A DNA stretch of 64,000 nucleotides from an uncultured Actinomycetes bacterium (GTDB lineage Bacteria > Actinomycetota > Acidimicrobiia > Acidimicrobiales > RAAP-2): NCBI GenBank assembly GCA_903924205.1, contig CAIYAP010000007.1, positions 124,001 through 188,000 on the forward strand, in the 5' to 3' direction. The notes beneath the pieces are model-generated. The model saw only the letters and a program-made list of their open reading frames with translations, was not told where the DNA came from and searched no databases. The position numbers and the translations under genes were made by a program. The first letter of the stretch is position 1. The number at the start of each line of letters is the position of its first letter. Positions 1 through 64,000 of the stretch are shown here, piece by piece.

Positions 1-2
1 GT

Positions 3-179
3 CTCGGAGTAGTCGAAGGTGTCCTTATCCCGACCATTGTGGGCTTCGGCGTCCCGCACGCCCCGGCGATCTTGGCGGTCTTGCTCTACCGATTGATCAA
101 CTTTTGGCTCCCCATTCCGCTGGGCGGGATTTCCTACCTCACTTTGCGGTGGAGCGGCAAGACTCAAGCTAGTGAGTGA
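3..179 (+). CDS. C-terminal end of a YbhN/LPG-synthase-type integral membrane protein (partial)
   Basis: An open frame enters from the left edge and ends at TGA 177-179. The 58 visible residues contain GVVEGVLIPTIVGFGVP, then a hydrophobic stretch ending in GGISYLTLRW and a short polar tail. This pattern is typical of the last membrane segments of the lysylphosphatidylglycerol synthase transmembrane / UPF0104 (YbhN) family, whose members act as lipid synthases, flippases or regulators in the cytoplasmic membrane. The start and most of the protein lie outside the window, so the exact subfamily cannot be decided. The stop codon runs 11 bases into the convergent ppk1 gene. Confidence 0.6.
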   Translation, partial: LGVVEGVLIPTIVGFGVPHAPAILAVLLYRLINFWLPIPLGGISYLTLRWSGKTQASE

Positions 180-2238
180 GAGCGTTAGCCTCACGTATCG
201 CGCGGTCCCGCAGAATTTGCTGCACGGATACACCATCCACGGGCTCAACTTTTCGCCAGCGACGATCTGACCCCAAAGCCCACGCACTGGTGTCGTCAGC
301 GAGCGAGAGAGCCAAGGCACTGGTGACCGACTCGCGAAGAGCGATGTCTTGCAACGGAACGAGCACCTCAATACGGCGATCCAAATTTCGCTCCATCAAA
401 TCCGCTGAACCAATAAAGAGCTCATAATCCGTCGCTTGCGGGTGTCCGAAGGAGTAGATACGAGAATGCTCAAGGAATTCACCCACGATTGATCGAACCG
501 TAATGTTTTCCGACAACCCTTCGACACCTGGGCGGAGGCAACACAAAGTGCGCACCACCAATCGAACGGGCGTACCCGCCTGAGATGCCTGGTACAGCGC
601 ATCAATAATGGTGGGGTCGGTAAGGCCGTTCACCTTCATCTCGATGAGGCCTTCTGGCCCTCGAGCAGCCTGTCGCGAGATGCGTTCCAATATTCCTTGT
701 CGGACCGACACGGGCGACACCAAAATGCGCGAATAGTGAGCGTGTTTAGAAAAACCCGTCAGGAAGTTAAACAGGTCGGCCACATCGCGCGTGATGTCCT
801 CATCGCATGTGAGAAGCCCGAAATCTTCGTAAATCCGCGCGGTCTTCGAGTTGTAGTTTCCCGTACCGATGTGGACATAGCGGCGGATCTGATCGCCCTC
901 TCGTCGAAGCACCAGCGCGGTCTTAGAGTGGGTCTTGAAACCCATAACGCCGTAGACGACGTGCACGCCGGACTCTTCCAACGCCTTGGCCCATTCGATA
1001 TTGGCCGCTTCATCGAAGCGAGCTTTCAACTCGACGAGCGCCGCAACTTGCTTACCCGCCTCGGCTGCGGCGATGAGACTCTTCACAATCGGTGAATCAC
1101 CAGAGGTGCGATACAGGGTTTGCTTTATGCCCACCACTTGGGGATCGGCGGCGGCTTGTTGAATGAACATCTCCACTGAGTCAGAGAACGATTCGTACGG
1201 GTGATGCAGGAGAACATCTCCTTCGCGAATAACCCCAAAAATGTCTCTGATTCCCTCATCTCCCGCCAACCGAGGTGGCGTGAGGGGCGACCAGCCTGCC
1301 GACTTCAAATCCGGACGATCGAGTGAATAGAGCTGCCACAAGTCTCCGAGGCCGAGCGGTGCATTTAACGAATACACCCGCGACGTCTCCAAATCGAGTT
1401 GGCCGAGGAGGAGGGACAAGAAGTCAGGGTCCATCGTGGACTCGATTTCGACGCGCAGGGCGCGACCGAAGCGTCGGCGGCGCAACTCGACCTCGAGGGC
1501 CACCAGGAGGTCGTCTGCTTCATCCTCCTCGACGGATAAGTCAGCGTTACGCGTTACGCGGAAAATGTCAGTTCGCCCCACATCCATTCCCGGAAAGAGG
1601 CTCCCGACGTGGGCCGAAATGACTTCTTCGAGTCGCACGAACGTCGTTCCACCCGCAATAGCGACAAAGCGTGGCAGCGTGGACGGTACCTTGACTCGAG
1701 CTTGGCGCTCATCACCGTTATCGGAGTCACGTACCGTCGTAGCCAGATTCAACGACAAATTTGAAATCATGGGGAAAGGGTGCCCCGGGTCAACGGATAG
1801 CGGTGTCAACACCGGATAGATCAGTTCATCAAAGTAATTCGACACCCAGTGACGCTGTTCATCCGTCAACGTGTCGTAGGCGACCAGGTTCACTCCATTT
1901 TCGGCCAACTCCGGCACGAGTTCATCGAGGAATATCCGATCCAAACGTTCGCTGAGCTGGGACACGCGATCTCTAATGGCTCGAAGTTGATCCTTGGGAC
2001 GCATGCCGTCCAGTGAGGGCGATTCGATACCCGCGGCAATCTTGTCCTCCAGGCTCACCACTCGCACTTGGAAGAACTCGTCGAGCATCTCCGCAAAGAT
2101 GGCGGCGAACTTGCAGCGGTCCAAGATGGCAAGAGAGCGATCGTCCGCGAGGTCAAGCAGCCGAGCTCCAAATTCCAGCCGTGACATTTCACGGTTTGAG
2201 AATCTGTCGGGTCCGTAAGCGAGGGGGGTTGTTGTCAT
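169..2238 (-). CDS. ppk1: Polyphosphate kinase 1
   Basis: PPK1 reversibly transfers the gamma phosphate of ATP onto polyphosphate chains at the membrane. The 689-residue length is normal. The N-domain signature FSNREMSRLEFGARLL sits near residues 13-28. The phosphate-binding stretch GIKQTLYRTSGDSPIV lies near 371. The autophosphorylated histidine is in GFKTHSKT (about residue 435), and the second conserved histidine in LEHSRIYSF (about 590). All these match the known catalytic set, so an active enzyme is expected. The ATG start is at 2236-2238. It is divergent from the SEDS gene at 2290 with 51 bases between them. No ppx or phosphate-transport gene is visible nearby. Confidence 0.96.
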   Translation of the reverse strand: MTTTPLAYGPDRFSNREMSRLEFGARLLDLADDRSLAILDRCKFAAIFAEMLDEFFQVRVVSLEDKIAAGIESPSLDGMRPKDQLRAIRDRVSQLSERLDRIFLDELVPELAENGVNLVAYDTLTDEQRHWVSNYFDELIYPVLTPLSVDPGHPFPMISNLSLNLATTVRDSDNGDERQARVKVPSTLPRFVAIAGGTTFVRLEEVISAHVGSLFPGMDVGRTDIFRVTRNADLSVEEDEADDLLVALEVELRRRRFGRALRVEIESTMDPDFLSLLLGQLDLETSRVYSLNAPLGLGDLWQLYSLDRPDLKSAGWSPLTPPRLAGDEGIRDIFGVIREGDVLLHHPYESFSDSVEMFIQQAAADPQVVGIKQTLYRTSGDSPIVKSLIAAAEAGKQVAALVELKARFDEAANIEWAKALEESGVHVVYGVMGFKTHSKTALVLRREGDQIRRYVHIGTGNYNSKTARIYEDFGLLTCDEDITRDVADLFNFLTGFSKHAHYSRILVSPVSVRQGILERISRQAARGPEGLIEMKVNGLTDPTIIDALYQASQAGTPVRLVVRTLCCLRPGVEGLSENITVRSIVGEFLEHSRIYSFGHPQATDYELFIGSADLMERNLDRRIEVLVPLQDIALRESVTSALALSLADDTSAWALGSDRRWRKVEPVDGVSVQQILRDRAIREANALTH

Positions 2239-2277
2239 AAGGGTCCTAAATGCCTACCGAACTCTAGACCTCGCCAG

Positions 2278-2283
2278 TACGCT
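2278..2283 (+). promoter_or_regulatory. Candidate -10 element (TACGCT) for a leaderless SEDS-gene mRNA
   Basis: TACGCT fits TAnnnT and ends 6 bases before the GTG start at 2290. No Shine-Dalgarno sequence precedes that start. This arrangement would give a transcript beginning at or next to the start codon. It is a motif match only; no clear -35 is seen. Confidence 0.35.
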
Positions 2284-2289
2284 CTGGAC

Positions 2290-3648
2290 GTGTCCCTCAC
2301 AGGCTTTTCTGCCTCTACGAACGAAGTTTCATCTAAACGACGCAGTGTGTTCACGCGCCTGTCAATGGTCCTCTTCGTTAACGTCATCATTGACTCTCTC
2401 TACGGACTGTCGTGCCTTGCCACTCATGGCACGTTGGGATCCGCGTTCCTCGAGTTCGCCGGCCCCGCGCTGCTGGCATCGCTGGTGCTCACCTGGGCCA
2501 CTTCTCGCTGGGCTCCCCACTCCTCGCAACTCTTACTTCCCGCCGCTCTGTTCTTAAACGGAGTGGGCATGCTCGAGATCGCACGTTGGAACCCCGCCCG
2601 GGCGCAGTACCAGGCGTACAGTTTCGTGGCGGCGGCGTTGGCCTACATGGCGGTTCTCAAATTCTTACCCCGCATTCGCGAATTGGACCGCTACCGGTAC
2701 CTGACGCTGCTCGGCGCTATCACTTTGATCCTGCTTCCCCTGGTGCCGGGAATTGGCCACAAAGTGGGTGGCGCTCGATTGTGGGTGGGCGTTGGACCAG
2801 TGTCCTTTCAGCCAGTGGAGTTTGCCAAGATTCTCTTAGGAATCTTCTTTGCCTCGTATTTCGCGGCCAACAAGGAACTGCTCACCGTTCCGACCCGACA
2901 ATTCCTCGGTCGGCCCATAGTGAGTCCCGCCGTCATCGCTCCCATTTTGGCAACGTGGACTTTCGCCATTCTGGTCCTCGGCGGAGAAAACGACATCGGT
3001 TTCGCAATCTTGCTCTTCATGTTGTTCATGACAATGCTCTGGGTGACAACTGGCAAGACCTCATACGTGATCAGCGGCTTAGCCCTCTTTGTTATCGGTG
3101 GCGTGGTGGGAAGCAAGCTCTTCTATCAAGTCCACCAACGCATCAATGTGTGGCTCAACCCGTGGTCCTCGTGGGCATACGCGCACGGAGGGCGGCAAAT
3201 CCTTGAGGGATGGTTCGCCATTGCCTCGGGCGGATTGACCGGTACGGGCATGGGCTTGGGTAAAACTGGTCGGTGGGGCACCGAAGTCACCAGCGACATG
3301 ATTTTGTCGGCCATCGGTGAGGAACTGGGCTGGATAGGACTTCTCTTTTTGTTTCTCGCAAGTCTGGTGATTGTGGGTATCGCTCTTCGTACCGCCCAAA
3401 AGGGTACGTCGGACTTCTCCCGACTGGTCGCGCTCAGCTTGGGCGCCACCTTGGGTTACCAAACCTTCGTGATCGCCACCGGTGTGTTCCGCCTGCTGCC
3501 TCTCACGGGAATTACCGTCCCCTTCGTGGCCTACGGCGGTAGTTCCTTGGTAGCGAACTACCTGGTCCTCGCCCTATTGACACGACTAAGTGATGAATCC
3601 GAAGCACCTCGTCTCGGCGGCGAGATCACACTGCTCAGCTTCGATTAA
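2290..3648 (+). CDS. SEDS-family glycan polymerase (FtsW/RodA/SpoVE), actinobacterial RodA-like
   Basis: This 452-residue polytopic membrane protein has the SEDS signatures: a GLTGTGMGLGKTGR-like loop, SDMILSAIGEELGW, and the C-terminal LPLTGITVPFVAYGGSS. SEDS proteins polymerise lipid II into peptidoglycan glycan strands together with a class B PBP. The C-terminal LPLTGxTxPxxxYGGSSLxANY pattern is close, from memory, to M. tuberculosis RodA (Rv0017c). The second SEDS protein at 4079 looks like canonical RodA. The GTG start is the most upstream in frame and has a TACGCT hexamer just before it. The gene stands alone on the plus strand and its stop overlaps the convergent nuclease gene by 4 bases. 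No PBP is adjacent, so its division or elongation role is not settled. Confidence 0.85.
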   Translation: MSLTGFSASTNEVSSKRRSVFTRLSMVLFVNVIIDSLYGLSCLATHGTLGSAFLEFAGPALLASLVLTWATSRWAPHSSQLLLPAALFLNGVGMLEIARWNPARAQYQAYSFVAAALAYMAVLKFLPRIRELDRYRYLTLLGAITLILLPLVPGIGHKVGGARLWVGVGPVSFQPVEFAKILLGIFFASYFAANKELLTVPTRQFLGRPIVSPAVIAPILATWTFAILVLGGENDIGFAILLFMLFMTMLWVTTGKTSYVISGLALFVIGGVVGSKLFYQVHQRINVWLNPWSSWAYAHGGRQILEGWFAIASGGLTGTGMGLGKTGRWGTEVTSDMILSAIGEELGWIGLLFLFLASLVIVGIALRTAQKGTSDFSRLVALSLGATLGYQTFVIATGVFRLLPLTGITVPFVAYGGSSLVANYLVLALLTRLSDESEAPRLGGEITLLSFD

Positions 3649-4073
3649 TCGAGCGGCTCCAGCAAGTCCTCGGCCACCAATATGGGTGCGGGGACTGTTT
3701 GACGAAGAGCCAAGGCGACGCCATCGGAAGGACGGCATGGAATGCTGAAGCGTCCTTGCGCTCCCATCACGTCGACCTCGGCAAAATAGACGCCATTGGA
3801 GTAGTCGAAGATCCGCACGCAGATTAGATCCGCTCGCAGATTCTGCAGAACGCTGGTTGCAACGTCATGGGCATTAGGTCGAGGGGCCTCGAGATTACGC
3901 CACGCATAGGCAATAGAGTTTGCGTCCGGAAGCGCCATGTGCAGCGCCAGTGGGCGATACGGCGCATCAGTTTCCGTGAGGTACACCACTGGCGACACGT
4001 CCGGAAGATCAAAATGGATACCGGTGACTTCCATCGGCGAAAATGCCGCATACGACTCGATGGCTTCTGTCAT
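3645..4073 (-). CDS. Bifunctional nuclease (BFN, DUF151) domain protein
   Basis: The 142-residue protein is almost entirely one BFN/DUF151 domain: an N-terminal strand followed by SPVVYLTETDAPYRPLALHM, then ALPDANSIAYAW, and the C-terminal IPCRPSDGVALALR (about residues 109-122), the family hallmark. Homologues are small single-domain proteins in many bacteria, and a plant member has been reported to have RNase and DNase activity. The in vivo role in bacteria is poorly defined. It lies 5 bases downstream of rodA and is probably the last gene of that minus-strand operon. Nuclease activity here is a family-level inference only. Confidence 0.85.
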   Translation of the reverse strand: MTEAIESYAAFSPMEVTGIHFDLPDVSPVVYLTETDAPYRPLALHMALPDANSIAYAWRNLEAPRPNAHDVATSVLQNLRADLICVRIFDYSNGVYFAEVDVMGAQGRFSIPCRPSDGVALALRQTVPAPILVAEDLLEPLD

Positions 4074-4078
4074 GGCTT

Positions 4079-5215
4079 CTATTTAACTCGCTTGGAGATA
4101 GACAGCACGGCCCCTCCCGCCAGGGCGAATACGACCGCTGAGGACCCGCCGTAGCTGATCATCGGCAAAGGAATGCCCGTGACTGGCATGATCCCCAGCG
4201 TCATTCCAATGTTTTGGAAGCAACTGAAGGCGAAAAAGACGTAGGCGCCCATCGCAATGAACCGGCCCAGGGCATCATGCGACTCCCGGCTGATACGAAA
4301 CATCCGATACGCGATAAACGACAGCAGGGCGACCAAGGCGGTCGTCCCGAGTAATCCCATCTGTTCGCCGACCACCGCAAAAATGAAGTCCGTCTTGCTT
4401 TCGGGAACGAAACCCAACGTTGTCTGGAGTCCACCAAAGAGGCCAGCACCCGAGAACCCTCCCGCGCCAATGGCATTCTTCGAGTGAGCCACCTGGTAGA
4501 GGAGCTTCAGGATGTCGGGATCAGTCCCGTTGTAGTTCTGATTCACGAAGCTCGTGAGTCGAGCGACTTGATAGGGGTGAAGAAGACCCACAAAGATGAA
4601 CACGGCAAGGGACGCAACTCCCCCTGCACCCAGAACGGCCATGAACCGAGGGGGCACACCAGCAACCATGAGGATGACCGCCACGGTCAAAATCATCAAG
4701 ATTGATGTTCCGAGATCCGGTTGTGCCAAGATCAACAGGATGGGCACGGCTGCCATCGTCAAGATGCGCCGCACGTCATACATCGTGAGGCCTTCTGGCC
4801 GGCGCGCGCAGTAGGTCGACACCGCCAAGATCACCGCCAAGACGGAAAACTCCGAGGGCTGCACCTGCATAAATCCAAGGTTGTACCAACGCTGTGCGCC
4901 CAGCGACGAGCTGCCGACGGCGAGCACACCCGCAAGCGCCAAAATGACCGCGATGTACAGAGGCGTCGACACCATTTCGAATTTTCGAAAGTCCAAACGC
5001 GACACCAGGAACATCACCACGATGCCCACTACTGCCCACGTCAACTGTCGCTTGAAGTAATACTGAGGATTATCTCCCGCATTGATCAGCAGTTGGCGAG
5101 TTGCGGAGTAGCTCATGAGGGCTCCGAAGAGCGCGAGCGTCACCATCGCGATAAAAAGAGGGCGGTCGATGGCCTCTGATGGCCTGTCGAGTGAACGCGC
5201 GGATCCCCATTTCAT
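4079..5215 (-). CDS. rodA: Rod-shape SEDS peptidoglycan polymerase RodA
   Basis: This 378-residue protein has about ten membrane segments and the RodA/FtsW signature. QPDLGTSILM lies mid-protein, GGFSGAGLFGG in the large loop and FVPESKTDFIFAVVGEQMG just after it. The C-terminal MPVTGIPLPMISYGGSS is typical of canonical RodA (MrdB). It polymerises lipid II during side-wall elongation and normally works with PBP2. Its start overlaps the aroE stop by 4 bases (ATGA), so the two are probably translationally coupled. It is the second SEDS protein in the first 5.3 kb; the other, at 2290, is of a different subtype. Confidence 0.92.
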   Translation of the reverse strand: MKWGSARSLDRPSEAIDRPLFIAMVTLALFGALMSYSATRQLLINAGDNPQYYFKRQLTWAVVGIVVMFLVSRLDFRKFEMVSTPLYIAVILALAGVLAVGSSSLGAQRWYNLGFMQVQPSEFSVLAVILAVSTYCARRPEGLTMYDVRRILTMAAVPILLILAQPDLGTSILMILTVAVILMVAGVPPRFMAVLGAGGVASLAVFIFVGLLHPYQVARLTSFVNQNYNGTDPDILKLLYQVAHSKNAIGAGGFSGAGLFGGLQTTLGFVPESKTDFIFAVVGEQMGLLGTTALVALLSFIAYRMFRISRESHDALGRFIAMGAYVFFAFSCFQNIGMTLGIMPVTGIPLPMISYGGSSAVVFALAGGAVLSISKRVK

Positions 5216-5976
5216 GGTTGCCAGCCTAAGACGTCAATGTCGATCTCTCGGTCGAACCACCATTCCAATTGCAGCTTGGCCTGGAAATACAACATGGGCA
5301 ATCCGTCGACGGTGGTCCAACCCCTCGCTGCGCACTCGTCAAGAAAAAGCGAGGAACGACCATACGAGAGGTCAACGGCGAGGGCATGTTCGGGCTCCAG
5401 CGCCGAGAACTCGACCCCTTCACCTTTAAGAGTGGAGCTTGTCGCGTTGATGACCCAGTCGGTGGTGGCAGAAACGCACATCTCGGTAGTCAACTGGGCA
5501 CCACGGTTCCACTCGGACATTTCCAAGGGCCGGCGAGTGGCAACGGTGACTTCCGCATCATGAGCGAGCAGCGCCGCAACACAACTACGTGCCGCCCCTC
5601 CCCCACCGAGGACAAGGACTCGTACCCCTGGGACCTTTCGACGGGTCACGGCCTCTAGTGCCTGAACCAAACCTTCACCGTCAACATTTCTACCCAGAAC
5701 TCTGCCGCCTCGGCTCACAAGGGAATTCACTGCCCCCGCGATGCGTGACGGCCCATCTATCTCATCGCATAATGACAGAACTTCTTCTTTTAGAGGAGTG
5801 GTAATGCTGAGCGCCCGAGAGCCGGACCCAGACAGAAAGCTGGCGACGTCATCAATCGACGTGGCCAGGAGCCGCGTCGCATATCCTTCGAGTCCCAAGT
5901 GGTCAAGAGCACGTTGCTGGATTACCGGGCTCAGAGAGTGGGCTACTGGATCGCCCGCGACTCCGACATGCCACAT
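5212..5976 (-). CDS. aroE: Shikimate dehydrogenase
   Basis: AroE reduces 3-dehydroshikimate to shikimate with NADPH in aromatic amino acid synthesis. The 254-residue sequence has the substrate motif SLSPVI (14-19), the catalytic Lys63 in TPLKEE and Asp99 in GRNVDGEG, and an NADP-binding loop VLGGGGAARS (122-131). The C-terminal GLPMLYFQAKLQLEWW carries the conserved Gln. Length is slightly short but complete. It lies between mltG (2-base gap) and rodA (4-base overlap). The aroE-mltG-ruvX-alaS order is also that of M. tuberculosis, from memory. Confidence 0.93.
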   Translation of the reverse strand: MWHVGVAGDPVAHSLSPVIQQRALDHLGLEGYATRLLATSIDDVASFLSGSGSRALSITTPLKEEVLSLCDEIDGPSRIAGAVNSLVSRGGRVLGRNVDGEGLVQALEAVTRRKVPGVRVLVLGGGGAARSCVAALLAHDAEVTVATRRPLEMSEWNRGAQLTTEMCVSATTDWVINATSSTLKGEGVEFSALEPEHALAVDLSYGRSSLFLDECAARGWTTVDGLPMLYFQAKLQLEWWFDREIDIDVLGWQP

Positions 5977-5978
5977 GG

Positions 5979-6968
5979 CTACAGCCCTCGCGAACGCGCG
6001 AGGCGCTCATTGGCCAGTTGACCTGCGTAGGTCGTGGAGAATGCTTCATCACCCTGTTGGTTGATCACCACGAAATACCGCCACGTTCCCGCCGGTGGAT
6101 TCAACATCGCACGCAGCGCCGCTGCAGATGGAACGCACGTCGGAGTCGGGGTCAAGCCAGCGTGTAGGTAGGTGTTGTACGGCGAGGGAATGCGCAACAT
6201 CGCGGTGGTCACGCGACCACCATCTCGCCCGAGGGCGTACAAGATCGTCGAATCCATCTGCAAGGAGCTATGTGTGGCAAGGCGATTGAGGATGACCCTC
6301 GCCACCTTGGGCATATTGCTGAGGTAGTAGCCCTCTTTTTCAACAATCGATGCGGCGATGATTATCTGGTACGCGCTGAGACCGTGCGAACGCCACTTCG
6401 TTGTCACACCACTCATGCCCACGGATGCCAAGGTGCTGATGAAGGCGTCATGCATCGTCTGGGCGATTTCGGCGGGTGTCGAGGCGGGTGTCACAATGTA
6501 CGAACCCGTTCCCAGCAAGCCCTCCGCCGAGGTTGAGGCCACTCCGGGAACGGAGAGTTCTCGCAGGCGCGCTCGGAACTCGCTCGCAAAGCTGGCCCCT
6601 CGAAACGCTGCAAGATGGTTTGCCACTTCCGCCACGGTCATCCCAGCTCGCACCTCTATGGCATCGACATTGGGACCATGAGCGAGCAAGTGTTCCAATG
6701 CAAAATAGCTGGAATGAGCCGCAATCTCATAGGAGCCGGGAAACACCGTCGGGCAACCGAGGGTCGAGCACATGGCGTGAAAAATAAATGCATTACTGAT
6801 GACGCCGGCCTGTTCGAATTTCCCAATAATGGTGCTCATCGAGTCTCCGGTATTCACCGTGACCACCACCGGCTTTCCGGGCCCGGTGAAGGGGCTCACG
6901 CTATTCCACATCCAGCCGGACGCCAGCACGAACACGACAGCCAGCGCGATCACGAACTTGCGAATCAC
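5979..6968 (-). CDS. mltG: Endolytic murein transglycosylase MltG (YceG-like)
   Basis: MltG is a membrane-anchored lytic transglycosylase that cuts nascent glycan strands and so sets their length. This 329-residue protein has one N-terminal membrane anchor (about residues 4-22). It then has a LysM-like N-domain and the catalytic signature AASIVEKEG (205-213) with Glu210 and Glu212, followed by VARVILNRL and LQMDSTILYALG. The region that normally reads EG-x2-PDTY is AEGLLGTGSYIV here, lacking the Pro and Asp, which is unusual. It overlaps ruvX by 4 bases. The divergence suggests altered substrate handling, but the catalytic glutamates remain. Confidence 0.88.
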   Translation of the reverse strand: MIRKFVIALAVVFVLASGWMWNSVSPFTGPGKPVVVTVNTGDSMSTIIGKFEQAGVISNAFIFHAMCSTLGCPTVFPGSYEIAAHSSYFALEHLLAHGPNVDAIEVRAGMTVAEVANHLAAFRGASFASEFRARLRELSVPGVASTSAEGLLGTGSYIVTPASTPAEIAQTMHDAFISTLASVGMSGVTTKWRSHGLSAYQIIIAASIVEKEGYYLSNMPKVARVILNRLATHSSLQMDSTILYALGRDGGRVTTAMLRIPSPYNTYLHAGLTPTPTCVPSAAALRAMLNPPAGTWRYFVVINQQGDEAFSTTYAGQLANERLARSRGL

Positions 6969-7372
6969 TGATGCGCCTCCAGCCAGGCTTCAAGAATGAC
7001 GCATGCCGCGGCAGAATCAACACGTCGGCGCTGCTCGCTCCCCGAGAAGCCTGATTGGCGAAGTTGCTGGCTCGCCGTCACAGTCGTGAGTCTCTCATCA
7101 ATCCGCTCCACCGGAATCGTCACCGCGAACGAAATTCGCGCTGCCAACTCATCAGCTTCGGACGTGCTGGCAGTTTCTCGTCCCGTCAGCGACACGGGGC
7201 GACCAATGACAATGATGTCGATGTTTTCCTCGTCCACCAAATTTCGTGCCAGTGACTCAATGTCGCCCTCCGCGGCCCAGGCGTCACGAGGAAATGCAAA
7301 GGTTCTCTGGGAATCACTCACGGCGACGCCGATTCGCCTTGTTCCCGGATCGAGGGCAGCAACTCGTCCCAA
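6965..7372 (-). CDS. ruvX: RuvX/YqgF-type Holliday junction resolvase-like nuclease
   Basis: A 135-residue RNase H-fold protein. The first acidic motif is in ALDPGTRRIGVAVSD (6-20, Asp8). The second region reads VIGRPVSLTGRE, followed by VERIDERLTTV, and the C-terminal motif DSAAACVILEAWL carries the last Asp. Family members process rRNA precursors (5' end of 16S) and were first proposed as resolvases. It overlaps mltG by 4 bases and lies 2 bases after alaS, so it belongs to the same operon. Confidence 0.92.
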   Translation of the reverse strand: MGRVAALDPGTRRIGVAVSDSQRTFAFPRDAWAAEGDIESLARNLVDEENIDIIVIGRPVSLTGRETASTSEADELAARISFAVTIPVERIDERLTTVTASQQLRQSGFSGSEQRRRVDSAAACVILEAWLEAHQ

Positions 7373-7374
7373 CG

Positions 7375-9930
7375 TCAGCGCAGGCGCTCTCCGGCAAGGC
7401 GCAGTAGATCGTCGATGCCGGTTGCGTCTCGGCCTCCTGCGGTGGCGAGCTGCGGCGATCCGCCGCCGCCACCTTTCACCAACGAAGCAATTTCTTTGAC
7501 GACATCCACCGCCGACACGCCCTCGGCGCTAGCCACCACCACCGCCACCTTGCCGTCAGGCAAGGCGCTCGCGAGGCAGACGCGGGGAACACCCAGCGCC
7601 TTGAGGTCAAGGGCCAAGGTCCGAATATCGTCGCCGGAATAGCCATCCACCCGGGCAGTCAGAACTCCGTCGTGAGCGCGCTCACGCAAGTCACCGGCCA
7701 ATTGACTGAGCGCCCCCTGACGAAGGGCGGTCAGCTCCTTTTCGAGTTCGCGCTGCTTCTCGAGTGATCGTTCGAGTGCGCCAACCACGTCATCGCTCGC
7801 CGACTTCAAAATGTCGCTCATCCGTCGCAATGTGGCTTCCATGTCCATGGTGCGTCGCCATGCCACCGAACCACTCACCGCCTCGATACGTCTCGTGTTG
7901 CTGCCTATCGATCCTTCAGACAAAACCTGCACTTGTCCAATTTCTCCGAGAGAGCCCACGTGTGTGCCGCCGCAGAACTCAAGCGACGAGGAACCTGCGC
8001 GCACGACGCGAACTCGGTCACCGTACTTGTCGCCGAAGAAGGCAATAGCCCCCATTTGTTCAGCCTCTTGACGGGTGGCATCTACCGTCTCGACGTCTTC
8101 GTCGCGCCACAGGTGTCGGTTGACCTCGGTGGTGACGGCATCAAGTTCCTCGATGGCAATCGCTCCCCCGTGAGAAAAGTCGAAACGCAAGCGCTCTGCC
8201 GCCACCAACGAACCCTGTTGGCGGACGTGGTCACCCAGCACCGAGCGAAGTGCGGCATGCAAGAGGTGCGTGGCAGTGTGGTGACGGCGAATTGATTCTC
8301 GTCGCTCGCCATCGATCGTCGCAGTGGCAAGCTGACCCGACACGATCGCACCGTCGATAACACCGCGATGAACGAAGAGCCCGCCACCCACGTTGACCGT
8401 GTCGCGGACATCAAGACGTCCTGATTCGGTCACGATCACGCCCGTGTCACCCACCTGACCGCCACCTTCGGCGTAGAAGGGCGTCGAATCCAGGAACACC
8501 TCACTCGTTCCATCATCGGCATCCAGAACTGCCACCACCGTGCTTTGCGTGCTGTACCGGCTGGCGTCGCGTCCGACAAAATGCGTCAGACCCGCCTCTT
8601 CGATGATGGCGCGATATTCAACTTCTTCACCACGTCGCACCACGCGCTGCGATGCACGAGCTCGCTCACGCTGAGCGGCCATGGCGACGTTGAAACCCTC
8701 AATGTCAACCGTCAGGCCAGATTCGGCCACCACCTCAGTAGTCAGTTCAATAGGGAACCCGTGGGTGTCATGGAGACGAAATGCGGTCTCACCGCTCAGC
8801 GTGTCAGCACCGCTCTCGCGCGACGTCTCCAACGCATCAGTGAGCAAGGTCAGGCCGGCACGCAAGGTGCGACCGAATGATTCCTCTTCACGTTGCAGCG
8901 TCGACTCAATCAGTGCGCGATCTTTCACCAGGTTGGGGTACGCATCGCCCATCTTGTCGATAGTGGCCGCCACGAGCGCTGCGGTAATTGCTCCCTCATT
9001 CCCATTACGGCGAGCCGCCAAAATGGCACGACGAATGATACGGCGCAAGACGTAACCCCGGCCCTCATTAGATGGCAACACTCCGTCGCCCACGAGCATT
9101 GTCATGGCGCGACCATGTTCGGCAATGCGACGGATGGAAATGTCCGTCGCCGTGTCGCGGCCGAGACTGGTGCCGACGATGCCTTGAGCGGTGTCGATCA
9201 GAGGTGCGAACAGGTCGGTGGCGAATACCGACTCTTCATTGTTCAAAATCGCCAAGAGTCTTTCAAACCCTGAGCCGGTGTCAATATTTTTTCGTGGCAA
9301 TTCCAGGAGACCATCGCCCGAGCGATTGAACTCCATGAATACCAAGTTCCAGAACTCCACGAAACGATCGTCGCCACCAAATGCCGGTCCGCCATCAGCA
9401 CCGAACTGTGGACCCTTGTCATAGAAAATCTCCGAGCACGGGCCACAGGGACCGGTATCACCCATTGCCCAGAAATTGTCCTCGTCGAGACGCTGGATGC
9501 GGTCTGCCGGTACACCCGCGATGTCGCGCCACATGCCCGCGGCGTCAGTATCTGATGTGTGAACGGTGACCCATAAGCGTTCGGGGTCCAAGCCGAGGCC
9601 CTCCGTGATCAGGCCCCACGCGAATTTGATGGCATCTTCCTTGAAGTAATCGCCAAAACTGAAGTTGCCCATCATTTCGAAGAAGGTCAAATGGCGAGCC
9701 GTCGTCCCAATCTGGTCGATATCAGGGGCACGAAAGCACTTCTGGATGGAGACCGCACGAGGAAAGGGGGCAACTTCTTCGCCGATGAAATACGGCTTGA
9801 ATGGCACCATTCCGGCGATCGTAAAAAGCAAACCTGGATCTTGGGGAATCAGGCTCGCCGAGGGCTGCAGGTGGTGCCCGCGGTCGGCAAAATAGTTGAG
9901 AAACGTTTGTCGGAGCTGAGCGGCTTCCAT
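7375..9930 (-). CDS. alaS: Alanyl-tRNA synthetase
   Basis: Class II AlaRS of 851 residues, near the usual 860-890. It starts with the family hallmark LRQTFLNYFADRGHH followed by PGLLFTIAGMVPFKPYF. The catalytic core has GPCGPCSEIFYD and NTDTGSG-like NIDTGSGFERLL. The editing domain carries HTATHLLHAAL (about 552) and EFCGGTHV (about 653), the zinc-binding His/Cys set that clears Ser- and Gly-tRNA(Ala). The C-Ala domain ends with GGRDATGIDDLL. ATG 9928-9930 follows the rarA stop by 4 bases. Confidence 0.97.
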   Translation of the reverse strand: MEAAQLRQTFLNYFADRGHHLQPSASLIPQDPGLLFTIAGMVPFKPYFIGEEVAPFPRAVSIQKCFRAPDIDQIGTTARHLTFFEMMGNFSFGDYFKEDAIKFAWGLITEGLGLDPERLWVTVHTSDTDAAGMWRDIAGVPADRIQRLDEDNFWAMGDTGPCGPCSEIFYDKGPQFGADGGPAFGGDDRFVEFWNLVFMEFNRSGDGLLELPRKNIDTGSGFERLLAILNNEESVFATDLFAPLIDTAQGIVGTSLGRDTATDISIRRIAEHGRAMTMLVGDGVLPSNEGRGYVLRRIIRRAILAARRNGNEGAITAALVAATIDKMGDAYPNLVKDRALIESTLQREEESFGRTLRAGLTLLTDALETSRESGADTLSGETAFRLHDTHGFPIELTTEVVAESGLTVDIEGFNVAMAAQRERARASQRVVRRGEEVEYRAIIEEAGLTHFVGRDASRYSTQSTVVAVLDADDGTSEVFLDSTPFYAEGGGQVGDTGVIVTESGRLDVRDTVNVGGGLFVHRGVIDGAIVSGQLATATIDGERRESIRRHHTATHLLHAALRSVLGDHVRQQGSLVAAERLRFDFSHGGAIAIEELDAVTTEVNRHLWRDEDVETVDATRQEAEQMGAIAFFGDKYGDRVRVVRAGSSSLEFCGGTHVGSLGEIGQVQVLSEGSIGSNTRRIEAVSGSVAWRRTMDMEATLRRMSDILKSASDDVVGALERSLEKQRELEKELTALRQGALSQLAGDLRERAHDGVLTARVDGYSGDDIRTLALDLKALGVPRVCLASALPDGKVAVVVASAEGVSAVDVVKEIASLVKGGGGGSPQLATAGGRDATGIDDLLRLAGERLR

Positions 9931-9934
9931 GGCG

Positions 9935-11242
9935 TTACTCTAACGGCGTCAACGCGTCAGATTCCGCGTTACCTCGTCGTCGTCGCCACTGTTCCAGCAA
10001 AAATGCCTCTCGCCCTCGGCTCACGGCCTGGTAGACATCGCCCGCCGTCACGCCATCGGGCAGGTACTGCTGCGCCACCCAGCCATTTTGAAAATCGTGA
10101 GGGTAGCGATAGTCGTCACCATGTCCCAAAGTGCTGGCACCGGCATAATGAGCGTCGCGAAGTGCCGGTGGTGGTTCGGTCGAGGAGCCACGTGACAATT
10201 GCTCTCGCGCCCGCCCCAGCGCCTCGGTTGCTGAGTTGCTCTTTTCCATGAGTGCCAAGGTCAGCGCGCAGTGAACCAAGGTAAGGCTGGCTTCAGGCAT
10301 GCCCACGAACTCCACTGCCCGCGCCGCGGCTTCAGCCGTCAACAAGCCCAGCGGATCGGCCATCCCAATGTCTTCACTGGCAAAAATGACCATGCGACGA
10401 GCGAGAAAACGAGGGCTTTCTCCGGATTCGAGAAGAGCCACGAGCCAGTACACCGCGGCATCGGGGTCGGAGCCCCGCATGGACTTGATGAAGGCGCTGA
10501 CTTGGTCGTAGTGCGTGTCGGACGACTGCCGGAGATGACGTCCGTCCCGAGCGAGCGCAACGTGTTCTCGCTCAATATTTCCCGAGGTGAGCGACCTCGC
10601 GACATCCAAAGTGGTGAGAAGGTTCCGAGCATCACCGGATGAACCCGCCACCAGAAGGCTGACGGCATCGGCACTGAGTGCGACGCCGGCCTCACCGGCA
10701 CCTCGGATGGCGATGGCGGCCAAATCGTCAGTGCTGAGCTCGTGCAACCGCCACAAGGTGGAGCGGCTGAGCAAAGCAGCATTGACCTCGAAGAAGGGAT
10801 TCTCTGTGGTTGCGCCGATGAGCGCGACGAGTCCATTCTCGGTCGCCGGCAGCAGCAAATCCTGCTGCGCCTTGTTGAAACGGTGAACCTCGTCGATGAA
10901 GAGGCAGGTTCGACGTCCACCCTCACCGAGAATTCGTCGTGCACGATCAAGTACCTCGCGAACGTCTTTCACGCCGCTCGACACCGCCGACAACTCAACC
11001 AATTCGTAGCCCGCGATGTCGGCAATCAATCGAGCAATGGACGTCTTTCCTGTCCCCGGCGGGCCGTACAAGATAAACGACGTGAGACGTCCTGACTGAG
11101 CCATCTTGCGTAGCGGGCCCTCAGGACCCACTAAGTGCTGTTGGCCAACTACGTCGTCGAGCGAACGAGGACGCAATCGATGCGCCAGAGGTGCCGACGC
11201 GGCTCGCCGCTCGTCACCCGCCGCATCGAAGAGCGAGGACAC
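9935..11242 (-). CDS. rarA: Replication-associated recombination protein A (RarA/MgsA AAA+ ATPase)
   Basis: A 435-residue AAA+ ATPase of the clamp-loader clade acting at stalled replication forks. After the LRPRSLDDVVGQQHL lead, Walker A is GPPGTGKTS (60-68) and Walker B LFIDEVHRFNKAQQD (about 113-127). Sensor 1 reads IGATTENPFFEVN. The C-terminal tetramerisation part contains YDQVSAFIKSMRGSDPDAA and PHDFQNGWVAQQYLPDG, both specific to RarA. The GTG start overlaps the aspS stop by one base. M. tuberculosis has a related ATPase gene (Rv2559c) at the same relative place, from memory. Confidence 0.93.
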   Translation of the reverse strand: MSSLFDAAGDERRAASAPLAHRLRPRSLDDVVGQQHLVGPEGPLRKMAQSGRLTSFILYGPPGTGKTSIARLIADIAGYELVELSAVSSGVKDVREVLDRARRILGEGGRRTCLFIDEVHRFNKAQQDLLLPATENGLVALIGATTENPFFEVNAALLSRSTLWRLHELSTDDLAAIAIRGAGEAGVALSADAVSLLVAGSSGDARNLLTTLDVARSLTSGNIEREHVALARDGRHLRQSSDTHYDQVSAFIKSMRGSDPDAAVYWLVALLESGESPRFLARRMVIFASEDIGMADPLGLLTAEAAARAVEFVGMPEASLTLVHCALTLALMEKSNSATEALGRAREQLSRGSSTEPPPALRDAHYAGASTLGHGDDYRYPHDFQNGWVAQQYLPDGVTAGDVYQAVSRGREAFLLEQWRRRRGNAESDALTPLE

Positions 11243-12981
11243 TACGCCTTGGGCTGGATCTTGATCCGAAGGTCGCGAATCTGACGTTCCGTGATCTGCT
11301 TAGGCGCACCGGTCATCAAGTCGGATCCTGACTGCGTCTTCGGGAAGGCGATGACTTCGCGGATATTCTCTTCGCCCGCGAAGATGGCAACGAGTCGGTC
11401 TACTCCGAAGGCAAATCCCGCGTGCGGAGGGGCACCGTAACGGAACGCACCCAGCAGGAAACCAAATCGGTTCTCTGCCTCCTCGTCGGAGATACCCAGC
11501 GAACGAAACACTCGAGCCTGAATGTCGCTGCGGTGGATACGAACAGAGCCAGAACCCAGCTCCCATCCGTTCAGCACCAGATCGTAAGCCTGCGAACGCA
11601 CTTTCAGCGGATCAGTTTCCATGAGATCGAAGTCGTCAGGGTGCGGCATCGTAAAGGGGTGGTGAGCGGCCATGGGGTTGCCGTCTTCGTCCAAACCTTC
11701 GAACATCGGGAACTCGGTGACCCACACATAGCGGTGTGGGCCTTGCGACACCGGTGGAGCACCGATGGCGAGACGAATCTGACCCAATACCTTCGAGGCG
11801 GTTGCGAAATCGTCGGCCACCATCAAAATCAAGTCGCCGATCTCGGCACCATCAACGGCACGAATTGCTAGCTTTTCGGCATCGCTCAGGAATCGCTCCA
11901 ATGGGGAATCGAGTCCGTCAGTCGTGACTCGGAACCACGCTAAGCCCTTCGCCCCGAGGCCCTTTGCCTGCTCCGTTAACGCGTCGAGTCGCGAACGTGT
12001 GAAATCGGCACCACCGCGAACACGAATGGCCTTCACGCACGGAGCCGAGAACGCCTTAACGTCCGTACCGGCAAACGCGGCCGACACGTTCTGCAATGTC
12101 ATTCCGAAGCGCAGGTCAGGCTTGTCAACGCCGTAGCGGTCTTGGGCATCGGTCCAGGTCATGGATTCAATGGTCGACGGACGTTCTCCCGTCGCTGCTT
12201 CAGCAGCGTCGAGCACGGCTTCAGAGATGAAGCGCATGACGTCGTCTTGCGTTACGAAACTGGCTTCAATGTCCAATTGTGTGAACTCAAACTGGCGGTC
12301 GGCACGAAGGTCCTCATCACGTAGACATCGTGCAACCTGGTAGTAACGGTCAAATCCACCCACCATCGTCAGCTGTTTCGCAATCTGTGGCGATTGGGGA
12401 AGGACGTAGAAGTCACCTGGGTGAAGACGGCTAGGTACAACGAACTCTCGGGCACCTTCCGGAGTCGGCGCCCACAACAACGGGGTCTCGATTTCACAAA
12501 ATCCCTGACGATCCATGGCAGCACGAACCGCTCGTAACACCTTCGCGCGAAGGCGAAGATTGTTTTGCATCTGCGAACGACGAAGGTCCAAATAGCGATA
12601 CTTCAATCGCACTTGTTCGTCAATGTCGTTGCGATCGTCCAACTGGAACGGCGGAGCCTCGGCCGCATTCAGAATTTCTACGGTGCAGTTCGTGATCTCC
12701 ACTTTGCCTGTCGGCAAAGCCGCGTTGACCGTTCCTTCTGGGCGAGCAGTAACGGTGCCAGTGACCTTGATGACGTACTCAGATCGCACATCGACAGAGC
12801 CATCAACGACCACTTGCACGACACCCGAGCGGTCGCGCAAGTCGACAAAAGCGAGGTGCTCTCCGTGTTCGCGGCGACGCGCCACCCACCCGCACACTGT
12901 CACCGACGTCCCCACCAGGGTCTCATCGACGGAACCACACAGCATGTCGCGCATGCTCGTCTTTTCAAAGATGTCAGCCAT
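11242..12981 (-). CDS. aspS: Aspartyl-tRNA synthetase, probably non-discriminating (Asp/Asn)
   Basis: Class IIb AspRS of 579 residues. An N-terminal OB-fold anticodon domain (about 20-110) is followed by the catalytic core with YVLPQSPQIAKQ, RCLRDEDLRADRQFEF and the motif 3 GFAFGVDRLVAIFAG. A bacterial insertion (GAD) domain lies between. In the anticodon-binding loop the sequence is RRREHGEHLAF with His39-Gly40. In characterised enzymes a His here goes with non-discriminating AspRS, which also charges tRNA(Asn) for GatCAB, while discriminating enzymes have Leu. The catalytic call is firm; the specificity is an inference. The gene lies 2 bases from hisS. Confidence 0.96.
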   Translation of the reverse strand: MADIFEKTSMRDMLCGSVDETLVGTSVTVCGWVARRREHGEHLAFVDLRDRSGVVQVVVDGSVDVRSEYVIKVTGTVTARPEGTVNAALPTGKVEITNCTVEILNAAEAPPFQLDDRNDIDEQVRLKYRYLDLRRSQMQNNLRLRAKVLRAVRAAMDRQGFCEIETPLLWAPTPEGAREFVVPSRLHPGDFYVLPQSPQIAKQLTMVGGFDRYYQVARCLRDEDLRADRQFEFTQLDIEASFVTQDDVMRFISEAVLDAAEAATGERPSTIESMTWTDAQDRYGVDKPDLRFGMTLQNVSAAFAGTDVKAFSAPCVKAIRVRGGADFTRSRLDALTEQAKGLGAKGLAWFRVTTDGLDSPLERFLSDAEKLAIRAVDGAEIGDLILMVADDFATASKVLGQIRLAIGAPPVSQGPHRYVWVTEFPMFEGLDEDGNPMAAHHPFTMPHPDDFDLMETDPLKVRSQAYDLVLNGWELGSGSVRIHRSDIQARVFRSLGISDEEAENRFGFLLGAFRYGAPPHAGFAFGVDRLVAIFAGEENIREVIAFPKTQSGSDLMTGAPKQITERQIRDLRIKIQPKA

Positions 12982-12983
12982 AA

Positions 12984-14261
12984 CTACTTTCCTCGCCAGC
13001 GCTTCAGCGTCCGTGCCACGTCATCCCACGCTACCGAGACCGGCTCCATGTCATTGTCATTTCGTAACCAGCGCATCGTGACGGCGTTCTTCTCCAGCTC
13101 GGTCGGACCAATGATGAGGGCAATGGCCGCGCCCGAACGGTCCGCCACTTTGAATTGCGAACGCATCGATTTGCTGTCGTACGCCCGATCAATCGCGAGT
13201 CCCGCATGACGTAAGGAGGAGATGAGCGACGTGACGCGAACATCGCGAGTGGTGTCAATGACGAACGCATCAAGGCCGCGCACATCGTCCAACCCGTCAT
13301 CCGAGATACCCTCGGCGACACGTGCCAGCAGCAGACGCTCGATACCGGACCCGAATCCAATCCCGCTAGTTGGATCACCGCCCAAATCTTCCACTAACTG
13401 GTCGTAGCGTCCGCCTCCACCGATGGCATTTTGTGCTCCATCAAGGGCGTGCGACACGAATTCGAATGTCGTTCGGTTGTAGTAATCGAAGCCCCGCACC
13501 AAGGTGTGCTGGCGAATCCAAGAAATCCCCATCGCGTCAAGGGCATCGCCAACGGCCCCAAAGTGGTCGCGACACGCCTCACAGAGGTGATCATCGAGGA
13601 CGGGACCCTGACTAATCACTTCCCGACACTGTGGTTTCTTGCAGTCAATGACTCGCAGCGGATTCTCCGACGCCGTCGCCACATGCTCGGGGCACAAATC
13701 GGCAACGCGTGACTGTAAGTGGCCACGCAAGGTGTCAACAAACGCAGGACGACACTCTCGGTCTCCCATCGAATTGAGCAGAAGGGAAAAGTTTGAGAGA
13801 CCGATAGCGGTGTAAAAGTCGTGCGCGAGGGCAATCACTTCCGCGTCGGCGAGGGGGTCATCGGTGCCGAGGACTTCAACACCGAGTTGGTGGTGCTGGC
13901 GATACCGGCCGGCCTGGGGTCGTTCATAGCGAAAGGCGGGCGTCGCGTACCAGACCTTCCACGGTGGCGTGGGGTGGTGCTGCACGTAAGCACGAGCGAC
14001 TGGCGCGGTACCTTCCGGTCGGAGGGCAAATGTACGATCTCCACGGTCGGTAAAGACGTACATCTCTTTACGCGCCACTTCGCTGCCTTCACCAATTCCC
14101 CTATTGAACACCGCCACGTCTTCGAAGAGGGGCTGGACAATGAGGCCAAAACCCCCGCGCCGCGCGAGCTCGGAGAAGGTGCCAATCAGAAATTCCCAAC
14201 GTCGCGATTGAGGCGGCAGAACGTCATGTGTGCCGTTGGGTGATGACAGTTCCTTGCTCAC
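12984..14261 (-). CDS. hisS: Histidyl-tRNA synthetase
   Basis: Class II HisRS of 425 residues, a normal length. It shows GTHDVLPPQSRRW at the N-terminus, motif 2 with FALRPEGTAPVARAYVQHH (about 75-95), and the HisRS-specific boxes LVRGFDYYNRTTFEF and GGGRYDQLVEDLGG, with motif 3 GIGFGSGIERLL. The C-terminal anticodon domain ends in AALTLKRW-like DVARTLKRWRGK. It overlaps the downstream end of the rel gene by 4 bases. HisZ-like deletions are absent, so it should be a true synthetase. Confidence 0.96.
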   Translation of the reverse strand: MSKELSSPNGTHDVLPPQSRRWEFLIGTFSELARRGGFGLIVQPLFEDVAVFNRGIGEGSEVARKEMYVFTDRGDRTFALRPEGTAPVARAYVQHHPTPPWKVWYATPAFRYERPQAGRYRQHHQLGVEVLGTDDPLADAEVIALAHDFYTAIGLSNFSLLLNSMGDRECRPAFVDTLRGHLQSRVADLCPEHVATASENPLRVIDCKKPQCREVISQGPVLDDHLCEACRDHFGAVGDALDAMGISWIRQHTLVRGFDYYNRTTFEFVSHALDGAQNAIGGGGRYDQLVEDLGGDPTSGIGFGSGIERLLLARVAEGISDDGLDDVRGLDAFVIDTTRDVRVTSLISSLRHAGLAIDRAYDSKSMRSQFKVADRSGAAIALIIGPTELEKNAVTMRWLRNDNDMEPVSVAWDDVARTLKRWRGK

Positions 14262-16441
14262 GATCGCACCTTTCTTCCTGGGAGTTCACGATAGGCGTCA
14301 AAAACTCCATCCACGCTACGTAATGCCGAGAGAAGGCTGGCCAAATGCCCCGGATCCGCGAGCTCGACTTCAAAAACCATTCGCACAATTCGATCCGACG
14401 AGGTGGAAGATTGGCTCGAGATGATGTTGAGGTGATGATCGGCAACCACTCGTGAAACGTCAAACAGCAAATTGGTCCGGTCGAAGGCTCGGATTTCCAA
14501 GGACACACGGTACGCCCCCTTCGCCGAGGCATCCCACTCCACATCGATGACGCGGTCGCCGAGGCGCCCCGACAAGCTGGCCGCATTCGAACAGTCAGAA
14601 CGGTGAACCGACACACCACGACCTTGGGTAACGAACCCAATGATCTCGTCGCCCGGCACCGGCGAACAGCAGCGCGCCAGGTGGATCATGACGTCGTCGA
14701 GACCCTCCACGAATACACCCGACGTGCGACGGCGATCAACGCGAGTTGGTCGATGCGCCGTACTGGGCAGCTGCTCCACCGCTCCCCCGCCAAGTTCGCG
14801 TCGAAGGCGCTGGACGACCGCGGAGACAGAAATTTGCCCCGCTCCGATGGCCATGAGCAGTCCATCAAGGTCCTCAAAATTCAAAGTGGCGGCCAAATCC
14901 GTCAACGTACTGGACGCAAAGGTCGGGGCGATAGGAAGGCCTTCACGACGAAGTGCCTTCGTCATTTCGTCGTGACCGGCCTCGATGGCATCTTCACGAC
15001 GTTCACGTTGGAACCACTGTCGGATCTTCGACTTCGCACGTGACGACGCAACCAAGGCCAACCAGTCGCGAGACGGTCCCGCGTCAGGCGACTTGTTGGT
15101 GAGAATTTCAACCACGTCGGCGCTATGCAAAACGGTGGTGAGCGGTACTAATCGACCATTGACCTTGGCGCCCACGCACTTGTGCCCCACTTCCGTGTGG
15201 ACGGCGTACGCAAAGTCGATAGGCGTCGCACCGGCCACCAGCGGCAACACTCGACCCTTGGGAGTGAATACATAGACCTCATCACGACCGAGGTCGAGCT
15301 TGAGCGCTTCGAGGAAGGCCACCGGATCTTCTTCTTCATCCGAGACATCGGCGATTCGCTGCATCCACGCGATGTCCTTCGACGTCGCGTTTTCCTTGTA
15401 TCCCCAGTGCGCGGCGATACCGAATTCCGCACGTCGGTGCATCTCGCTCGTACGGATCTGGATCTCGACCAATTTGCCACGCGGGCCGACCACCGTGGTG
15501 TGCAGTGATTGGTACATGTTGAACTTGGGTGAGTTGATGTAGTCCTTGAAGCGACCCTGCACCGGGGACCACAAGGCGTGGATAGCGCCAAGAACTGCCC
15601 AGCAATCTCTTTCCTCTTCGGTGACGACCCGCAATCCGACGAGGTCAAAGATTTCATCGAACTCCTTGCCGTTGATGACCATCTTTTCGTAAATGGACCA
15701 CAGATGCTTCGGTCGACCGCGTACGTCTCCTTCGATAGACAGGGAGCGCAGCTTCTCCGTCAAGATGTCCACCACCTCGATGACGTAGGCCTCACGCTCG
15801 GGAGCACGGGTGGCAACCATCTGCTCAATTTCGGCGTAACGCTTCGGGTGCACGGTTGCGAAACTCAGGTCTTCCAACTGGCTCTTCACCGCTTGCACCC
15901 CTAATCGGTGTGCGAGTGGCGCGTAGACATCCAAGGTTTCCTGAGCAATGCGACGCTGCTTCGCTACCGGCATCACGGCAATGGTGCGCATGTTGTGCAG
16001 GCGGTCGGCCAGCTTGATCAGGAGGACTCTCCAGTCTTGTGCCATGGCAATGAACATCTTGCGGATGGTGGCGGCCTGCTGGGCTTCCTTGCTCTCAAAC
16101 TGCAGAGCATCGAGCTTCGTCACCCCGTCAACGACGGTCGCGACGTGCTCCCCGAACTGTTCTGCCACGAGTTCGAGGCTCATCGAGGTGTCTTCTACGG
16201 CGTCGTGCAGCAGGGCTCCGGCGATGGTGATGTCATCTAGCCCGAGGTCTGCGACAATCTGCGCGACAGCAATGGGATGGGTGATGTACGGTTCGCCCGT
16301 GCGTCGAATCTGCCCGTCGTGGGCGGCAGTCGCCGCCACGGCCGCGCGCGTAATCAGTTCGAGGTCGTGGCCGTCTTGACGGTGGCAGGTCTCTAGGAGA
16401 CCCGCATAGAGAGCTGTTGCAGACTCCCTAACTTCGGCCAC
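14258..16441 (-). CDS. rel: Bifunctional (p)ppGpp synthetase/hydrolase (Rel)
   Basis: RSH-family protein of 727 residues, the typical long form. The N-terminal HD hydrolase domain has HDGQIRRTGEPYITHP and LLHDAVEDT, so the HD pair is intact. The synthetase domain follows with FDEIFDLVGLRV and YQSLHTTVVGPRG. It carries RFKDYI, the RxKD form found in bifunctional and hydrolase-competent enzymes. Then come a TGS domain (VYVFTPKGRVLPL), a helical part, a zinc-finger-like CCSPVPGDEIIGF, and a C-terminal ACT domain. It makes and degrades the stringent alarmone at the ribosome. The secF stop lies 6 bases upstream. Confidence 0.96.
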   Translation of the reverse strand: MAEVRESATALYAGLLETCHRQDGHDLELITRAAVAATAAHDGQIRRTGEPYITHPIAVAQIVADLGLDDITIAGALLHDAVEDTSMSLELVAEQFGEHVATVVDGVTKLDALQFESKEAQQAATIRKMFIAMAQDWRVLLIKLADRLHNMRTIAVMPVAKQRRIAQETLDVYAPLAHRLGVQAVKSQLEDLSFATVHPKRYAEIEQMVATRAPEREAYVIEVVDILTEKLRSLSIEGDVRGRPKHLWSIYEKMVINGKEFDEIFDLVGLRVVTEEERDCWAVLGAIHALWSPVQGRFKDYINSPKFNMYQSLHTTVVGPRGKLVEIQIRTSEMHRRAEFGIAAHWGYKENATSKDIAWMQRIADVSDEEEDPVAFLEALKLDLGRDEVYVFTPKGRVLPLVAGATPIDFAYAVHTEVGHKCVGAKVNGRLVPLTTVLHSADVVEILTNKSPDAGPSRDWLALVASSRAKSKIRQWFQRERREDAIEAGHDEMTKALRREGLPIAPTFASSTLTDLAATLNFEDLDGLLMAIGAGQISVSAVVQRLRRELGGGAVEQLPSTAHRPTRVDRRRTSGVFVEGLDDVMIHLARCCSPVPGDEIIGFVTQGRGVSVHRSDCSNAASLSGRLGDRVIDVEWDASAKGAYRVSLEIRAFDRTNLLFDVSRVVADHHLNIISSQSSTSSDRIVRMVFEVELADPGHLASLLSALRSVDGVFDAYRELPGRKVRS

Positions 16442-16447
16442 GTCGAC

Positions 16448-17542
16448 TTACCGGCGCTTCTGCTTACGGCCCCGAGGAGTAATCGCTCCGCTCTTGACGG
16501 ATGAACGCGCGGAGCCGCCGTCACTGCCAATGAGAGCCGCAGCCTGCGACGGCGAATACGACACGCGGTCTGCCTGCTTGCCGAGGCGAATCGCCAGGTC
16601 CTTGAAGCGCGGCTCGCGCTCCTTGAGCCACGCCAAAATCGGTGACGCAATGAAGATGGAGGAGTACGCACCACTCACGAGACCCACAAAGAGGGCCAGG
16701 CCATAATTTTGCAGCGTGGTCGCGCCGAGGATTTCGGCACCCACCAACAACACCGAGAGAACCGGCAAGATGGCCACTAATGAGGTGTTGATAGATCGCG
16801 CCAAGGTCTGGTTCATCGAGAGGTTGACCATTTCGCTATAGGTGAGGTTTCCACCCTTCAAAATGCCGTGCGTGTTGTCACGCACGCGGTCAAATACCAC
16901 GACCGTGTCGTAGAGGGAGTAGCCCAAAATCGTCAAGATCGCGATCACCGTGTCCGGTGTGACCTGCAGGTTGAAGATCGAGTAGACCCCGACGGTCACG
17001 AGCAAGTCGTGAATCATGGCAATAAATGCGGCCAGAGCCATCTTCGGTTCGAAACGGAGCGAAATGTAAATGACGACCGCAAAGAAGAACGCGAGCAGAG
17101 CCCACAGGGCGCGACCTGTCACTTGGCTCCCCCAGGTGGGGCCAATGCTGTTGGTCGTCACGTTCTTAGTGTGGGTTATTTTCTCCAGCGCCGCCACCAC
17201 CTTGTTCACCACGGTCTGCAACTGTGTCCCAGAGAACGAGTTCGTATTGGCTTCCACGTGAATCGTTTTGCCACCCAGAACGAAGATGGTGGGATTTGTC
17301 AATCCCGCGTTCGTGACCGCCGTGCTGATCGTTGCCGTCGTGGGGGCCGTCCCGCTGAACGTCGCCTCCCAGTAGGTGCCGCCCTTGAAGTCAATGCCGA
17401 GATTCAGGCCACGAACACCCAACGAGACAATTCCCAACAGGATGATGAGCGCCGAGACGGCAAACCACGTCTTTCGACGCCCGACGAAGTCGGTGGTCGT
17501 TTCGCCGCGGTAGAGGCGACCGAATGTGGAACTGATGCTCAT
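16448..17542 (-). CDS. secF: Protein translocase subunit SecF
   Basis: SecF works with SecD in the membrane to use the proton gradient to pull proteins out of SecYEG. This 364-residue protein has the first membrane segment near residues 27-47, the start of the periplasmic domain at LGIDFKGGTYWEATF, and a C-terminal five-segment RND-like bundle with LGYSLYDTVVVFDRVRDN and MNQTLARSINTS, both diagnostic. The basic tail (PRGRKQKRR) is typical of actinobacterial SecF. Its start overlaps the secD stop by 4 bases. Confidence 0.96.
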   Translation of the reverse strand: MSISSTFGRLYRGETTTDFVGRRKTWFAVSALIILLGIVSLGVRGLNLGIDFKGGTYWEATFSGTAPTTATISTAVTNAGLTNPTIFVLGGKTIHVEANTNSFSGTQLQTVVNKVVAALEKITHTKNVTTNSIGPTWGSQVTGRALWALLAFFFAVVIYISLRFEPKMALAAFIAMIHDLLVTVGVYSIFNLQVTPDTVIAILTILGYSLYDTVVVFDRVRDNTHGILKGGNLTYSEMVNLSMNQTLARSINTSLVAILPVLSVLLVGAEILGATTLQNYGLALFVGLVSGAYSSIFIASPILAWLKEREPRFKDLAIRLGKQADRVSYSPSQAAALIGSDGGSARSSVKSGAITPRGRKQKRR

Positions 17543-19044
17543 TTCGAACCTCCTGCGCCCATGCCTGCTGCCATGGACATCTTCGAGTCACTCGAACTAC
17601 GACGGCCCAGCACCATCACCAGCGGACGAGTAAAGAACCAAGTCATGAGAATGTCGAGCAAGGTCGACAGACCTAAGAAGAATGCGAATCCGCGGACGCT
17701 GCCGACCGCAATCATGTAAAGCAAAACTGCCGCCAGCAAGCTAACGAGGTCGGCGGCCAACACGGTGCGCCATGCCGACCTAAAGCCTCGGTCAACACTC
17801 GACCGAACCGAACGACCGGCTCGCGCCTCATCCTTCAAGCGTTCGAAGTACACGATGTAGGAGTCGACGGTAATACCGATTGACACAATCAAACCGGTCA
17901 CACCAGCCAAGTCGAAGCTTGGCGCCAGCGAGGTATGGCCCAGTGCCGAGATAATTGCCCACAGCACGCCGGCGGTCAGTCCCAAGCCAGCGACGATCAC
18001 CGCACCGAGCGCGCGATAGTAAATCAGCGTGTACAGAAGAACCAGGATCAAACCGGCAACACCGGCCCAGAGGCCCGCGAGGAGTGAGCTGTGACCCAAG
18101 GTCGGTGACACTGACTGGGCGTACTCGGGCGTAAGGCGAACGGGCAGAGCGCCGAAATTGATAACTAGCGCCAATTGCTTCGCCGACGCTTCAGTGAAGT
18201 TACCGGAGATCGAACCCGTACCGCCGTAGGAGTTGAAGACATTGTCCGAGGCGGAAATGATCGGCGCCGACTGCACTTGACCGTCGAGTTCAATGGCCAG
18301 CAGCTGGTGGAAGTTCGCTCCCGCGACCTTGTCCCACAATGCGGAGCCCGCACCTGTCGTCTTGAAGGAAACGACCCATTGCCCTGTCTGGGTCAGCTGA
18401 GCCGTTGAACTCGCAATTGCCGTACCCGTCATTTCTGCGGGTCCGAGGACGTAACGAAGGCCACTGCCAGAGGCGTCCGGCAAGATGACGTATCCCTTCG
18501 GGTTGTCGTATTCCGGTGGCGTACTCGCGTAGTCGGTGTAGGCCGGGTCCGGCGACACGTTGTTGGACGTGAAGCCCGCGGCGCTGGTCGAGGGCGTGAC
18601 GCCGAGGTTGGCGCGCGACATCAGATACTGCGACCCACACTGGGGAATCTTCGATCCCCACGCGTGCTTGTAGGTCTTCGCGCTGTACGCCTCACACATC
18701 ACGGGGCGAAACAGCAGCTGCGCGGTTTGTCCGACGGTGGCCAAAATTTGGCGAGCGTCGTTCACACCCGGAACGGCCACCACCACGGTGCCACCCTGAA
18801 GGTTGACGGTGGCGCCGGACACTCCGAGCCCGTTGACTCGGTTGCTCAAGATGTTGGTAACTTCTTTGAGTTCCACCGGCGTTGCCTTGTGGACTGGTTT
18901 GTACACCACTGACAGGCCACCCGCGAGGTCGAGGCCGAGCTTCGGCGTCCAACCAGCCGCCACGGTGGCCCCAAAGGCCCCGAGCGACAAGACGACTGTC
19001 GCCACCAGGCTCAGAATCAGTTTGCGAGGTGTTCCCGTACTCAC
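17539..19044 (-). CDS. secD: Protein translocase subunit SecD
   Basis: The 501-residue partner of SecF. The N-terminal membrane segment is followed by PKLGLDLAGGLSVVYKP, then the long extracytoplasmic P1 domain (about 45-310), and the six-segment RND-like bundle carrying SIGITVDSYIVYFERLKDE and VDRGFRSAWRTVLAADL. These are the SecD motifs for proton-coupled translocation. The P1 region has several cysteines (near residues 117-138), seen in some actinobacterial SecD. It sits between yajC and secF with 4-base overlaps at both ends, so the three form one translational unit. Confidence 0.96.
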   Translation of the reverse strand: MSTGTPRKLILSLVATVVLSLGAFGATVAAGWTPKLGLDLAGGLSVVYKPVHKATPVELKEVTNILSNRVNGLGVSGATVNLQGGTVVVAVPGVNDARQILATVGQTAQLLFRPVMCEAYSAKTYKHAWGSKIPQCGSQYLMSRANLGVTPSTSAAGFTSNNVSPDPAYTDYASTPPEYDNPKGYVILPDASGSGLRYVLGPAEMTGTAIASSTAQLTQTGQWVVSFKTTGAGSALWDKVAGANFHQLLAIELDGQVQSAPIISASDNVFNSYGGTGSISGNFTEASAKQLALVINFGALPVRLTPEYAQSVSPTLGHSSLLAGLWAGVAGLILVLLYTLIYYRALGAVIVAGLGLTAGVLWAIISALGHTSLAPSFDLAGVTGLIVSIGITVDSYIVYFERLKDEARAGRSVRSSVDRGFRSAWRTVLAADLVSLLAAVLLYMIAVGSVRGFAFFLGLSTLLDILMTWFFTRPLVMVLGRRSSSDSKMSMAAGMGAGGSK

Positions 19045-19376
19045 TTCGACTCCTGTCCGCCATCCTCGTCGACTACCGGTTCGATGGTCGGCGGGGTGTA
19101 CACGCCCTGAATGGCGCGCTTAATAAAAGTCAGTTCCTGGCCCGAGGTCACGCGAATGCTCACCTGGTCCAGGTCAGCGTTGATCAAGGTCACCGTGCCG
19201 ATGAGCCCACCAATCGTGGTGACCTGATCGCCTACGTTGTAGTTCTGAGTCTGCGTACGGGCCGCACGGGCCTTCTTCTGGCGCGGACGGAGGTAGCCGA
19301 AGTAAACGGCTGCGTACAACACGATGATGATCAAGATGGTCGGGTTGAAACCTGACTTGGCCGCGGTAGCGAGCAT
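19041..19376 (-). CDS. yajC: Preprotein translocase accessory subunit YajC
   Basis: A 111-residue single-span protein. The membrane segment lies near residues 9-28, followed by the family signature YFGYLRPRQKKARA and NVGDQVTTIGGLIGTVTLI. YajC associates with SecDF. A good Shine-Dalgarno site (GGAGG on the minus strand, about 19383-19387) precedes the ATG, which supports this start. The 48-base gap to ruvB contains no gene. Confidence 0.94.
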   Translation of the reverse strand: MLATAAKSGFNPTILIIIVLYAAVYFGYLRPRQKKARAARTQTQNYNVGDQVTTIGGLIGTVTLINADLDQVSIRVTSGQELTFIKRAIQGVYTPPTIEPVVDEDGGQESK

Positions 19377-19424
19377 GAATCCTCCATGATTTGTAGGGCA
19401 ACCCTACTCGCGAATTAGGGGGAA

Positions 19425-20453
19425 CTAGAACAACCCCGCGTTGGGCACGGCACGCCCGACGTGGCGGTAGGCAGCAGCGGTCGCCAGACGTCCACGAGGA
19501 GTTCTCTGAATGAATCCTTGGCGCAACAGGTAGGGCTCGTAGGCGTCTTCCAGCGTTTGGGGCTCCTCCCCCACGGCCTGCGACAAAGTGGTCAACCCCA
19601 CGGGTTGACCAGCGAAAGGGCCTGTCAATAAATCCAGAATCCCTCGGTCGACCTTGTCGAGCCCCGCCTCATCCACACCAAAAAGCGTGAGAGCTTCGCG
19701 GGCACCCTCTTCGTTGAGGCCATCCCAGCCACGAACCTGAGCGACGTCGCGCACTCGACGCAACAATCGGTTGGCAATTCTCGGGGTGCCACGACTTCGA
19801 CGAGCCACTTCTCGCGCTCCCCCTTCATCGATAGCAACACCGAGGCGGCCCGCGGATTGACGCACGATGGCAGTCAATTCATCGACTTCATAGAAGTCCA
19901 GGCGAGCTACGAAGCCAAAACGATCCCGCAGTGGTCCCGCCAACAATCCAGTGCGGGTGGTGGCGCCGACCAACGTAAACGGCGGCAAGTCGATTCGAAT
20001 AGATCGAGCCGATGGCCCTCTGCCCACCATCACGTCAACGCGACGATCTTCCATCGCCAGATACAGCATTTCCTCAACGGAACGTTGAAGGCGATGAATC
20101 TCGTCTATGAAGAGAACGTCACCTTCGGACAAGTCCGACAAGATGGCGGCAGCATCGCCGGGGCGAGTGAGCACCGGACCCGAGGTCACACGCAATTGCG
20201 ACTGCATTTCCGTCGAGACAATGTGGGCCAAGGAGGTTTTCCCCAGTCCTGGCGGACCCGCCAACAAAATGTGGTCGGCCACGTGGCCGCGCTCTCGAGC
20301 GGCTCGCAACATAATTTTCAAGTGATCGGATACGTCTCGCTGGCCAATGAATGAGTCGAAGTCGCTGGGGCGGAGCTCATTGAGGGTGGAGACCTCGTTG
20401 CTGTCCACCGTGGCGAAAACCATTTCGTTGGGCACTTCCTCGTGACGACTCAT
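19425..20453 (-). CDS. ruvB: Holliday junction branch migration helicase RuvB
   Basis: RuvB is the AAA+ motor that drives Holliday junction migration with RuvA. The 342-residue sequence begins the conserved part at LRPSDFDSFIGQRDVSDHL. It has Walker A GPPGLGKTSLA, Walker B VLFIDEIHRLQRSVEEMLY, sensor 1 LVGATTRTGLLAGPLRDRFG, and the C-terminal winged helix with YEPYLLRQGFIQRTPRGRLA. Everything needed for activity is present. It overlaps ruvA by 4 bases, completing a ruvC-ruvA-ruvB operon. Confidence 0.97.
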   Translation of the reverse strand: MSRHEEVPNEMVFATVDSNEVSTLNELRPSDFDSFIGQRDVSDHLKIMLRAARERGHVADHILLAGPPGLGKTSLAHIVSTEMQSQLRVTSGPVLTRPGDAAAILSDLSEGDVLFIDEIHRLQRSVEEMLYLAMEDRRVDVMVGRGPSARSIRIDLPPFTLVGATTRTGLLAGPLRDRFGFVARLDFYEVDELTAIVRQSAGRLGVAIDEGGAREVARRSRGTPRIANRLLRRVRDVAQVRGWDGLNEEGAREALTLFGVDEAGLDKVDRGILDLLTGPFAGQPVGLTTLSQAVGEEPQTLEDAYEPYLLRQGFIQRTPRGRLATAAAYRHVGRAVPNAGLF

Positions 20454-21010
20454 GGGCGTCCCAACTGTCGCAACGCCACTCGCAGGGCATCACCCTCGTT
20501 CTCGGGCAAATCCAGGCCATCAAGTACAGCACGAATCTCCGCCGCTGCGTATCCCAATCCAGACAGCGCCTCTGAAATATCCGAGCGAATTGGCGAGAAT
20601 CCTCCTGAAGCGTCTGGCAGAGACCCCGACAATTCCAGGATCAATCGGCTCGCCGTCTTCTTCCCGATTCCCGGAACGGCAGTCAGCGCGTTCACGTCCT
20701 CGGCTGCGATAGCCGCCGTGATGTCCGCCGGTGACAGCGTGGAGAGAAAAGCGAGCCCGATCGTGGGACCGATTCCCGGCGAGGAGATGAGAAGTCGAAA
20801 AATCTGACGCTCCGTTGCCGATCCGAAACCGAACAGGGTGATGGCGTCATCGCGCACCGCCGTGTGGACGTAGACACTGATCGCCGTGCCGACTCGCGCG
20901 TCACGAGCGAGGGGTGCAGGAACGTGGACGTCATAACCCACCCCGTTCGCATCAATCAAAATCACGTTTTTCTCGACGAGCCGCGTCACGCCGCTGAGCC
21001 AACCAATCAC
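20450..21010 (-). CDS. ruvA: Holliday junction DNA-binding protein RuvA
   Basis: A 186-residue RuvA with all three domains: the N-terminal OB fold (1-62), tandem helix-hairpin-helix motifs (LISSPGIGPTIGLAFLS and LTAVPGIGKKTASRLILEL), and a C-terminal RuvB-contact domain with EALSGLGYAAAEI. It binds the four-way junction and loads RuvB. Its start overlaps the ruvC stop by 4 bases and its stop overlaps ruvB by 4. Confidence 0.96.
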   Translation of the reverse strand: MIGWLSGVTRLVEKNVILIDANGVGYDVHVPAPLARDARVGTAISVYVHTAVRDDAITLFGFGSATERQIFRLLISSPGIGPTIGLAFLSTLSPADITAAIAAEDVNALTAVPGIGKKTASRLILELSGSLPDASGGFSPIRSDISEALSGLGYAAAEIRAVLDGLDLPENEGDALRVALRQLGRP

Positions 21011-21504
21011 TGTGCCGCCTGATAACGAAGATCTCGGTGGGCGACAATGAGATGGGTCAAAGCCAACGCCACCGCGTCAGCGGCGTCGGCTGGTTCAATT
21101 CGAGATGCCAAACCGCACAGCTGGGTGACGCGCTCTTGCATCTGGATCTTGGTTGCCGCCCCGTAGCCGGTCACGGCGAGTTTCGCTTCCTGCGAGGTGT
21201 ACTGGCGAACGAGCATGCCTCGACGGGCCGCCAAGCCCACCGCGAGCCCGCTGGCCTGCGAGACGCCTTGAGCAGTCAGGGCGTTCTTTTGGAAGAAAAC
21301 CTTTTCCACCGCCACGGCCTCAGCGGGAAATTCGTCGTAGAGAGAATCAAGGTCACGGCACAGTTCCCCGAGCCGACCCTCTACTGGCGCTTTGGCATCC
21401 GTACGTAGCGTTCCAAACCGTAAAAGCTGGGAGGAACGAGCGTCTCCGCGCACCACGGCAAAGCCGCAACGCGTGAGCCCCGGGTCGATTCCAATGACGA
21501 ACAT
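21007..21504 (-). CDS. ruvC: Holliday junction resolvase RuvC
   Basis: A 165-residue RNase H-fold endonuclease. The first catalytic Asp is in GIDPGLTRCG (Asp7), the Glu in AVEKVFFQKN, and the final acidic pair in IEPADAADAVALALTH. RuvC cuts Holliday junctions symmetrically after RuvAB migration. The ATG start (21502-21504) has no Shine-Dalgarno but is 7 bases downstream of a TAATAT hexamer, so ruvCAB may have its own leaderless promoter even though it lies inside a long same-strand run. Confidence 0.96.
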   Translation of the reverse strand: MFVIGIDPGLTRCGFAVVRGDARSSQLLRFGTLRTDAKAPVEGRLGELCRDLDSLYDEFPAEAVAVEKVFFQKNALTAQGVSQASGLAVGLAARRGMLVRQYTSQEAKLAVTGYGAATKIQMQERVTQLCGLASRIEPADAADAVALALTHLIVAHRDLRYQAAQ

Positions 21505-21511
21505 ATGTTCG

Positions 21512-21517
21512 ATATTA
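21512..21517 (-). promoter_or_regulatory. Candidate -10 element (TAATAT) for leaderless ruvC mRNA
   Basis: On the minus strand TAATAT is followed by 7 bases and the ruvC ATG. No ribosome binding site is present in the 37-base gap to yebC. The motif is one of several in the window with the same spacing. Confidence 0.4.
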
Positions 21518-21542
21518 CCGTGTCGCGTAGTGGCGATCGGGG

Positions 21543-22292
21543 CTATCCCTCGTAGGCGGCGAGGATGTCGTCCGGAATATCAACGTTGGCGTACACGTTC
21601 TGTACGTCATCTTGATCATCGATCGCTTCAATCAGACGCAAGATCTTCTTCGCGTCGTTCTCGTCGGTGACGGGAATGAAATTCTGAGGTACCAAAATCA
21701 AGTCGCTGGAGAGCACCTTGACGCCGGCCGCTTCGAGAGCTTCACGCACGGCCGCGGTCTCCATGGGGTCGGTGGTGATGAGAAAGTTCTCTCCGTTGCT
21801 GGTGAGGTTTTCGCCACCGGCTTCCATAACCTGCTCCAGAAGGTCGTCCTCTGAGAGCGAACCGGGAACCTCGATGGAACCCTTGCGGTCAAATTGCCAC
21901 GCCACCGAGCCGGGCTCCGCGATAGCACCGCCCCCCTTCGAAAAGAGGCTACGAACTTCGGCACTCGTACGGTTTCGGTTGTCCGTCAGCACTTCGACGA
22001 TGATGGCCACGCCACCGGGGGCGTAACCCTCGTACGTAATTGCTTCGTAGCGAACGCCATCGGCCTCACCCGTCGCACGCTTAATAGCGCGCTCGATGGT
22101 GTCAATGGGCACCGATCCATCGCGAGCCTTTTGGAAGGCCGTACGTAGGGACGCATTCGAATCCATGTCGCCACCGCCTTCGCGGGCGGCGACCTCAATT
22201 TGGCGAATGAGCTTGGCGAACAACTTGGCGCGAGCCTTGTCCTGAGCACCCTTACGGTGCTTTGTTGTTGCCCATTTAGAGTGACCGGACAT
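21543..22292 (-). CDS. yebC: YebC/PmpR family protein (translation factor or transcriptional regulator)
   Basis: The 249-residue protein begins MSGHSKWATTKHRKGAQD, the universal family N-terminus, and continues to the normal length with the DNGNRTSAEVRSLFSKGGG-like DNRNRTSAEVRSLFSKGG region. An upstream in-frame extension exists, but the ATG at 22290-22292 is chosen because the conserved start is exact and a strong AGGAGG site lies just upstream (about 22298-22303). Family members have been described as DNA-binding regulators and, for some, as factors that relieve ribosome stalling. M. tuberculosis has its copy (Rv2603c) in the same place, between pdxT and ruvC, from memory. Confidence 0.94.
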   Translation of the reverse strand: MSGHSKWATTKHRKGAQDKARAKLFAKLIRQIEVAAREGGGDMDSNASLRTAFQKARDGSVPIDTIERAIKRATGEADGVRYEAITYEGYAPGGVAIIVEVLTDNRNRTSAEVRSLFSKGGGAIAEPGSVAWQFDRKGSIEVPGSLSEDDLLEQVMEAGGENLTSNGENFLITTDPMETAAVREALEAAGVKVLSSDLILVPQNFIPVTDENDAKKILRLIEAIDDQDDVQNVYANVDIPDDILAAYEG

Positions 22293-22350
22293 GTGTTCCT
22301 CCTGCCCCGCTGGGGCGGTTTTAGTGTAGCGAGCGAGCGCAGACCGTTGT

Positions 22351-22941
22351 TTACTGCGCCGCAGCCGCCGCGATCTGCAAAAAGTACTGATGCAGCTGAA
22401 TATCCGAGGTGAGCTCGGGGTGAAAACAGCACCCGACCACGTTGCCTTGGCGTACCACCACGGGGTCATCGCTGCCATCTCGATTAATGGTCGCGAGAAT
22501 ACGGACCTCGGGACCCGCGGCGATGATCCGAGGGGCTCGTATGAAGACGCCCACCATGTGCCCCACGTCACGAACGTCAATGGGCGTTTCAAAGCTCGCG
22601 ATTTGTCGACCGTACCCATTTCGCTTGACGGTCACGTCGAGGGCCGCAAAAGACCATTGATCCGCGCGACCGTCTTCAATATGCGATGACAAGGCAATGA
22701 GACCAGCGCAGGTTCCGAAGGCTGCCATACCGGAGGCCAATCGGCTCGCGAGCGCTAGGCGCAGGCCCGACGTGTCCAGCAATTTTGCGATGGCGGTTGA
22801 CTCGCCGCCCGGCAGAATCAGTCCATCCACGAGATCAAGCTCGCGCGGCGTGCGAACGTCGACTACCTCAGCACCCGCTCGCTCCAGAGACGCGCGGTGT
22901 TCCCGCACGTCGCCCTGAAGGGCGAGAACTCCGACGCGCAC
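22351..22941 (-). CDS. pdxT: Pyridoxal 5'-phosphate synthase glutaminase subunit PdxT
   Basis: PdxT hydrolyses glutamine and passes ammonia to PdxS. The 196-residue class I amidotransferase has VLALQGDVREH at the N-terminus, LPGGEST (43-49), the nucleophile Cys78 in FGTCAGLI and His174-Glu176 in CFHPEL, the full catalytic triad. It is only 2 bases downstream of pdxS and must be co-transcribed with it. Confidence 0.96.
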   Translation of the reverse strand: MRVGVLALQGDVREHRASLERAGAEVVDVRTPRELDLVDGLILPGGESTAIAKLLDTSGLRLALASRLASGMAAFGTCAGLIALSSHIEDGRADQWSFAALDVTVKRNGYGRQIASFETPIDVRDVGHMVGVFIRAPRIIAAGPEVRILATINRDGSDDPVVVRQGNVVGCCFHPELTSDIQLHQYFLQIAAAAAQ

Positions 22942-22943
22942 GT

Positions 22944-23834
22944 TTACCAGCCGCGCTCGGCGAGGCGCTGCTCAAGAGAGGAGGTTTCCCAACCCTTCAT
23001 GGCGGCGCCCAGTCCCGTGGACACTTCTGCCACCTTGGCGGCATCACGAAAGTGCGTGGCGGCCTGGACGATGGCGTTTGCCATGCGAATGGGATCATCG
23101 CTCTTGAAGATGCCCGATCCGACGAAGACAGCCTGGGCGCCTAACTGTAAAACCAGCGACGCGTCCGCGGGGGTGGAGATGCCACCAGCACAAAACAGCG
23201 GAACCGGTAGTTCGCCGCGCTCAGCTACTTCCTGCACCAACGGCAAAGGGGCCTGAAGGTCTTTGGCCAGCGAAAACAACTCCGACGCGTCAGCTGTTTG
23301 CAGGCGACGAATTTCCATATTGATGGTGCGCAAGTGACGCACGGCTTCCACAATGTTGCCGGTGCCCGCTTCGCCCTTTGATCGAATCATGCACGCGCCT
23401 TCTCCAATGCGGCGAAGCGCCTCACCGAGGTTCGTGGCGCCACACACGAAGGGAACAGTGAAGGCCCACTTGTCGATGTGATTCACTTCGTCGGCGGGTG
23501 TGAGGACTTCCGACTCGTCGATGTAGTCCACGTCTAGTGCCTGAAGGATTTGAGCTTCGGCGAAGTGACCAATGCGAGCCTTGGCCATAACGGGGATGGT
23601 CACCGTCGCCTGAATCTCCTTGATCATCTTCGGGTCGCTCATACGCGACACGCCGCCATCACGACGAATGTCACTGGGCACGCGCTCAAGCGCCATCACG
23701 GCGACCGCGCCGGCATCTTCGGCAATCTTGGCCTGTTCGGGGTTGACGACATCCATAATGACGCCCCCACGCAACATGTCGGCGAGGCCCCGCTTAACGC
23801 GAGCTGATCCAGTTTCAATGTGAGCGCTACTCAT
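22944..23834 (-). CDS. pdxS: Pyridoxal 5'-phosphate synthase subunit PdxS
   Basis: PdxS makes PLP from ribose 5-phosphate, glyceraldehyde 3-phosphate and ammonia as a dodecamer with PdxT. The 296-residue TIM barrel is highly conserved: [65 protein letters not shown] and [13 protein letters not shown], including both active-site lysines. The ATG start has no Shine-Dalgarno and lies 7 bases after TAGCCT, suggesting a leaderless promoter for pdxST. Confidence 0.97.
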
Positions 23835-23841
23835 GGCTCAC

Positions 23842-23847
23842 AGGCTA
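23842..23847 (-). promoter_or_regulatory. Candidate -10 element (TAGCCT) for leaderless pdxS mRNA
   Basis: On the minus strand TAGCCT ends 7 bases before the pdxS ATG in the 23-base gap downstream of the M48-like gene. No Shine-Dalgarno is visible. Motif evidence only. Confidence 0.35.
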
Positions 23848-23857
23848 GTTGTCGCGC

Positions 23858-24748
23858 TCACCACTCCAGCAGGGCGCGAGCACGTACATCAGCACGGTCG
23901 AGGTCGCCCAGAGGGCTCTCCGCTCGGTCGGCGTATTGGTCAAACCACACCCACCGTTGTTGCGAATACGTGGCGCTCACGAAATAGCCAGTGGTGGCAG
24001 GATTCTGGCCACAGAATTCCAACGCGCGAGCAATGCCCAAGGGGTAGCGGATTGCGGCCGCGGCGATTTCGTCCGCACGATATGCCTGGTCGCGACCGGC
24101 GAGAACCCGCGCTTTGTCAGGGTTCAAGGTAGACACGGCAGCGACGCTGCGTCGGTCCGTGAGCCGAAGCCGAACGCGGGCCATGCCGTGTGCGACAACG
24201 CCCTCGAGGTCAATGAGTTCGATCTCGTCGAGCAGCCCGCTCGTCACGATGAGGGCCCAACGTCCGGGATCGCCCAGAGGCAAAAAGGTCGCATTGACCG
24301 ATGCATCCTTCACGATGAAGCAACTGACATCGGCGAGCCCGAAAGTGGCACTCAAACGCTCGGTGATGGTGCCAATTCGTTGCCGAAGGGCAGTATCGGC
24401 CACTGGCTCGAATTCACCCAGAATGCGGTCTGCCAGCAAGAGCGAGTCGCGACGCCACTTGGTCATCGTGATGGCACGATTAGCCAAGACGAGGATTCCG
24501 GCCAAAAGGGCCACCGCCCCGATGATTCCGAGAATGCCGAGGGCCACGGCCGCGAGCAGCAAGACCACTCCCCCCACCGACAACGTCATGCCCGCGAGAT
24601 ACTGAGGGCGGAACGATGCCGCGAGAGCGCCCTCATTTTCCGCGACCTCGTGAGGCGACGCCGAGTAAGGGCTCTGCCACGTGGGGTCGAGACGAGCCTC
24701 GACGACCGGCGTGCGGGTCGAGCGTTGACGCGAACGATTTTGAGCCAT
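23858..24748 (-). CDS. M48-like membrane protein with a destroyed zinc site (probable pseudo-protease)
   Basis: A 296-residue protein. A soluble N-terminus is followed by two membrane segments (about residues 52-90), then a domain that follows the M48 (HtpX-like) peptidase plan. VNATFLPLGD matches the NAFALP strand, LIVTSGLLDEIELIDLEGVVAHGMARVRL matches the active-site helix, and QAYRADEIAAAAIRYP matches the ExxAD helix. The HExxH metal motif reads HGMAR, so the catalytic Glu and second His are gone. The Glu of the third ligand position is Ala (QAYRAD). A zinc protease is therefore not expected. Its neighbours are pimA and pdxS. The M48 relation is my alignment by eye. Confidence 0.65.
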   Translation of the reverse strand: MAQNRSRQRSTRTPVVEARLDPTWQSPYSASPHEVAENEGALAASFRPQYLAGMTLSVGGVVLLLAAVALGILGIIGAVALLAGILVLANRAITMTKWRRDSLLLADRILGEFEPVADTALRQRIGTITERLSATFGLADVSCFIVKDASVNATFLPLGDPGRWALIVTSGLLDEIELIDLEGVVAHGMARVRLRLTDRRSVAAVSTLNPDKARVLAGRDQAYRADEIAAAAIRYPLGIARALEFCGQNPATTGYFVSATYSQQRWVWFDQYADRAESPLGDLDRADVRARALLEW

Positions 24749-24757
24749 AGAGCGAGG

Positions 24758-25840
24758 TTACCGTTTGGGCAACGACGACACGAGCCGGTCGAAGCGCTCG
24801 AGATAGAAAGTCGCGAGGCTGCCCAGCGAGAAAGACGTCGCTCGTGCCATTCCGAGTCGACTCACTCGGCCGGCGTCCGTGGCCAACACGCTCATGTGAC
24901 GCGCCCAGTCATCTGCAGCACCGGGAGTGGCGAGGGCGGCGCCATCACCGACCACCTGGCGGTAACCATCGATATCGCTCGCGACCACCGCCGCTCCCGC
25001 CGCCATCGCCTCGGCGACCACGATTCCAAAACTTTCGCCCCCCAAGGCGGGGCACAGCACGATCTTCGCGCGGTGCAACCACTCATCACGCTCGGCATCA
25101 CTCACTCGTCCTCTAATCTCCACTCCCGACATGCTGCGAGCGCGAGTCTCGATTTCCAGGCGCAAAGGCCCATCGCCCACCACAATGAGTTGATACGTGG
25201 GGTGCGTCTGGTGGAAGAGGGCGAAGGCATCGAGGGCGACGCCTATACCTTTTCGCTGCTCGAGGCGGCCGATCACCACCACGAGGTTCTCTCGTTCCTC
25301 GCTCACGGGTCCCGCGACGGTGTCAATGCCATTCCACGCGATATCACAGGTGCGTCCGGTCGCTCGCTGAAACGTCGACGCTGCGCTCTCGCTCACCGCG
25401 ACCACATCATCGAGTCGCGTGCTGACCGCCCTCAAGAGTGGGCGAGTTAAGAAGTAGGCCGGGCCCCAGCCCGAACGGTGGACTGTGGCGAGAGTGGGCA
25501 CATGATGACGCCTCACGGTCGCATAACTAGCCACCGGCGCGAAAGGCTCATGGAGGTGAACTACGTCAGCGTTGAAATCGTCAATTGCCCGCGCCATGCG
25601 CATCGACGCGATGGGCGAGAGGGTGATGGGAGCACGAGATCCATTGGCGGGGAGGGTCACCAAGCGCCCGAATCGCAGCACATTCGCCGTCGTGCGATAG
25701 CTCTGGTGGTCGTGCGTATCGGGAGCCACGACCAAAGTCTCGTGACCCGCGCGAGCGAATTCTCGACTCAGGCCGATGACTTGATCTTGCACTCCTCCCG
25801 GTAGCGAGAGTGCGTACGGCGAGACAATGGCAATCCTCAT
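24758..25840 (-). CDS. pimA: GT4 glycosyltransferase, phosphatidylinositol mannosyltransferase PimA-like
   Basis: A 360-residue GT-B fold enzyme. It begins MRIAIVSPYALSLPGGVQDQ with the glycine-rich acceptor loop, has VVVIGRLEQRKGIGVALDAF at the start of the C-domain and the nucleotide-sugar motif CPALGGESFGIVVAEAMAAG. PimA adds the first mannose from GDP-mannose to phosphatidylinositol at the inner membrane face. The start at 25838-25840 is preferred over an upstream in-frame one because it forms an ATGA overlap with the acyltransferase stop and gives the family N-terminus. The pgsA1-patA-pimA order strongly supports the assignment. Confidence 0.85.
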   Translation of the reverse strand: MRIAIVSPYALSLPGGVQDQVIGLSREFARAGHETLVVAPDTHDHQSYRTTANVLRFGRLVTLPANGSRAPITLSPIASMRMARAIDDFNADVVHLHEPFAPVASYATVRRHHVPTLATVHRSGWGPAYFLTRPLLRAVSTRLDDVVAVSESAASTFQRATGRTCDIAWNGIDTVAGPVSEERENLVVVIGRLEQRKGIGVALDAFALFHQTHPTYQLIVVGDGPLRLEIETRARSMSGVEIRGRVSDAERDEWLHRAKIVLCPALGGESFGIVVAEAMAAGAAVVASDIDGYRQVVGDGAALATPGAADDWARHMSVLATDAGRVSRLGMARATSFSLGSLATFYLERFDRLVSSLPKR

Positions 25841-26718
25841 GCGTCGAAACGTGCCTGCAAGACGTGCCACTGTTCGGGCGCTCGCCGAATAAGCCCCTCG
25901 AGTTCATCGGCCACCAGCTGGGTCACGCGGTGCACGTCTTCTCGCAGCTTTCCCTGCCGCTGCGCGTTGATGGGTCCCGTGATGACGGCGTGATGCCCGT
26001 CACCAGGGCCGCTGTAACACGCCGCGGCTAACAAGGTGGCTCCCGTGCGCAGCGCCAAAGTGGCGGGTCCGGCCGGAATAGATACTGTTTCTCCGAAAAA
26101 TTTCGTGGGGATACCGTTTCCTTGAATATCGCGATCACACAAGAGGCCGACCACTCCACCGGCCGCCAATGTCTGAAGGAGGACGGTTCCCGCGCGCTCG
26201 TCCAGCGGCTCAATGTTCAGACCAATAGCTTGGCGCTTCGATCTGAAGTAGTCGAAGAGTTCGGGCGGATCCAGCGCCTCCGCCACGGCCGTCATAGGAA
26301 AACCCAAATGTGCGAGGTAGGCACCGCCCCACTCCCACGAGCCCACGTGGGGCAACGCAATCACGACGCCCTTCCCGCGGGCCGACGCAGCGCGAAGGTG
26401 CTCTTCACCTTCGCTAATAACGAATCGAGAGACAATGTTCTCGATGTCGAGGGCGGGCAATTTACCGCCCTCAGCCCAATATTCGCCGTACGAGGCAAAC
26501 CCTCGATTGACGACTCGCTCAACAAGTGCCGTACTCGGGCGCCGGCGCGGTCCCGTCAACGCGTGACGAACATTGGTGGTGAGGTTGGCTCGCGCCCCCA
26601 GTTGCCAAAAACCTGCGGCCGTCGCGGCAGCCTTTGACACCCTCCGGTCCACACTTTCCGGCAAGAGTTCGAAAACGCTACTAACCGCCTTGAAAAATGT
26701 CACTCGGCCGTTCGCCAC
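25837..26718 (-). CDS. Phosphatidylinositol mannoside acyltransferase (HtrB/LpxL-type)
   Basis: A 293-residue protein of the lysophospholipid acyltransferase superfamily (HtrB/LpxL branch), related to mycobacterial PatA (Rv2611c). The catalytic H-x4-D/E motif is in IALPHVGSWEWGGAYL (about 118-133), with His followed by VGSW and Glu. A second conserved region reads LCDRDIQGNGIPTKFFG, the substrate-site segment of the family. It would transfer a fatty acyl chain to the mannose of PIM. It lies between pgsA1 (4-base gap) and pimA (4-base overlap), the same order as in mycobacteria. Confidence 0.85.
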   Translation of the reverse strand: MANGRVTFFKAVSSVFELLPESVDRRVSKAAATAAGFWQLGARANLTTNVRHALTGPRRRPSTALVERVVNRGFASYGEYWAEGGKLPALDIENIVSRFVISEGEEHLRAASARGKGVVIALPHVGSWEWGGAYLAHLGFPMTAVAEALDPPELFDYFRSKRQAIGLNIEPLDERAGTVLLQTLAAGGVVGLLCDRDIQGNGIPTKFFGETVSIPAGPATLALRTGATLLAAACYSGPGDGHHAVITGPINAQRQGKLREDVHRVTQLVADELEGLIRRAPEQWHVLQARFDA

Positions 26719-26722
26719 GCCG

Positions 26723-27322
26723 CTACGACCGAGATTTATCGGGGGCGTCCGCCACCTGCCACACGCGCCAGAAACGGCCTAATGCAGTCATGGTGGTGAG
26801 GATGAGGAGCAACCACAGCACCGGAATGAAGAAACTCTGGTGAAGGAGCGCTACGCCCAGCAAAATCATTCTCTCGGCGCGCTCCATGAGGCCTCCCTTG
26901 GCCGCGATTCCCAGGCTTTCCGCCTTAGAGCGCTGATACGAAATAAGGAAGGTACTGGTCATGATGGCGAAAGGCAACAGGACCAACTCGCCACGGTGTT
27001 GGGCGACCAGGAAATATGCCACACCGCCCAACAACAACGCGTCAGAGACGCGATCGACCACCGAGTCGAAGAACGAGCCCCGAACTGACGCGCGCTGCGA
27101 CGCCTTCGCCACGGGCCCATCAAATAAGTCGTGTGCGCCCGTCAACGTGAGCAAAATGACGGCCCAGGCCATGTGGCCCGTTGCGAGAACCCACGCGGTC
27201 ACGGCCGCACAGATGAGACCAGAGGCAGTGAGAACGTCCGCCGAAAACCCGACGCGAACTAGCGCACGACCGACCGGCGCCGTACACGCGTCCACCGCGT
27301 GGCGAAATTGACCGTCTAACAC
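26723..27322 (-). CDS. pgsA1: CDP-alcohol phosphatidyltransferase, phosphatidylinositol(-phosphate) synthase type
   Basis: A 199-residue integral membrane enzyme with about five to six spans. The CDP-alcohol signature appears as DLFDGPVAKASQRA followed by GSFFDSVVDRVSDALL, giving the D-x2-D-G...G-x3-D-x3-D set. The usual Arg of DGxxAR is Lys here. In Actinobacteria the enzyme at this place joins CDP-diacylglycerol with inositol phosphate, the first step toward PI and PIMs. Assignment to PI rather than PG rests on context with patA-like and pimA genes. Confidence 0.82.
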   Translation of the reverse strand: MLDGQFRHAVDACTAPVGRALVRVGFSADVLTASGLICAAVTAWVLATGHMAWAVILLTLTGAHDLFDGPVAKASQRASVRGSFFDSVVDRVSDALLLGGVAYFLVAQHRGELVLLPFAIMTSTFLISYQRSKAESLGIAAKGGLMERAERMILLGVALLHQSFFIPVLWLLLILTTMTALGRFWRVWQVADAPDKSRS

Positions 27323-27355
27323 GGGCGCGCCGACTCGTTCGTCATGCGTGAGAGC

Positions 27356-27880
27356 CTACAGTCGCTCGCCCGAGAGACTGTTCCACGCGGTCGTCACCTT
27401 TGACCACGTCGTGGCTAAGGATTCCGGCAAGACGCGAGTTTCGCCAATGGAGGTCATGAAGTTCGTGTCACCACTCCACCGTGGCAATACATGTCCATGG
27501 AGGTGCTGTGGAATACCAGCTCCCGCAGCTCGGCCGAGATTGAATCCAACGTTGGCCCCGTCGGGTGAATAAGCCACCGTGATTGCCGCAACGGCCTGAC
27601 GCAAAGTGCGAAAGAAGTTGTCGGCTTCGTCATCTCGCAATTCCGCCATGTCCGCAAGGTGCCGACGCGGCAACACGAGAACGTGACCTGAACCGTATGG
27701 GTAGGCATTGAGAACGACGAAGCTGTGCTCGGTGATCGCGATGACCCCACTCTCGGGCGAGACACCACTGGCAAGGAGTGCGCAAAAAACGCACTCCCCC
27801 GGCCCATGACCTTTCTCGTCGCGCGTCGCCGATGTGACGTATTCCTCACGCCACGCCGCCGAGAAGCGGTCCAGACTCAT
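27356..27880 (-). CDS. HIT-family nucleotide phosphorylase/hydrolase (Ap4A phosphorylase-like)
   Basis: A 174-residue histidine-triad protein with the triad in GIPQHLHGHVLPRW and a conserved Tyr-Pro-Tyr-Gly-Ser-Gly-His strand (VLNAYPYGSGHVLVLPRRH). A Cys pair in GECVFCALL near residue 30 resembles the metal site of HIT proteins. The M. tuberculosis homologue in the same position (Rv2613c) was described as an Ap4A phosphorylase, from memory. The start forms a 4-base ATGA overlap with thrS, so the two are coupled. Confidence 0.85.
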   Translation of the reverse strand: MSLDRFSAAWREEYVTSATRDEKGHGPGECVFCALLASGVSPESGVIAITEHSFVVLNAYPYGSGHVLVLPRRHLADMAELRDDEADNFFRTLRQAVAAITVAYSPDGANVGFNLGRAAGAGIPQHLHGHVLPRWSGDTNFMTSIGETRVLPESLATTWSKVTTAWNSLSGERL

Positions 27881-29856
27881 CGACCCTCAGGCAAGCCGTG
27901 CGACTCAATTTCGCTCAGAAGTCGCGTGACAAAGTCGGTCAGAGCAATTCCGCGCTCCGGCGACTCGCTCGAGCGGGCATTCACGCCCACGGTTCGCGCC
28001 GCGACGTCGTCATCTCCAACCACCAAGATGTACGGGACCTTTTCCGTCTTGGCGCGTCGAACGCGTCCACCAAGAGGCTCGTCCGCGTGTTCAATACGCG
28101 CGCGAACTCCCGACGCTACGAGCAGGTCACGAATCTCCTTGGCGTACTCCTCGTGGATATCGCGCACCGGCACGACCACCACTTGCTCAGGGGACAACCA
28201 CGTGGGAAGGGCGCCTGAGTAGTGCTCAATCAAGATCGCCATGAAGCGCTCGACCGAACCGAAAAGCGCACGGTGGATCATGACGGGTCGGTGCTTGGCA
28301 TTATCGGCGCCGATGTAGTTAGCATCAAAGCGTTGCGGCAACTGGAAGTCCAACTGGATTGTCGACATCTGGTGAGTACGGCCAATGGCATCGCGAGCCT
28401 GTACAGAGATCTTGGGACCATAGAACGCACCACCGCCGTCATCCAAGACCAATTCGAGGCCCTCCGCCCGGGCGACTTCTTCGAGGGTGGCCTCAGCCTC
28501 TTGCCACTCTTGATCCGAGCCAACCGACTTTTCCGCCGGACGGGTCGACAACTCGAGGTAGAAGTCGTTGAGACCAAACTCGCGCAGAAGTCCGAGTACG
28601 AACGTCAGCAAGTTCGTGAGCTCATCACGCATCTGTTCGCGCGTGCACAAAATGTGCGCGTCGTCTTGGGTCATCCCACGAACTCGCGTCAGTCCGTGGA
28701 CGACTCCTGACTTTTCGTAGCGATACACCGATCCGAATTCGAACATCCGTAGAGGCAGCTCGCGGTAACTGCGCGGTCGCGACTTGTAAATCAGAACGTG
28801 GAACGGACAGTTCATCGGCTTCAAGTAATACGTTTGGCCCTCATCGAGCTCCATCGGCGGATACATGCCGTCGCGATACCAGTCCAAGTGGCCAGACGTC
28901 TCGAACAATTCGCTCTTGGTGATGTGAGGGGTGTAGACGAACTCGTAGCCCGCCTGCACGTGGCGACGACGCGAGTAGTCCTCCATCAAGCGACGGATGG
29001 TGCCTCCGCGAGGGTGAATCACGGCGAGACCAGGGCCAATCTCACGCGGAAAAGAAAACAGGTCAAGCTCTTCACCGAGAAGCCGGTGATCACGACGCTT
29101 GGCTTCTTCGATTTGGTAAAGGTGTGTCTTGAGGGCATCCGCACTTTCCCACGCGGTGCCGTAAATACGCTGCAACTGGGGACGCTTTTCATCGCCTCGC
29201 CAGTAGGCGCCGGCGACGCGCATCAACTTGAAGTGGCCCAGGCGACTCGTGCGCGGAACGTGTGGGCCACGGCACAAGTCGACGAAGGAGTCAGTGTTTC
29301 GATACGCCGACACCACCGACGCGTCCACTTCTGCGAGGTCCTCTCGGTTCGCACCCGTCGACACCGAGGTGATGATCTCAGTCTTGAAGGGCTGGTCAGC
29401 AAAAAGCGCTAGTCCCTCGGCAATGGAGTGCTCGCTGCGCACGAAGGGCTGGTCCTCGGACACAATGGTTCGCATCATCTCTTCAATGCGCGCCATGTCA
29501 TTTTCCGAGAAGTGTTCACCGTTGGGTAATTCAAAGTCGTAATAAAAGCCATCAGTGATCGCGGGACCGATTGCGTAATGAGCACCCGGCCAGAGTCGAC
29601 ACACCGCTTGCGCTAACACGTGGGCAGTGGAGTGACGAAGCACTTCGCGACCCTCGGCACTGGCGGGCGTCACAATCGCCACCGAATCACCAGCGGCGAG
29701 GGGGCGCACCAAGTCACTGAGTTGACCGTTGACCGATGCGGCCAACGCATCTTTCGCCAAGCGCGGGCCAATGGCCGCCGCAAGGTCAGCCGCCGTGGCG
29801 CCCACGGGCAACTCTCGTCGGCTCCCGTCTGGTAGGGCGATCTCGATGATGCTCAT
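27877..29856 (-). CDS. thrS: Threonyl-tRNA synthetase
   Basis: Class II ThrRS of 659 residues with the N-terminal TGS domain (IEIALPDGSRRELPVG), editing domain, catalytic core and C-terminal anticodon domain. Marks are RHSTAHVLAQAV (editing HxxxH), HPRGGTIRRLMEDYSRRRH, MNCPFHVLIYKS with the zinc-binding Cys, RVRGMTQDDAHIL and HRALFGSVERFMAILIEHY. The ATG at 29854-29856 is chosen because AAGGAG lies 5 bases upstream; a GTG two codons earlier would overlap that site. It heads the thrS-HIT-pgsA1-patA-pimA block. Confidence 0.96.
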   Translation of the reverse strand: MSIIEIALPDGSRRELPVGATAADLAAAIGPRLAKDALAASVNGQLSDLVRPLAAGDSVAIVTPASAEGREVLRHSTAHVLAQAVCRLWPGAHYAIGPAITDGFYYDFELPNGEHFSENDMARIEEMMRTIVSEDQPFVRSEHSIAEGLALFADQPFKTEIITSVSTGANREDLAEVDASVVSAYRNTDSFVDLCRGPHVPRTSRLGHFKLMRVAGAYWRGDEKRPQLQRIYGTAWESADALKTHLYQIEEAKRRDHRLLGEELDLFSFPREIGPGLAVIHPRGGTIRRLMEDYSRRRHVQAGYEFVYTPHITKSELFETSGHLDWYRDGMYPPMELDEGQTYYLKPMNCPFHVLIYKSRPRSYRELPLRMFEFGSVYRYEKSGVVHGLTRVRGMTQDDAHILCTREQMRDELTNLLTFVLGLLREFGLNDFYLELSTRPAEKSVGSDQEWQEAEATLEEVARAEGLELVLDDGGGAFYGPKISVQARDAIGRTHQMSTIQLDFQLPQRFDANYIGADNAKHRPVMIHRALFGSVERFMAILIEHYSGALPTWLSPEQVVVVPVRDIHEEYAKEIRDLLVASGVRARIEHADEPLGGRVRRAKTEKVPYILVVGDDDVAARTVGVNARSSESPERGIALTDFVTRLLSEIESHGLPEGR

Positions 29857-29873
29857 ATCCACTCCTTGAGTGG

Positions 29874-30995
29874 CTACAGCGTAACGCCCAATAGGGCCGC
29901 CGCCGAAGTTACGGAGTAGCCCGCTTGTGCCGCGTCATCAATAAGAGCAACAGCACGTGGCGTATCGAGATCATCGTCGAGCGCCGCGCGTACGTCGTCG
30001 AGCAATTGGTCACCCGTTCCGCATGATCCGGCAGAGCGCCACGTCGAGAGGCGAGCGACCGCTTGGTCGAGCAAGCCGTCGTGCCATTCCCAGTCGTGGC
30101 GATAGTGCTGACCGAGCAGCGCGAGTCGAACGGCTGCCGCCTCGCTGCGATCGACAAGATCGGATACGAAGACGAGGTTGCCGAGACTCTTTGACATCTT
30201 GATGCCCTCATAACCGACGAGGCCGATGTGCATCCAGGTACGTACGAACGGCACACCCGTGGCAGCTTCGCTCTGCGCCGCTTCGCACTCGTGGTGCGGA
30301 AAGGCCAAGTCACGCCCGCCACCGTGAATGTCCAGAGTTTCTCCCAGCTCGCGAAGGGCCAAGGCGGAGCATTCGATGTGCCACCCCGGCCGGCCGGCGC
30401 CCCAGCGCGACTCCCAGGCGGGCTCGTCCGGCAAACTCGGTTGCCACAGCACGAAGTCCAAGGGGTCCACCTTGCGCGGATCGTCGGGGAAGCCGCCATG
30501 CTGAGCAGCGAGCTCCATCATGCGATCTCGGCTCTCGTGGGACACTTGCCCGAAGCGTGGGAAATTCGCTACGCGGTAGTAGACATAGCCATCCACTTGG
30601 TACGCCACGCCCGCGGCGAATGCTCGCTCAATGAGGCTGAGAATTTCCGGAATGGCACCCGTTGCTCGCGGTTCGCTGTACACCGGCATGATGTTGAGCA
30701 GGTTCATGTCCCGCGAGAAACGAGCCATCTCTGATGCGGCGAGATCAAGGTAATTCACCTTCAACTCACGCGCTTTGCGCAGCATGTCATCATCGACATC
30801 AGTCACATTTCGGACGCAGCGCGTTTCGTGCCCCGCATCGCGCAGGCGTCGCTGAACGACGTCAAATGCCAAGTACACAAACGCGTGCCCCAGGTGCGCA
30901 GAATCGTAAGGCGTAATGCCACAGGAATACAGCGTGACGAGGGGACCTGGGTTCAGTTCCTCGACGCTGCCACGAGCCGTATCAAACAGTCGCAT
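29874..30995 (-). CDS. mshC: Cysteine:glucosaminyl-inositol ligase MshC (mycothiol synthesis), CysRS paralogue
   Basis: MshC joins cysteine to GlcN-inositol with ATP in mycothiol synthesis. The 373-residue protein has the class I catalytic core only. The zinc/ATP region is SCGITPYDSAHLGHAFVY (CGITPYD, as in MshC; cysteinyl-tRNA synthetases have CGPTVYD). GRPGWHIECSALAL, HGGGRDLAFPHHECE and IKMSKSLGN are all present. It ends at LLGVTL, as MshC ends at LLGVDL, and lacks the CysRS anticodon domain. A short CysRS is the alternative, but two MshC-specific features argue against it. It lies between npdG (1-base overlap) and thrS. Confidence 0.82.
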   Translation of the reverse strand: MRLFDTARGSVEELNPGPLVTLYSCGITPYDSAHLGHAFVYLAFDVVQRRLRDAGHETRCVRNVTDVDDDMLRKARELKVNYLDLAASEMARFSRDMNLLNIMPVYSEPRATGAIPEILSLIERAFAAGVAYQVDGYVYYRVANFPRFGQVSHESRDRMMELAAQHGGFPDDPRKVDPLDFVLWQPSLPDEPAWESRWGAGRPGWHIECSALALRELGETLDIHGGGRDLAFPHHECEAAQSEAATGVPFVRTWMHIGLVGYEGIKMSKSLGNLVFVSDLVDRSEAAAVRLALLGQHYRHDWEWHDGLLDQAVARLSTWRSAGSCGTGDQLLDDVRAALDDDLDTPRAVALIDDAAQAGYSVTSAAALLGVTL

Positions 30996-31645
30996 TAGTC
31001 GTCGAATCCTGCCAGCGTGACATAGGTGTGCTTCTTATGGCGGATATTCACGGAGATGCATACGGCAGTGAAGGCCTCTACGGCACCGGCGAGCGACGAT
31101 GACCCAGCTTCGATGGCGCGAAGCCCGGGCATTTCGTTAACCAGTTCCACCGTTGTGCGGCGAGCAGCGACGTCATCACCAATGACGATGACATCCGCAT
31201 CGAGACCGCTGTCGAGGTTCTCCATATCGGCGGCCGGCAAGTGATGAAATGCTCCCGTTACCAATGCGGTGGGAATGGCCGACTGAATCTCAGCGAGCAT
31301 TGAACCACGGGCGGGCATGACGGGAACTAGTTCACGACCTTCCTTCACGAGGGCATTCACCATCGAAATGACAGTCTTACCCGCCAACTGCTCCTTAAAT
31401 TCACGCACCGTCGCGACGGAACCCTCCCAGGGAGTGGCCACGATAACTATGTCGGCCGACGCGGCGAGGGCATTATCGCCACCGCTGATTCCCGCAGCGG
31501 CACCACCCAATTCCGCTGCCGCGGCGATGCCACGCTCGCTGTCGCGGCTGCCGAGAATGACCGCCGTTCCTGCTTTCGCCAAGCGGACCGCGACGCCACG
31601 TCCGGCCGGTCCACTGCCTCCAAGAATGCCCACTGTCTGTTTCAT
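30995..31645 (-). CDS. npdG: F420-dependent NADP reductase
   Basis: A 216-residue protein with an N-terminal Rossmann fold, VGILGGSGPAGRGVAVRLAKAG, followed by VILGSRDSERG, the NADP site typical of F420-NADP oxidoreductases. It continues with VIVATPWEG and AFHHLPAADM, family positions for the F420 pocket. It moves hydride between reduced F420 and NADP in the cytoplasm. TAATG overlap links it to mshC. It is divergent from the inhA-like gene with only 20 bases between start codons, so their promoters must overlap or lie in each other's coding sequence. Confidence 0.85.
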   Translation of the reverse strand: MKQTVGILGGSGPAGRGVAVRLAKAGTAVILGSRDSERGIAAAAELGGAAAGISGGDNALAASADIVIVATPWEGSVATVREFKEQLAGKTVISMVNALVKEGRELVPVMPARGSMLAEIQSAIPTALVTGAFHHLPAADMENLDSGLDADVIVIGDDVAARRTTVELVNEMPGLRAIEAGSSSLAGAVEAFTAVCISVNIRHKKHTYVTLAGFDD

Positions 31646-31665
31646 GACACCTAGTCAAGCGGAAA

Positions 31666-32466
31666 ATGGGGACTACTGTGACCGCCGTGGCCTTGCTCAC
31701 CGATCATCGCATCCTCGTGACGGGGGTCCTCACGGACGATTCTCTGGCGTTTGGTATTGCGCAACGCGCCATCAGTGAAGGCGCCGAAGTGATTTTGACG
31801 GGCGCGGGTCGCTCGCTCTCGCTGACACGACGCGTCGCCCGCAAATTGGGTGACGTGGGCGAGATCATTGCCCTGGACGTCACCTCGCCCGAAGAGATTT
31901 CCGCTGCCGTTGACACGGTGGCCGCACGAGCCGGCCGTCTGGACGGGCTCGTGCACGCCATTGGCTTCGCCCCTTCCTCCGCACTGGGTCAGGGGATGTT
32001 TCAGTCACCCTTTGAAGATGTCGCCACGGCGTTTCACATTTCCACGTATTCCCTTGCGGCGCTCGTCGGCGCATTTCAGCCCCTGCTGGCCGCGAGCACC
32101 GCGGTAGGTGGGGCGTCAGTCGTGGGTCTTGATTTTGACGCGACGCGTGCCTATCCGATGTACGACTGGATGGGCGTCGCGAAGGCCGGACTCGAAAGTC
32201 TGAGTCGCTACATCGCTCGAGAAGTGGGGTCGCAGCACATTCGCTGCAACCTGATCGCCGCGGGTCCGATTCGAACGATGGCGGCTCGGTCGATTCCTGG
32301 GTTTTCCGATTTTGAAGATACCTGGTCCCAGCGTGCACCGCTGGGGTGGGACGTTCGAGACGCGGGCGCCATCCACGACACCGCCATTTGCTTGTTGTCG
32401 CCACTCATGCGAGGAACTACCGGATCAATCGTGTACGTCGATGGTGGCGCACACGCGATGGGTTAA
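31666..32466 (+). CDS. Enoyl-ACP reductase, InhA/FabI type
   Basis: A 266-residue SDR enzyme that reduces the trans-2-enoyl-ACP double bond with NADH in fatty acid elongation. It resembles M. tuberculosis InhA closely: ILVTGVLTDDSLAFGIAQ (cofactor loop), VHAIGFAP, GLDFDATRAYPMYDWMGVAK with Tyr166 and Lys173 spaced Y-x6-K, NLIAAGPIRTMA and GWDVRDA. Several codons near the start could serve; ATG 31666 is the first. It is 20 bases from npdG and 3 bases from the phosphoglycosyltransferase gene, and so opens the polysaccharide region transcriptionally. Confidence 0.92.
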   Translation: MGTTVTAVALLTDHRILVTGVLTDDSLAFGIAQRAISEGAEVILTGAGRSLSLTRRVARKLGDVGEIIALDVTSPEEISAAVDTVAARAGRLDGLVHAIGFAPSSALGQGMFQSPFEDVATAFHISTYSLAALVGAFQPLLAASTAVGGASVVGLDFDATRAYPMYDWMGVAKAGLESLSRYIAREVGSQHIRCNLIAAGPIRTMAARSIPGFSDFEDTWSQRAPLGWDVRDAGAIHDTAICLLSPLMRGTTGSIVYVDGGAHAMG

Positions 32467-32469
32467 GTG

Positions 32470-33921
32470 ATGGCTTCTCTGACCACGCCTCTCCCCCGTG
32501 CCCATCGACAGCGTCGCGGATTGTCGACTTTCCGCTACACCATTCAACTCTTGACGCTTGACTATCTGCTCGGATGGGCCTCGGCTGCCATCGGCCTCTT
32601 AATTCTGTCGGGCTTTTCTCGCAATAGCGCCAACTCCTTCAGCCACTTCGGGTACAACCTCGAACACGCCTTCTGGTTTCCCATTGGCATGTGGTGCGGC
32701 GTCGGACTCACGGGTCGCTATCGACGCTCGCAGCGAAGCCCCACCGAAAGCATGTTTGCCCAGCTTCCGGACTATGCCGGAGCCGCTGCTCTGGCGGGCG
32801 CCGGTGCGATGGGGATTTCTTACTTCCTCCACCACTTCGGTTCGGTCGAAGTATTGGTGTCGACGCAAGTCTTGATGGCCTCGTTCGTGGCCGCTTTCGC
32901 CCTGACGGTGGGGCACGCCTTTTTGCGCCACACCACCTTGTCTCTCCACCCGGTTCGGATTGCGGTCGTGGACGACGGATCGAGTTTCGCACGCATCCAG
33001 ACCCACCTTCACCTCCAGCACGGCATCGTCAGCGTGGGTCGCATTTCACCCACCGACGACGACGCCCTCGACGTCCTCGGACCGCTGTCGCAGATTGATG
33101 ACATCATCGAGCGACACCACATCGACCGTGTCATTTTCGGCGGTATTGGCGTGATTTCCGATGACGTCGCATTTTGGTATCGGCGCACCACGGAACTCGT
33201 CGACACGGGACTCGTCCCCCGAATGTTCGATGTCGTGAGTTGGCGCAGTCGTCTTACCGATCTAATGGGACTGCCACTCCTCGAGCTCGCGCCACGTCAT
33301 GTCGGCTTACTCGACCGCGCCCTCAAGCGGGCCATGGATCTCACCATTGCAACTCTGTTCATTCTCATTTTCGTACCCGTGTTCTTCGCGATTGCCATCG
33401 CTATCAAACTGAGCAGCCGGGGGCCAGTATTTTTCCGTCAGGAGCGTCTCGGCAAACACCGCCGTCCGTTCACCATCCTGAAGTTCCGCACCATGTTGGT
33501 GGAGACAGTCGCCGGTGGTGACGGTCGCGACGAGGAGGCGGACGAGGCGGCACCGCTCTACGTGAAGCGCGGCAAATTGTCGGAGTCAAATCGCGTCACC
33601 GCTGTGGGAAAGTTCCTGCGGCGCACCGGCCTCGATGAGATCCCTCAATTCATCAACGTCCTGACCGGCTCCATGAGCGTGGTCGGCCCTCGGCCTTTCA
33701 TCCCCCACGAGTCTGAAATCAATGACCCGATCTATTCGCGTCGTTACGACGTGCGACCGGGCATCACGGGACTGTGGCAAGTATCAGGGCGCAACAATTT
33801 GACGGATGACGAACTGCGGCAATTGGACTTTCTCTACGTGACTAGTTGGTCCCTGTGGTGGGACGTCAAAATTTGTGTCGACACGCCACGCGCCATGGTT
33901 CGCGGTCTCGGCGCCTACTAA
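32470..33921 (+). CDS. Initiating polyprenyl-phosphate glycosylphosphotransferase (WbaP/CpsE-like)
   Basis: Transfers the first sugar 1-phosphate onto undecaprenyl phosphate, starting each polysaccharide repeat unit. The N-terminal part (about 1-280) has several membrane segments and a cytoplasmic nucleotide-fold region. The C-terminal bacterial sugar transferase domain has KRAMDLTIATLFILIFVP, FFRQERLGKHRRPFTILKFR, LRRTGLDEIPQFINVL, MSVVGPRP and RPGITGLWQVSGRN, all hallmark motifs. ATG 32470 is used; a GTG directly before it is equally possible. It lies 3 bases behind inhA and its stop overlaps the convergent GT gene by 4 bases. Confidence 0.93.
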   Translation: MASLTTPLPRAHRQRRGLSTFRYTIQLLTLDYLLGWASAAIGLLILSGFSRNSANSFSHFGYNLEHAFWFPIGMWCGVGLTGRYRRSQRSPTESMFAQLPDYAGAAALAGAGAMGISYFLHHFGSVEVLVSTQVLMASFVAAFALTVGHAFLRHTTLSLHPVRIAVVDDGSSFARIQTHLHLQHGIVSVGRISPTDDDALDVLGPLSQIDDIIERHHIDRVIFGGIGVISDDVAFWYRRTTELVDTGLVPRMFDVVSWRSRLTDLMGLPLLELAPRHVGLLDRALKRAMDLTIATLFILIFVPVFFAIAIAIKLSSRGPVFFRQERLGKHRRPFTILKFRTMLVETVAGGDGRDEEADEAAPLYVKRGKLSESNRVTAVGKFLRRTGLDEIPQFINVLTGSMSVVGPRPFIPHESEINDPIYSRRYDVRPGITGLWQVSGRNNLTDDELRQLDFLYVTSWSLWWDVKICVDTPRAMVRGLGAY

Positions 33922-34946
33922 AGAGCGAGTGCTCGGCGCAGTTCGGCCACTGCCGCCGCCGCGGAGAAATGAACGGTAACCGCCGCCTGCATGTCGGTGA
34001 GGCGACGACGCCACGCGTCGTCATCGAGAGATGTCCACCACGAGATTTCCCGAGCCATGCCCGTGAGATCTCCTTCGTCAACCGTGGCTGAGCCAATGGT
34101 GCTACTCACCCACGGAATCTCGCCGGTCGCGTACGCCACCACCGGTCGTCCCGCATACACCGCCTCCACAATGACTCGGCCAAACTGCTCGGTCCAGGTG
34201 GGCGTCGTTCGACTGGGAACGATCACGATGGACACGGAATCGTAGAAATCGCCCATTTGCGCTGCCGTCAGCGGCCCGCAGCATTCGATATTGGCCACGG
34301 CGGCTAGGTCGCTCGCGCGCTCTCCGTCGCCGGCAACGCGAAAGAGCCACTCGGGATGTTGCCTCGCTAATTCAATAACGTCCTCAATGCCCTTGGCGGA
34401 CACCAGACGGCCGACGAAACCCACCACCAGCCGTGCTGGTCGCGGCGCTTGTCGAGGGCTCCCCTCGACGCCGTGCACCACGAGTGCGCGGTCGCCAGTG
34501 AACCCCCACTCGCGGACTCGGTCGAGGGCGGCCGGGGAACGTCCAATGACGAGCTGTGCGTCTCGAAGAACTTTTCGTCGAAGTTGGCGCGCCACGCGCG
34601 GCAAGGGTCGATTCATGTTTTCCGCCGCCTGCACCGCGTACGGCACATGACGACGACGGGCCCAGCGGGAAAATCGCCACGCCGAGAGCGAGAAGGATTC
34701 TTCCTCAATGACGAGAAAATCGGGTCGCGAACGCGGAATTCGTAACGGGAGGTAGCGCTGCGGACGACCCACACCCCACACCGGCAGGGGCCGTATGAAC
34801 TCCGAGGGCTCGACCCGATAGTCGCGATACGAATCGGTCCACGTTGACGGTATCCAAAAGGACACGGAAAAACTCAAGGCTTCGTAGGGGGCACGGTTGC
34901 CCGCGACTACTGCCGCGTGGGACGCCACGACCAAACGCTTCTCCAT
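33918..34946 (-). CDS. GT4-type glycosyltransferase
   Basis: A 342-residue GT-B protein starting MEKRLVVASHAAVVAGNRAP. An in-frame extension upstream is ignored because it would overlap the divergent flippase promoter and shows no family similarity. The C-domain begins PARLVVGFVGRLVSAKGIEDV and has the donor-site region QFGRVIVEAVYAGRPVVAY with the E-x7-E spacing loosely kept. The N-domain has VIGRSPAALDRVREWG, a usual GT4 linker. It would add one sugar to the lipid-linked repeat. Donor and acceptor cannot be read from sequence. It is a single-gene unit divergent from wzx with 52 bases between starts. Confidence 0.8.
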   Translation of the reverse strand: MEKRLVVASHAAVVAGNRAPYEALSFSVSFWIPSTWTDSYRDYRVEPSEFIRPLPVWGVGRPQRYLPLRIPRSRPDFLVIEEESFSLSAWRFSRWARRRHVPYAVQAAENMNRPLPRVARQLRRKVLRDAQLVIGRSPAALDRVREWGFTGDRALVVHGVEGSPRQAPRPARLVVGFVGRLVSAKGIEDVIELARQHPEWLFRVAGDGERASDLAAVANIECCGPLTAAQMGDFYDSVSIVIVPSRTTPTWTEQFGRVIVEAVYAGRPVVAYATGEIPWVSSTIGSATVDEGDLTGMAREISWWTSLDDDAWRRRLTDMQAAVTVHFSAAAAVAELRRALAL

Positions 34947-34998
34947 GTATCCATCGTGGCAGAAATTCCGGAGGGGGCGGGAATGCCAGAATGGGTGC

Positions 34999-36618
34999 AT
35001 GAGTGGGGAACCCCGGCGCGGTCGCGGCATCGAGTTCAGCGCCCAACGAGCGGCCGTTAATTCTCTCACCGTGGCCGTCGGTCAAGTCTTCATCATTGTG
35101 ATCGCGTTGGCCACCACCCCCCTCGTTCTCTCGCGTCTCGGGCTCATTGAGTTCGGCGCCTGGGGGCTCGTCACCACCACCGTCGGATACATGTCAATTC
35201 TGGATCCCGGGTTTGGTGGCCTCGTCCTTCGCTATGGGGCACGCGGGCGCGTATTGGAAGACCCGCACACCGCCGCCAAAATCACCACCATTGGCACCAT
35301 CGGCTGGCTAGCCCTCGGTGTCGCCTTATCACCCATCCTCTTTGCGGTTCCCACCATCGTGACGCACATGCACCTACGTGCGTCGCTAGTGCAACCCATC
35401 GAAAGTTTCTTTTACTGGACCTACGCTCTGAGCTTCCTGGGCAGCGCTCTGGCAGTGCTCATGTCCCGCCTGACGGCCATCGGGGAAACGTGGGTCGCCA
35501 CCACCATCGACGCCATCTCACGAATGATTTACGCCCTCGTGCTGTGGGGACTCCTTGAGCGAGGCTGGCGCCTCGGTGCCCTCCTCGCGGCCACTGCCGT
35601 TCAATTTGCGGTCTCCTATATCGCCAGCGTGGTGGCCGTATGGAGGCGTTGTGGCACGCCATATGGAACGTGGACTGGCCTCAGCGCCGAGGTGTGGGCC
35701 GACATTCGACGATTCACCCGATGGATGCAGCTCGGCTCCATCTTGGAAACCTTGACCTACGAAACCGACCCCTTGGTCGTCGGCGACTTTGTCAGCGCCG
35801 CCGCAACCGGCATCTGGAACGGCGCGAACCGATTGGGTCGCCAAGTCACCTATTTCGCCTACATCGGCAATGCCAACATCCTGCCGACGGTCTCCGCGTC
35901 GATCGCGGCCAACGAGGGCCTCGACACCCTTCGGCGGATTTACATGCGCGCCAATCGAATAATCGTCCTCTTCGGCACCGTGATGTGCGGCCTCGTCATT
36001 GCCTTTAGCCCCGCGCTGTTTACGCTGTGGCTGGGCGCCGAACCAGCGGCCCGTCCCATCATTAACGCCACCGCCGTCACCATGTGGACAGCACTCGCCA
36101 TGGTCGCGGGAACACCGCGACCGGTCACGGGCAACACCATCATCGCCCTCGGCAAGGTGGGCTACGGCGTGCGTGCCCAGATGTTGGCGTTCGTCATCAA
36201 CCTTGCGCTCACCCTGGCGCTGGTCGGACCCCTTCACCTCGAAGGTGTGCTCATCGGCACCGCCATCGCGAAAATGTGCGCCACTGGCTACTTGCTGATT
36301 CGCTTTGTGCGCCTCGTCGAGAGCACTTTGCACGAGATCGTGTTTCCCTGGCTCATCCCCGCGCTGACCATCATGGCTGTTGCCAGCGTGATAGGACGCG
36401 CCGCCATGTGGTACGTGCTGGGGCACAACTTCTCACGATCGCACGCCGCGCAATGGCTCGTGCCGCTCACCCTTCTGTACCTCGCGATCACGGTGATCGG
36501 CCTTCGCGTATCCTCGTACTTCACTCGTGAGGAAATGCAGTGGTTACGTCGCATCGTGCCGTCACCACTACGGCCGCTGCTCAATCGCTGGACCATTGCT
36601 CTGGTAAGTCGCCCATGA
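34999..36618 (+). CDS. Wzx-type polysaccharide flippase (MVF/MATE-like)
   Basis: A 539-residue polytopic membrane protein with about 12-14 hydrophobic segments. It opens with AVGQVFIIVIALATTPLVLSRLG and an FGAWGLVTTTVGYMSILDPG segment, the usual start of O-antigen or teichoic flippases. The mid-protein YETDPLVVGDFVSAAATGIW segment is also typical. It would move undecaprenyl-linked repeat units across the membrane. The ATG at 34999 follows CAGAAT with 6 bases between, not a Shine-Dalgarno. Its stop overlaps the GT2 gene start by 4 bases (ATGA). Confidence 0.85.
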   Translation: MSGEPRRGRGIEFSAQRAAVNSLTVAVGQVFIIVIALATTPLVLSRLGLIEFGAWGLVTTTVGYMSILDPGFGGLVLRYGARGRVLEDPHTAAKITTIGTIGWLALGVALSPILFAVPTIVTHMHLRASLVQPIESFFYWTYALSFLGSALAVLMSRLTAIGETWVATTIDAISRMIYALVLWGLLERGWRLGALLAATAVQFAVSYIASVVAVWRRCGTPYGTWTGLSAEVWADIRRFTRWMQLGSILETLTYETDPLVVGDFVSAAATGIWNGANRLGRQVTYFAYIGNANILPTVSASIAANEGLDTLRRIYMRANRIIVLFGTVMCGLVIAFSPALFTLWLGAEPAARPIINATAVTMWTALAMVAGTPRPVTGNTIIALGKVGYGVRAQMLAFVINLALTLALVGPLHLEGVLIGTAIAKMCATGYLLIRFVRLVESTLHEIVFPWLIPALTIMAVASVIGRAAMWYVLGHNFSRSHAAQWLVPLTLLYLAITVIGLRVSSYFTREEMQWLRRIVPSPLRPLLNRWTIALVSRP

Positions 36619-37517
36619 ATTCCGTCGATGTTGTCATCGCCTCCTATCGTCGACCCACCATGCTCGTGAGGGCCCTCAGCGCGCTGGAGGCTTCCACGGA
36701 CGCGCCCGACGGCATCATCGTGGTGGCTCGCCGACACGACACCGCCACCATCGAGGCGGCGGCCGGTCGAGCACGCATCGTGCTCGTTGACGAACCGGGC
36801 GTCGTGGCCGCGATGCGAGCGGGCGCCCTGGCCTCAACCCACGACGTGGTGGCATTCTGTGACGACGACGCTGAACCATCACCTTCATGGATCAGCGAGA
36901 TCCGTTCGGCCTTCAACGACGACCACGTCGGGGGTTTCGGCGGCCGCGACGTCATTTTTGACGGCGATGTTGCTCGGCCCACCGCTCTGACCTCACGAGT
37001 GGGCAACGTGACGTGGTGGGGTCGACTCGTGGGCAATCACCACTGCGGCTCCGGTGAGGTTCGCGACGTGGAGGTCCTGAAAGGGGTGAATTGCGCCTAT
37101 CGGCGCACGCTCATCGCCTTTCCTCGCGGCCTGCGGGGCGATGGCGCCGAAGCCCATTTCGAAGTGTCGATTGGTTATCACGTGCGCTCTCAGGGTTATC
37201 GCCTCGTCTACGACCCGGCACACCACGTGCGTCATCGTCCCGCTCGAAGAGAGGGCGTCGACCAACGTGAGGCGCCGAGCGCGAATGCCATCTTCGATTC
37301 GGCCTACAACCTCGAACGTTCGCTCCCCCGCGCCACCCAGTCTCGCCGACTGCTCTACGTCATCTTCTGGGGTGACAGCGCCTGCCCCGGCATCGTGCGC
37401 CTCATCGTGGGGCGTGGAGATCGTGACCTTCGAGTCCGTCGTTCACCCAGTTGGCGCGGGACCTTCGCCGCGTGGCGGGAACGACACTTACCCCTAACGA
37501 TGCAAGAGGTCGCGTAG
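36615..37517 (+). CDS. GT2-family glycosyltransferase
   Basis: A 300-residue GT-A fold enzyme. It begins MNSVDVVIASYRRPTMLVRALSAL and carries the DxD metal site in VAFCDDDAEPSPSWI. A substrate loop VLKGVNCAYRRTLIAF follows, and the C-terminal part has a basic tail. The start is taken at the ATGA overlap with wzx; longer open sequence exists upstream inside wzx but lacks the family N-terminus. Its last 24 bases overlap the convergent GT2-GT4 fusion gene. Confidence 0.85.
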   Translation: MNSVDVVIASYRRPTMLVRALSALEASTDAPDGIIVVARRHDTATIEAAAGRARIVLVDEPGVVAAMRAGALASTHDVVAFCDDDAEPSPSWISEIRSAFNDDHVGGFGGRDVIFDGDVARPTALTSRVGNVTWWGRLVGNHHCGSGEVRDVEVLKGVNCAYRRTLIAFPRGLRGDGAEAHFEVSIGYHVRSQGYRLVYDPAHHVRHRPARREGVDQREAPSANAIFDSAYNLERSLPRATQSRRLLYVIFWGDSACPGIVRLIVGRGDRDLRVRRSPSWRGTFAAWRERHLPLTMQEVA

Positions 37518-39593
37518 CGCATCTTCGAGCTGCGACACCACCACACCAGGGTGAAAAAGACGGCGCGCTTCTTCTCGAGCCAGGTCGCGAAGTTCCGCGG
37601 GCATATCCCACAGTTCAGCGATCGCCGATCTGGCGCTACCTCGCCACTGTCGAACGGAGCGAGGATGAGCGACGGGAATATCGATTTCTCGGCACACCCG
37701 GGGGTCAACCCCTTCCGCCGCGCCCACTTCCGCCGTCACGACGACGGGAACGCCAACGGCCAAGGCTTCTGCCACCGTCAGCCCGAAAGGCTCGTAACGG
37801 GATGCTTGAACGAGCACTCTCGCCCGAGCGATGTGGTCGACGGTGTCGGCACGACTTAGGTGACCCAGCCGCACCACTCGGTCATCTGCGAGTTTGTCAA
37901 TAGCTCGGCGATAATCGCTCCACAGCGATTCCGCGCCAATGAATTCAAAAGTGACGGGAGTCGTCACCGGCCACTCGCGCACCGTGCGCGCCATGTCGTC
38001 CAAGCCCTTTCTCACCACGAGGCGTCCCACCACGGACACCACCTCGTGTGTCGCCAACATGGGCCGCTCAAATAACGCGGGGTCGAGACAATTGGGAACG
38101 ACTCGAATGCGCCGAGCGGCCACTCCATAGTCCTCTTCAATATGTCGTGCCATCGCCGATGACAAAGCCAAAATTCCACTGGCGCGATTGGCGTCGGACG
38201 CTTGACGCAGTGATCGCACGCTCATCCACAGATACACCAACAATGTGGTCCACCACGGACGAGAACTGAGCCCGCTGGTTGACTCGGCACGAATCCAGCG
38301 CGCCTCTCCGGCTGCATGCACCGACGGATGGATGAACACCGGGAGATCCGCCAGACGCGGGACGCCCACACTTTCAAAGGTGGAGAACTGGTAGACGAAG
38401 TCGTAGGGGGTGGCGAGGTGCTGAGCCTCGATGTGAGACCGTAACCGTTGACGTGCACGGGCGGTAAAGACCTGGGAGGCAATCATCTTGCTGAGGCGCG
38501 ATGAGGAATACCACTTCTCAAACTGGAATGATGATCGTTCGATCACGTAGCGAAGGCCTGGTCGATCTCCCAGTCCACGGGGGTCGTCGTCTTCGCGACT
38601 CGCCGCGACGAACACGTCCACTTGATGGCCGCGCAGGAGAAGCTCTGCCACGATCAATCCCGCCACACCCGGCGCACCGCCCGCCGACGGATCAGGGGAT
38701 GGGCCGATATACGCAATTCGATACTTGTCGTGTTCCCAACTGGAAATTGGGTCGCGCGAACGGTCGCGCTGTCCCTTCCACGCTGTGAGGACGAACCAGG
38801 CCGAGACGGCGAGCTGGCCGCTCGCCACTAGTACCCAGCGGCTCCATCGACGGACGGACACGCCTCGAGGGCGCACACTCCACCAACGATGAGCCGCACC
38901 CGTGAGGGGCGCGAATCTCAGCGGCCGCCGGGACGCTTGACGCTCGGGATAGCGCCCCAATAACAGCCAGTCGTCCACCACGAGGCGGCCCCGCTTCCAC
39001 CACGCCAATACGGCGAAGGATCGACCCGGGTGCACCACCTTCATCGTCGGCTCAAAGACCACTGGTCCGACCTGCGCAATGATCCGCCACGCCAGATCGC
39101 GGTCTTCGTGAGCAGCGTGGGGGAATTGACGGTCAAAACCACCGACCGAGATGAATGCCTCGCGCCGGTAGGCGATGTTGCACGTCAGGAAACTGCCACC
39201 ATCATGATCTTCGACCGAATGTTCGTACAGGGGGTCATACGGGGGCGACGACGTATCGCCCGTGACCCCCGCGATGTCCGGTTCGGCGCGAAGGCGCGCC
39301 ACGGCCGCACCCGCCCAGCCGTCGTCCACGATCACATCGTCATCGGTAAAAAGAATGATGTCGCCGCTGGCCTCACGCACCCCCGCAGTCCTCGCGAGCG
39401 CCGGACCTCGGCCTGCGCCGCGCAACAGGCGCACCTCGGGAAAATCGTCCTCACGATACGGCGGTGATGAGCCGTCATCGACCAAAACAATTTCGCTGTC
39501 CTCAGCAATTCCCGAGAGGCTCACCTTCACCGCCGCGACGACGCGACGCGCCAAATCGCGACGATTCTTGGACGCAATCACGACAGAAATCAT
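37494..39593 (-). CDS. Fusion glycosyltransferase: GT2 domain joined to GT4 domain
   Basis: One 699-residue frame with two complete GT modules. Residues 1 to about 270 are GT2: MISVVIASKNRRDLARRV, VDDGSSPPYRE, ILFTDDDVIVDDGW with DDD, and LTCNIAYRREAFISVGGFD. From about 290 (YRIAYIGPSPDPSAGGAPGV) to the end it is GT4, with VVGRLVVRKGLDDMARTV and SRYEPFGLTVAEALAVGVPV. No stop or frame slip separates them. Two sugars could be added in sequence by one polypeptide. Its start overlaps the tandem GT4 gene by 4 bases. Four genes from 44320 down to here form one operon. Confidence 0.85.
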   Translation of the reverse strand: MISVVIASKNRRDLARRVVAAVKVSLSGIAEDSEIVLVDDGSSPPYREDDFPEVRLLRGAGRGPALARTAGVREASGDIILFTDDDVIVDDGWAGAAVARLRAEPDIAGVTGDTSSPPYDPLYEHSVEDHDGGSFLTCNIAYRREAFISVGGFDRQFPHAAHEDRDLAWRIIAQVGPVVFEPTMKVVHPGRSFAVLAWWKRGRLVVDDWLLLGRYPERQASRRPLRFAPLTGAAHRWWSVRPRGVSVRRWSRWVLVASGQLAVSAWFVLTAWKGQRDRSRDPISSWEHDKYRIAYIGPSPDPSAGGAPGVAGLIVAELLLRGHQVDVFVAASREDDDPRGLGDRPGLRYVIERSSFQFEKWYSSSRLSKMIASQVFTARARQRLRSHIEAQHLATPYDFVYQFSTFESVGVPRLADLPVFIHPSVHAAGEARWIRAESTSGLSSRPWWTTLLVYLWMSVRSLRQASDANRASGILALSSAMARHIEEDYGVAARRIRVVPNCLDPALFERPMLATHEVVSVVGRLVVRKGLDDMARTVREWPVTTPVTFEFIGAESLWSDYRRAIDKLADDRVVRLGHLSRADTVDHIARARVLVQASRYEPFGLTVAEALAVGVPVVVTAEVGAAEGVDPRVCREIDIPVAHPRSVRQWRGSARSAIAELWDMPAELRDLAREEARRLFHPGVVVSQLEDALRDLLHR

Positions 39594-41743
39594 CTCGCGA
39601 CTCCCTCTAGGAAGGCTTCGAATTGCGTCGCTATGTGATGAGGCAAGAGTTCACGGACGCTCTGGCGTGCTTCCTGCGACCATCGTGTCCATTCTTCTCG
39701 TCGCTGCCAGGTGTCCACGATGGCCCCACGAAGAGAGTCCGCATTCGCTCGCTCGTACAGCACGCCATTGACTCCTGGCGTGATGAGTTCACTCGCCCCC
39801 GCGTCGCTCGGAGCAATCACGATTCGTCCCGCGGCCAGGGCTTCCGCGATGACATTTCCAAATGGCTCACGACTCAGCGACCCGTGAATGACGACGTCGC
39901 ACTGTTCGAAAACCGACGAGACGTCGTCGACATGTCCGACAAATTGGATACGAGAATCCCCCGACACGCTCTGGTGGAGGGAGTCACGGTAGTCAGACTC
40001 GCCAAACAACGCCTCTCCCGCGATGACGAGGTGCCAACGCACATCGGTCAAGTTCCTGAGCACATCAAGAACAAACTCCTGACCCTTCCAGGGCGCGAGG
40101 CGTCCGACGAGGGCGATGCGCATGACGTCAGCAGTCGCCTCCAACGCCGAGACCGACACGCAGCGCTCGTCGAGCGGTGACGAGATCGCGACGCCGCGGC
40201 CCACGTCACGCAAGGTGGCAGGCGAATTCGCGACCACGCCATCAGCCCGCAGGGCCGTCAGAGCGCGTAGGGCGCGGGCCGTCAGACGCGACAAGTACGG
40301 CGCTGACCACGCGTCACGTACGTAGGCCACGAACGGAGCCCCTCGCCGCGTCGCCACGCTGCCGTAGACGATGGCCTTGAGCGAGTTGCCCACCACCACG
40401 GCTGGCTGGAGGCGATGCAGTCGGCGACTTACGGTGGCGCAATATCTCCCGACAAGCCACAGGGCGGGAGAGCGCCCCACCTGGTCTCGAGAGACTGTTC
40501 GGGCCGAGTCGGCTAACGGCACGACTTCAACCGTGGCACCCGCAGATTCGAGTTCGGGACGCAGTGGGCCATCGGACGCCAAAATGACGTGCACGCGCCA
40601 GTGCTTCCGGTCCATCGCAGCCACCAATCGACGTAACGCGAGTTCGCCGCCGGACAATTGCGCCGTGTGATCGAGCACCACGCACAGCTGCGGTCGCGCA
40701 TTCATCGCGGCCTCGTAGATGGCAATGGTGTGACGGGCGATGGCCGACCAGCTCCATGCCTCGAGTGATGCGGCATCGATGGATACCGTTACCGCCTGTC
40801 GCACCGCAGACGACACATCAATCACGTCATGCGAGATCATTTGTGTCACGCCCGGCAGGAGTCGCGCCGCGTCACGTAGGCCATCAACTGGGGAAACGAC
40901 GACCGGCGTACCCGCGGCCAAAGATTCACCGACCACCAGCCCGAATCCTTCATGAGCAACGGACGGAACCACGCACACGTTGGCGGCAGCCATCCACAGC
41001 GCCTTGTGATGGTCATCGATGGCCCCCAGAAACGTCACGCGGTCGACGACCCCGCAGTCTCGGGCGCACGTCAGCAGATCGTCCAACGCCGGTCCGATGC
41101 CACCGATGATCAGCGTCCATTCCGGCAATTCCGCGAGCGCCTCAATAGCGTGGCGCAAACCCATGCGGGGTACCAAGCGGCGAACCGCAACCAGAATCTG
41201 AGCATCTTCATCAATACCCAACTGCTCACGAGCGTGCGCTCTCGTTAGACCTGTCGGAGCCGGAACGCCCGGTGGGACTATTTCGATGCGTGCGGGCGAT
41301 ACCCCATACACACTGATGGCCGTCGAGGCGAAGGCGTGGCTCAACGTAATGACCACGTCGGCACGACGAAGAACCGCTCGCTCGATGGCCTGCTTCACCA
41401 CCAAAATGGCTCCCCGTTGGCCGGTCCACTCACTTTCTCTGGCCCACGGGCCCTGAAAGTGCACCACCAGCGGTCTCCCGCGGAGTGCGCCCGACATAAC
41501 CGCCCACCACGCCATGGCCGCGAAGTGCACGTCGATGACCTCCGCGTCACTTCGTCGAATGAGGCGAGAGACACGGTACCAACGCTGGAGCCACGAGGCC
41601 GAGGGCGCAATTCCGTCGCCCACCTGGACCACGTGGGCCTGATGGCCCTCGCCACATTGAGCGGCGACGAGTGACGCAAGAAATACGTTCAGTCCACCAC
41701 GTCGAACGTGGGGCGATTCGAGTCCCACGTGCAAGACCTTCAT
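39590..41743 (-). CDS. Tandem double GT4 glycosyltransferase
   Basis: A 717-residue protein with two GT-B modules in series. The first (1 to about 355) starts MKVLHVGLESPHVRRGGLN, with AHEGFGLVVGESLAAGTPV as donor motif. The second (about 365-717) starts QLCVVLDHTAQLSGGELALR and has SREPFGNVIAEALAAGRIV. The ATG at 41741-41743 gives an ATGA overlap with the upstream GT stop and the family start; a longer frame upstream has no similarity. Each module keeps the E-x7-E-like donor helix, so both could be active. Confidence 0.85.
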   Translation of the reverse strand: MKVLHVGLESPHVRRGGLNVFLASLVAAQCGEGHQAHVVQVGDGIAPSASWLQRWYRVSRLIRRSDAEVIDVHFAAMAWWAVMSGALRGRPLVVHFQGPWARESEWTGQRGAILVVKQAIERAVLRRADVVITLSHAFASTAISVYGVSPARIEIVPPGVPAPTGLTRAHAREQLGIDEDAQILVAVRRLVPRMGLRHAIEALAELPEWTLIIGGIGPALDDLLTCARDCGVVDRVTFLGAIDDHHKALWMAAANVCVVPSVAHEGFGLVVGESLAAGTPVVVSPVDGLRDAARLLPGVTQMISHDVIDVSSAVRQAVTVSIDAASLEAWSWSAIARHTIAIYEAAMNARPQLCVVLDHTAQLSGGELALRRLVAAMDRKHWRVHVILASDGPLRPELESAGATVEVVPLADSARTVSRDQVGRSPALWLVGRYCATVSRRLHRLQPAVVVGNSLKAIVYGSVATRRGAPFVAYVRDAWSAPYLSRLTARALRALTALRADGVVANSPATLRDVGRGVAISSPLDERCVSVSALEATADVMRIALVGRLAPWKGQEFVLDVLRNLTDVRWHLVIAGEALFGESDYRDSLHQSVSGDSRIQFVGHVDDVSSVFEQCDVVIHGSLSREPFGNVIAEALAAGRIVIAPSDAGASELITPGVNGVLYERANADSLRGAIVDTWQRREEWTRWSQEARQSVRELLPHHIATQFEAFLEGVAR

Positions 41744-42813
41744 CGCGATACCAACTGTTCGAAGAGTGCCAAATACGCCGAGCGCATAGCGCCTCGGTCG
41801 AATTGCTGGGCTACGTGTCGCGCCCGTTGCGACATGTCGTGCCACGCATCCTTCTCACCCACGATTGACCACGCGCGCACGAGATCACGCGCATCACGGG
41901 TGACGAAAACTCCGGCCCCCGCCTCAACGAAATCACCAGCGACTCCCGTATCGGTGGCGACCACGACGCATCCCTGGGCGGCGCCCTCCACCATGGTCAA
42001 TCCGAAAGACTCGTATCCGCTCAGCGACATCACCACGTCATGCTCGTGATAGGGAATCTCGTCTACCGGCAGGGGGCCGAGAAACGTGATCCGCTCAGCA
42101 ACTCCCCGTCGCTGCGCCGACTCCCTCGCGGCATTGATGTCACCCGACCCCACCACCGTCACGGTGACCTGGTGGGTGAGCGCGAGTGCCTCAATGGCGA
42201 GAGGCACGCCCTTTGCCAAGAAATCATGGGTCACGATGATGCAGCGCAACGGACCGTCGCCACGTTCGCGGCGCACGCGAGACAGGTGCAGGTCGATGCC
42301 ATTATTTATGACCAACGACGGCTGTTGGTACTCGTGCTCAAGTTGGATGCGAACAGCGCGCGAGACGGCGACGAGTCTCCCCGCACCGTGTCCTATCTGA
42401 CGACGCTCCAAGCGCAGGGCTGCCGCACGAGCCCACCGTGCCGCCAGGGTTGCGCTATGCGCGCCACGCTGAGCAGCGGCGTGGCAGAGATGGACCGTGG
42501 TCACATCGCTGCGCACCGTCGTGACCGCACCATTCGAATACACGAGTTGGGATTGCCGACGTGCGCGAAAACTCAAAAACGGCGCCAACAGGCGATAGAG
42601 CCAGATGCGAGCGACGGCTGGCCGACGCGGAAGAGGCACCCTCACCGCCCGCACGCCCTCGGGGAGCTGCTGGCGGCTGTCCCCACTCACGATGGTGATC
42701 TCGAAAGATTCCTGGAGAAAGACCATGAGATCTCGACCAATCAACTCCATCCCGCCACGATTGGTAGCCACCGAATGGGTGAGATACACCATTCGAGGTC
42801 GAGAACTACCCAC
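41740..42813 (-). CDS. GT4-type glycosyltransferase
   Basis: A 357-residue GT-B protein with MVYLTHSVATNRGGMELIGRD at the N-domain, RCIIVTHDFLAKGVPLAIEALA in the C-domain and SGYESFGLTMVEGAAQGCVV at the donor site. The start is uncertain: GTG 42813 overlaps the polymerase stop by 8 bases, and ATG at 42790-42792 gives a tidier N-terminus of 350 residues. It is the second gene of the wzy operon and overlaps the tandem GT4 gene by 4 bases. Confidence 0.8.
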   Translation of the reverse strand: MGSSRPRMVYLTHSVATNRGGMELIGRDLMVFLQESFEITIVSGDSRQQLPEGVRAVRVPLPRRPAVARIWLYRLLAPFLSFRARRQSQLVYSNGAVTTVRSDVTTVHLCHAAAQRGAHSATLAARWARAAALRLERRQIGHGAGRLVAVSRAVRIQLEHEYQQPSLVINNGIDLHLSRVRRERGDGPLRCIIVTHDFLAKGVPLAIEALALTHQVTVTVVGSGDINAARESAQRRGVAERITFLGPLPVDEIPYHEHDVVMSLSGYESFGLTMVEGAAQGCVVVATDTGVAGDFVEAGAGVFVTRDARDLVRAWSIVGEKDAWHDMSQRARHVAQQFDRGAMRSAYLALFEQLVSR

Positions 42814-44320
42814 GGACGCTTCGTCGCGCTTCCCCTGGCTTTCGCCAGACGTACGGCGTCACGGCGGCAACCGGTGACACCGTCGCCGCGTCACCCACGT
42901 CGTCTTGCAGCGAGTCCGCCGCACCCAACACGAGCCACACCAGCCAACACACGGCATAGAGGTCGCCGTTAAACCACTGAAACGAGGTGGCCAGCAAAAT
43001 GCCAATCGGAACCAGTCCGAGAAGATCATTGCGCCCGACGGCGAATCGGTACACCGACCTCAACGCCAAGGCGCCGAGGATGAAGTACAAGATTTCTCCG
43101 AGCAGCCCATAGGCGACGCCCATGTTGCCGGGGTCGAACTCCGTTCCGTGCGAGCCGCTATTCGCGGTGTAGCGACCGGCCGCCAGAGTCACCGAACCCG
43201 TCCCGCGACCCAAGGGGTGAGTCACGCCGAGTCCCATGCCGTGCCAGGTGGCGTGAAGGTGTCCGGGTAACGACGACCCCGCTCCGGTGGGGTCAGTGAT
43301 ACCCGAGAGTTGGTGGCTGATAAGAACGCCACCCGTTCCCGATCCACTTGAGCCCCCGAAAAATCCCGCCGCGCCAATAAGAACGCCAATGCCCGCCACG
43401 CCCGCCAGCACGATCCACACCGGTCTCATTTTGAAGCGAGTTGCCGCCATGGCTCCCAGGGCGAGGGCCGCGAGGAACACGGAGGTGCGCTGCGATTCAT
43501 AGAACAAGGTGACGGCCACGGTGATGGTGCATGCGAGGTGAAGCGGCCACACCAATCTCGTCGCTTTTCCCGCGAGCGCCACCCACGCCACCAGGCCAAC
43601 AGAGAGGAAGGCGGCATACTCCTGCGCACTGGAAAAAGTTCCAAAAGCTCGCACCACGCCCGATCCCAAATTCAATGCCGTATAGCCCTTGGACTCAATC
43701 CACGCTTGGTCCCACGACGGGAAATGACGAAACTGTTGATAGAGGCCGTACAGAGCGGCACCCAAAGAGCTGATCGCCACGATCCACGTCACTCGCCACA
43801 AGAGATCGGTCGTCATATGGCGTTGCGCCACCCAAAAAGTTGCCGTCGGGATGAGCATGAAGAGGAGCCCACCGAGGCCGGTCATCAGAGAGCCCTGCGC
43901 CGGATTGAAGGCCTCAACAAGCGCCAAAATGTTGAGGGCAAGAACTGCTCGAGCCAAGGGCGTGAGACGTAATTTTCCGCTCTGATACGCCGCGAAGACC
44001 ATGATCAAAATTGCTATTGGACCCACCAAAATCACGGGGTCGCCCGAAAAGGTGATGTTTCCGCCGCCAGGGGTGAATCGGCGAACAAAGCCCAAGAGCA
44101 CCATCCACACGGGCAGCAGGGACATCATGGCCACTGGATTCGACCAGGCCACGGCAATGGCCAACGGAATAATCACGATGGCGAGAATCAGGTGTGAACC
44201 CGCCACCAACGACACCGCCACGGAGCCGACGGCACCGACCGACACATAGAACCACGCCGAACGTCCGCCCAACTCGCCGGCCGACCCGATCGTCGTCGGA
44301 CTACCGCTCGTCGTCGTCAT
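42806..44320 (-). CDS. Wzy/WaaL-type O-antigen polymerase or ligase
   Basis: A 504-residue protein with about 12 membrane segments and a large extracytoplasmic loop before the last segments (roughly 330-400, with GLGVTHPLGRGTGSVTLA). This shape and the motif GRGTG with following histidines and glycines fit the Wzy_C / O-antigen ligase family. In this locus it most likely polymerises repeat units flipped by Wzx. It heads a four-gene operon with three GT genes. The start has CAGAAT 6 bases upstream and no Shine-Dalgarno; the same hexamer precedes wzx. Confidence 0.82.
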   Translation of the reverse strand: MTTTSGSPTTIGSAGELGGRSAWFYVSVGAVGSVAVSLVAGSHLILAIVIIPLAIAVAWSNPVAMMSLLPVWMVLLGFVRRFTPGGGNITFSGDPVILVGPIAILIMVFAAYQSGKLRLTPLARAVLALNILALVEAFNPAQGSLMTGLGGLLFMLIPTATFWVAQRHMTTDLLWRVTWIVAISSLGAALYGLYQQFRHFPSWDQAWIESKGYTALNLGSGVVRAFGTFSSAQEYAAFLSVGLVAWVALAGKATRLVWPLHLACTITVAVTLFYESQRTSVFLAALALGAMAATRFKMRPVWIVLAGVAGIGVLIGAAGFFGGSSGSGTGGVLISHQLSGITDPTGAGSSLPGHLHATWHGMGLGVTHPLGRGTGSVTLAAGRYTANSGSHGTEFDPGNMGVAYGLLGEILYFILGALALRSVYRFAVGRNDLLGLVPIGILLATSFQWFNGDLYAVCWLVWLVLGAADSLQDDVGDAATVSPVAAVTPYVWRKPGEARRSVRG

Positions 44321-44385
44321 GTGGTCATTCTGCCACAGCGCCCCGCATTTTCTGGCGGCGCCTTAGCGGAGAGTTTCACCTTCAC

Positions 44386-44391
44386 TATCAT
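44386..44391 (+). promoter_or_regulatory. Candidate -10 element (TATCAT) for leaderless BY-kinase mRNA
   Basis: TATCAT ends 6 bases before ATG 44398 with no Shine-Dalgarno present. The 77-base divergent gap with wzy therefore holds two face-to-face promoters: this one and CAGAAT (44327-44332, minus strand). Motif evidence only. Confidence 0.4.
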
Positions 44392-44397
44392 GGCGCC

Positions 44398-46164
44398 ATG
44401 GCTGAAGCGAACGCGATTCGTCGCACCCCGGCGGAATATCTCAGCATTGTCTGGCGACGCCGAGTGCTCGTCCTTATTGTCACTCTGAGCTCCCTCGCGA
44501 TAATGATCGGTATCGACTCAGTACGCACGCCGGTCTACTCCTCGACTGCCAAAGTCTCCTTCGGCGGGAAGGTCACCAGCGCCTCGGTCATTTCCGGGAA
44601 CATCATCCGTCTAGGGTCGGCCGCCGCTCACGCGGAGGCATACAAACTGCTCGGCCAAGCTCTGCCTCCGATCACCTTGCGTCAAGAAGGTTCGACGGCG
44701 GTCGTCGACATCACCTGCACCGCAAGTTCGGCCAGCTTGGCCAGCCGAGGAGCCAATGCCCTGGCCGACGGTTACAACGCCATGATTCGCGCCCAAACTG
44801 TCACGAACGCGCTGAGCACGCTCCAGTTCCTGCAGACCTCCGTCGGTACGACGAATACTCAAATCGCCGGGTTGAATCAAGCGATAGCCAAGGCGGGCAA
44901 GCACAGCGTGTTGGGTCAGATCTACGCCAAGTCTCTGCAATCGGCCTACCAGCACCTTCAGAATTTGAACCAGCAAATGCTGTTCGTTAACTCGGTCATC
45001 GTCAATCCTCCGAATGCCCTGGCCGTTCTTGCCTACTCGTACCCCAACAACATCCCCCTCTCACCCAAGCCCACCACCGATGCCCTGTTGGCTTTCCTCG
45101 TCGGCATCTTGCTGGCTGTCGGCATCGCCGTGCTGCAAGAGTCGCTGGATGACCGACTGCGCAACCGTGCCGAGCTGGAGCATCTAGCGGGCGGACGTCC
45201 GGCGATTGGGATCATCCCGACCATTCGTGAATGGGAAGACCGAAAAACTCCGCTGCTGATCACGGCCGAACAGCCTCGCGGTCGGGCGGCCGAAGCGTTC
45301 CGCACCTTGCGCACCTCTCTACAATTCATGTCACTGGATGACCCCATCAAGACGCTGCTGATCAGCTCGCCATCGGCCGCAGACGGTAAGACCACCGTCT
45401 CGTCCAACTTGGCCTTCACCATTGCGGCATCGGGCCAAGAAGTGATCATCGTGGGTCTCGACCTCCGCAAACCTCGAATTCACGAATTTTTCGGAGTATC
45501 AAACGACGTCGGCATCACATCCGTCCTCCTCGGTGAAGTCGACTTGGATTCGGCCATCGTCAACGTTCCAGGTAGTGCGTACCTACGCATCCTTCCCGCC
45601 GGCCCCGTTCCGCCGAATCCCGCCGAACTTCTCAGTGGTCGGCGAGCGCAGCAGTTAATTGAACAGCTGAAGGCGCGCTGCGACCTGGTTATTTTGGACT
45701 CCCCGCCGCTGCTACCCGTGTCGGACTCGCAGGTCCTCGCCGCGAATGCCGATGCCATCGTGCTCGTCGCCGCCGCGGGCATCTCTAAGCGCCGAGACAT
45801 TGAGCGTTCTGTCGAGCTTCTCCGCCAAGTCGATGCCGCACTGGTCGGCGTCATCTTGAATCGCGCACCGGCGTCGGATGGCTATGGCCGTGGCAAATAC
45901 GGCTACGGGTACGGCTACGGCTATGGCTATGGCTACGGGTATGGCTACGGATACGGATACGGCTCTGGCAGCTACGGTCGATCGCCCTACGGATCTGGCG
46001 GCGGCCTGCCCGTTCCCGAGAATCTGCCCATGGGTGGCGGCGTCGCGGTCGATGAATCCGCCCGCACGTCAGGAGTGCCGTCGAATCCCTTTGGTGCGGG
46101 CGTGAGCGACATTATCGATGTCAGCGCGACTCGCATGGAAGATGATCCTCACGGCGACGCGTAG
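44398..46164 (+). CDS. Wzc-like polysaccharide co-polymerase with BY-kinase domain and Tyr-Gly repeat tail
   Basis: A 588-residue protein. The N-terminal Wzz domain is bounded by membrane segments near 22-40 and 230-248. The cytoplasmic tyrosine autokinase has Walker A SSPSAADGKTTVSSN (about 323), Walker A' VIIVGLDLRKPR (about 350) and Walker B LVILDSPPLLPVSD (about 431). The tail at residues 496-530 holds eleven consecutive Tyr-Gly pairs (45898-45963) plus further YG units, the expected tyrosine cluster of such kinases in an extreme form. It controls polymer length and export with the phosphatase at 48091. A start at 44398 fits the family; longer open sequence upstream does not. DUF4012 follows by 2 bases. 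Confidence 0.92.
   Translation: MAEANAIRRTPAEYLSIVWRRRVLVLIVTLSSLAIMIGIDSVRTPVYSSTAKVSFGGKVTSASVISGNIIRLGSAAAHAEAYKLLGQALPPITLRQEGSTAVVDITCTASSASLASRGANALADGYNAMIRAQTVTNALSTLQFLQTSVGTTNTQIAGLNQAIAKAGKHSVLGQIYAKSLQSAYQHLQNLNQQMLFVNSVIVNPPNALAVLAYSYPNNIPLSPKPTTDALLAFLVGILLAVGIAVLQESLDDRLRNRAELEHLAGGRPAIGIIPTIREWEDRKTPLLITAEQPRGRAAEAFRTLRTSLQFMSLDDPIKTLLISSPSAADGKTTVSSNLAFTIAASGQEVIIVGLDLRKPRIHEFFGVSNDVGITSVLLGEVDLDSAIVNVPGSAYLRILPAGPVPPNPAELLSGRRAQQLIEQLKARCDLVILDSPPLLPVSDSQVLAANADAIVLVAAAGISKRRDIERSVELLRQVDAALVGVILNRAPASDGYGRGKYGYGYGYGYGYGYGYGYGYGYGSGSYGRSPYGSGGGLPVPENLPMGGGVAVDESARTSGVPSNPFGAGVSDIIDVSATRMEDDPHGDA
45898..45963 (+). repeat. Tyr-Gly codon repeat (11 units)
   Basis: Eleven in-frame TAY-GGN units in a row inside the BY-kinase tail. 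Third positions vary (ggc, ggg, gga; tac, tat), so the protein repeat is conserved better than an exact DNA repeat would be. This argues for selection on the peptide rather than recent slippage, though slippage could have started it. Confidence 0.9.
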
Positions 46165-46166
46165 CC

Positions 46167-48113
46167 GTGTCCAAGTACTACCGACACCGCCACAGTCACC
46201 GGCTGCACCTTCTTCGTCATGGCTCGAAGCACTTCTTTCAGCACCGCCGTGGCGAGCGCCACAAACACTCACGGCGAGATACCGCACGTATCGAACCCAA
46301 GGTGTCGGCGTGGATGACCGTACCCGCGCGAGTCTGGCCAAAAGAGATTGTCAAGCAAATTCTCCTCGGCACCGCGGTGGCCCTCACAGCGCTCGTGACC
46401 TGGGCGGCCATTGATGCCTACCTGATCCTGGCGCACGCGCGCAGCGAGGTACGTACCATCGTGAGTTCGGGCGTCTCGATTTTGGATCACTCGCGCTCTT
46501 TGACGGACAGCCAAAGCCGTGCCAAGACCTTGCAGCAACTCTCCGTCATCGAGGCATCGGCCTACAACATCGATAATCGCCTCAGCGGCTCAGCCGCCTT
46601 GAGTGTCCTGTCATGGATTCCCGTCGTCGGCACCCAGGTGTCGGCCGTGCGCCAAACGGCTGGCGACTTTGACGTTCTCTGCCAGCAAGCCACCGATGTC
46701 GTGTCGAATATCTCGCAAGCGGCGAACTCCACCTTCGGTAATCACGTGAACATTCCTTCACTGGCCAACCTCAACGAACAGCTGGGAGTCACGCACAAGG
46801 CTCTCTCGACGATGCACACGTCCACGGCGGGCCTCATTGGCCCGGTGCGTAGCATGCGCGAGCAGTTTGCCTTGATGGAAGGCCGTATCGCGGGCCTCGT
46901 TGGTAACGGTCACCGGGCGCTCACTTTCGCTCTCGATTTCTTCGGCGGCAATGGTCCTCGACGGTACTTTGTCGCCGGTCTCAACAGCGCCGAAATGCGT
47001 GACCAGGGCGCCGTCCTGTCATGGTCGCTCATGGATTCCAACCAAGGAACTTTCCATACCTCAGCGTCCGCGTCAGTCGGAACCCTCACCTTGACGCATC
47101 CGGCCGCCAGCCTGTCCGGCAACACGGCTGCCGTCTTCGGTCCGTACTACCCCACGCGAATTTGGCAATCGGTGAATGCCATCGCCAATTTCCCGACATC
47201 CGCGACGTGGATGACGCAGATGTACGCCCAAGCCCGCCATCAGCACGTGGACGGCGTCGTCGCACTCGATACTCAGGCGTTGCGCAGCCTGCTCGAGGTC
47301 ACCGGTCCCATCTACGTTCCGGCCGTTCACAGCTTCGTGGGGTCAGGAAATGTGGAGTCACTGTTGCTGCACGATCTCTACGTTCGTTTCCCTGCGGGGG
47401 CCGACCAGCAACTGCGCCACGCCGACGTCTCCGCGGTGGCCAGTGCCGTCATTGAGCGACTCTCTCAGGGTGGCTACGACCCCGCTCGTTTGATCTTCCA
47501 GCTCGCCAACACCATTCCCGGCCGACACCTCATGCTGTGGGACGCTCGCCCAACTTTGCAGCGTGCCATCGAGCACTTTGGCGCATCTGGCGAATTGAAC
47601 GTCGGTACGCATTCGACCGTTCACGTCTCGCTTCAGTCGGGTGTGGCGGCGAAGCTGGACTGGTTCGTGCACAGCAGCGACCACATCACTATCCAGATTT
47701 CGAATAACACGGCCTACATTACGTCATCTCTCACGATTACAAATAGCGCCCCGCTCCACGGACACCCGAGCTACGCCCTCGGGCCCGACAACGTGGCCAC
47801 GCACACCGTGGGCCAATATGTCGGGCGCATCTACCAATGGTGGCCGAGCCTCAGCCAATCTCCGGGTGCCGTCAGCGAAGAGGGCTTATCACTGCTGCGC
47901 AACATTGTCCGCGTGAACCCACAGCACAGTTCCACCGTGGTGAGTCAGCTCGTTATCCCGCACATCTTTGATCACGGGCCATTCACCTTGTCGTTCGTAC
48001 CGCAGGGGCGAATCCACCCCATGCACTACGTCGTCACCGCCACCGGCGCGTCCGGGCCATCAGCGAGCGCGTGGTACGACACGCACCGCGTCAGTTTGAC
48101 GTGGACCAAGTAG
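46167..48113 (+). CDS. DUF4012 membrane protein with His/Arg-rich N-terminus
   Basis: A 648-residue protein. Residues 1-38 are cytoplasmic and extremely rich in His (9) and Arg (10 or so). One membrane span follows (about 66-86, LLGTAVALTALVTWAAIDAYL), then a long outside region. It contains the DUF4012 landmarks: FALDFFGGNGPRRYFVAGLNSAEMRDQGAVLS and later SLLEVTGPIYVP and PAGADQQLRHADVSAV. The family is common in Actinobacteria beside polysaccharide genes and has no established function. The GTG start at 46167 is 2 bases after the BY-kinase stop. Its stop overlaps the phosphatase gene by 23 bases. Confidence 0.82.
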   Translation: MSKYYRHRHSHRLHLLRHGSKHFFQHRRGERHKHSRRDTARIEPKVSAWMTVPARVWPKEIVKQILLGTAVALTALVTWAAIDAYLILAHARSEVRTIVSSGVSILDHSRSLTDSQSRAKTLQQLSVIEASAYNIDNRLSGSAALSVLSWIPVVGTQVSAVRQTAGDFDVLCQQATDVVSNISQAANSTFGNHVNIPSLANLNEQLGVTHKALSTMHTSTAGLIGPVRSMREQFALMEGRIAGLVGNGHRALTFALDFFGGNGPRRYFVAGLNSAEMRDQGAVLSWSLMDSNQGTFHTSASASVGTLTLTHPAASLSGNTAAVFGPYYPTRIWQSVNAIANFPTSATWMTQMYAQARHQHVDGVVALDTQALRSLLEVTGPIYVPAVHSFVGSGNVESLLLHDLYVRFPAGADQQLRHADVSAVASAVIERLSQGGYDPARLIFQLANTIPGRHLMLWDARPTLQRAIEHFGASGELNVGTHSTVHVSLQSGVAAKLDWFVHSSDHITIQISNNTAYITSSLTITNSAPLHGHPSYALGPDNVATHTVGQYVGRIYQWWPSLSQSPGAVSEEGLSLLRNIVRVNPQHSSTVVSQLVIPHIFDHGPFTLSFVPQGRIHPMHYVVTATGASGPSASAWYDTHRVSLTWTK

Positions 48114-48630
48114 CTAACACCGGCCCGAGAGTTTGCACCAGTCGGCGAAGTTCCACCGCCATTTTCGCGTAGCTCTCGGGTGTTCCCGACAGTCCCGGAT
48201 CAGCAATGTCATCGAGGGCCGATTCGGTCAGCAAATCTGATGCTCGACGGCCATGGTGGGCGCGGTGCATAATTTCCGACCCCACGCTGTCAAAAGGTGA
48301 CTCCATCACCGCGCGTGCGAATTCTTTAACCGTAAACGAGCGTGGCCACCGAGTGGACCTTTCCACCACCATGTCGCGCAGAACCTCACGATCAGCCGCG
48401 AGCAGTAAGTCCGCGTCATCGGCACCCACGTCATCGAGGCGCTGACCCGTCATCACGGGAAGCGGCACATTCATCGCAAGGTATTGCGCGCGTAGCGCCT
48501 CGGGAATCTCCACTGCCACCGGCCTCATTCCCGCACTGGCGACATCAATCCCCGGTTGAGAAGTGGTCAGCAGGGCTGCCAGCAAAGGGCTACGGCACAC
48601 ATTTGCCGAACAGACGAATATGACCTTCAC
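48091..48630 (-). CDS. Low-molecular-weight protein tyrosine phosphatase (Wzb-like)
   Basis: A 179-residue LMW-PTP. The P-loop CSANVCRS gives C-x5-R at Cys7-Arg13. The C-terminal acid loop reads DIADPGLSGTPESY, with Asp-Pro kept but Gly in place of the usual Tyr or Phe. It should dephosphorylate the Tyr-Gly tail of the BY-kinase two genes away. GTG 48630 is chosen because it makes a GTGA overlap with the GT gene upstream and gives the standard N-terminus; a longer frame exists but reads into that gene. It is last in the methyltransferase-GT-phosphatase operon. Confidence 0.85.
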   Translation of the reverse strand: MKVIFVCSANVCRSPLLAALLTTSQPGIDVASAGMRPVAVEIPEALRAQYLAMNVPLPVMTGQRLDDVGADDADLLLAADREVLRDMVVERSTRWPRSFTVKEFARAVMESPFDSVGSEIMHRAHHGRRASDLLTESALDDIADPGLSGTPESYAKMAVELRRLVQTLGPVLATWSTSN

Positions 48631-49739
48631 TGTCGCACCCGTGCTTTCTCCCCGATCGCTGACTGGTAGTTCGATTCGAGCAAGGTGACCACTCGGTCGG
48701 GGGTGAAGCGCCGACTGGCGAGATGTGCGGCGGCGCCCCACAGGGCACGCCGAGACGGCGCTGCGAGTTCTCGCAACGCCACCACGACCGCGTCCACGTC
48801 GCCGACGGGAACCAAAATTCCCGCCTCCCCCACGATGTCTCTCGGACCCGCGATGTCGGTGGCCACGATAGAGAGTCCGTGACTCGCCGCTTCCAGCACG
48901 GTCAGTCCGAAACCTTCAAAACGGCTGAGATGGAGAAGAACCGAATGTTGCTGATAGAGCGACACCATGTCCTCGCCACTCACCGACGACAACGTCGTCA
49001 CTCGAGACGCAAGTCTGGCGTCAAGGGACTCCAGGTCACGCGGATTGGCTCCGAGCCAGGTGATGCGTAGTTCGGGGTAATCCTGAATCACGCGCGCCAG
49101 CGCGGCCAGCGCGTCGCGACTGCCCTTGCGCCACTCGAGACCACCGGTCACGAGCACCGCAAACTCGATGGTGGTATCGGCCTCACCATGGTTGAACGAC
49201 CGACCGGCGAGCGGCGCGGTGCGAAAGACGTGATCTGGCGGCACGTCAGCATGTCCGCACACCCACGAACTCTCCTCATCGTTGAGGACGGCCACCGCAT
49301 CAGCGACCTGCAGTGACCGGCGCACCTCGGAGAGTCGCCAGCCTGCATGGTATAGACCGTACCGACGTCGAAGGACGAGTTCCCCTCGCTGCGCACCCGC
49401 TCGGCGCGCCGCGACTCCCAAGGCCTCAAGGCCGTGCGATCGAGTAACCAGCACGGTTCGCCAGGACGAGACTTCGCGACGCGTCAACCGTGCGGCATCA
49501 CCCGTGCTGGCATCGATGAGGTCGTAGCGACCCTCACGCTCTGCTCGCCGCATCCAACGGGCAACGGCGGAGGGAAATCGAAGTGCCGTCAATCGAGCGG
49601 GTCCGCGACCCACGATCTCGGTGCCCACGACGTCCACCTGGTGCCCGCGCGAACGCAGACCCTCGGCGAGTGTCAAGGTGGAGCCGGCTGCCCCAGTCGC
49701 GCCAACAAGCTCGTGGTGGACGACGAGGGCAATCCGCAC
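48627..49739 (-). CDS. GT4-type glycosyltransferase
   Basis: A 370-residue GT-B protein. It begins MRIALVVHHELVGATGAAGS with the glycine-rich acceptor loop, has AVLVTGGLEWRKGSRDALAAL at the C-domain start and SRFEGFGLTVLEAASHGLSI at the donor site. Sugar specificity cannot be read. It is one base from the methyltransferase gene and overlaps the phosphatase start by 4 bases. Confidence 0.82.
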   Translation of the reverse strand: MRIALVVHHELVGATGAAGSTLTLAEGLRSRGHQVDVVGTEIVGRGPARLTALRFPSAVARWMRRAEREGRYDLIDASTGDAARLTRREVSSWRTVLVTRSHGLEALGVAARRAGAQRGELVLRRRYGLYHAGWRLSEVRRSLQVADAVAVLNDEESSWVCGHADVPPDHVFRTAPLAGRSFNHGEADTTIEFAVLVTGGLEWRKGSRDALAALARVIQDYPELRITWLGANPRDLESLDARLASRVTTLSSVSGEDMVSLYQQHSVLLHLSRFEGFGLTVLEAASHGLSIVATDIAGPRDIVGEAGILVPVGDVDAVVVALRELAAPSRRALWGAAAHLASRRFTPDRVVTLLESNYQSAIGEKARVRQ

Positions 49740-49740
49740 G

Positions 49741-50460
49741 CTAAATCAGCGGCTCGTTCGGTACCAGCATGAAGAAGCGCTCGAGTCCATGCCATCCGCG
49801 GCGACGAGAGACCTTGATCGCCACCATGCGAGCGAAAAAGAAAAGCCGACGCGTGAGTTTGATGCCCGCGATAAGGCGCTGCGCCTGCGAAAAGTTACCC
49901 ACTTCGAATTGCGCACAGGTGCGAGCGGCACCGATGTAACGCACATTCTTGGCAAACCAAAAGCGGCGAAGGATTGCTCGAGTCGTGCCCACGGCGCTGA
50001 ACGCATCGTGTACGTAGATGAAACTACGTGGTGCCATGTGCGGCATCCAACCGTCAAAGTCCGTCAACGTCGAGGCGAGGTCATGTGCGCCATCCACCCA
50101 TAAAAAGCCCACGGGGGCGCCCGTCCACGTCGATGAGGCGTCAGCTGACAGGCCACGAAAGAGCTGGACTCGATCGGTGACGCCGGCACGTTCGATGTTG
50201 GCCTGAAAGGCAGTCAGCGATTCCGGCCCGCCGCCCCACCGCGGGTCGTCAAATGGGTCTACTGCCGTCAGGCTCACACCGTCGGGCAAGCCCATGGCAA
50301 TGATGACCGCAGATTTTCCACGATGACTTCCGATCTCGACGGCTGCCGTTCCTGGTGTCACGCGTTGGGCTGCCTCAAAAAGGGCTAAGCCTTGTTCGGG
50401 CAGCAACCATCCATCGACAGTTTCCGCAATACGCCACACTTCGGCAAAGGTCGTTGACAT
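49741..50460 (-). CDS. Class I SAM-dependent methyltransferase (Methyltransf_24 type)
   Basis: A 239-residue Rossmann-fold methyltransferase. The SAM motif is TAAVEIGSHRGKSAVIIAMG (about 34-53), followed by LTAVDPFDDPRWGGG and FLWVDGAHDLASTLTDFD, which match the class that modifies glycans and small molecules. It heads the operon with a GT and the phosphatase, so it probably methylates a sugar or end-caps a chain in this locus. TAAAGT lies 6 bases upstream of the ATG and no Shine-Dalgarno is seen. Confidence 0.78.
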   Translation of the reverse strand: MSTTFAEVWRIAETVDGWLLPEQGLALFEAAQRVTPGTAAVEIGSHRGKSAVIIAMGLPDGVSLTAVDPFDDPRWGGGPESLTAFQANIERAGVTDRVQLFRGLSADASSTWTGAPVGFLWVDGAHDLASTLTDFDGWMPHMAPRSFIYVHDAFSAVGTTRAILRRFWFAKNVRYIGAARTCAQFEVGNFSQAQRLIAGIKLTRRLFFFARMVAIKVSRRRGWHGLERFFMLVPNEPLI

Positions 50461-50466
50461 GCTGCC

Positions 50467-50472
50467 ACTTTA
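50467..50472 (-). promoter_or_regulatory. Candidate -10 element (TAAAGT) for leaderless methyltransferase mRNA
   Basis: On the minus strand TAAAGT is 6 bases upstream of the methyltransferase ATG in the 26-base gap to the TY-Chap gene. The same hexamer and spacing occur before the M20 peptidase at 57098. Confidence 0.4.
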
Positions 50473-50486
50473 CCGAGGTGCTGTGG

Positions 50487-51071
50487 TTATTGAGGGTTGT
50501 CCTCGCCCGGCAAGGTGCCGTCGGTGGGAAAGTCCTCGTCATCAAACTGCTCCACAATGGATTCCCACGCCGCCGCGTCAAGTTGTTCGCGATTACGCCG
50601 ACTGTCGTGCCTCGCCGCCTCCATGTCCTTCGACGGCGAGCGGCGAACCTCGAAGGTTCGTAATTCAGCCATCACGCCGTCGGGCGTCGAGCCCTGCCCC
50701 AGGATGTCGGTCACGACGTGGGCCACCGCCCGCGACAATTCTCCGATTCCACTGACGTCGCAGATGCGCTGCGACCAGTTGGGGCTGCCGTCACGCGAGG
50801 GGGCCGCCCAACCGGATGATTCCAGCTGTGCCTCTTGATCGGGTGTGAGCGCCATTTCGTCCGTCAGGTTGAGGTTGGAGATGCACTCAGCAATTATCAC
50901 GTCGCCTTCCGCCCAAAACTGCACGTAGCGAAAATCAGTGAAGTCGCAAATGGCCACGAGACAGCGCGGGTCGCGTCGCATGGCGCCGAGGAGTTCGGGC
51001 AAATTCGCCACGAAAGATGACACGGCGACATCGGTAGGGTCGCTTTCTCCGGTGAGTTGCATGTAGGTCAT
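50487..51071 (-). CDS. TY-Chap-domain (T3SS/YbjN chaperone-fold) protein
   Basis: A 194-residue soluble acidic protein. The part around residues 40-120 (RYVQFWAEGDVIIAECISN, then LTPDQEAQLESSGW and GSPNWSQRI) follows the TY-Chap N-terminal domain, a fold related to type III chaperones and YbjN proteins in Actinobacteria. The C-terminal 50 residues are acidic and look disordered (FDDEDFPTDG). There is no strong partner gene next to it. Function unknown; domain match is by eye. Confidence 0.55.
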   Translation of the reverse strand: MTYMQLTGESDPTDVAVSSFVANLPELLGAMRRDPRCLVAICDFTDFRYVQFWAEGDVIIAECISNLNLTDEMALTPDQEAQLESSGWAAPSRDGSPNWSQRICDVSGIGELSRAVAHVVTDILGQGSTPDGVMAELRTFEVRRSPSKDMEAARHDSRRNREQLDAAAWESIVEQFDDEDFPTDGTLPGEDNPQ

Positions 51072-51138
51072 ATATCCATGATGACGAGAAGGTGCGACAT
51101 CGCCACGCGACCAGCGGATTCAGTCTCGCCATCGGCAA

Positions 51139-51144
51139 TACTTT
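51139..51144 (+). promoter_or_regulatory. Candidate -10 element (TACTTT) for leaderless SCO6745-family mRNA
   Basis: TACTTT ends 5 bases before the GTG at 51150. No Shine-Dalgarno is seen in the 78-base divergent gap. Confidence 0.35.
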
Positions 51145-51149
51145 GATTC

Positions 51150-52031
51150 GTGGACGAATGGATCTCCCTCAGCGCACGTGCCGCGCGAAGCGTGCAAACC
51201 ACCGTCGGGTGGATCTTCTGGGATCCGAGCGCGGTGGCAGCCTACGAGCGTCGAGGCTTAGCAGCGGGACTGGGGTACATCGTCGCCCGCGCGGCACCCA
51301 TGGCTGCGGCGGGGCCCTCAGCAATTGCCGCCGCCTTCGGCTCCATCAGCCCCCTCGGTATTGCTCTGGCCCTCAACATCGCCGCCACACCGGATGACGT
51401 GAGGGCGGTATGGGAAGACCGTAATCACGCCGTGGAAATGGGAATTCGCCGCCACACCCCCGATCTCGAGCCTGCTCTTGAGCGAATCGCGGGCGACTGG
51501 TGGCCGACGCTGCGAGAGCTCCCCCTGGCCGGCCGGTCCTTCTCGGCCAGTCATCTCGACTACGTGGACCCCGACACGTCATTGATGGGCGGATGGCACG
51601 CCGTCAACTTCATTCGCGAGTGGCGAGGTGACATCCACTGGAACATCGTGGCGAGTCATGGGCTGACGGGCCAGGAAGCCTCGATTCTCCACAACGCGTG
51701 GCTCGGGTACGACAAAGATTGGCTGAGTCAGTCGCGTGGGAATACGCCTCACGACATAGAGATGGCGTGGGCGTCGCTCGAGAGGCGAGGTCTCGCCGAG
51801 AACGGCGTCGTCTCCGAATCTGGCTTGACGTTGCGCGACGACATTGAACGTGCCACCGACGAGATCGCCTCGGAGGTATGGAGGTGCTTGGGTCGCGACG
51901 AGACGCAATGGTTCATCGAGACCTTCGAACCGGCCTGCGAGGTGTTGCTGGACCGAGTCGACGTCACGGCGGGACCCAATTTCCAGCCGGCATCTCGCCG
52001 GCGCCGATGGTACGGCCAATCGGCCACCTAG
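51150..52031 (+). CDS. SCO6745-family protein
   Basis: A 293-residue protein matching the SCO6745 (SalK-like) family. ARAARSVQTTVGWIFWDPS at the N-terminus leads into a helical domain (YERRGLAAGLGYIVARAAPM). A mid segment GDWWPTLRELPLAGR follows, and the last third contains a winged-helix-like region (SLERRGLAENGVVSESGLTLRDDIERATD). The helix-turn-helix suggests nucleic-acid contact, but no function is established for the family. The GTG start is 5 bases after TACTTT. tRNA-Val(CAC) lies just downstream on the opposite strand. Confidence 0.7.
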   Translation: MDEWISLSARAARSVQTTVGWIFWDPSAVAAYERRGLAAGLGYIVARAAPMAAAGPSAIAAAFGSISPLGIALALNIAATPDDVRAVWEDRNHAVEMGIRRHTPDLEPALERIAGDWWPTLRELPLAGRSFSASHLDYVDPDTSLMGGWHAVNFIREWRGDIHWNIVASHGLTGQEASILHNAWLGYDKDWLSQSRGNTPHDIEMAWASLERRGLAENGVVSESGLTLRDDIERATDEIASEVWRCLGRDETQWFIETFEPACEVLLDRVDVTAGPNFQPASRRRRWYGQSAT

Positions 52032-52040
52032 GACTGGGAG

Positions 52041-52114
52041 TGGGCGCTGGGGGACTCGAACCCTCGACCTCAGCCGTGTGAAGGCTGCGCTCTAACCAAC
52101 TGAGCTAAGCGCCC
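52041..52114 (-). tRNA. tRNA-Val (anticodon CAC)
   Basis: A full cloverleaf on the minus strand. Acceptor GGGCGCU pairs with AGCGCCC, the D arm holds AGCTCAGTTGGTTAGAGC, the anticodon stem CAGCC/GGCUG encloses loop UUCACAC with anticodon CAC, and the T loop reads TTCGAGT. The discriminator is A and the CCA end is not encoded (CTC follows). It should read GUG valine codons. Confidence 0.95.
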
Positions 52115-52167
52115 TAGGGGAATTCATCCTAGCCGACCTAGTTCGCCACCTCGGGGCTGCGGAGGAC

Positions 52168-52173
52168 TACCCT
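52168..52173 (+). promoter_or_regulatory. Candidate -10 element (TACCCT) for the 52182 membrane-protein mRNA
   Basis: TACCCT ends 8 bases before ATG 52182. A GGAGGA stretch at 52161-52166 is too far upstream (about 15 bases) to act as a ribosome site. Confidence 0.3.
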
Positions 52174-52181
52174 CGAAACCT

Positions 52182-52796
52182 ATGGATACTCCTTCTCACG
52201 ACACGACCCCGACGACGGGTCGCAGCTTCTTTCGGTCAAACTCCCCGGCCCTGCAGCTCGAGCCGCTCGAGCGCAAATTGGGATGGTTCGTTTCGGGCTT
52301 GATGCTGGTCATGACTGTCGCGGCCGCACTCTGGACCACGTCGCTAAAGCGCGTCGCGGCGGTGCACGGACACTGTGCACCGGGCTTCACCTACGTCAGC
52401 AAGGTCTGCGAAAAGTATGTCCGCGCCGATCAGTCAACTCGCCTCATTTCGGCGATATCAGTCGCGGTTATCGCGCTCGTCAGTCTGTATTTCGTCTACA
52501 AAAAGAGGCGTTCGGGTGTCATCTTTGCGAGCCTCTTCATGTTCCTGATCATGAACTGGGCGACCGGTTCGGTCTACACCGGCCTCGTGTTCCTGTTTTT
52601 CTCGGGTTGGCTCTTCCTTCGCCGAAGCAACTACCGGCGCTACGGCACTACATCGCCTACTCCCGAGCAACGCCGAGCGGCGCGAGCCAAGGTGTCTGGC
52701 TCTCGCACACGTACAGGTGCATCGGCGAACTCAACGAGTTCCCCCGCACCGCGCACTCCCGCACCGTCAAAGCGCTACACCCCACCGAAAAAGTGA
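52182..52796 (+). CDS. Small polytopic membrane protein of unknown function
   Basis: A 204-residue protein. A hydrophilic start (1-32) is followed by four hydrophobic segments near residues 34-53, 85-103, 110-127 and 129-146. A short outside loop between the first two carries two Cys (GHCAPGFTYVSKVCEKY), which could form a disulfide. The last 55 residues are rich in Ser, Pro, Arg and Thr and look disordered. I do not recognise the family. It overlaps the plsC start by 4 bases (GTGA), so a role tied to membrane lipids is possible but unproven. Confidence 0.75.
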   Translation: MDTPSHDTTPTTGRSFFRSNSPALQLEPLERKLGWFVSGLMLVMTVAAALWTTSLKRVAAVHGHCAPGFTYVSKVCEKYVRADQSTRLISAISVAVIALVSLYFVYKKRRSGVIFASLFMFLIMNWATGSVYTGLVFLFFSGWLFLRRSNYRRYGTTSPTPEQRRAARAKVSGSRTRTGASANSTSSPAPRTPAPSKRYTPPKK

Positions 52797-53518
52797 CCCT
52801 CCCCCTCGGCGTTGATTACCCGACAGCCTGGGCTCGTCGCGGCTGGGCCCGCGCCATTCGTCATGTTGCGCTGTCCGCGATCATCACTCCGTGGACGAAG
52901 TGGTCGACCACACTCTCGGTGGAGGGTGAAGAGAATATTCCCGCTGAGGGACCGGTGATCTTTGCTCCCAACCACACAAGCCATCTCGACACGCCCGTCA
53001 TGCTGGCAGCCATCGGGCCGCGACGGGCGACGACGGTCGTGGCGGCGGCGGCCGACACGTTTTACCAGTCGGCTCGCAAGGCTCGTTGGACCACCTTGCT
53101 GTTCAATACCATCCCCATTGAACGGCATCGCATTAATAGAAAGAGCGCCGAGCAGGCGGTCGAGCTCGTACGGGAGGGCTGGTCGATTGTGATTTACCCC
53201 GAAGGGGGACGCACCCCCACCGGCCAGCTGCGTGAGTTCAAAGGTGGTGCCGCGTTCATGGCGGAAAAGACGGGAGCCGCAGTAGTCCCCGTGTTTATCC
53301 ACGGCATCGGCTCTTGGCGGAGCGAACAAGCCAAGGCCCCGGTCTTTACGAGTCAGCCTTCACGTCGTCGAAGTCATGTCAGCGTCACCTTTGGTCCCGC
53401 CGTGCGGTCGACGGACGACACCAACGTTCGACGTCTCAACGCGCATATCGAGCAGGCGGTGGTGGAACTCGCACGACGCGTCACGCGTCAACCCCTCCTC
53501 GAGATTGAGCGCGACTAG
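52793..53518 (+). CDS. plsC: 1-acyl-glycerol-3-phosphate acyltransferase (PlsC family)
   Basis: A 241-residue LPLAT acyltransferase acting in phosphatidic acid synthesis at the membrane. The catalytic H-x4-D is APNHTSHLDTPV (about 62-73), and the second block is IYPEGGRTPTGQLREFKGGA with the EGGR motif. The GTG start at 52793 overlaps the previous stop; longer open frame upstream is inside the membrane-protein gene and is not used. Its stop overlaps the convergent gatD gene by 4 bases. Confidence 0.85.
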   Translation: MTLPLGVDYPTAWARRGWARAIRHVALSAIITPWTKWSTTLSVEGEENIPAEGPVIFAPNHTSHLDTPVMLAAIGPRRATTVVAAAADTFYQSARKARWTTLLFNTIPIERHRINRKSAEQAVELVREGWSIVIYPEGGRTPTGQLREFKGGAAFMAEKTGAAVVPVFIHGIGSWRSEQAKAPVFTSQPSRRRSHVSVTFGPAVRSTDDTNVRRLNAHIEQAVVELARRVTRQPLLEIERD

Positions 53519-54189
53519 AGCAACGCCGCGAGGCGGGCCTGATAGAGATCATCAGCGACGCTGACGTAGGGCTCCAGCGCCTCACCCGTGGCTCGTTCAA
53601 GAACAAGGTCGCAGAGCCAAGGGTTGAGAGCCAGCACGGGACCATGCAAATACGTCCCCAGCACGCCGGGCGCATTCACCCCATCGACGGCTCCATTATT
53701 TCCATATCCCCGCACCACGGCCCCCAGGGGCGCATCGCCACCGAGGTGAGTGTCGCCCCCGTGGTTCTCGAAGCCGACCACGTATCGCCCATCGACCTTG
53801 ATAACCGCGTTTCCCACGCGCCGTTCAGCGCCGCGGCGAGTCTCCGCATCTATGAGGCCCACCCCCGCGGCGATCCGACCTCCGGCAACTTCAAACGTAC
53901 GTCCGAGAATTTGAAGGCCCGCGCACACCGCCAACACGATGGCACCGTTACCCACACGCGTGGCGAGGGTGCCATCGGATCGCAGCGCATCGGCGGCTTG
54001 GCGTTGAGGTCCGTCCTCACCGCCTCCGAGCAGATAGACGTCGGCGTCGGGCAAAGGACTGCCTAGCGGCACCGCCAGGGATTCCACGCGATAACCGCGC
54101 ACGTGAGCCCGATGGGCCAACGCGAGGGCATTGCCCCCGTCGCCATAGGTGCCCAATGCTTCGGGATACAAGGTGGCGATGCTCAGCAC
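53515..54189 (-). CDS. gatD: Lipid II isoglutaminyl synthase, glutaminase subunit GatD
   Basis: A 224-residue CobB/CobQ-type glutamine amidotransferase. The nucleophile Cys89 is in VLAVCAGLQILG and the conserved His in GTYLHGPVLALNPWL. An oxyanion-region LLGGGEDGPQ (53-62) is typical of GatD. It releases ammonia for MurT to amidate the D-Glu of lipid II. It overlaps murT by 7 bases. Without MurT next to it CobQ would be the alternative, but the pair decides. Confidence 0.9.
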   Translation of the reverse strand: MLSIATLYPEALGTYGDGGNALALAHRAHVRGYRVESLAVPLGSPLPDADVYLLGGGEDGPQRQAADALRSDGTLATRVGNGAIVLAVCAGLQILGRTFEVAGGRIAAGVGLIDAETRRGAERRVGNAVIKVDGRYVVGFENHGGDTHLGGDAPLGAVVRGYGNNGAVDGVNAPGVLGTYLHGPVLALNPWLCDLVLERATGEALEPYVSVADDLYQARLAALL

Positions 54190-55400
54190 GGAGTGCCTCG
54201 TCGTTGCCAGTCGCTGAATGCGGTGTAATTCGAGATGACCGTCACCGGTCCCGACGCGCTGACCATCGCGGGCAGGTCTTCGATCTTGTTCATCACCGTC
54301 GACTCGATGCCGGCGTAATGGAGTCTGGTCGCGATATCCAAGGCACGGCTCCCCGTGCAGAACACCCGGTGGCCCCGCGCGATCTCGTCGAAGGGGGCGT
54401 CATAGAGCCATGACGGGTCTCGCCCGTCGGCGATGTTGTCGTTGATGGAAATCACGATGTCGTCGCTGAAGTCATCGGCCAATTGCGCCAGAGCAGACAG
54501 GCCAGCCGGGTTCTTGGCGAGGAAAAGTTTCCATTGCCTGCCGCGCCATCGCACCGTCCCAAAACGTCCGAGCACTTCGGTGACCTCGCCCACCCTCGAC
54601 GCGGCAATCCCCGCCTGCACACCTGCCAAGTGTGCCGACACGATCGCCATCGCCGCATTGCCACGGTTGTATTCGCCCGGCAATGCCACCGAAAAGGGAA
54701 TGGAGACCCCGGGACCTTCGATGGTTCGCGTGTTGAGATGCCACGACGGCCGCGGGCGCCTGAAACCGCAGGCGCAGTGCCAGTCGCCCTCGACCGACAA
54801 GGGTCGGGTGCACAGGGGGCATGACGATGCGTCCTTCACCCACACCAGCGGGGCATCCACCCACGTCACATTCAGGGCGGGGCCGACGGCGTACACGATG
54901 AGAGGATCATTCGCGTTGGCAACGATCTGGGCCGTGGTGCCCGCAATGACAAGTCGCCACTTCTCCGCAATTTGACGAACCTCGCTCGTTCGATCAAGTT
55001 GATCGCGCGAGAGATTGAGCAAACACACGACTTCGGGAGACAGCTTGTCGATGGCCTCGGCGAGGTAGGGCTCGTCAACTTCAAGAGCGACGGCGCCATG
55101 TGTGCGAATCAAGGTGGTAACCCAGCCAGTCGGCATATTGGCCCCGGTTTGCTTATCGACTCGATTTCCGAGCGCTGCTTGAACGAGTGCCGTCGTGGTC
55201 GATTTGCCGTTGGTGCCGCTGACCACGATGACACGACGGTTGGTTCCGACGTGACGTAGAACCTCAGGATCGAGCGCCAAGGCAACCTTGGATCCAATGA
55301 CGTCACCCGCCCCGCGACGAAGGAGTCGGCTGGTGCCCGCGGCCATGGAGCCCACCAGCAAAGCGGTGCGGCTACGGAGGGTCGACAGAGAGGTCACCAT
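54183..55400 (-). CDS. murT: Lipid II isoglutaminyl synthase, Mur-ligase-like subunit MurT
   Basis: A 405-residue MurE/FolC-like ATP-dependent ligase with P-loop VVSGTNGKSTTT (59-70) and NLSRDQLDRTSEV. The Cys4 zinc ribbon is typical of MurT: Cys194, Cys197, Cys209 and Cys211 in CPLCTRPLSVEGDWHCACGF. The C-terminal DUF1727 part has NKIEDLPAMV and YTAFSDWQRRG. With GatD it makes iso-glutamine in the peptidoglycan stem. The upstream gap to lysR holds a strong hairpin at 55436-55468. Confidence 0.92.
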   Translation of the reverse strand: MVTSLSTLRSRTALLVGSMAAGTSRLLRRGAGDVIGSKVALALDPEVLRHVGTNRRVIVVSGTNGKSTTTALVQAALGNRVDKQTGANMPTGWVTTLIRTHGAVALEVDEPYLAEAIDKLSPEVVCLLNLSRDQLDRTSEVRQIAEKWRLVIAGTTAQIVANANDPLIVYAVGPALNVTWVDAPLVWVKDASSCPLCTRPLSVEGDWHCACGFRRPRPSWHLNTRTIEGPGVSIPFSVALPGEYNRGNAAMAIVSAHLAGVQAGIAASRVGEVTEVLGRFGTVRWRGRQWKLFLAKNPAGLSALAQLADDFSDDIVISINDNIADGRDPSWLYDAPFDEIARGHRVFCTGSRALDIATRLHYAGIESTVMNKIEDLPAMVSASGPVTVISNYTAFSDWQRRGTPC

Positions 55401-55435
55401 ACGAAACTACCGGTCGCCGACTTCGAGACAAAGTA

Positions 55436-55468
55436 AGAACCCGGTCGCGGGGGGGGCGACCGGGTTCT
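55436..55468 (-). terminator. 13-bp GC-rich hairpin, terminator-like on the minus strand
   Basis: AGAACCCGGTCGC and GCGACCGGGTTCT flank seven G bases, a perfect 13-bp stem. On the minus strand it is followed by TACTTTG. The tRNA terminator at 63415 has the same CCGGG-(A)TTCTTACTTT end. It lies in the gap between divergent murT and lysR, where no gene should end, so it may end an unseen minus-strand RNA or act in a leader. A second weaker hairpin (GTTC-ATCGA / TCGAT-GAAC) lies at 55470-55502. Confidence 0.6.
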
Positions 55469-55547
55469 AAGTTCAATCGAAAGGGGGGCATCGATTTCGA
55501 ACTGACATCAGTATGCCGTATCAAAGTGACTATTCGCAACGCATATC

Positions 55548-55562
55548 TAGCGATAATTGCTA
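55548..55562. promoter_or_regulatory. Near-palindromic candidate LysR operator
   Basis: TAGCGATAATTGCTA is 15 bases with TAGC and GCTA arms around an AT-rich centre, mostly palindromic. It ends just before the TATAAT box of lysR, where an autorepressing LysR protein would bind. Confidence 0.4.
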
Positions 55563-55564
55563 TC

Positions 55565-55570
55565 TATAAT
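55565..55570 (+). promoter_or_regulatory. -10 element (TATAAT) for leaderless lysR mRNA
   Basis: A perfect TATAAT ends 7 bases before ATG 55578. No ribosome site exists, and the transcript would begin at the start codon. A -35 is not clear. Confidence 0.55.
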
Positions 55571-55577
55571 ACAGATA

Positions 55578-56486
55578 ATGGATATTCGCCAAATACAGGC
55601 CTTCGTGGCCATTGCCGATACGGGGTCATTTTCCCTGGCGGCCGAAGCACTCAAAACAGTTCAATCCAACATCTCGACTCGCATCACGAAATTCGAGGAG
55701 GAACTCGGCATCACTCTTCTCGATCGCCGAGACGGCTCCGTCACGGCAGACGGCGTTGTCGTTCTCGAACGCAGCCGGCGAATCTTGGCGGAGATGAATG
55801 CCGTGTACGACGACGTCAGGGCCGCCACCGAGACCATCAGCGGAACGGTCACCGTCGGCATGATCGGAACGACGGGTCGTTGGTTGGCGCCGCACCTCAT
55901 GAGAAATTTGCTCGCCACCTTGCCCCTCGTCCAACTTCGGATCATCGAGGGCACCAACTCTCTGCTCGAGCCGCAAGTGGCTCAGGGACTCATCGACATC
56001 GCAATTTTGAGCGAGCCCATCGCACATCCCGATGTCCTGGCAACCCCCTTCTTCACCGAAGACTTAGTCGTCATCACCACGAGCTCGTCCCCGTTGGCGC
56101 AGCACGCCACTATTTCAGTCACTGATCTTGCCAAGCACGAGCTTCTCCTCCCGCTCGCGGGCACGGCACTGCGAGCGGATATTGATGCTGTCTGCGCCGA
56201 CCACGGCGTCACCCTGCGACCGCGTATCGAGCTGGACGGCGTTCGAACGTTGGCGTCGCTGGCCTTTGATGGCTACGGCCCGGCGATTTTGCCGGCCACC
56301 ACCTTGTCACGACACCTCGTCGGCGCCTTTGTGGCCGTGCCCATTGACGAGCTGCCCCCTCGGCGCGTGAGCTTGGCGGTTCGCAAGTTTGGCTTTCCGT
56401 CCGCCCCGGTGCGAGCGGTTCGCGATTTGTTGATGAGTAGCGTGAGTGACCCACTGCTACTTCCCGCTGGAGTTCACCGCGCATGA
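55578..56486 (+). CDS. LysR-family transcriptional regulator
   Basis: A 302-residue LTTR. The N-terminal winged helix is DIRQIQAFVAIADTGSFSLA and ALKTVQSNISTRITKFEEEL (1-60), followed by linker and the two-part effector domain (about 88-295) with TVGMIGTTGRWLAPHL. The in-frame TTG 7 codons upstream is not used because the family starts at MDIRQIQAF. It overlaps alkA by 4 bases and heads a five-gene string to the dienelactone hydrolase. Effector unknown. Confidence 0.9.
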   Translation: MDIRQIQAFVAIADTGSFSLAAEALKTVQSNISTRITKFEEELGITLLDRRDGSVTADGVVVLERSRRILAEMNAVYDDVRAATETISGTVTVGMIGTTGRWLAPHLMRNLLATLPLVQLRIIEGTNSLLEPQVAQGLIDIAILSEPIAHPDVLATPFFTEDLVVITTSSSPLAQHATISVTDLAKHELLLPLAGTALRADIDAVCADHGVTLRPRIELDGVRTLASLAFDGYGPAILPATTLSRHLVGAFVAVPIDELPPRRVSLAVRKFGFPSAPVRAVRDLLMSSVSDPLLLPAGVHRA

Positions 56487-57088
56487 CCGACGCCGCTCGC
56501 TTTTTATCCACCGTGCCCGAGTTCGCGTCGATCGTGAAGTGGGCGGGACCACGACAGGCGGGCAAACCGGTTGCCGCCGCAAAGCGCTACCCATACTTAG
56601 TGCGAAGTGTCGTGTACCAACAATTAGCGGGTTCGGCAGCCGCGGCCATCTTTGGTCGCTTGAACGACCTCGTGGGAGAGCTAACTCCCGAGAACGTCCT
56701 CGCGGCGAATCCGGAAGAACTTCGAGCCGTCGGCCTCTCGGGCGCAAAGGCGCGGACCATTACCGCCATCTCTCTCGCGGTGAGTAACGGCGAGCTTCAG
56801 TTTTCACGACACGGACGTCGCTCCGATGAGGAGGTAACCCGCGAGCTCGTGGCTATCACCGGTATCGGACCCTGGACCGCACAGATGTACCTGATGAGCG
56901 CCTTGCAACGTCCCGACGTGTGGCCGGCCCTAGACCTCGGCGTGCGCCAAGGATGGAGCATCCTGCACCGCATCGAACCGGCCATCAGCATTCGGGACAT
57001 CGCCTCGGCGGCGGATCATCTCGCGCCGTATCGGACGGATGTGGCGTGGTACTGCTGGCGGGCAGTTGACCGATTTCGCGAGGGTTAA
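56483..57088 (+). CDS. DNA-3-methyladenine glycosylase (AlkA-like, HhH-GPD)
   Basis: A 201-residue base-excision repair glycosylase that removes alkylated purines. The helix-hairpin-helix is ITGIGPWTAQMYL (125-137), the catalytic Asp is Asp151 in PALDLGVRQG, and YPYLVRSVVYQQLAGSAAA is the usual N-terminal helix. It lacks the AlkA N-terminal beta domain, so it is the short form. It overlaps lysR by 4 bases; the M20 peptidase follows by 9. Confidence 0.88.
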   Translation: MTDAARFLSTVPEFASIVKWAGPRQAGKPVAAAKRYPYLVRSVVYQQLAGSAAAAIFGRLNDLVGELTPENVLAANPEELRAVGLSGAKARTITAISLAVSNGELQFSRHGRRSDEEVTRELVAITGIGPWTAQMYLMSALQRPDVWPALDLGVRQGWSILHRIEPAISIRDIASAADHLAPYRTDVAWYCWRAVDRFREG

Positions 57089-57091
57089 AGT
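57086..57091 (+). promoter_or_regulatory. Candidate -10 element (TAAAGT) for leaderless M20 peptidase mRNA
   Basis: TAAAGT overlaps the alkA stop and ends 6 bases before GTG 57098. TTGACC at 57066-57071 is a possible -35 but the 14-base spacing is short. Same hexamer and spacing as before the methyltransferase at 50460. Confidence 0.35.
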
Positions 57092-57097
57092 CGGTTC

Positions 57098-58504
57098 GTG
57101 ACCTACACCTTGGAACAATTTGAACACGACGCCCTACCGACGCTCGTGGCCTACGGCGCCATCGAGTGCATCTCCCCCGCCTTCGAGACCAACTGGCAGA
57201 CGCTCGGCCATATCAATGCCGCCGCTGAACTTCTCGCCGAGTGGGCGCGGTCGCGCGAACTCCTGGGGGCGACGGTGGCCATTCATCAAATGGAGGGTCG
57301 CACTCCCGTCATCACGGTCGATGTCCCCGCGAGCGATCCCCTCAGCGATGGCACCACCACCGTCCTGTACGGCCACCTGGATAAGCAGCCCCCACTCGGT
57401 AACTGGAGCGATGGCCTTCACCCCTTTCGAGCGGTTCGGCGTGGCGACCAGCTCTTTGGTCGCGGTCTCGCCGATGATGGCTACTCTCTCTTCGCCGCAC
57501 TCTTAGCAATCGAAGAGGCGCAACGGCAAGGTCACGTACTTGGCCGATGCGTCGTGCTCATTGAAGCCTCTGAAGAGTCGGGCAGCCCCGACCTCGAGCC
57601 ATACCTTGATTCTCTTGCCGACTTCCTGGGGAATGTCACGCTGCTCATTTGCCTCGACTCGGGCGCCCTGACTTACGACCGCTTGTGGGTCACGACGAGT
57701 CTTCGTGGTATTTCTCAAGCCAACGTGACGGTGCGCGTTCTCGAGCGAGGGCAACACTCCGGGGCCGCCAGCGGCGTCGTGCCCAGCAGCTTTCGAATTC
57801 TCCGTCACCTGATGGACCGACTCGAAGATTCTGAAACCGGTGACATCATCCTGCCGCAATTGTGGGCTGATATTCCGCAATCGCACCGCGACGCAGCCAC
57901 GTCGGTTGCTGAAGAGTTTGGCGATGTGGCCGCCGAGCACCAGCCCTTTGCGTCGGGCGTTGACCCTATGGGCGGCGATGCCGCCGAGCGAATCTTGCGC
58001 CACACCTGGTGGCCAACGCTCTCGACAGTGGGAGCTAGCGGCCTGCCCGAAGTCGCGATTGCGGGAAACGTTCTGCGCCCCTTCACCACTCTGGCGTTCT
58101 CGTTTCGCCTGCCCCCGACGGTGAAGCATGACGTGGCGGCGACCGCAATCCGCTCCGCTCTCACTCACGGCATTCCCCATAACGCCGAGATTGAGATTGA
58201 TATCGACGGTGCCAACGGATGGGTGGCGCCGGAGAGCGCGCCGTGGCTGGCGCAGGCCCTTGAGGCGGGCTCGCAGATCGGCTTCTCACAAAGTCCCGGG
58301 TTCGCCGGTGAAGGTGGGTCTATCCCATTCCTCGCCACCTTGGGCGAGCGCTACCCCGGGGTGCAGTTTGTGGCCACCGGCGTCCTTGGTCCCAAGAGCA
58401 ACGCCCACGGCATCGACGAAATGTTGCACTTGCCCACCGCGGTGGGCGTCATAAACGCCGTGGCCGTTATCCTCGCTGCAGCGGCCCGCAAGGAGAACTC
58501 ATGA
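57098..58504 (+). CDS. M20-family metallopeptidase (dipeptidase-like)
   Basis: A 468-residue di-zinc exopeptidase. Zinc/catalytic residues visible are His93 and Asp95 in VLYGHLDKQPPLG, Asp in GRGLADDGYS, the Glu pair in IEASEESGSPDL, Asp in LICLDSGALTYD and the last His in SNAHGIDEMLHLP. The lid domain lies mid-protein (about 200-350). It cleaves short peptides in the cytoplasm. Its GTG start is after TAAAGT. It overlaps the DsbA-like gene by 4 bases. Confidence 0.9.
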   Translation: MTYTLEQFEHDALPTLVAYGAIECISPAFETNWQTLGHINAAAELLAEWARSRELLGATVAIHQMEGRTPVITVDVPASDPLSDGTTTVLYGHLDKQPPLGNWSDGLHPFRAVRRGDQLFGRGLADDGYSLFAALLAIEEAQRQGHVLGRCVVLIEASEESGSPDLEPYLDSLADFLGNVTLLICLDSGALTYDRLWVTTSLRGISQANVTVRVLERGQHSGAASGVVPSSFRILRHLMDRLEDSETGDIILPQLWADIPQSHRDAATSVAEEFGDVAAEHQPFASGVDPMGGDAAERILRHTWWPTLSTVGASGLPEVAIAGNVLRPFTTLAFSFRLPPTVKHDVAATAIRSALTHGIPHNAEIEIDIDGANGWVAPESAPWLAQALEAGSQIGFSQSPGFAGEGGSIPFLATLGERYPGVQFVATGVLGPKSNAHGIDEMLHLPTAVGVINAVAVILAAAARKENS

Positions 58505-59103
58505 CGCAATCAGTAGACCTCTGGGTGGACCCCCTCTGCCCGTGGGCATGGATCACCTCTCGCTGGTTGACCGAGGTCGAAGCCGTACGCGACGTCACCG
58601 TGACCTATCACGTGATGAGCCTGGCCGTCTTGAACCAGGGGCGCGATTTGCCACCCGAGTACGTCGAGATGATGGCCAAGGCGTGGGGGCCCGTTCGAGT
58701 GCTCATCGCACTCGAGCAACAAGGAGGCGCCGACCAGGTCCGCCGCTTCTACGAGGCCTACGGACAGCGCTACCACGTCGAGGGTAACAAGGACACGCCG
58801 ACCGTCATTGCCGACTCTCTTGCGGCCATCGGGGCGGATGCGTCCGTCCTCGACGCCGCGACGTCCACCGACTTCGATGACGCACTCGTTGCGTCACACC
58901 ACCGCGGCATGGACCCCGTGGGCTTCGATGTGGGTACGCCCGTCATCCACGTAGGTGACGTCGCCTTCTTCGGTCCCGTGGTGACGCCGGCGCCTCGCGG
59001 TGACGCTGCGGGCCGGCTCTTTGACGGCGTGGTGGCCTGTGCCAGCACGCCAGGCTTCTTCGAGCTGAAGCGCTCACGCGACCAAGGACCGATTTTCGAA
59101 TGA
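58501..59103 (+). CDS. DsbA-family thiol protein, mycothiol-dependent nitroreductase Rv2466c-like
   Basis: A 200-residue thioredoxin-fold protein with the helical insert of the family. The active-site motif is DPLCPWAWITSRW, with Cys13 and Ala16, so the second Cys of CPWC is lost and a mycothiol-mixed-disulfide mechanism is implied. The cis-Pro region reads VGTPVIHVGD. In M. tuberculosis, Rv2466c uses mycothiol to reduce nitro compounds and peroxides. A putative mshC lies in the same window. It has 4-base overlaps with both neighbours. Confidence 0.82.
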   Translation: MTQSVDLWVDPLCPWAWITSRWLTEVEAVRDVTVTYHVMSLAVLNQGRDLPPEYVEMMAKAWGPVRVLIALEQQGGADQVRRFYEAYGQRYHVEGNKDTPTVIADSLAAIGADASVLDAATSTDFDDALVASHHRGMDPVGFDVGTPVIHVGDVAFFGPVVTPAPRGDAAGRLFDGVVACASTPGFFELKRSRDQGPIFE

Positions 59104-59810
59104 CCACTGCCCTGACCTACTCGACAGGATTGCCACTCCACGTCGCCGGGGACGAGGACGCCTCCCGCGCCATCATCGTGATACAAGAGGCCTTCGGCGT
59201 CAATGAGCACATTTTGTCGGTCGTTGACTTCTTCGCCGGTCAGGGTTATTACGCCGTCTCGCCTGAACTTTTTCACCGTGACGGGTCGCCCGTCGTTGCC
59301 TACGACGACTTCCCCGCGGCCATGGGCGCCCTCGGTAATTTGACCCGGGACGGCATCACCACCGATCTCACTGACACCGCGGCATTTCTCACCGACAAAG
59401 GCTTCGAGGCGTCCCAGGTGGCCATCGTTGGCTACTGCATGGGCGGAACTGTCGCGACCTACGCGGGCACCCTCGGGATCGTGGCGGCAACGGCATCCTT
59501 CTATGGCGGTGGCGTCCTTAATGGCCGTTTTGGTCTCGACCCCGTCGCCGACATGGTGCGAAGCCTGACCACTCCCTGGATAGGGCTCTATGGGGAACTG
59601 GACAAGGGAATTCCTGCGGAGCACATCGACGCCCTGCGGGCAGCAATGTCTGAGTCGTCCATCGCCGACCGTAGCGAATTGAACTACTACCCCGACGCGG
59701 ACCACGGTTTCAACTGCAATGACCGCACGGCGGTGTACAACGAGGCTGTCGCGCAGCAAGCGACCGCGGCGACCGTGGCCTTCTTTGACCGCTACGTCAG
59801 CAGTCGATAG
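59100..59810 (+). CDS. Dienelactone hydrolase family protein
   Basis: A 236-residue alpha/beta hydrolase. The nucleophile is Cys113 in IVGYCMGGTVAT, the acid Asp lies in GLYGELDKGIP and the His in YPDADHGFNCND. An early Glu in VIQEAFGVNEH stabilises the Cys in this family. It hydrolyses dienelactone or similar lactones and esters; the real substrate is unknown. It is last in the lysR-led string and is 0 bases from the convergent acyl-CoA dehydrogenase stop. Confidence 0.88.
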   Translation: MTTALTYSTGLPLHVAGDEDASRAIIVIQEAFGVNEHILSVVDFFAGQGYYAVSPELFHRDGSPVVAYDDFPAAMGALGNLTRDGITTDLTDTAAFLTDKGFEASQVAIVGYCMGGTVATYAGTLGIVAATASFYGGGVLNGRFGLDPVADMVRSLTTPWIGLYGELDKGIPAEHIDALRAAMSESSIADRSELNYYPDADHGFNCNDRTAVYNEAVAQQATAATVAFFDRYVSSR

Positions 59811-61010
59811 TTAGCCGCGCGGGATATCGCGCCACGCCACGTCTTTGTCATTTCGCGGTTCGCCCGGAAGTCCGAGTACTCGCTCACCCAAGATGTTGCG
59901 CATCACTTCGCTCGTGCCACCTTCAATGGAGTTGGCACGCACACGAAGAAAGCGTCGTCGCACGTCGGCATCGAGGCCACCCGAGGCGTGTGGACGAACT
60001 TTCGGATACTCGTCAGGAAAGAGCATCCCCTCGGCACCAAGGAGGTCGACCGCGAGCTCGTACGTCCGCTTATTCTCTTCCGCAAACGCCAATTTGGCGG
60101 TCGAACCCTCGGGACCGGGTGTTCCGGACTTGCGAGAGTCGGCGGCTCGCTTGTTGGTCAGGCGAACGACTTCGTTGCGCACCCAGGACTTCACAACCTC
60201 GTCGCGCTTGGCGTAGGCCGCGGGATCACGGCGGTCGGCCCAGCGCTCTTTCCAGATCCGCAATACGTCGCCAATGGGGCCATTGTTACGGCGGCTCGTC
60301 GCTCCTCCAATGGACACCCGTTCGTTCATCAAGGTAGTAATCGCCACCTTCCACCCTTCGCCGATACCACCCAGGCGATCGGCATCGGGCACGCGCACGT
60401 CCGTGAAGAAGCACTCGTTGAACTCCGCCTCGCCCGTGATTTGAAAGAGAGGACGAACCTCAACGCCGGGGGCGTGCATGTCCACGATGAAAGCAGTCAA
60501 TCCCGCGTGCTTCGGCGCGTCCGGATCGGTGCGCGCGATAATCAGCCCGAATTTTGATTCGTGAGCCAAGGTGGTCCACACCTTCTGGCCGGTGAGAATC
60601 CATTCCTCACCATCACGCTCCGCCTTCGTGGCCAGGGTGGCGACATCAGAACCCGCACCTGGTTCCGAGAACAATTGGCACCAAATTTCCTCGCCGGTAA
60701 ATAGCGGACGCAAATAACGGGATTGCTGTTCCGGCGTGCCGTGCGCGACAACGGTGGGTGCACACATGCCGTACCCGATGACGTTTCGCATCAATGCGGA
60801 AGGTGCGGCGGCGGCGTTGAAGCGGCCCGACAGTTGGGGCAAGAGTGCCGGACTGGCACCGAGTCCCCCTCGGCCCTCGGGAAAGTGAATAAAGGCGAGG
60901 CCCGCGTCGAATTGGGCACCCATGAACGTCACGTCGTCGGTACTCTCCGGCGGGAAGGCGGCGAGAAATTCGTCAATACGTGAATCGAGCTCTGCGGGCG
61001 TCAGGTTCAT
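59811..61010 (-). CDS. Acyl-CoA dehydrogenase
   Basis: A 399-residue FAD enzyme that makes the first double bond in fatty acyl-CoA oxidation. The middle domain has CQLFSEPGAGSDVATLATKA and WILTGQKVWTTLAHES. The C-terminal part has RVSIGGATSRRNNGP and SIEGGTSEVMRNILGERVLG, which is the family end. An AAGGAGA site precedes the ATG, supporting this start. Substrate length cannot be told. It has no beta-oxidation neighbours here. Confidence 0.9.
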   Translation of the reverse strand: MNLTPAELDSRIDEFLAAFPPESTDDVTFMGAQFDAGLAFIHFPEGRGGLGASPALLPQLSGRFNAAAAPSALMRNVIGYGMCAPTVVAHGTPEQQSRYLRPLFTGEEIWCQLFSEPGAGSDVATLATKAERDGEEWILTGQKVWTTLAHESKFGLIIARTDPDAPKHAGLTAFIVDMHAPGVEVRPLFQITGEAEFNECFFTDVRVPDADRLGGIGEGWKVAITTLMNERVSIGGATSRRNNGPIGDVLRIWKERWADRRDPAAYAKRDEVVKSWVRNEVVRLTNKRAADSRKSGTPGPEGSTAKLAFAEENKRTYELAVDLLGAEGMLFPDEYPKVRPHASGGLDADVRRRFLRVRANSIEGGTSEVMRNILGERVLGLPGEPRNDKDVAWRDIPRG

Positions 61011-61072
61011 CAGGTCTCCTTCAAGTCTTCCGTCATCATAGATATCGACCTTCTCGGGCGGGGGGAAACCTC

Positions 61073-61078
61073 TACAGT
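61073..61078 (+). promoter_or_regulatory. Candidate -10 element (TACAGT) for leaderless secreted-protein mRNA
   Basis: TACAGT ends 6 bases before ATG 61085. No ribosome site is seen. Longer open sequence upstream lies across the divergent acyl-CoA dehydrogenase start and is not used. Confidence 0.4.
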
Positions 61079-61084
61079 TTTGAA

Positions 61085-61630
61085 ATGCGTCGCGTGATCG
61101 GCATCTTCCTCATTCCGGTATTGCTCTGGGCTCCCGCCGGGACCTCGGCGGCGAGCTCCCCCGCCACGACCACCACACTCGGGCAAAACTTGGCCAAGCC
61201 ACCCGCGACGAGTCCGCCTCTTGACGCTCGCATGCGCAACTTTTTCACCGGCGTGGCGACGAATAACAACGAACTTGCCATCTCAGCGTTTCTTCCTCAA
61301 TCCGCCTACGTGGTCATCAAATCCGGTTCACACAACGCGGCGGACTGGCAGTACCGACTCATCGATAGAGACTTCATCCCTCAGCTCACTATTTTGCGAC
61401 GTCAATTCGGGCCGGATTTGGCGTCAGCCACCTACCTCGGATATCACGTCAACGAAGCGTCCGCCCATATCTGCCCGATTGGGCGAGAGCAAAACAAAGC
61501 GCCGTATTGGCAGGTCTATATGACCACCATCGATTTCTCGATGAAGGGTGCGACTCGACACCTCACGGTAAACACGATGATTGGTTGGCGTGGCGGATGG
61601 TTCATCGTCCACGTCATTGGCTACGGCTAA
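61085..61630 (+). CDS. Secreted protein of unknown function
   Basis: A 181-residue protein. A signal peptide (MRRVIGIFLIPVLLWAPAG, cleavage near AASSPA) is followed by a Thr/Pro-rich linker and a single compact domain (about 40-181). It has one visible Cys (HICPIGREQ). The domain has strands ending in MIGWRGGWFIVHVIGYG. I do not recognise the family. Its stop overlaps the convergent Rieske gene by 4 bases. Confidence 0.75.
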   Translation: MRRVIGIFLIPVLLWAPAGTSAASSPATTTTLGQNLAKPPATSPPLDARMRNFFTGVATNNNELAISAFLPQSAYVVIKSGSHNAADWQYRLIDRDFIPQLTILRRQFGPDLASATYLGYHVNEASAHICPIGREQNKAPYWQVYMTTIDFSMKGATRHLTVNTMIGWRGGWFIVHVIGYG

Positions 61631-62136
61631 TCATTCACCCAGTAGACGTAACCGTTCGCGTTGGCCGACACCTTGACGGCGGGCAGTGACTGCCCGGCAG
61701 GTCCGCGCACCACGTGACCGGTGAGCAGTGAAAACTGAGATCCATGTGCCGGGCAGGTGGCGGCTGAACCCGTTCGAGGTGCACCCACGGGGACGCCCGC
61801 GTGCGTGCAGGTGGATTCGTACGCCCGCCAACTCGTGGCGGTGGCGCGATACAAGATGCCCGTTCCCCCACACCTCCACGCTCCCGGGCACGATTTCTTG
61901 CCCGACGCGTATTTGCTCGTGCTGCCGAAGGTGAACGACACGGACTGACCCACGGCCACATCAGCGACGCGAGCGATTTGAGGCCAACGTGGCGTCGGCA
62001 ACGTGTGGGTAGTTGTCCTCGTCGTCGCAGAGGACTTCGCGCGTGTTGCGCGCACCTGCGCCACCGCGCTGCTCGCACCGGCCCAGGTTGACAGCATGGC
62101 GGCACTCAGCGCACCCAAGAAGTGTCGTCGGTTCAT
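61627..62136 (-). CDS. Tat-exported Rieske [2Fe-2S] protein
   Basis: A 169-residue protein. The N-terminus MNRRHFLGALSAAMLSTWAG has the RRxFLG Tat motif and a hydrophobic core, so folded export is likely. The Rieske centre is CTHAG (Cys110, His112) and CPAHGS (Cys128, His131). The usual extra disulfide Cys of bc1 Rieske proteins is missing, and Cys83 and Cys89 in KKSCPGAWRCGG form a separate pair. No cytochrome or oxygenase partner is adjacent, so its electron partner is unknown. Confidence 0.88.
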   Translation of the reverse strand: MNRRHFLGALSAAMLSTWAGASSAVAQVRATRAKSSATTRTTTHTLPTPRWPQIARVADVAVGQSVSFTFGSTSKYASGKKSCPGAWRCGGTGILYRATATSWRAYESTCTHAGVPVGAPRTGSAATCPAHGSQFSLLTGHVVRGPAGQSLPAVKVSANANGYVYWVND

Positions 62137-62180
62137 GTCGGTAGGTTACGGTGGCGAGTGGCGCCCAAAGGAGATATTCC

Positions 62181-62918
62181 ATGACGACTAATCGCATCCT
62201 CGCTACTTCTGGGGGATTCATTGCCGGACCAGTGCAGCAGTCGGTTCGTATCGGACCCATGATTACCGAGGCTCTCACGCTCACCGGCAAGACCCGACCC
62301 AAAGTTGCCATCGTTCTTACCGCGTCGGGAGATGATGACATTCGATACGCCCGCTATTACGAAGCCTTCTCCCACGCGGGATGCGATGTCACCGAAATGC
62401 GTGTGTACCTCCAGCCCACGGCCGAACCCCGTGAGCATCTCGCATCGTGCGACTTCGTGTGGGTGGGTGGCGGCTCCGTCGCGAACCTCCTCGCGCTGTG
62501 GCGCCTTCACGACATCGACGTCGCCATGCGCGAAGCCTGGGAGTCCGGCACGATTTTGGGCGGCGTGTCCGCCGGCAGTATTTGCTGGCACGTCGGCGGA
62601 CCGACCGATTCTTTTGGCCAAACCCTGCGCCCCATTACGAACGCCCTCGGAATGTTGCCTTTCGGCAACGGAGTTCACTATGACAGCGAGGCACAGCGTC
62701 GCCCCTTGTTACACCAGCTAGTCGCCGACGGCACGCTTCCCGACTCCATCGCCACTGATGATCGTGTTGGTGTCTGGTACGAAGGAATAGAGCCCGTTCG
62801 GGTCGTGCGTGATATCGACCTGCCCGACGAAGAAGGTCCGCGCGCCTATTTCTTGACGCGTCGTGACGACGAGGCAGTCGAAACCCCCCTCGCGCCGGGG
62901 CCGATCTCGTTGGGTTAG
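62181..62918 (+). CDS. Peptidase E / S51 family serine peptidase homologue
   Basis: A 245-residue protein. The nucleophile lies in GGVSAGSICW (Ser130) and the preceding loop is VWVGGGSVANLLALW, both S51 hallmarks. These peptidases cut Asp-X dipeptides or act on cyanophycin fragments. ATG 62181 is chosen because AAAGGAG lies 7 bases upstream; a longer frame would begin inside the Rieske promoter. It has no strong partner gene. Confidence 0.85.
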   Translation: MTTNRILATSGGFIAGPVQQSVRIGPMITEALTLTGKTRPKVAIVLTASGDDDIRYARYYEAFSHAGCDVTEMRVYLQPTAEPREHLASCDFVWVGGGSVANLLALWRLHDIDVAMREAWESGTILGGVSAGSICWHVGGPTDSFGQTLRPITNALGMLPFGNGVHYDSEAQRRPLLHQLVADGTLPDSIATDDRVGVWYEGIEPVRVVRDIDLPDEEGPRAYFLTRRDDEAVETPLAPGPISLG

Positions 62919-62972
62919 GGGCGCTGTCACACCACTTTCGTACTCTTCTTTCAGAACCAATGAAGGAGCTTG

Positions 62973-63404
62973 ATGTCCATTTGCACTGCGTCGATCTTTA
63001 TCGGATCTCTGCATCCCTTTGAGTCCCTCCCTACCACTGATGCCCTCATCAGCGTGGAAGAAGGCGACCGCGTCGCATTGACATGGCGCTCCCTGGTGGA
63101 GCCCACAGACCCCGTCACCTGGATCCCGCCATCCCCCGACACGGTCACTGTGACGGTGTTGGCCATGTCAGCCGTGTACTCGGGTCGAAGTGACGCCACA
63201 TTTGGACGTGGGAAATTCGTGGAGCTCGACGATGCACATGTGGCCGAGCTGGAAAATCTCGCCGCCAGCGTGGCCATCAATCTCCCGGGCATGGCCTTTC
63301 AGATTGTCAAGGGCGATGGCAGTGTTCTTGACCCCACACCCTTCGCCGAATTACCCAATGAGGTGATTTTGTATCTGGAGACCTGGCGCTCCAGCGAGGA
63401 CTAA
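62973..63404 (+). CDS. Protein of unknown function
   Basis: A 143-residue soluble protein that I do not recognise. It starts MSICTASIFIGSLHPFESLP and has a short acidic end (ETWRSSED). No membrane span, signal or catalytic motif is seen. AAGGAG lies 4 bases before the ATG, which supports translation. It sits alone beside the tRNA-Val(GAC) terminator. Confidence 0.6.
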   Translation: MSICTASIFIGSLHPFESLPTTDALISVEEGDRVALTWRSLVEPTDPVTWIPPSPDTVTVTVLAMSAVYSGRSDATFGRGKFVELDDAHVAELENLAASVAINLPGMAFQIVKGDGSVLDPTPFAELPNEVILYLETWRSSED

Positions 63405-63414
63405 TCCCGAAAAA

Positions 63415-63451
63415 GTAAGAATCCCGGACGCTGGGCGTCCGGGATTCTTAC
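63415..63451 (-). terminator. Rho-independent terminator of tRNA-Val(GAC)
   Basis: A perfect 17-bp stem (GTAAGAATCCCGGACGC with its complement) and 3-base loop. On the minus strand it is followed by TTTTTC and begins 1 base after the CCA end of the tRNA. The plus strand has no T run, so it serves the tRNA. Confidence 0.92.
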
Positions 63452-63452
63452 G

Positions 63453-63529
63453 TGGTGGGCGGTACAGGACTTGAACCTGTGACCCCTTGCGTGTCATGCA
63501 AGTGCGCTACCAGACTGCGCCAACCGCCC
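63453..63529 (-). tRNA. tRNA-Val (anticodon GAC), CCA encoded
   Basis: A full cloverleaf on the minus strand. Acceptor GGGCGGU pairs with ACCGCCC, the D arm holds GCGCAGTCTGGTAGCGC, the anticodon stem CUUGC/GCAAG encloses loop AUGACAC with anticodon GAC, and the T loop reads TTCAAGT. The discriminator A is followed by an encoded CCA. It reads GUC and GUU codons. Confidence 0.95.
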
Positions 63530-63567
63530 GCGGGAGATAACTCTACCAGCCCTCGCGGTCCCCCGAC

Positions 63568-64000
63568 CTAGTTCGATGACGACGTTGGCCAGTGCAGGTC
63601 GGTCGTGACGCCAGGCTCAATTCTTCGCTCCGACGAGAGACTGGCCATTCGCTCGTGCTGGCTCAGGAAAACGTGCACGGCGGCGTGAGCATCAGCTCGG
63701 GCATCGTGATTTCCCGCCGAGACGTCGTAATAGCGACAAAGAAACGACAAGCTACGTCGACGCGGATCCTCACGGTCTATATCGCGATGACGCTGAATGA
63801 CGTCACGGATGGACAATGTGTTGATGTCGAACGGCAGAGAGTCGAGATGAATGCCATTTTTCTGGAAGACACCCGACAACATTCTGAAATCAAAATCTGG
63901 ATTTGCCCCGACAAAATGCGCTCCTTCGTCGTGCAACCTTGCGATGTGGGCCGCGATTTGCGTCGCGGCGGCTACTGGCTTGACGGCGCGGCCCGCCTCG
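63568..64000 (-). CDS. DEDDh-type 3'-5' exonuclease, C-terminal part (partial at right edge)
   Basis: The frame continues upstream beyond 64000, so the start is not visible; 144 residues are present. HFVGANPDFDFRML is the Exo II motif of DnaQ-like exonucleases and HDARADAHAA is the Exo III motif (H-x4-D), both with intact acids. The Exo I DxE lies outside the window. It could be a proofreading-like or RNase T-like nuclease. Confidence 0.75.
   Translation of the reverse strand, partial: EAGRAVKPVAAATQIAAHIARLHDEGAHFVGANPDFDFRMLSGVFQKNGIHLDSLPFDINTLSIRDVIQRHRDIDREDPRRRSLSFLCRYYDVSAGNHDARADAHAAVHVFLSQHERMASLSSERRIEPGVTTDLHWPTSSSN

Follow-up and report, generated by a model that had tools for sequence, protein, structure and literature searches.

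Capsule biology has yet to explain how phosphorylation of a disordered tail sets the length of the polysaccharide. The closest described kinase is Wzc of E. coli, for which an account of tail phosphorylation is given in PMC11986026, with an earlier structure in PMC8285477. According to these sources, phosphorylation proceeds from the C-terminus inwards. One tyrosine occupies a neighbouring subunit's active site and the tyrosine two residues before it (i-2) sits in a pocket; the authors call this YxY arrangement a ratchet and term YxY highly conserved in BY-kinases (PMC11986026). Placing a tyrosine at position 711, which fills the gap in the YxY pattern, is reported to have restored tail order. 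The same paper states that the Wzc ring disassembles after four phosphorylations, and that function depends on the extent of phosphorylation, not on individual tyrosines (PMC11986026). Another regular tail is that of CpsD from Streptococcus pneumoniae: a (YGX)4 repeat, named in the title of Morona 2003 as cited in PMC4574921 and PMC7485978. The kinase described here belongs beside these two systems, and its tail carries an unusually long and regular repeat.

The window is a stretch of 64,000 nucleotides from an uncultured actinomycete of the class Acidimicrobiia (assembly GCA_903924205.1, contig CAIYAP010000007.1, positions 124,001 to 188,000). Its forward strand holds an open reading frame (44398..46164) that translates to 588 amino acids and encodes a BY-kinase: a Wzc-like polysaccharide co-polymerase with a kinase domain. 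That identity, first proposed in a sequence-only reading of the window, holds up on three counts. The chain matches NCBIfam TIGR01007 (polysaccharide biosynthesis tyrosine autokinase) at 5e-48, scoring 163.3 bits where the cut-off is 108.05. PDB sequence matches are to Etk, Wzc and CapAB. The predicted model (mean pLDDT 76.7, pTM 0.49) resembles Wzc along its full length, the best TM by query length being 0.66, with E. coli Wzc chains as the top structural matches, and the kinase domain matches CapAB at a TM of 0.89–0.96 by target length. Two hydrophobic helices, recognized by hydropathy and present as helices in the predicted model, are the putative transmembrane segments (residues 22–42, 44461..44523, and residues 225–250, 45070..45147, both on the forward strand); they bound a presumed extracytoplasmic part. 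The Pfam Wzz model scores 24.6 bits on this chain, below its cut-off of 25.5.

The motifs of the family are largely in place, all on the forward strand. The EX2RX2R oligomerization motif (E299, R302 and R305; 45292..45312), described in PMC3795738, is widely kept in an alignment of 153 kinases: E in 148, the first R in 145 and the second in 146. Walker A (GKT, residues 323–333; 45364..45396) has its lysine, K331 here, in 152/153 kinases, and the aspartate of Walker B (VILDSPP, residues 431–437; 45688..45708), here D434, is universal (153/153). Walker A' (IIVGLDLR, residues 350–357; 45445..45468) departs from DXDXR, the published BY-kinase signature (PMC5260027): Gly353 stands at the first Asp, with Asp355 and Arg357 kept. 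Among the sampled kinases, that first position is D in 54/153 (otherwise Gly, Ser, Glu, Cys or Asn) and the second D is found in 152/153. Because the first Asp is so often absent, Gly353 alone is no argument for a dead kinase, and for this phylum DXDXR looks too narrow a signature. The kinase probably controls polysaccharide export.

The C-terminal cluster is rich in tyrosine. Fourteen tyrosines lie 3' of Walker B, and 11 of them stand in perfect period 2. Residues 501–522 read (YG)11 without interruption (45898..45963, forward strand) and are presumed to form the phosphoacceptor tail. Translation confirms both the eleven consecutive Tyr-Gly pairs seen in the sequence-only reading and the further YG units that it placed on either side, which are single pairs. 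One lies ahead of the array (Y496 G497, 45883..45888, forward strand), with Y496 invariant in a four-way alignment (A1), and two more (Y526 and Y531) lie in the stretch past it (45973..45993, forward strand). Across all six frames of the window, the array is the sole YG run of at least three units. Tandem Repeats Finder reports it with period 6, 11.2 copies and 83% matches, the top score among the window's 22 rows. Units that match at 83% imply varied codons: TAC and TAT for Tyr, and GGC, GGG and GGA for Gly, joined by GGT among relatives. The tail from residue 497 to residue 588 is predicted to be disordered (pLDDT <50).

The array is a conserved property of a restricted group. Among 99 genomes of the genus, ten carry a close orthologue of the kinase (54–100% identity, the window's own counted), and four more have a distant homologue alone. 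Comparing tail length and regularity among orthologues, as the sequence-only reading had suggested, shows the array kept in all ten, with 11, 11, 10, 9, 9, 9, 9, 9, 9 and 7 units; in a single nine-unit array, a Glu stands in for one Tyr. Across the wider family, arrays in this kinase run from 4 to 13 units, mostly with YYR just before. A tree was built from 175 loci with a kinase match, reduced to 153 rows by collapsing 22 identical kinase domains (L002 and L038 had no kinase match). In this tree, made by a quick method with SH-aLRT as its one measure of support, the query and 19 other rows group together in a supported clade (SH-aLRT 96). All 20 have at least four YG units (4–13, one with a Glu interruption), down to an identity of approximately 44%, and their sequence beyond the array is far more variable than the array itself. 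The class and family loci were picked by similarity to the query, and some tails (L130, L006) are truncated or absent. Gly replaces the first Asp of Walker A' throughout the clade. Unit number is loosely held: close sisters have 9 versus 4.

Outside the clade, eight other tree rows have YG runs of at least four. On the tree this state requires eight changes, at least four of them forced by well-supported branches. Actinobacterial BY-kinases of the same family share the repeat, for example in L055 (YG)9, L162 (YG)6, and L148 and L172 (both (YG)5). Their YG tails are probably separate gains, to judge from the tree; all but that of L055 are clearly shorter than most in the clade. Among 70 kinases sampled from the phylum's other classes, the longest YG run is 0 in 31, 1 in 33, 2 in three, 5 in two and 6 in one, and no run of at least seven occurs. 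These 70 loci comprise the 30 best matches and 40 from other rows, among the matches listed, and were taken before their tails were viewed. Rows of the window's own class, at least three of them clade members (G000, G106 and G118), were left out, so the sample describes the background of the phylum and not that of the class. With runs of at least four in 20/20 clade members, reaching 4–13 units, versus 3/70 of these kinases, the array is more than a chance occurrence. Among plasmids, 800 records matched; none reached 80% query coverage, and every identity was below 60%.

Several relatives are of interest in their own right. L040 and L084, probably one genome with identical kinase domain and tail, carry a natural Glu in place of Tyr in unit five, a candidate phosphomimic halfway along the track; the L040 array is scored as nine units and its longest unbroken run is four. 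The closely related kinases L048 and L049 have 9 versus 4 units between nearly identical flanks, and offer a natural pair for the effect of unit number. Two genomes of the genus (G006 and G118) each encode a second, distant BY-kinase, and the tail of the G006 copy (L027) is different and not YG.

Codon usage within the array separates the history of the peptide from that of the DNA. The window's kinase and a relative of 97% identity both have 11 units, and 9/22 codons differ, all silently. Fourfold sites differ in 5/11 cases within the array and, at a similar rate, in 53/111 cases elsewhere in the kinase region. For this pair the array shows neither faster nor slower synonymous change than the remaining gene, and the other five pairs are mixed. 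Over all six aligned species pairs, which share members, a single array residue of 122 differs (Tyr to Glu), and 63 of the 121 same-residue codons differ silently. The array was defined here as a YG run with EG allowed, so that changes at its edges shorten it and go uncounted. The suggestion that varied codons beneath a conserved, regular peptide reflect selection for the peptide is borne out by these counts. The sequence-only reading had also named the opposite outcome, identical DNA repeats left by recent slippage, as evidence against it. Neighbouring six-base units are in fact identical in 36/160 cases over 18 arrays, compared with 37.7 (sd 4.8) after codon shuffling, and no excess is seen. 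Recent slippage was rejected as the main origin of the array: adjacent units resemble each other no more than codon shuffling would give, and the peptide barely changes across species. Codon positions are weakly preserved between species. In nine species pairs of equal array length, which again share members, one has P<0.05 (L059/L005, P=0.021) and three differ in codon position more than most of their shuffles do (P 0.94–0.95), which is no clear sign that each unit was inherited in place. Since codon positions are weakly preserved and unit number ranges from 4 to 13, units may have been gained and lost long ago.

Regular tyrosine spacing extends beyond the clade and beyond glycine. Known BY-kinases had been described in the sequence-only reading as bearing loose clusters of a few tyrosines. 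This was too strong, given the (YGX)4 repeat of CpsD, the shorter YG runs elsewhere on the tree and the presence of Tyr-x-Tyr in 63 of the 70 tails sampled from the phylum's other classes. Period-2 tyrosine runs of at least four number 40 in 133 non-clade tails versus 13.4 (sd 3.1) in shuffled tails, and 27 in the 119 non-clade tails with at most two YG versus 11.4 (sd 2.8), in shuffle tests that ignore relatedness and that score runs of adjacent tyrosines as period 2 also. Period-1 runs show no excess in the 133 tails (12 versus 16.7). Period-3 runs show no clear excess either: 8 versus 6.3 (sd 2.1) in the 133 tails and 8 versus 5.1 (sd 2.0) in the 119. In the sample of 70 tails, spacing 2 alone clearly stands out (161 versus 132.6, sd 6.0); spacing 4 is marginal (P 0.04) and spacing 1 falls under chance (123 versus 146.8). 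The middle residue of 314 YxY triplets is most often Gly (120), followed by Tyr (53), Arg (30), Ala (25), Ser (23), Thr (14) and others, Lys among them. A less Gly-bound form of the same pattern is visible in L027, L133, L134, L136 and L128, which have period-2 tyrosine runs with varied middle residues (e.g. YTYGYAYKYRY). Because period-2 tyrosines are in excess irrespective of the middle residue and periods 1 and 3 are not, these data favour a role for the two-residue step. Recurrence of period 2, and not of Gly alone, in the sampled actinobacterial kinases offers independent sequence support for the ratchet far from E. coli.

The neighbouring genes place the kinase in a recurrent module. Two bases after its stop codon begins a gene for a DUF4012 protein (46167..48113, forward strand; PF13196, 4.5e-25), probably in the same operon. 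It adjoins the kinase in 16/16 clade loci (L039–L054), and its product looks to be a kinase partner. A DUF4012 gene lies beside wzz in an EPS cluster of Bifidobacterium longum, according to PMC5412050. On the other side is a reverse-strand gene (42806..44320) for a protein in the place of the Wzy polymerase, a label given by position and reading, with a homologue beside the kinase in 16/16 clade loci. Homologues of both genes thus flank the kinase in every one of these loci. The Wzy-like gene and a Wzx-like gene at 34897 have no Pfam match, and their labels are by reading. Convergent to the DUF4012 gene lies a gene for a low-molecular-weight (LMW) protein-tyrosine phosphatase (48091..48741, reverse strand; PF01451, 1.1e-5, 26.1 bits versus a cut-off of 23.2). 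Its CX5R motif is CSANVCR and an Asp-Pro pair lies near the C-terminus; the start codon is uncertain, and the frame overlaps the upstream gene.

A dedicated LMW phosphatase close to the kinase had been proposed, and the comparative evidence agrees. The gene is approximately 1.9 kb from the kinase. It follows the DUF4012 gene in 13/16 clade loci, and the remaining three stretches end within DUF4012. Its orthologue occurs in 9/99 genomes of the genus, every one among the ten with the close kinase orthologue; two of the nine matches (G118 and G360) cross in-frame stops. The genome carries three other PF01451 loci, and on linkage and co-occurrence this phosphatase looks dedicated to the kinase. 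In L055–L058, non-clade members of the same 20-locus set, none of the window's neighbours was found. A more distant relative, L184 (39–42% identity), has kinase, DUF4012 and phosphatase genes in the same order and the tail SDSYVYYGYSGQYGYGG, with (YG)2 only. Three further relatives with short YG runs, on stretches of 13–15 kb each, have the phosphatase in 0/3 cases; the DUF4012 gene of L186 is in another orientation, and L185 and L187 are without DUF4012. The sequence-only reading had held that orthologues with the same locus and no YG repeat would count against it. L184 goes half way: the module of kinase, DUF4012 and phosphatase is kept, yet (YG)2 remains. Since L184 combines this module with (YG)2 only, the long array is an elaboration of the module within one clade and not something that the module requires.

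Taken with the Wzc model, these observations suggest the following reading, which we hold to be probable. The protein, a BY-kinase made as one chain, would work together with a polysaccharide polymerase, and (YG)11 would be its autophosphorylation tail, serving as an extended, register-free ratchet track. (i) As in Wzc, one array tyrosine would occupy the active site of the subunit next to it, with the tyrosine two residues earlier in the pocket. (ii) Upon phosphorylation the tail would slide by two residues, and the next tyrosine would enter. (iii) With tyrosine at every second residue, every register would be productive, so that roughly a dozen unbroken steps could occur before the ring falls apart. 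(iv) The linked LMW phosphatase would then reset the tail. Phosphorylation of the array, its passage through the neighbour's active site, disassembly of the ring and an effect on polymer length are what we infer by analogy with Wzc. This reading draws on the BY-kinase motifs, the predicted fold, the clade-wide array, the period-2 excess, the repeated YG state changes, and the linkage and co-occurrence of the phosphatase. Against it stand Gly353, the (YG)2 tail of the L184 module, the sisters with 9 versus 4 units and an acidic pocket residue that is not general. In our mapping from a PDB sequence alignment, the Wzc pocket positions correspond to P325–A327, P437–L439, D467 and S471, and the acidic residue E675 of Wzc is D467 here. 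At the E675-equivalent position, the five commonest letters among 28 kinases with at least four YG units are D (14), N (6), Q (4), A (2) and E (1). The sub-clade with 11–13 units has Asn there, so the selection by charge put forward for Wzc might not apply to every member. As the Wzc ring comes apart after four phosphorylations, many tyrosines of the array might never be used. A more specific version, which we advance tentatively, is that the ratchet of this clade is a register-free timer over 9–13 equivalent positions: the number of YG units would set the lifetime of the kinase ring, and with it that of the polymerase complex, and the Tyr-to-Glu change of L040/L084 would be a built-in block. 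If so, evolution could tune polymer length through unit number, with a setting for each species. The multi-site phosphorylation counter suggested in the sequence-only reading would likewise fit the data.

The register-free track has to be weighed against simpler accounts of the same tail. The most serious holds that it is an ordinary multi-site tyrosine cluster in which more sites bring more charge, the period is irrelevant, and YG is a cheap way of adding tyrosine to a flexible chain. Wzc function is reported to track the extent of phosphorylation and not single tyrosines (PMC11986026), array length in the clade ranges from 4 to 13, and residues 497–588 are predicted to be disordered, all of which such a cluster would accommodate. 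It does not account for the excess of period 2 in other tails even without Gly between the tyrosines, when neither period 1 nor period 3 is clearly over-represented, and we give it perhaps a minor share of the probability. Disorder, together with an array of pure Tyr and Gly, also suits a low-complexity sticker, in which stacked tyrosines would bring kinases or polymerase complexes together and phosphorylation would disperse them. Other lineages, however, have period-2 tyrosines separated by R, A, S, T or K; the pattern is not driven by Gly, although Gly is the commonest middle residue (120/314). It is the tyrosine period, rather than Gly, that recurs, which makes the sticker less favoured; at 22 residues the array is in our judgement also short for such a purpose, and we regard this account as improbable.

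Slippage without function would make the array a microsatellite-like sequence tolerated at a free C-terminus. The DNA period of 6 and the spread of 4–13 units among relatives are what it would produce, and the weakly preserved codon positions (1/9 pairs at P<0.05, 3/9 at P 0.94–0.95) would allow for an old turnover of units. It fits poorly with one residue difference in 122 beside 63 silent codon differences in 121, and with the lack of excess identity between neighbouring units. Nor would it lead one to expect an array kept in 20/20 members down to approximately 44% identity ahead of sequence that is far more variable. We consider functionless slippage very improbable, slightly less likely than the sticker. 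The register-free track remains the reading that we favour.

Regular Tyr-Gly tails are already known in kind, the (YGX)4 of CpsD being an example on the evidence of citing papers, and YxY is known in BY-kinases. For a gap-free period-2 track of 9–13 units conserved throughout a clade, no precedent was found in the open-access literature (PMC) that was searched, and 'YGYGYG' in a bacterial tyrosine kinase gave no match in the same open-access literature. A natural tail with tyrosine at every second residue and about a dozen equivalent registers would be a near-ideal substrate for testing the Wzc ratchet. CpsD resembles the present kinase in having a regular Tyr-Gly repeat in an autophosphorylating tail, as far as the cited title and citing papers describe it. 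Its repeat has period 3 and, by name, four units, whereas the array here has period 2 and eleven. CpsD relies on a separate membrane adaptor, CpsC (PMC4574921), and the kinase here is one chain; the phosphatase on the CpsD side is of the PHP type, as stated for Gram-positives in PMC11986026, and the linked enzyme here is of the LMW type. The likeness to Wzc (E. coli K30, PCP-2a) is closer. Both are single chains with two transmembrane helices (putative here), an extracytoplasmic part (presumed here), a kinase domain and a tyrosine-rich C-terminal tail with YxY. Wzc has the phosphatase partner Wzb (PMC11986026), and the present kinase has its linked LMW phosphatase. Unlike Wzc, it has Gly at the first Asp of Walker A' and an adjoining DUF4012 gene. 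The tails themselves differ most plainly: that of Wzc is described with five phosphorylated tyrosines (708, 713, 715, 717 and 718) and a gap in the YxY pattern (PMC11986026), whereas the tail here has 14 tyrosines, 11 of them free of gaps.
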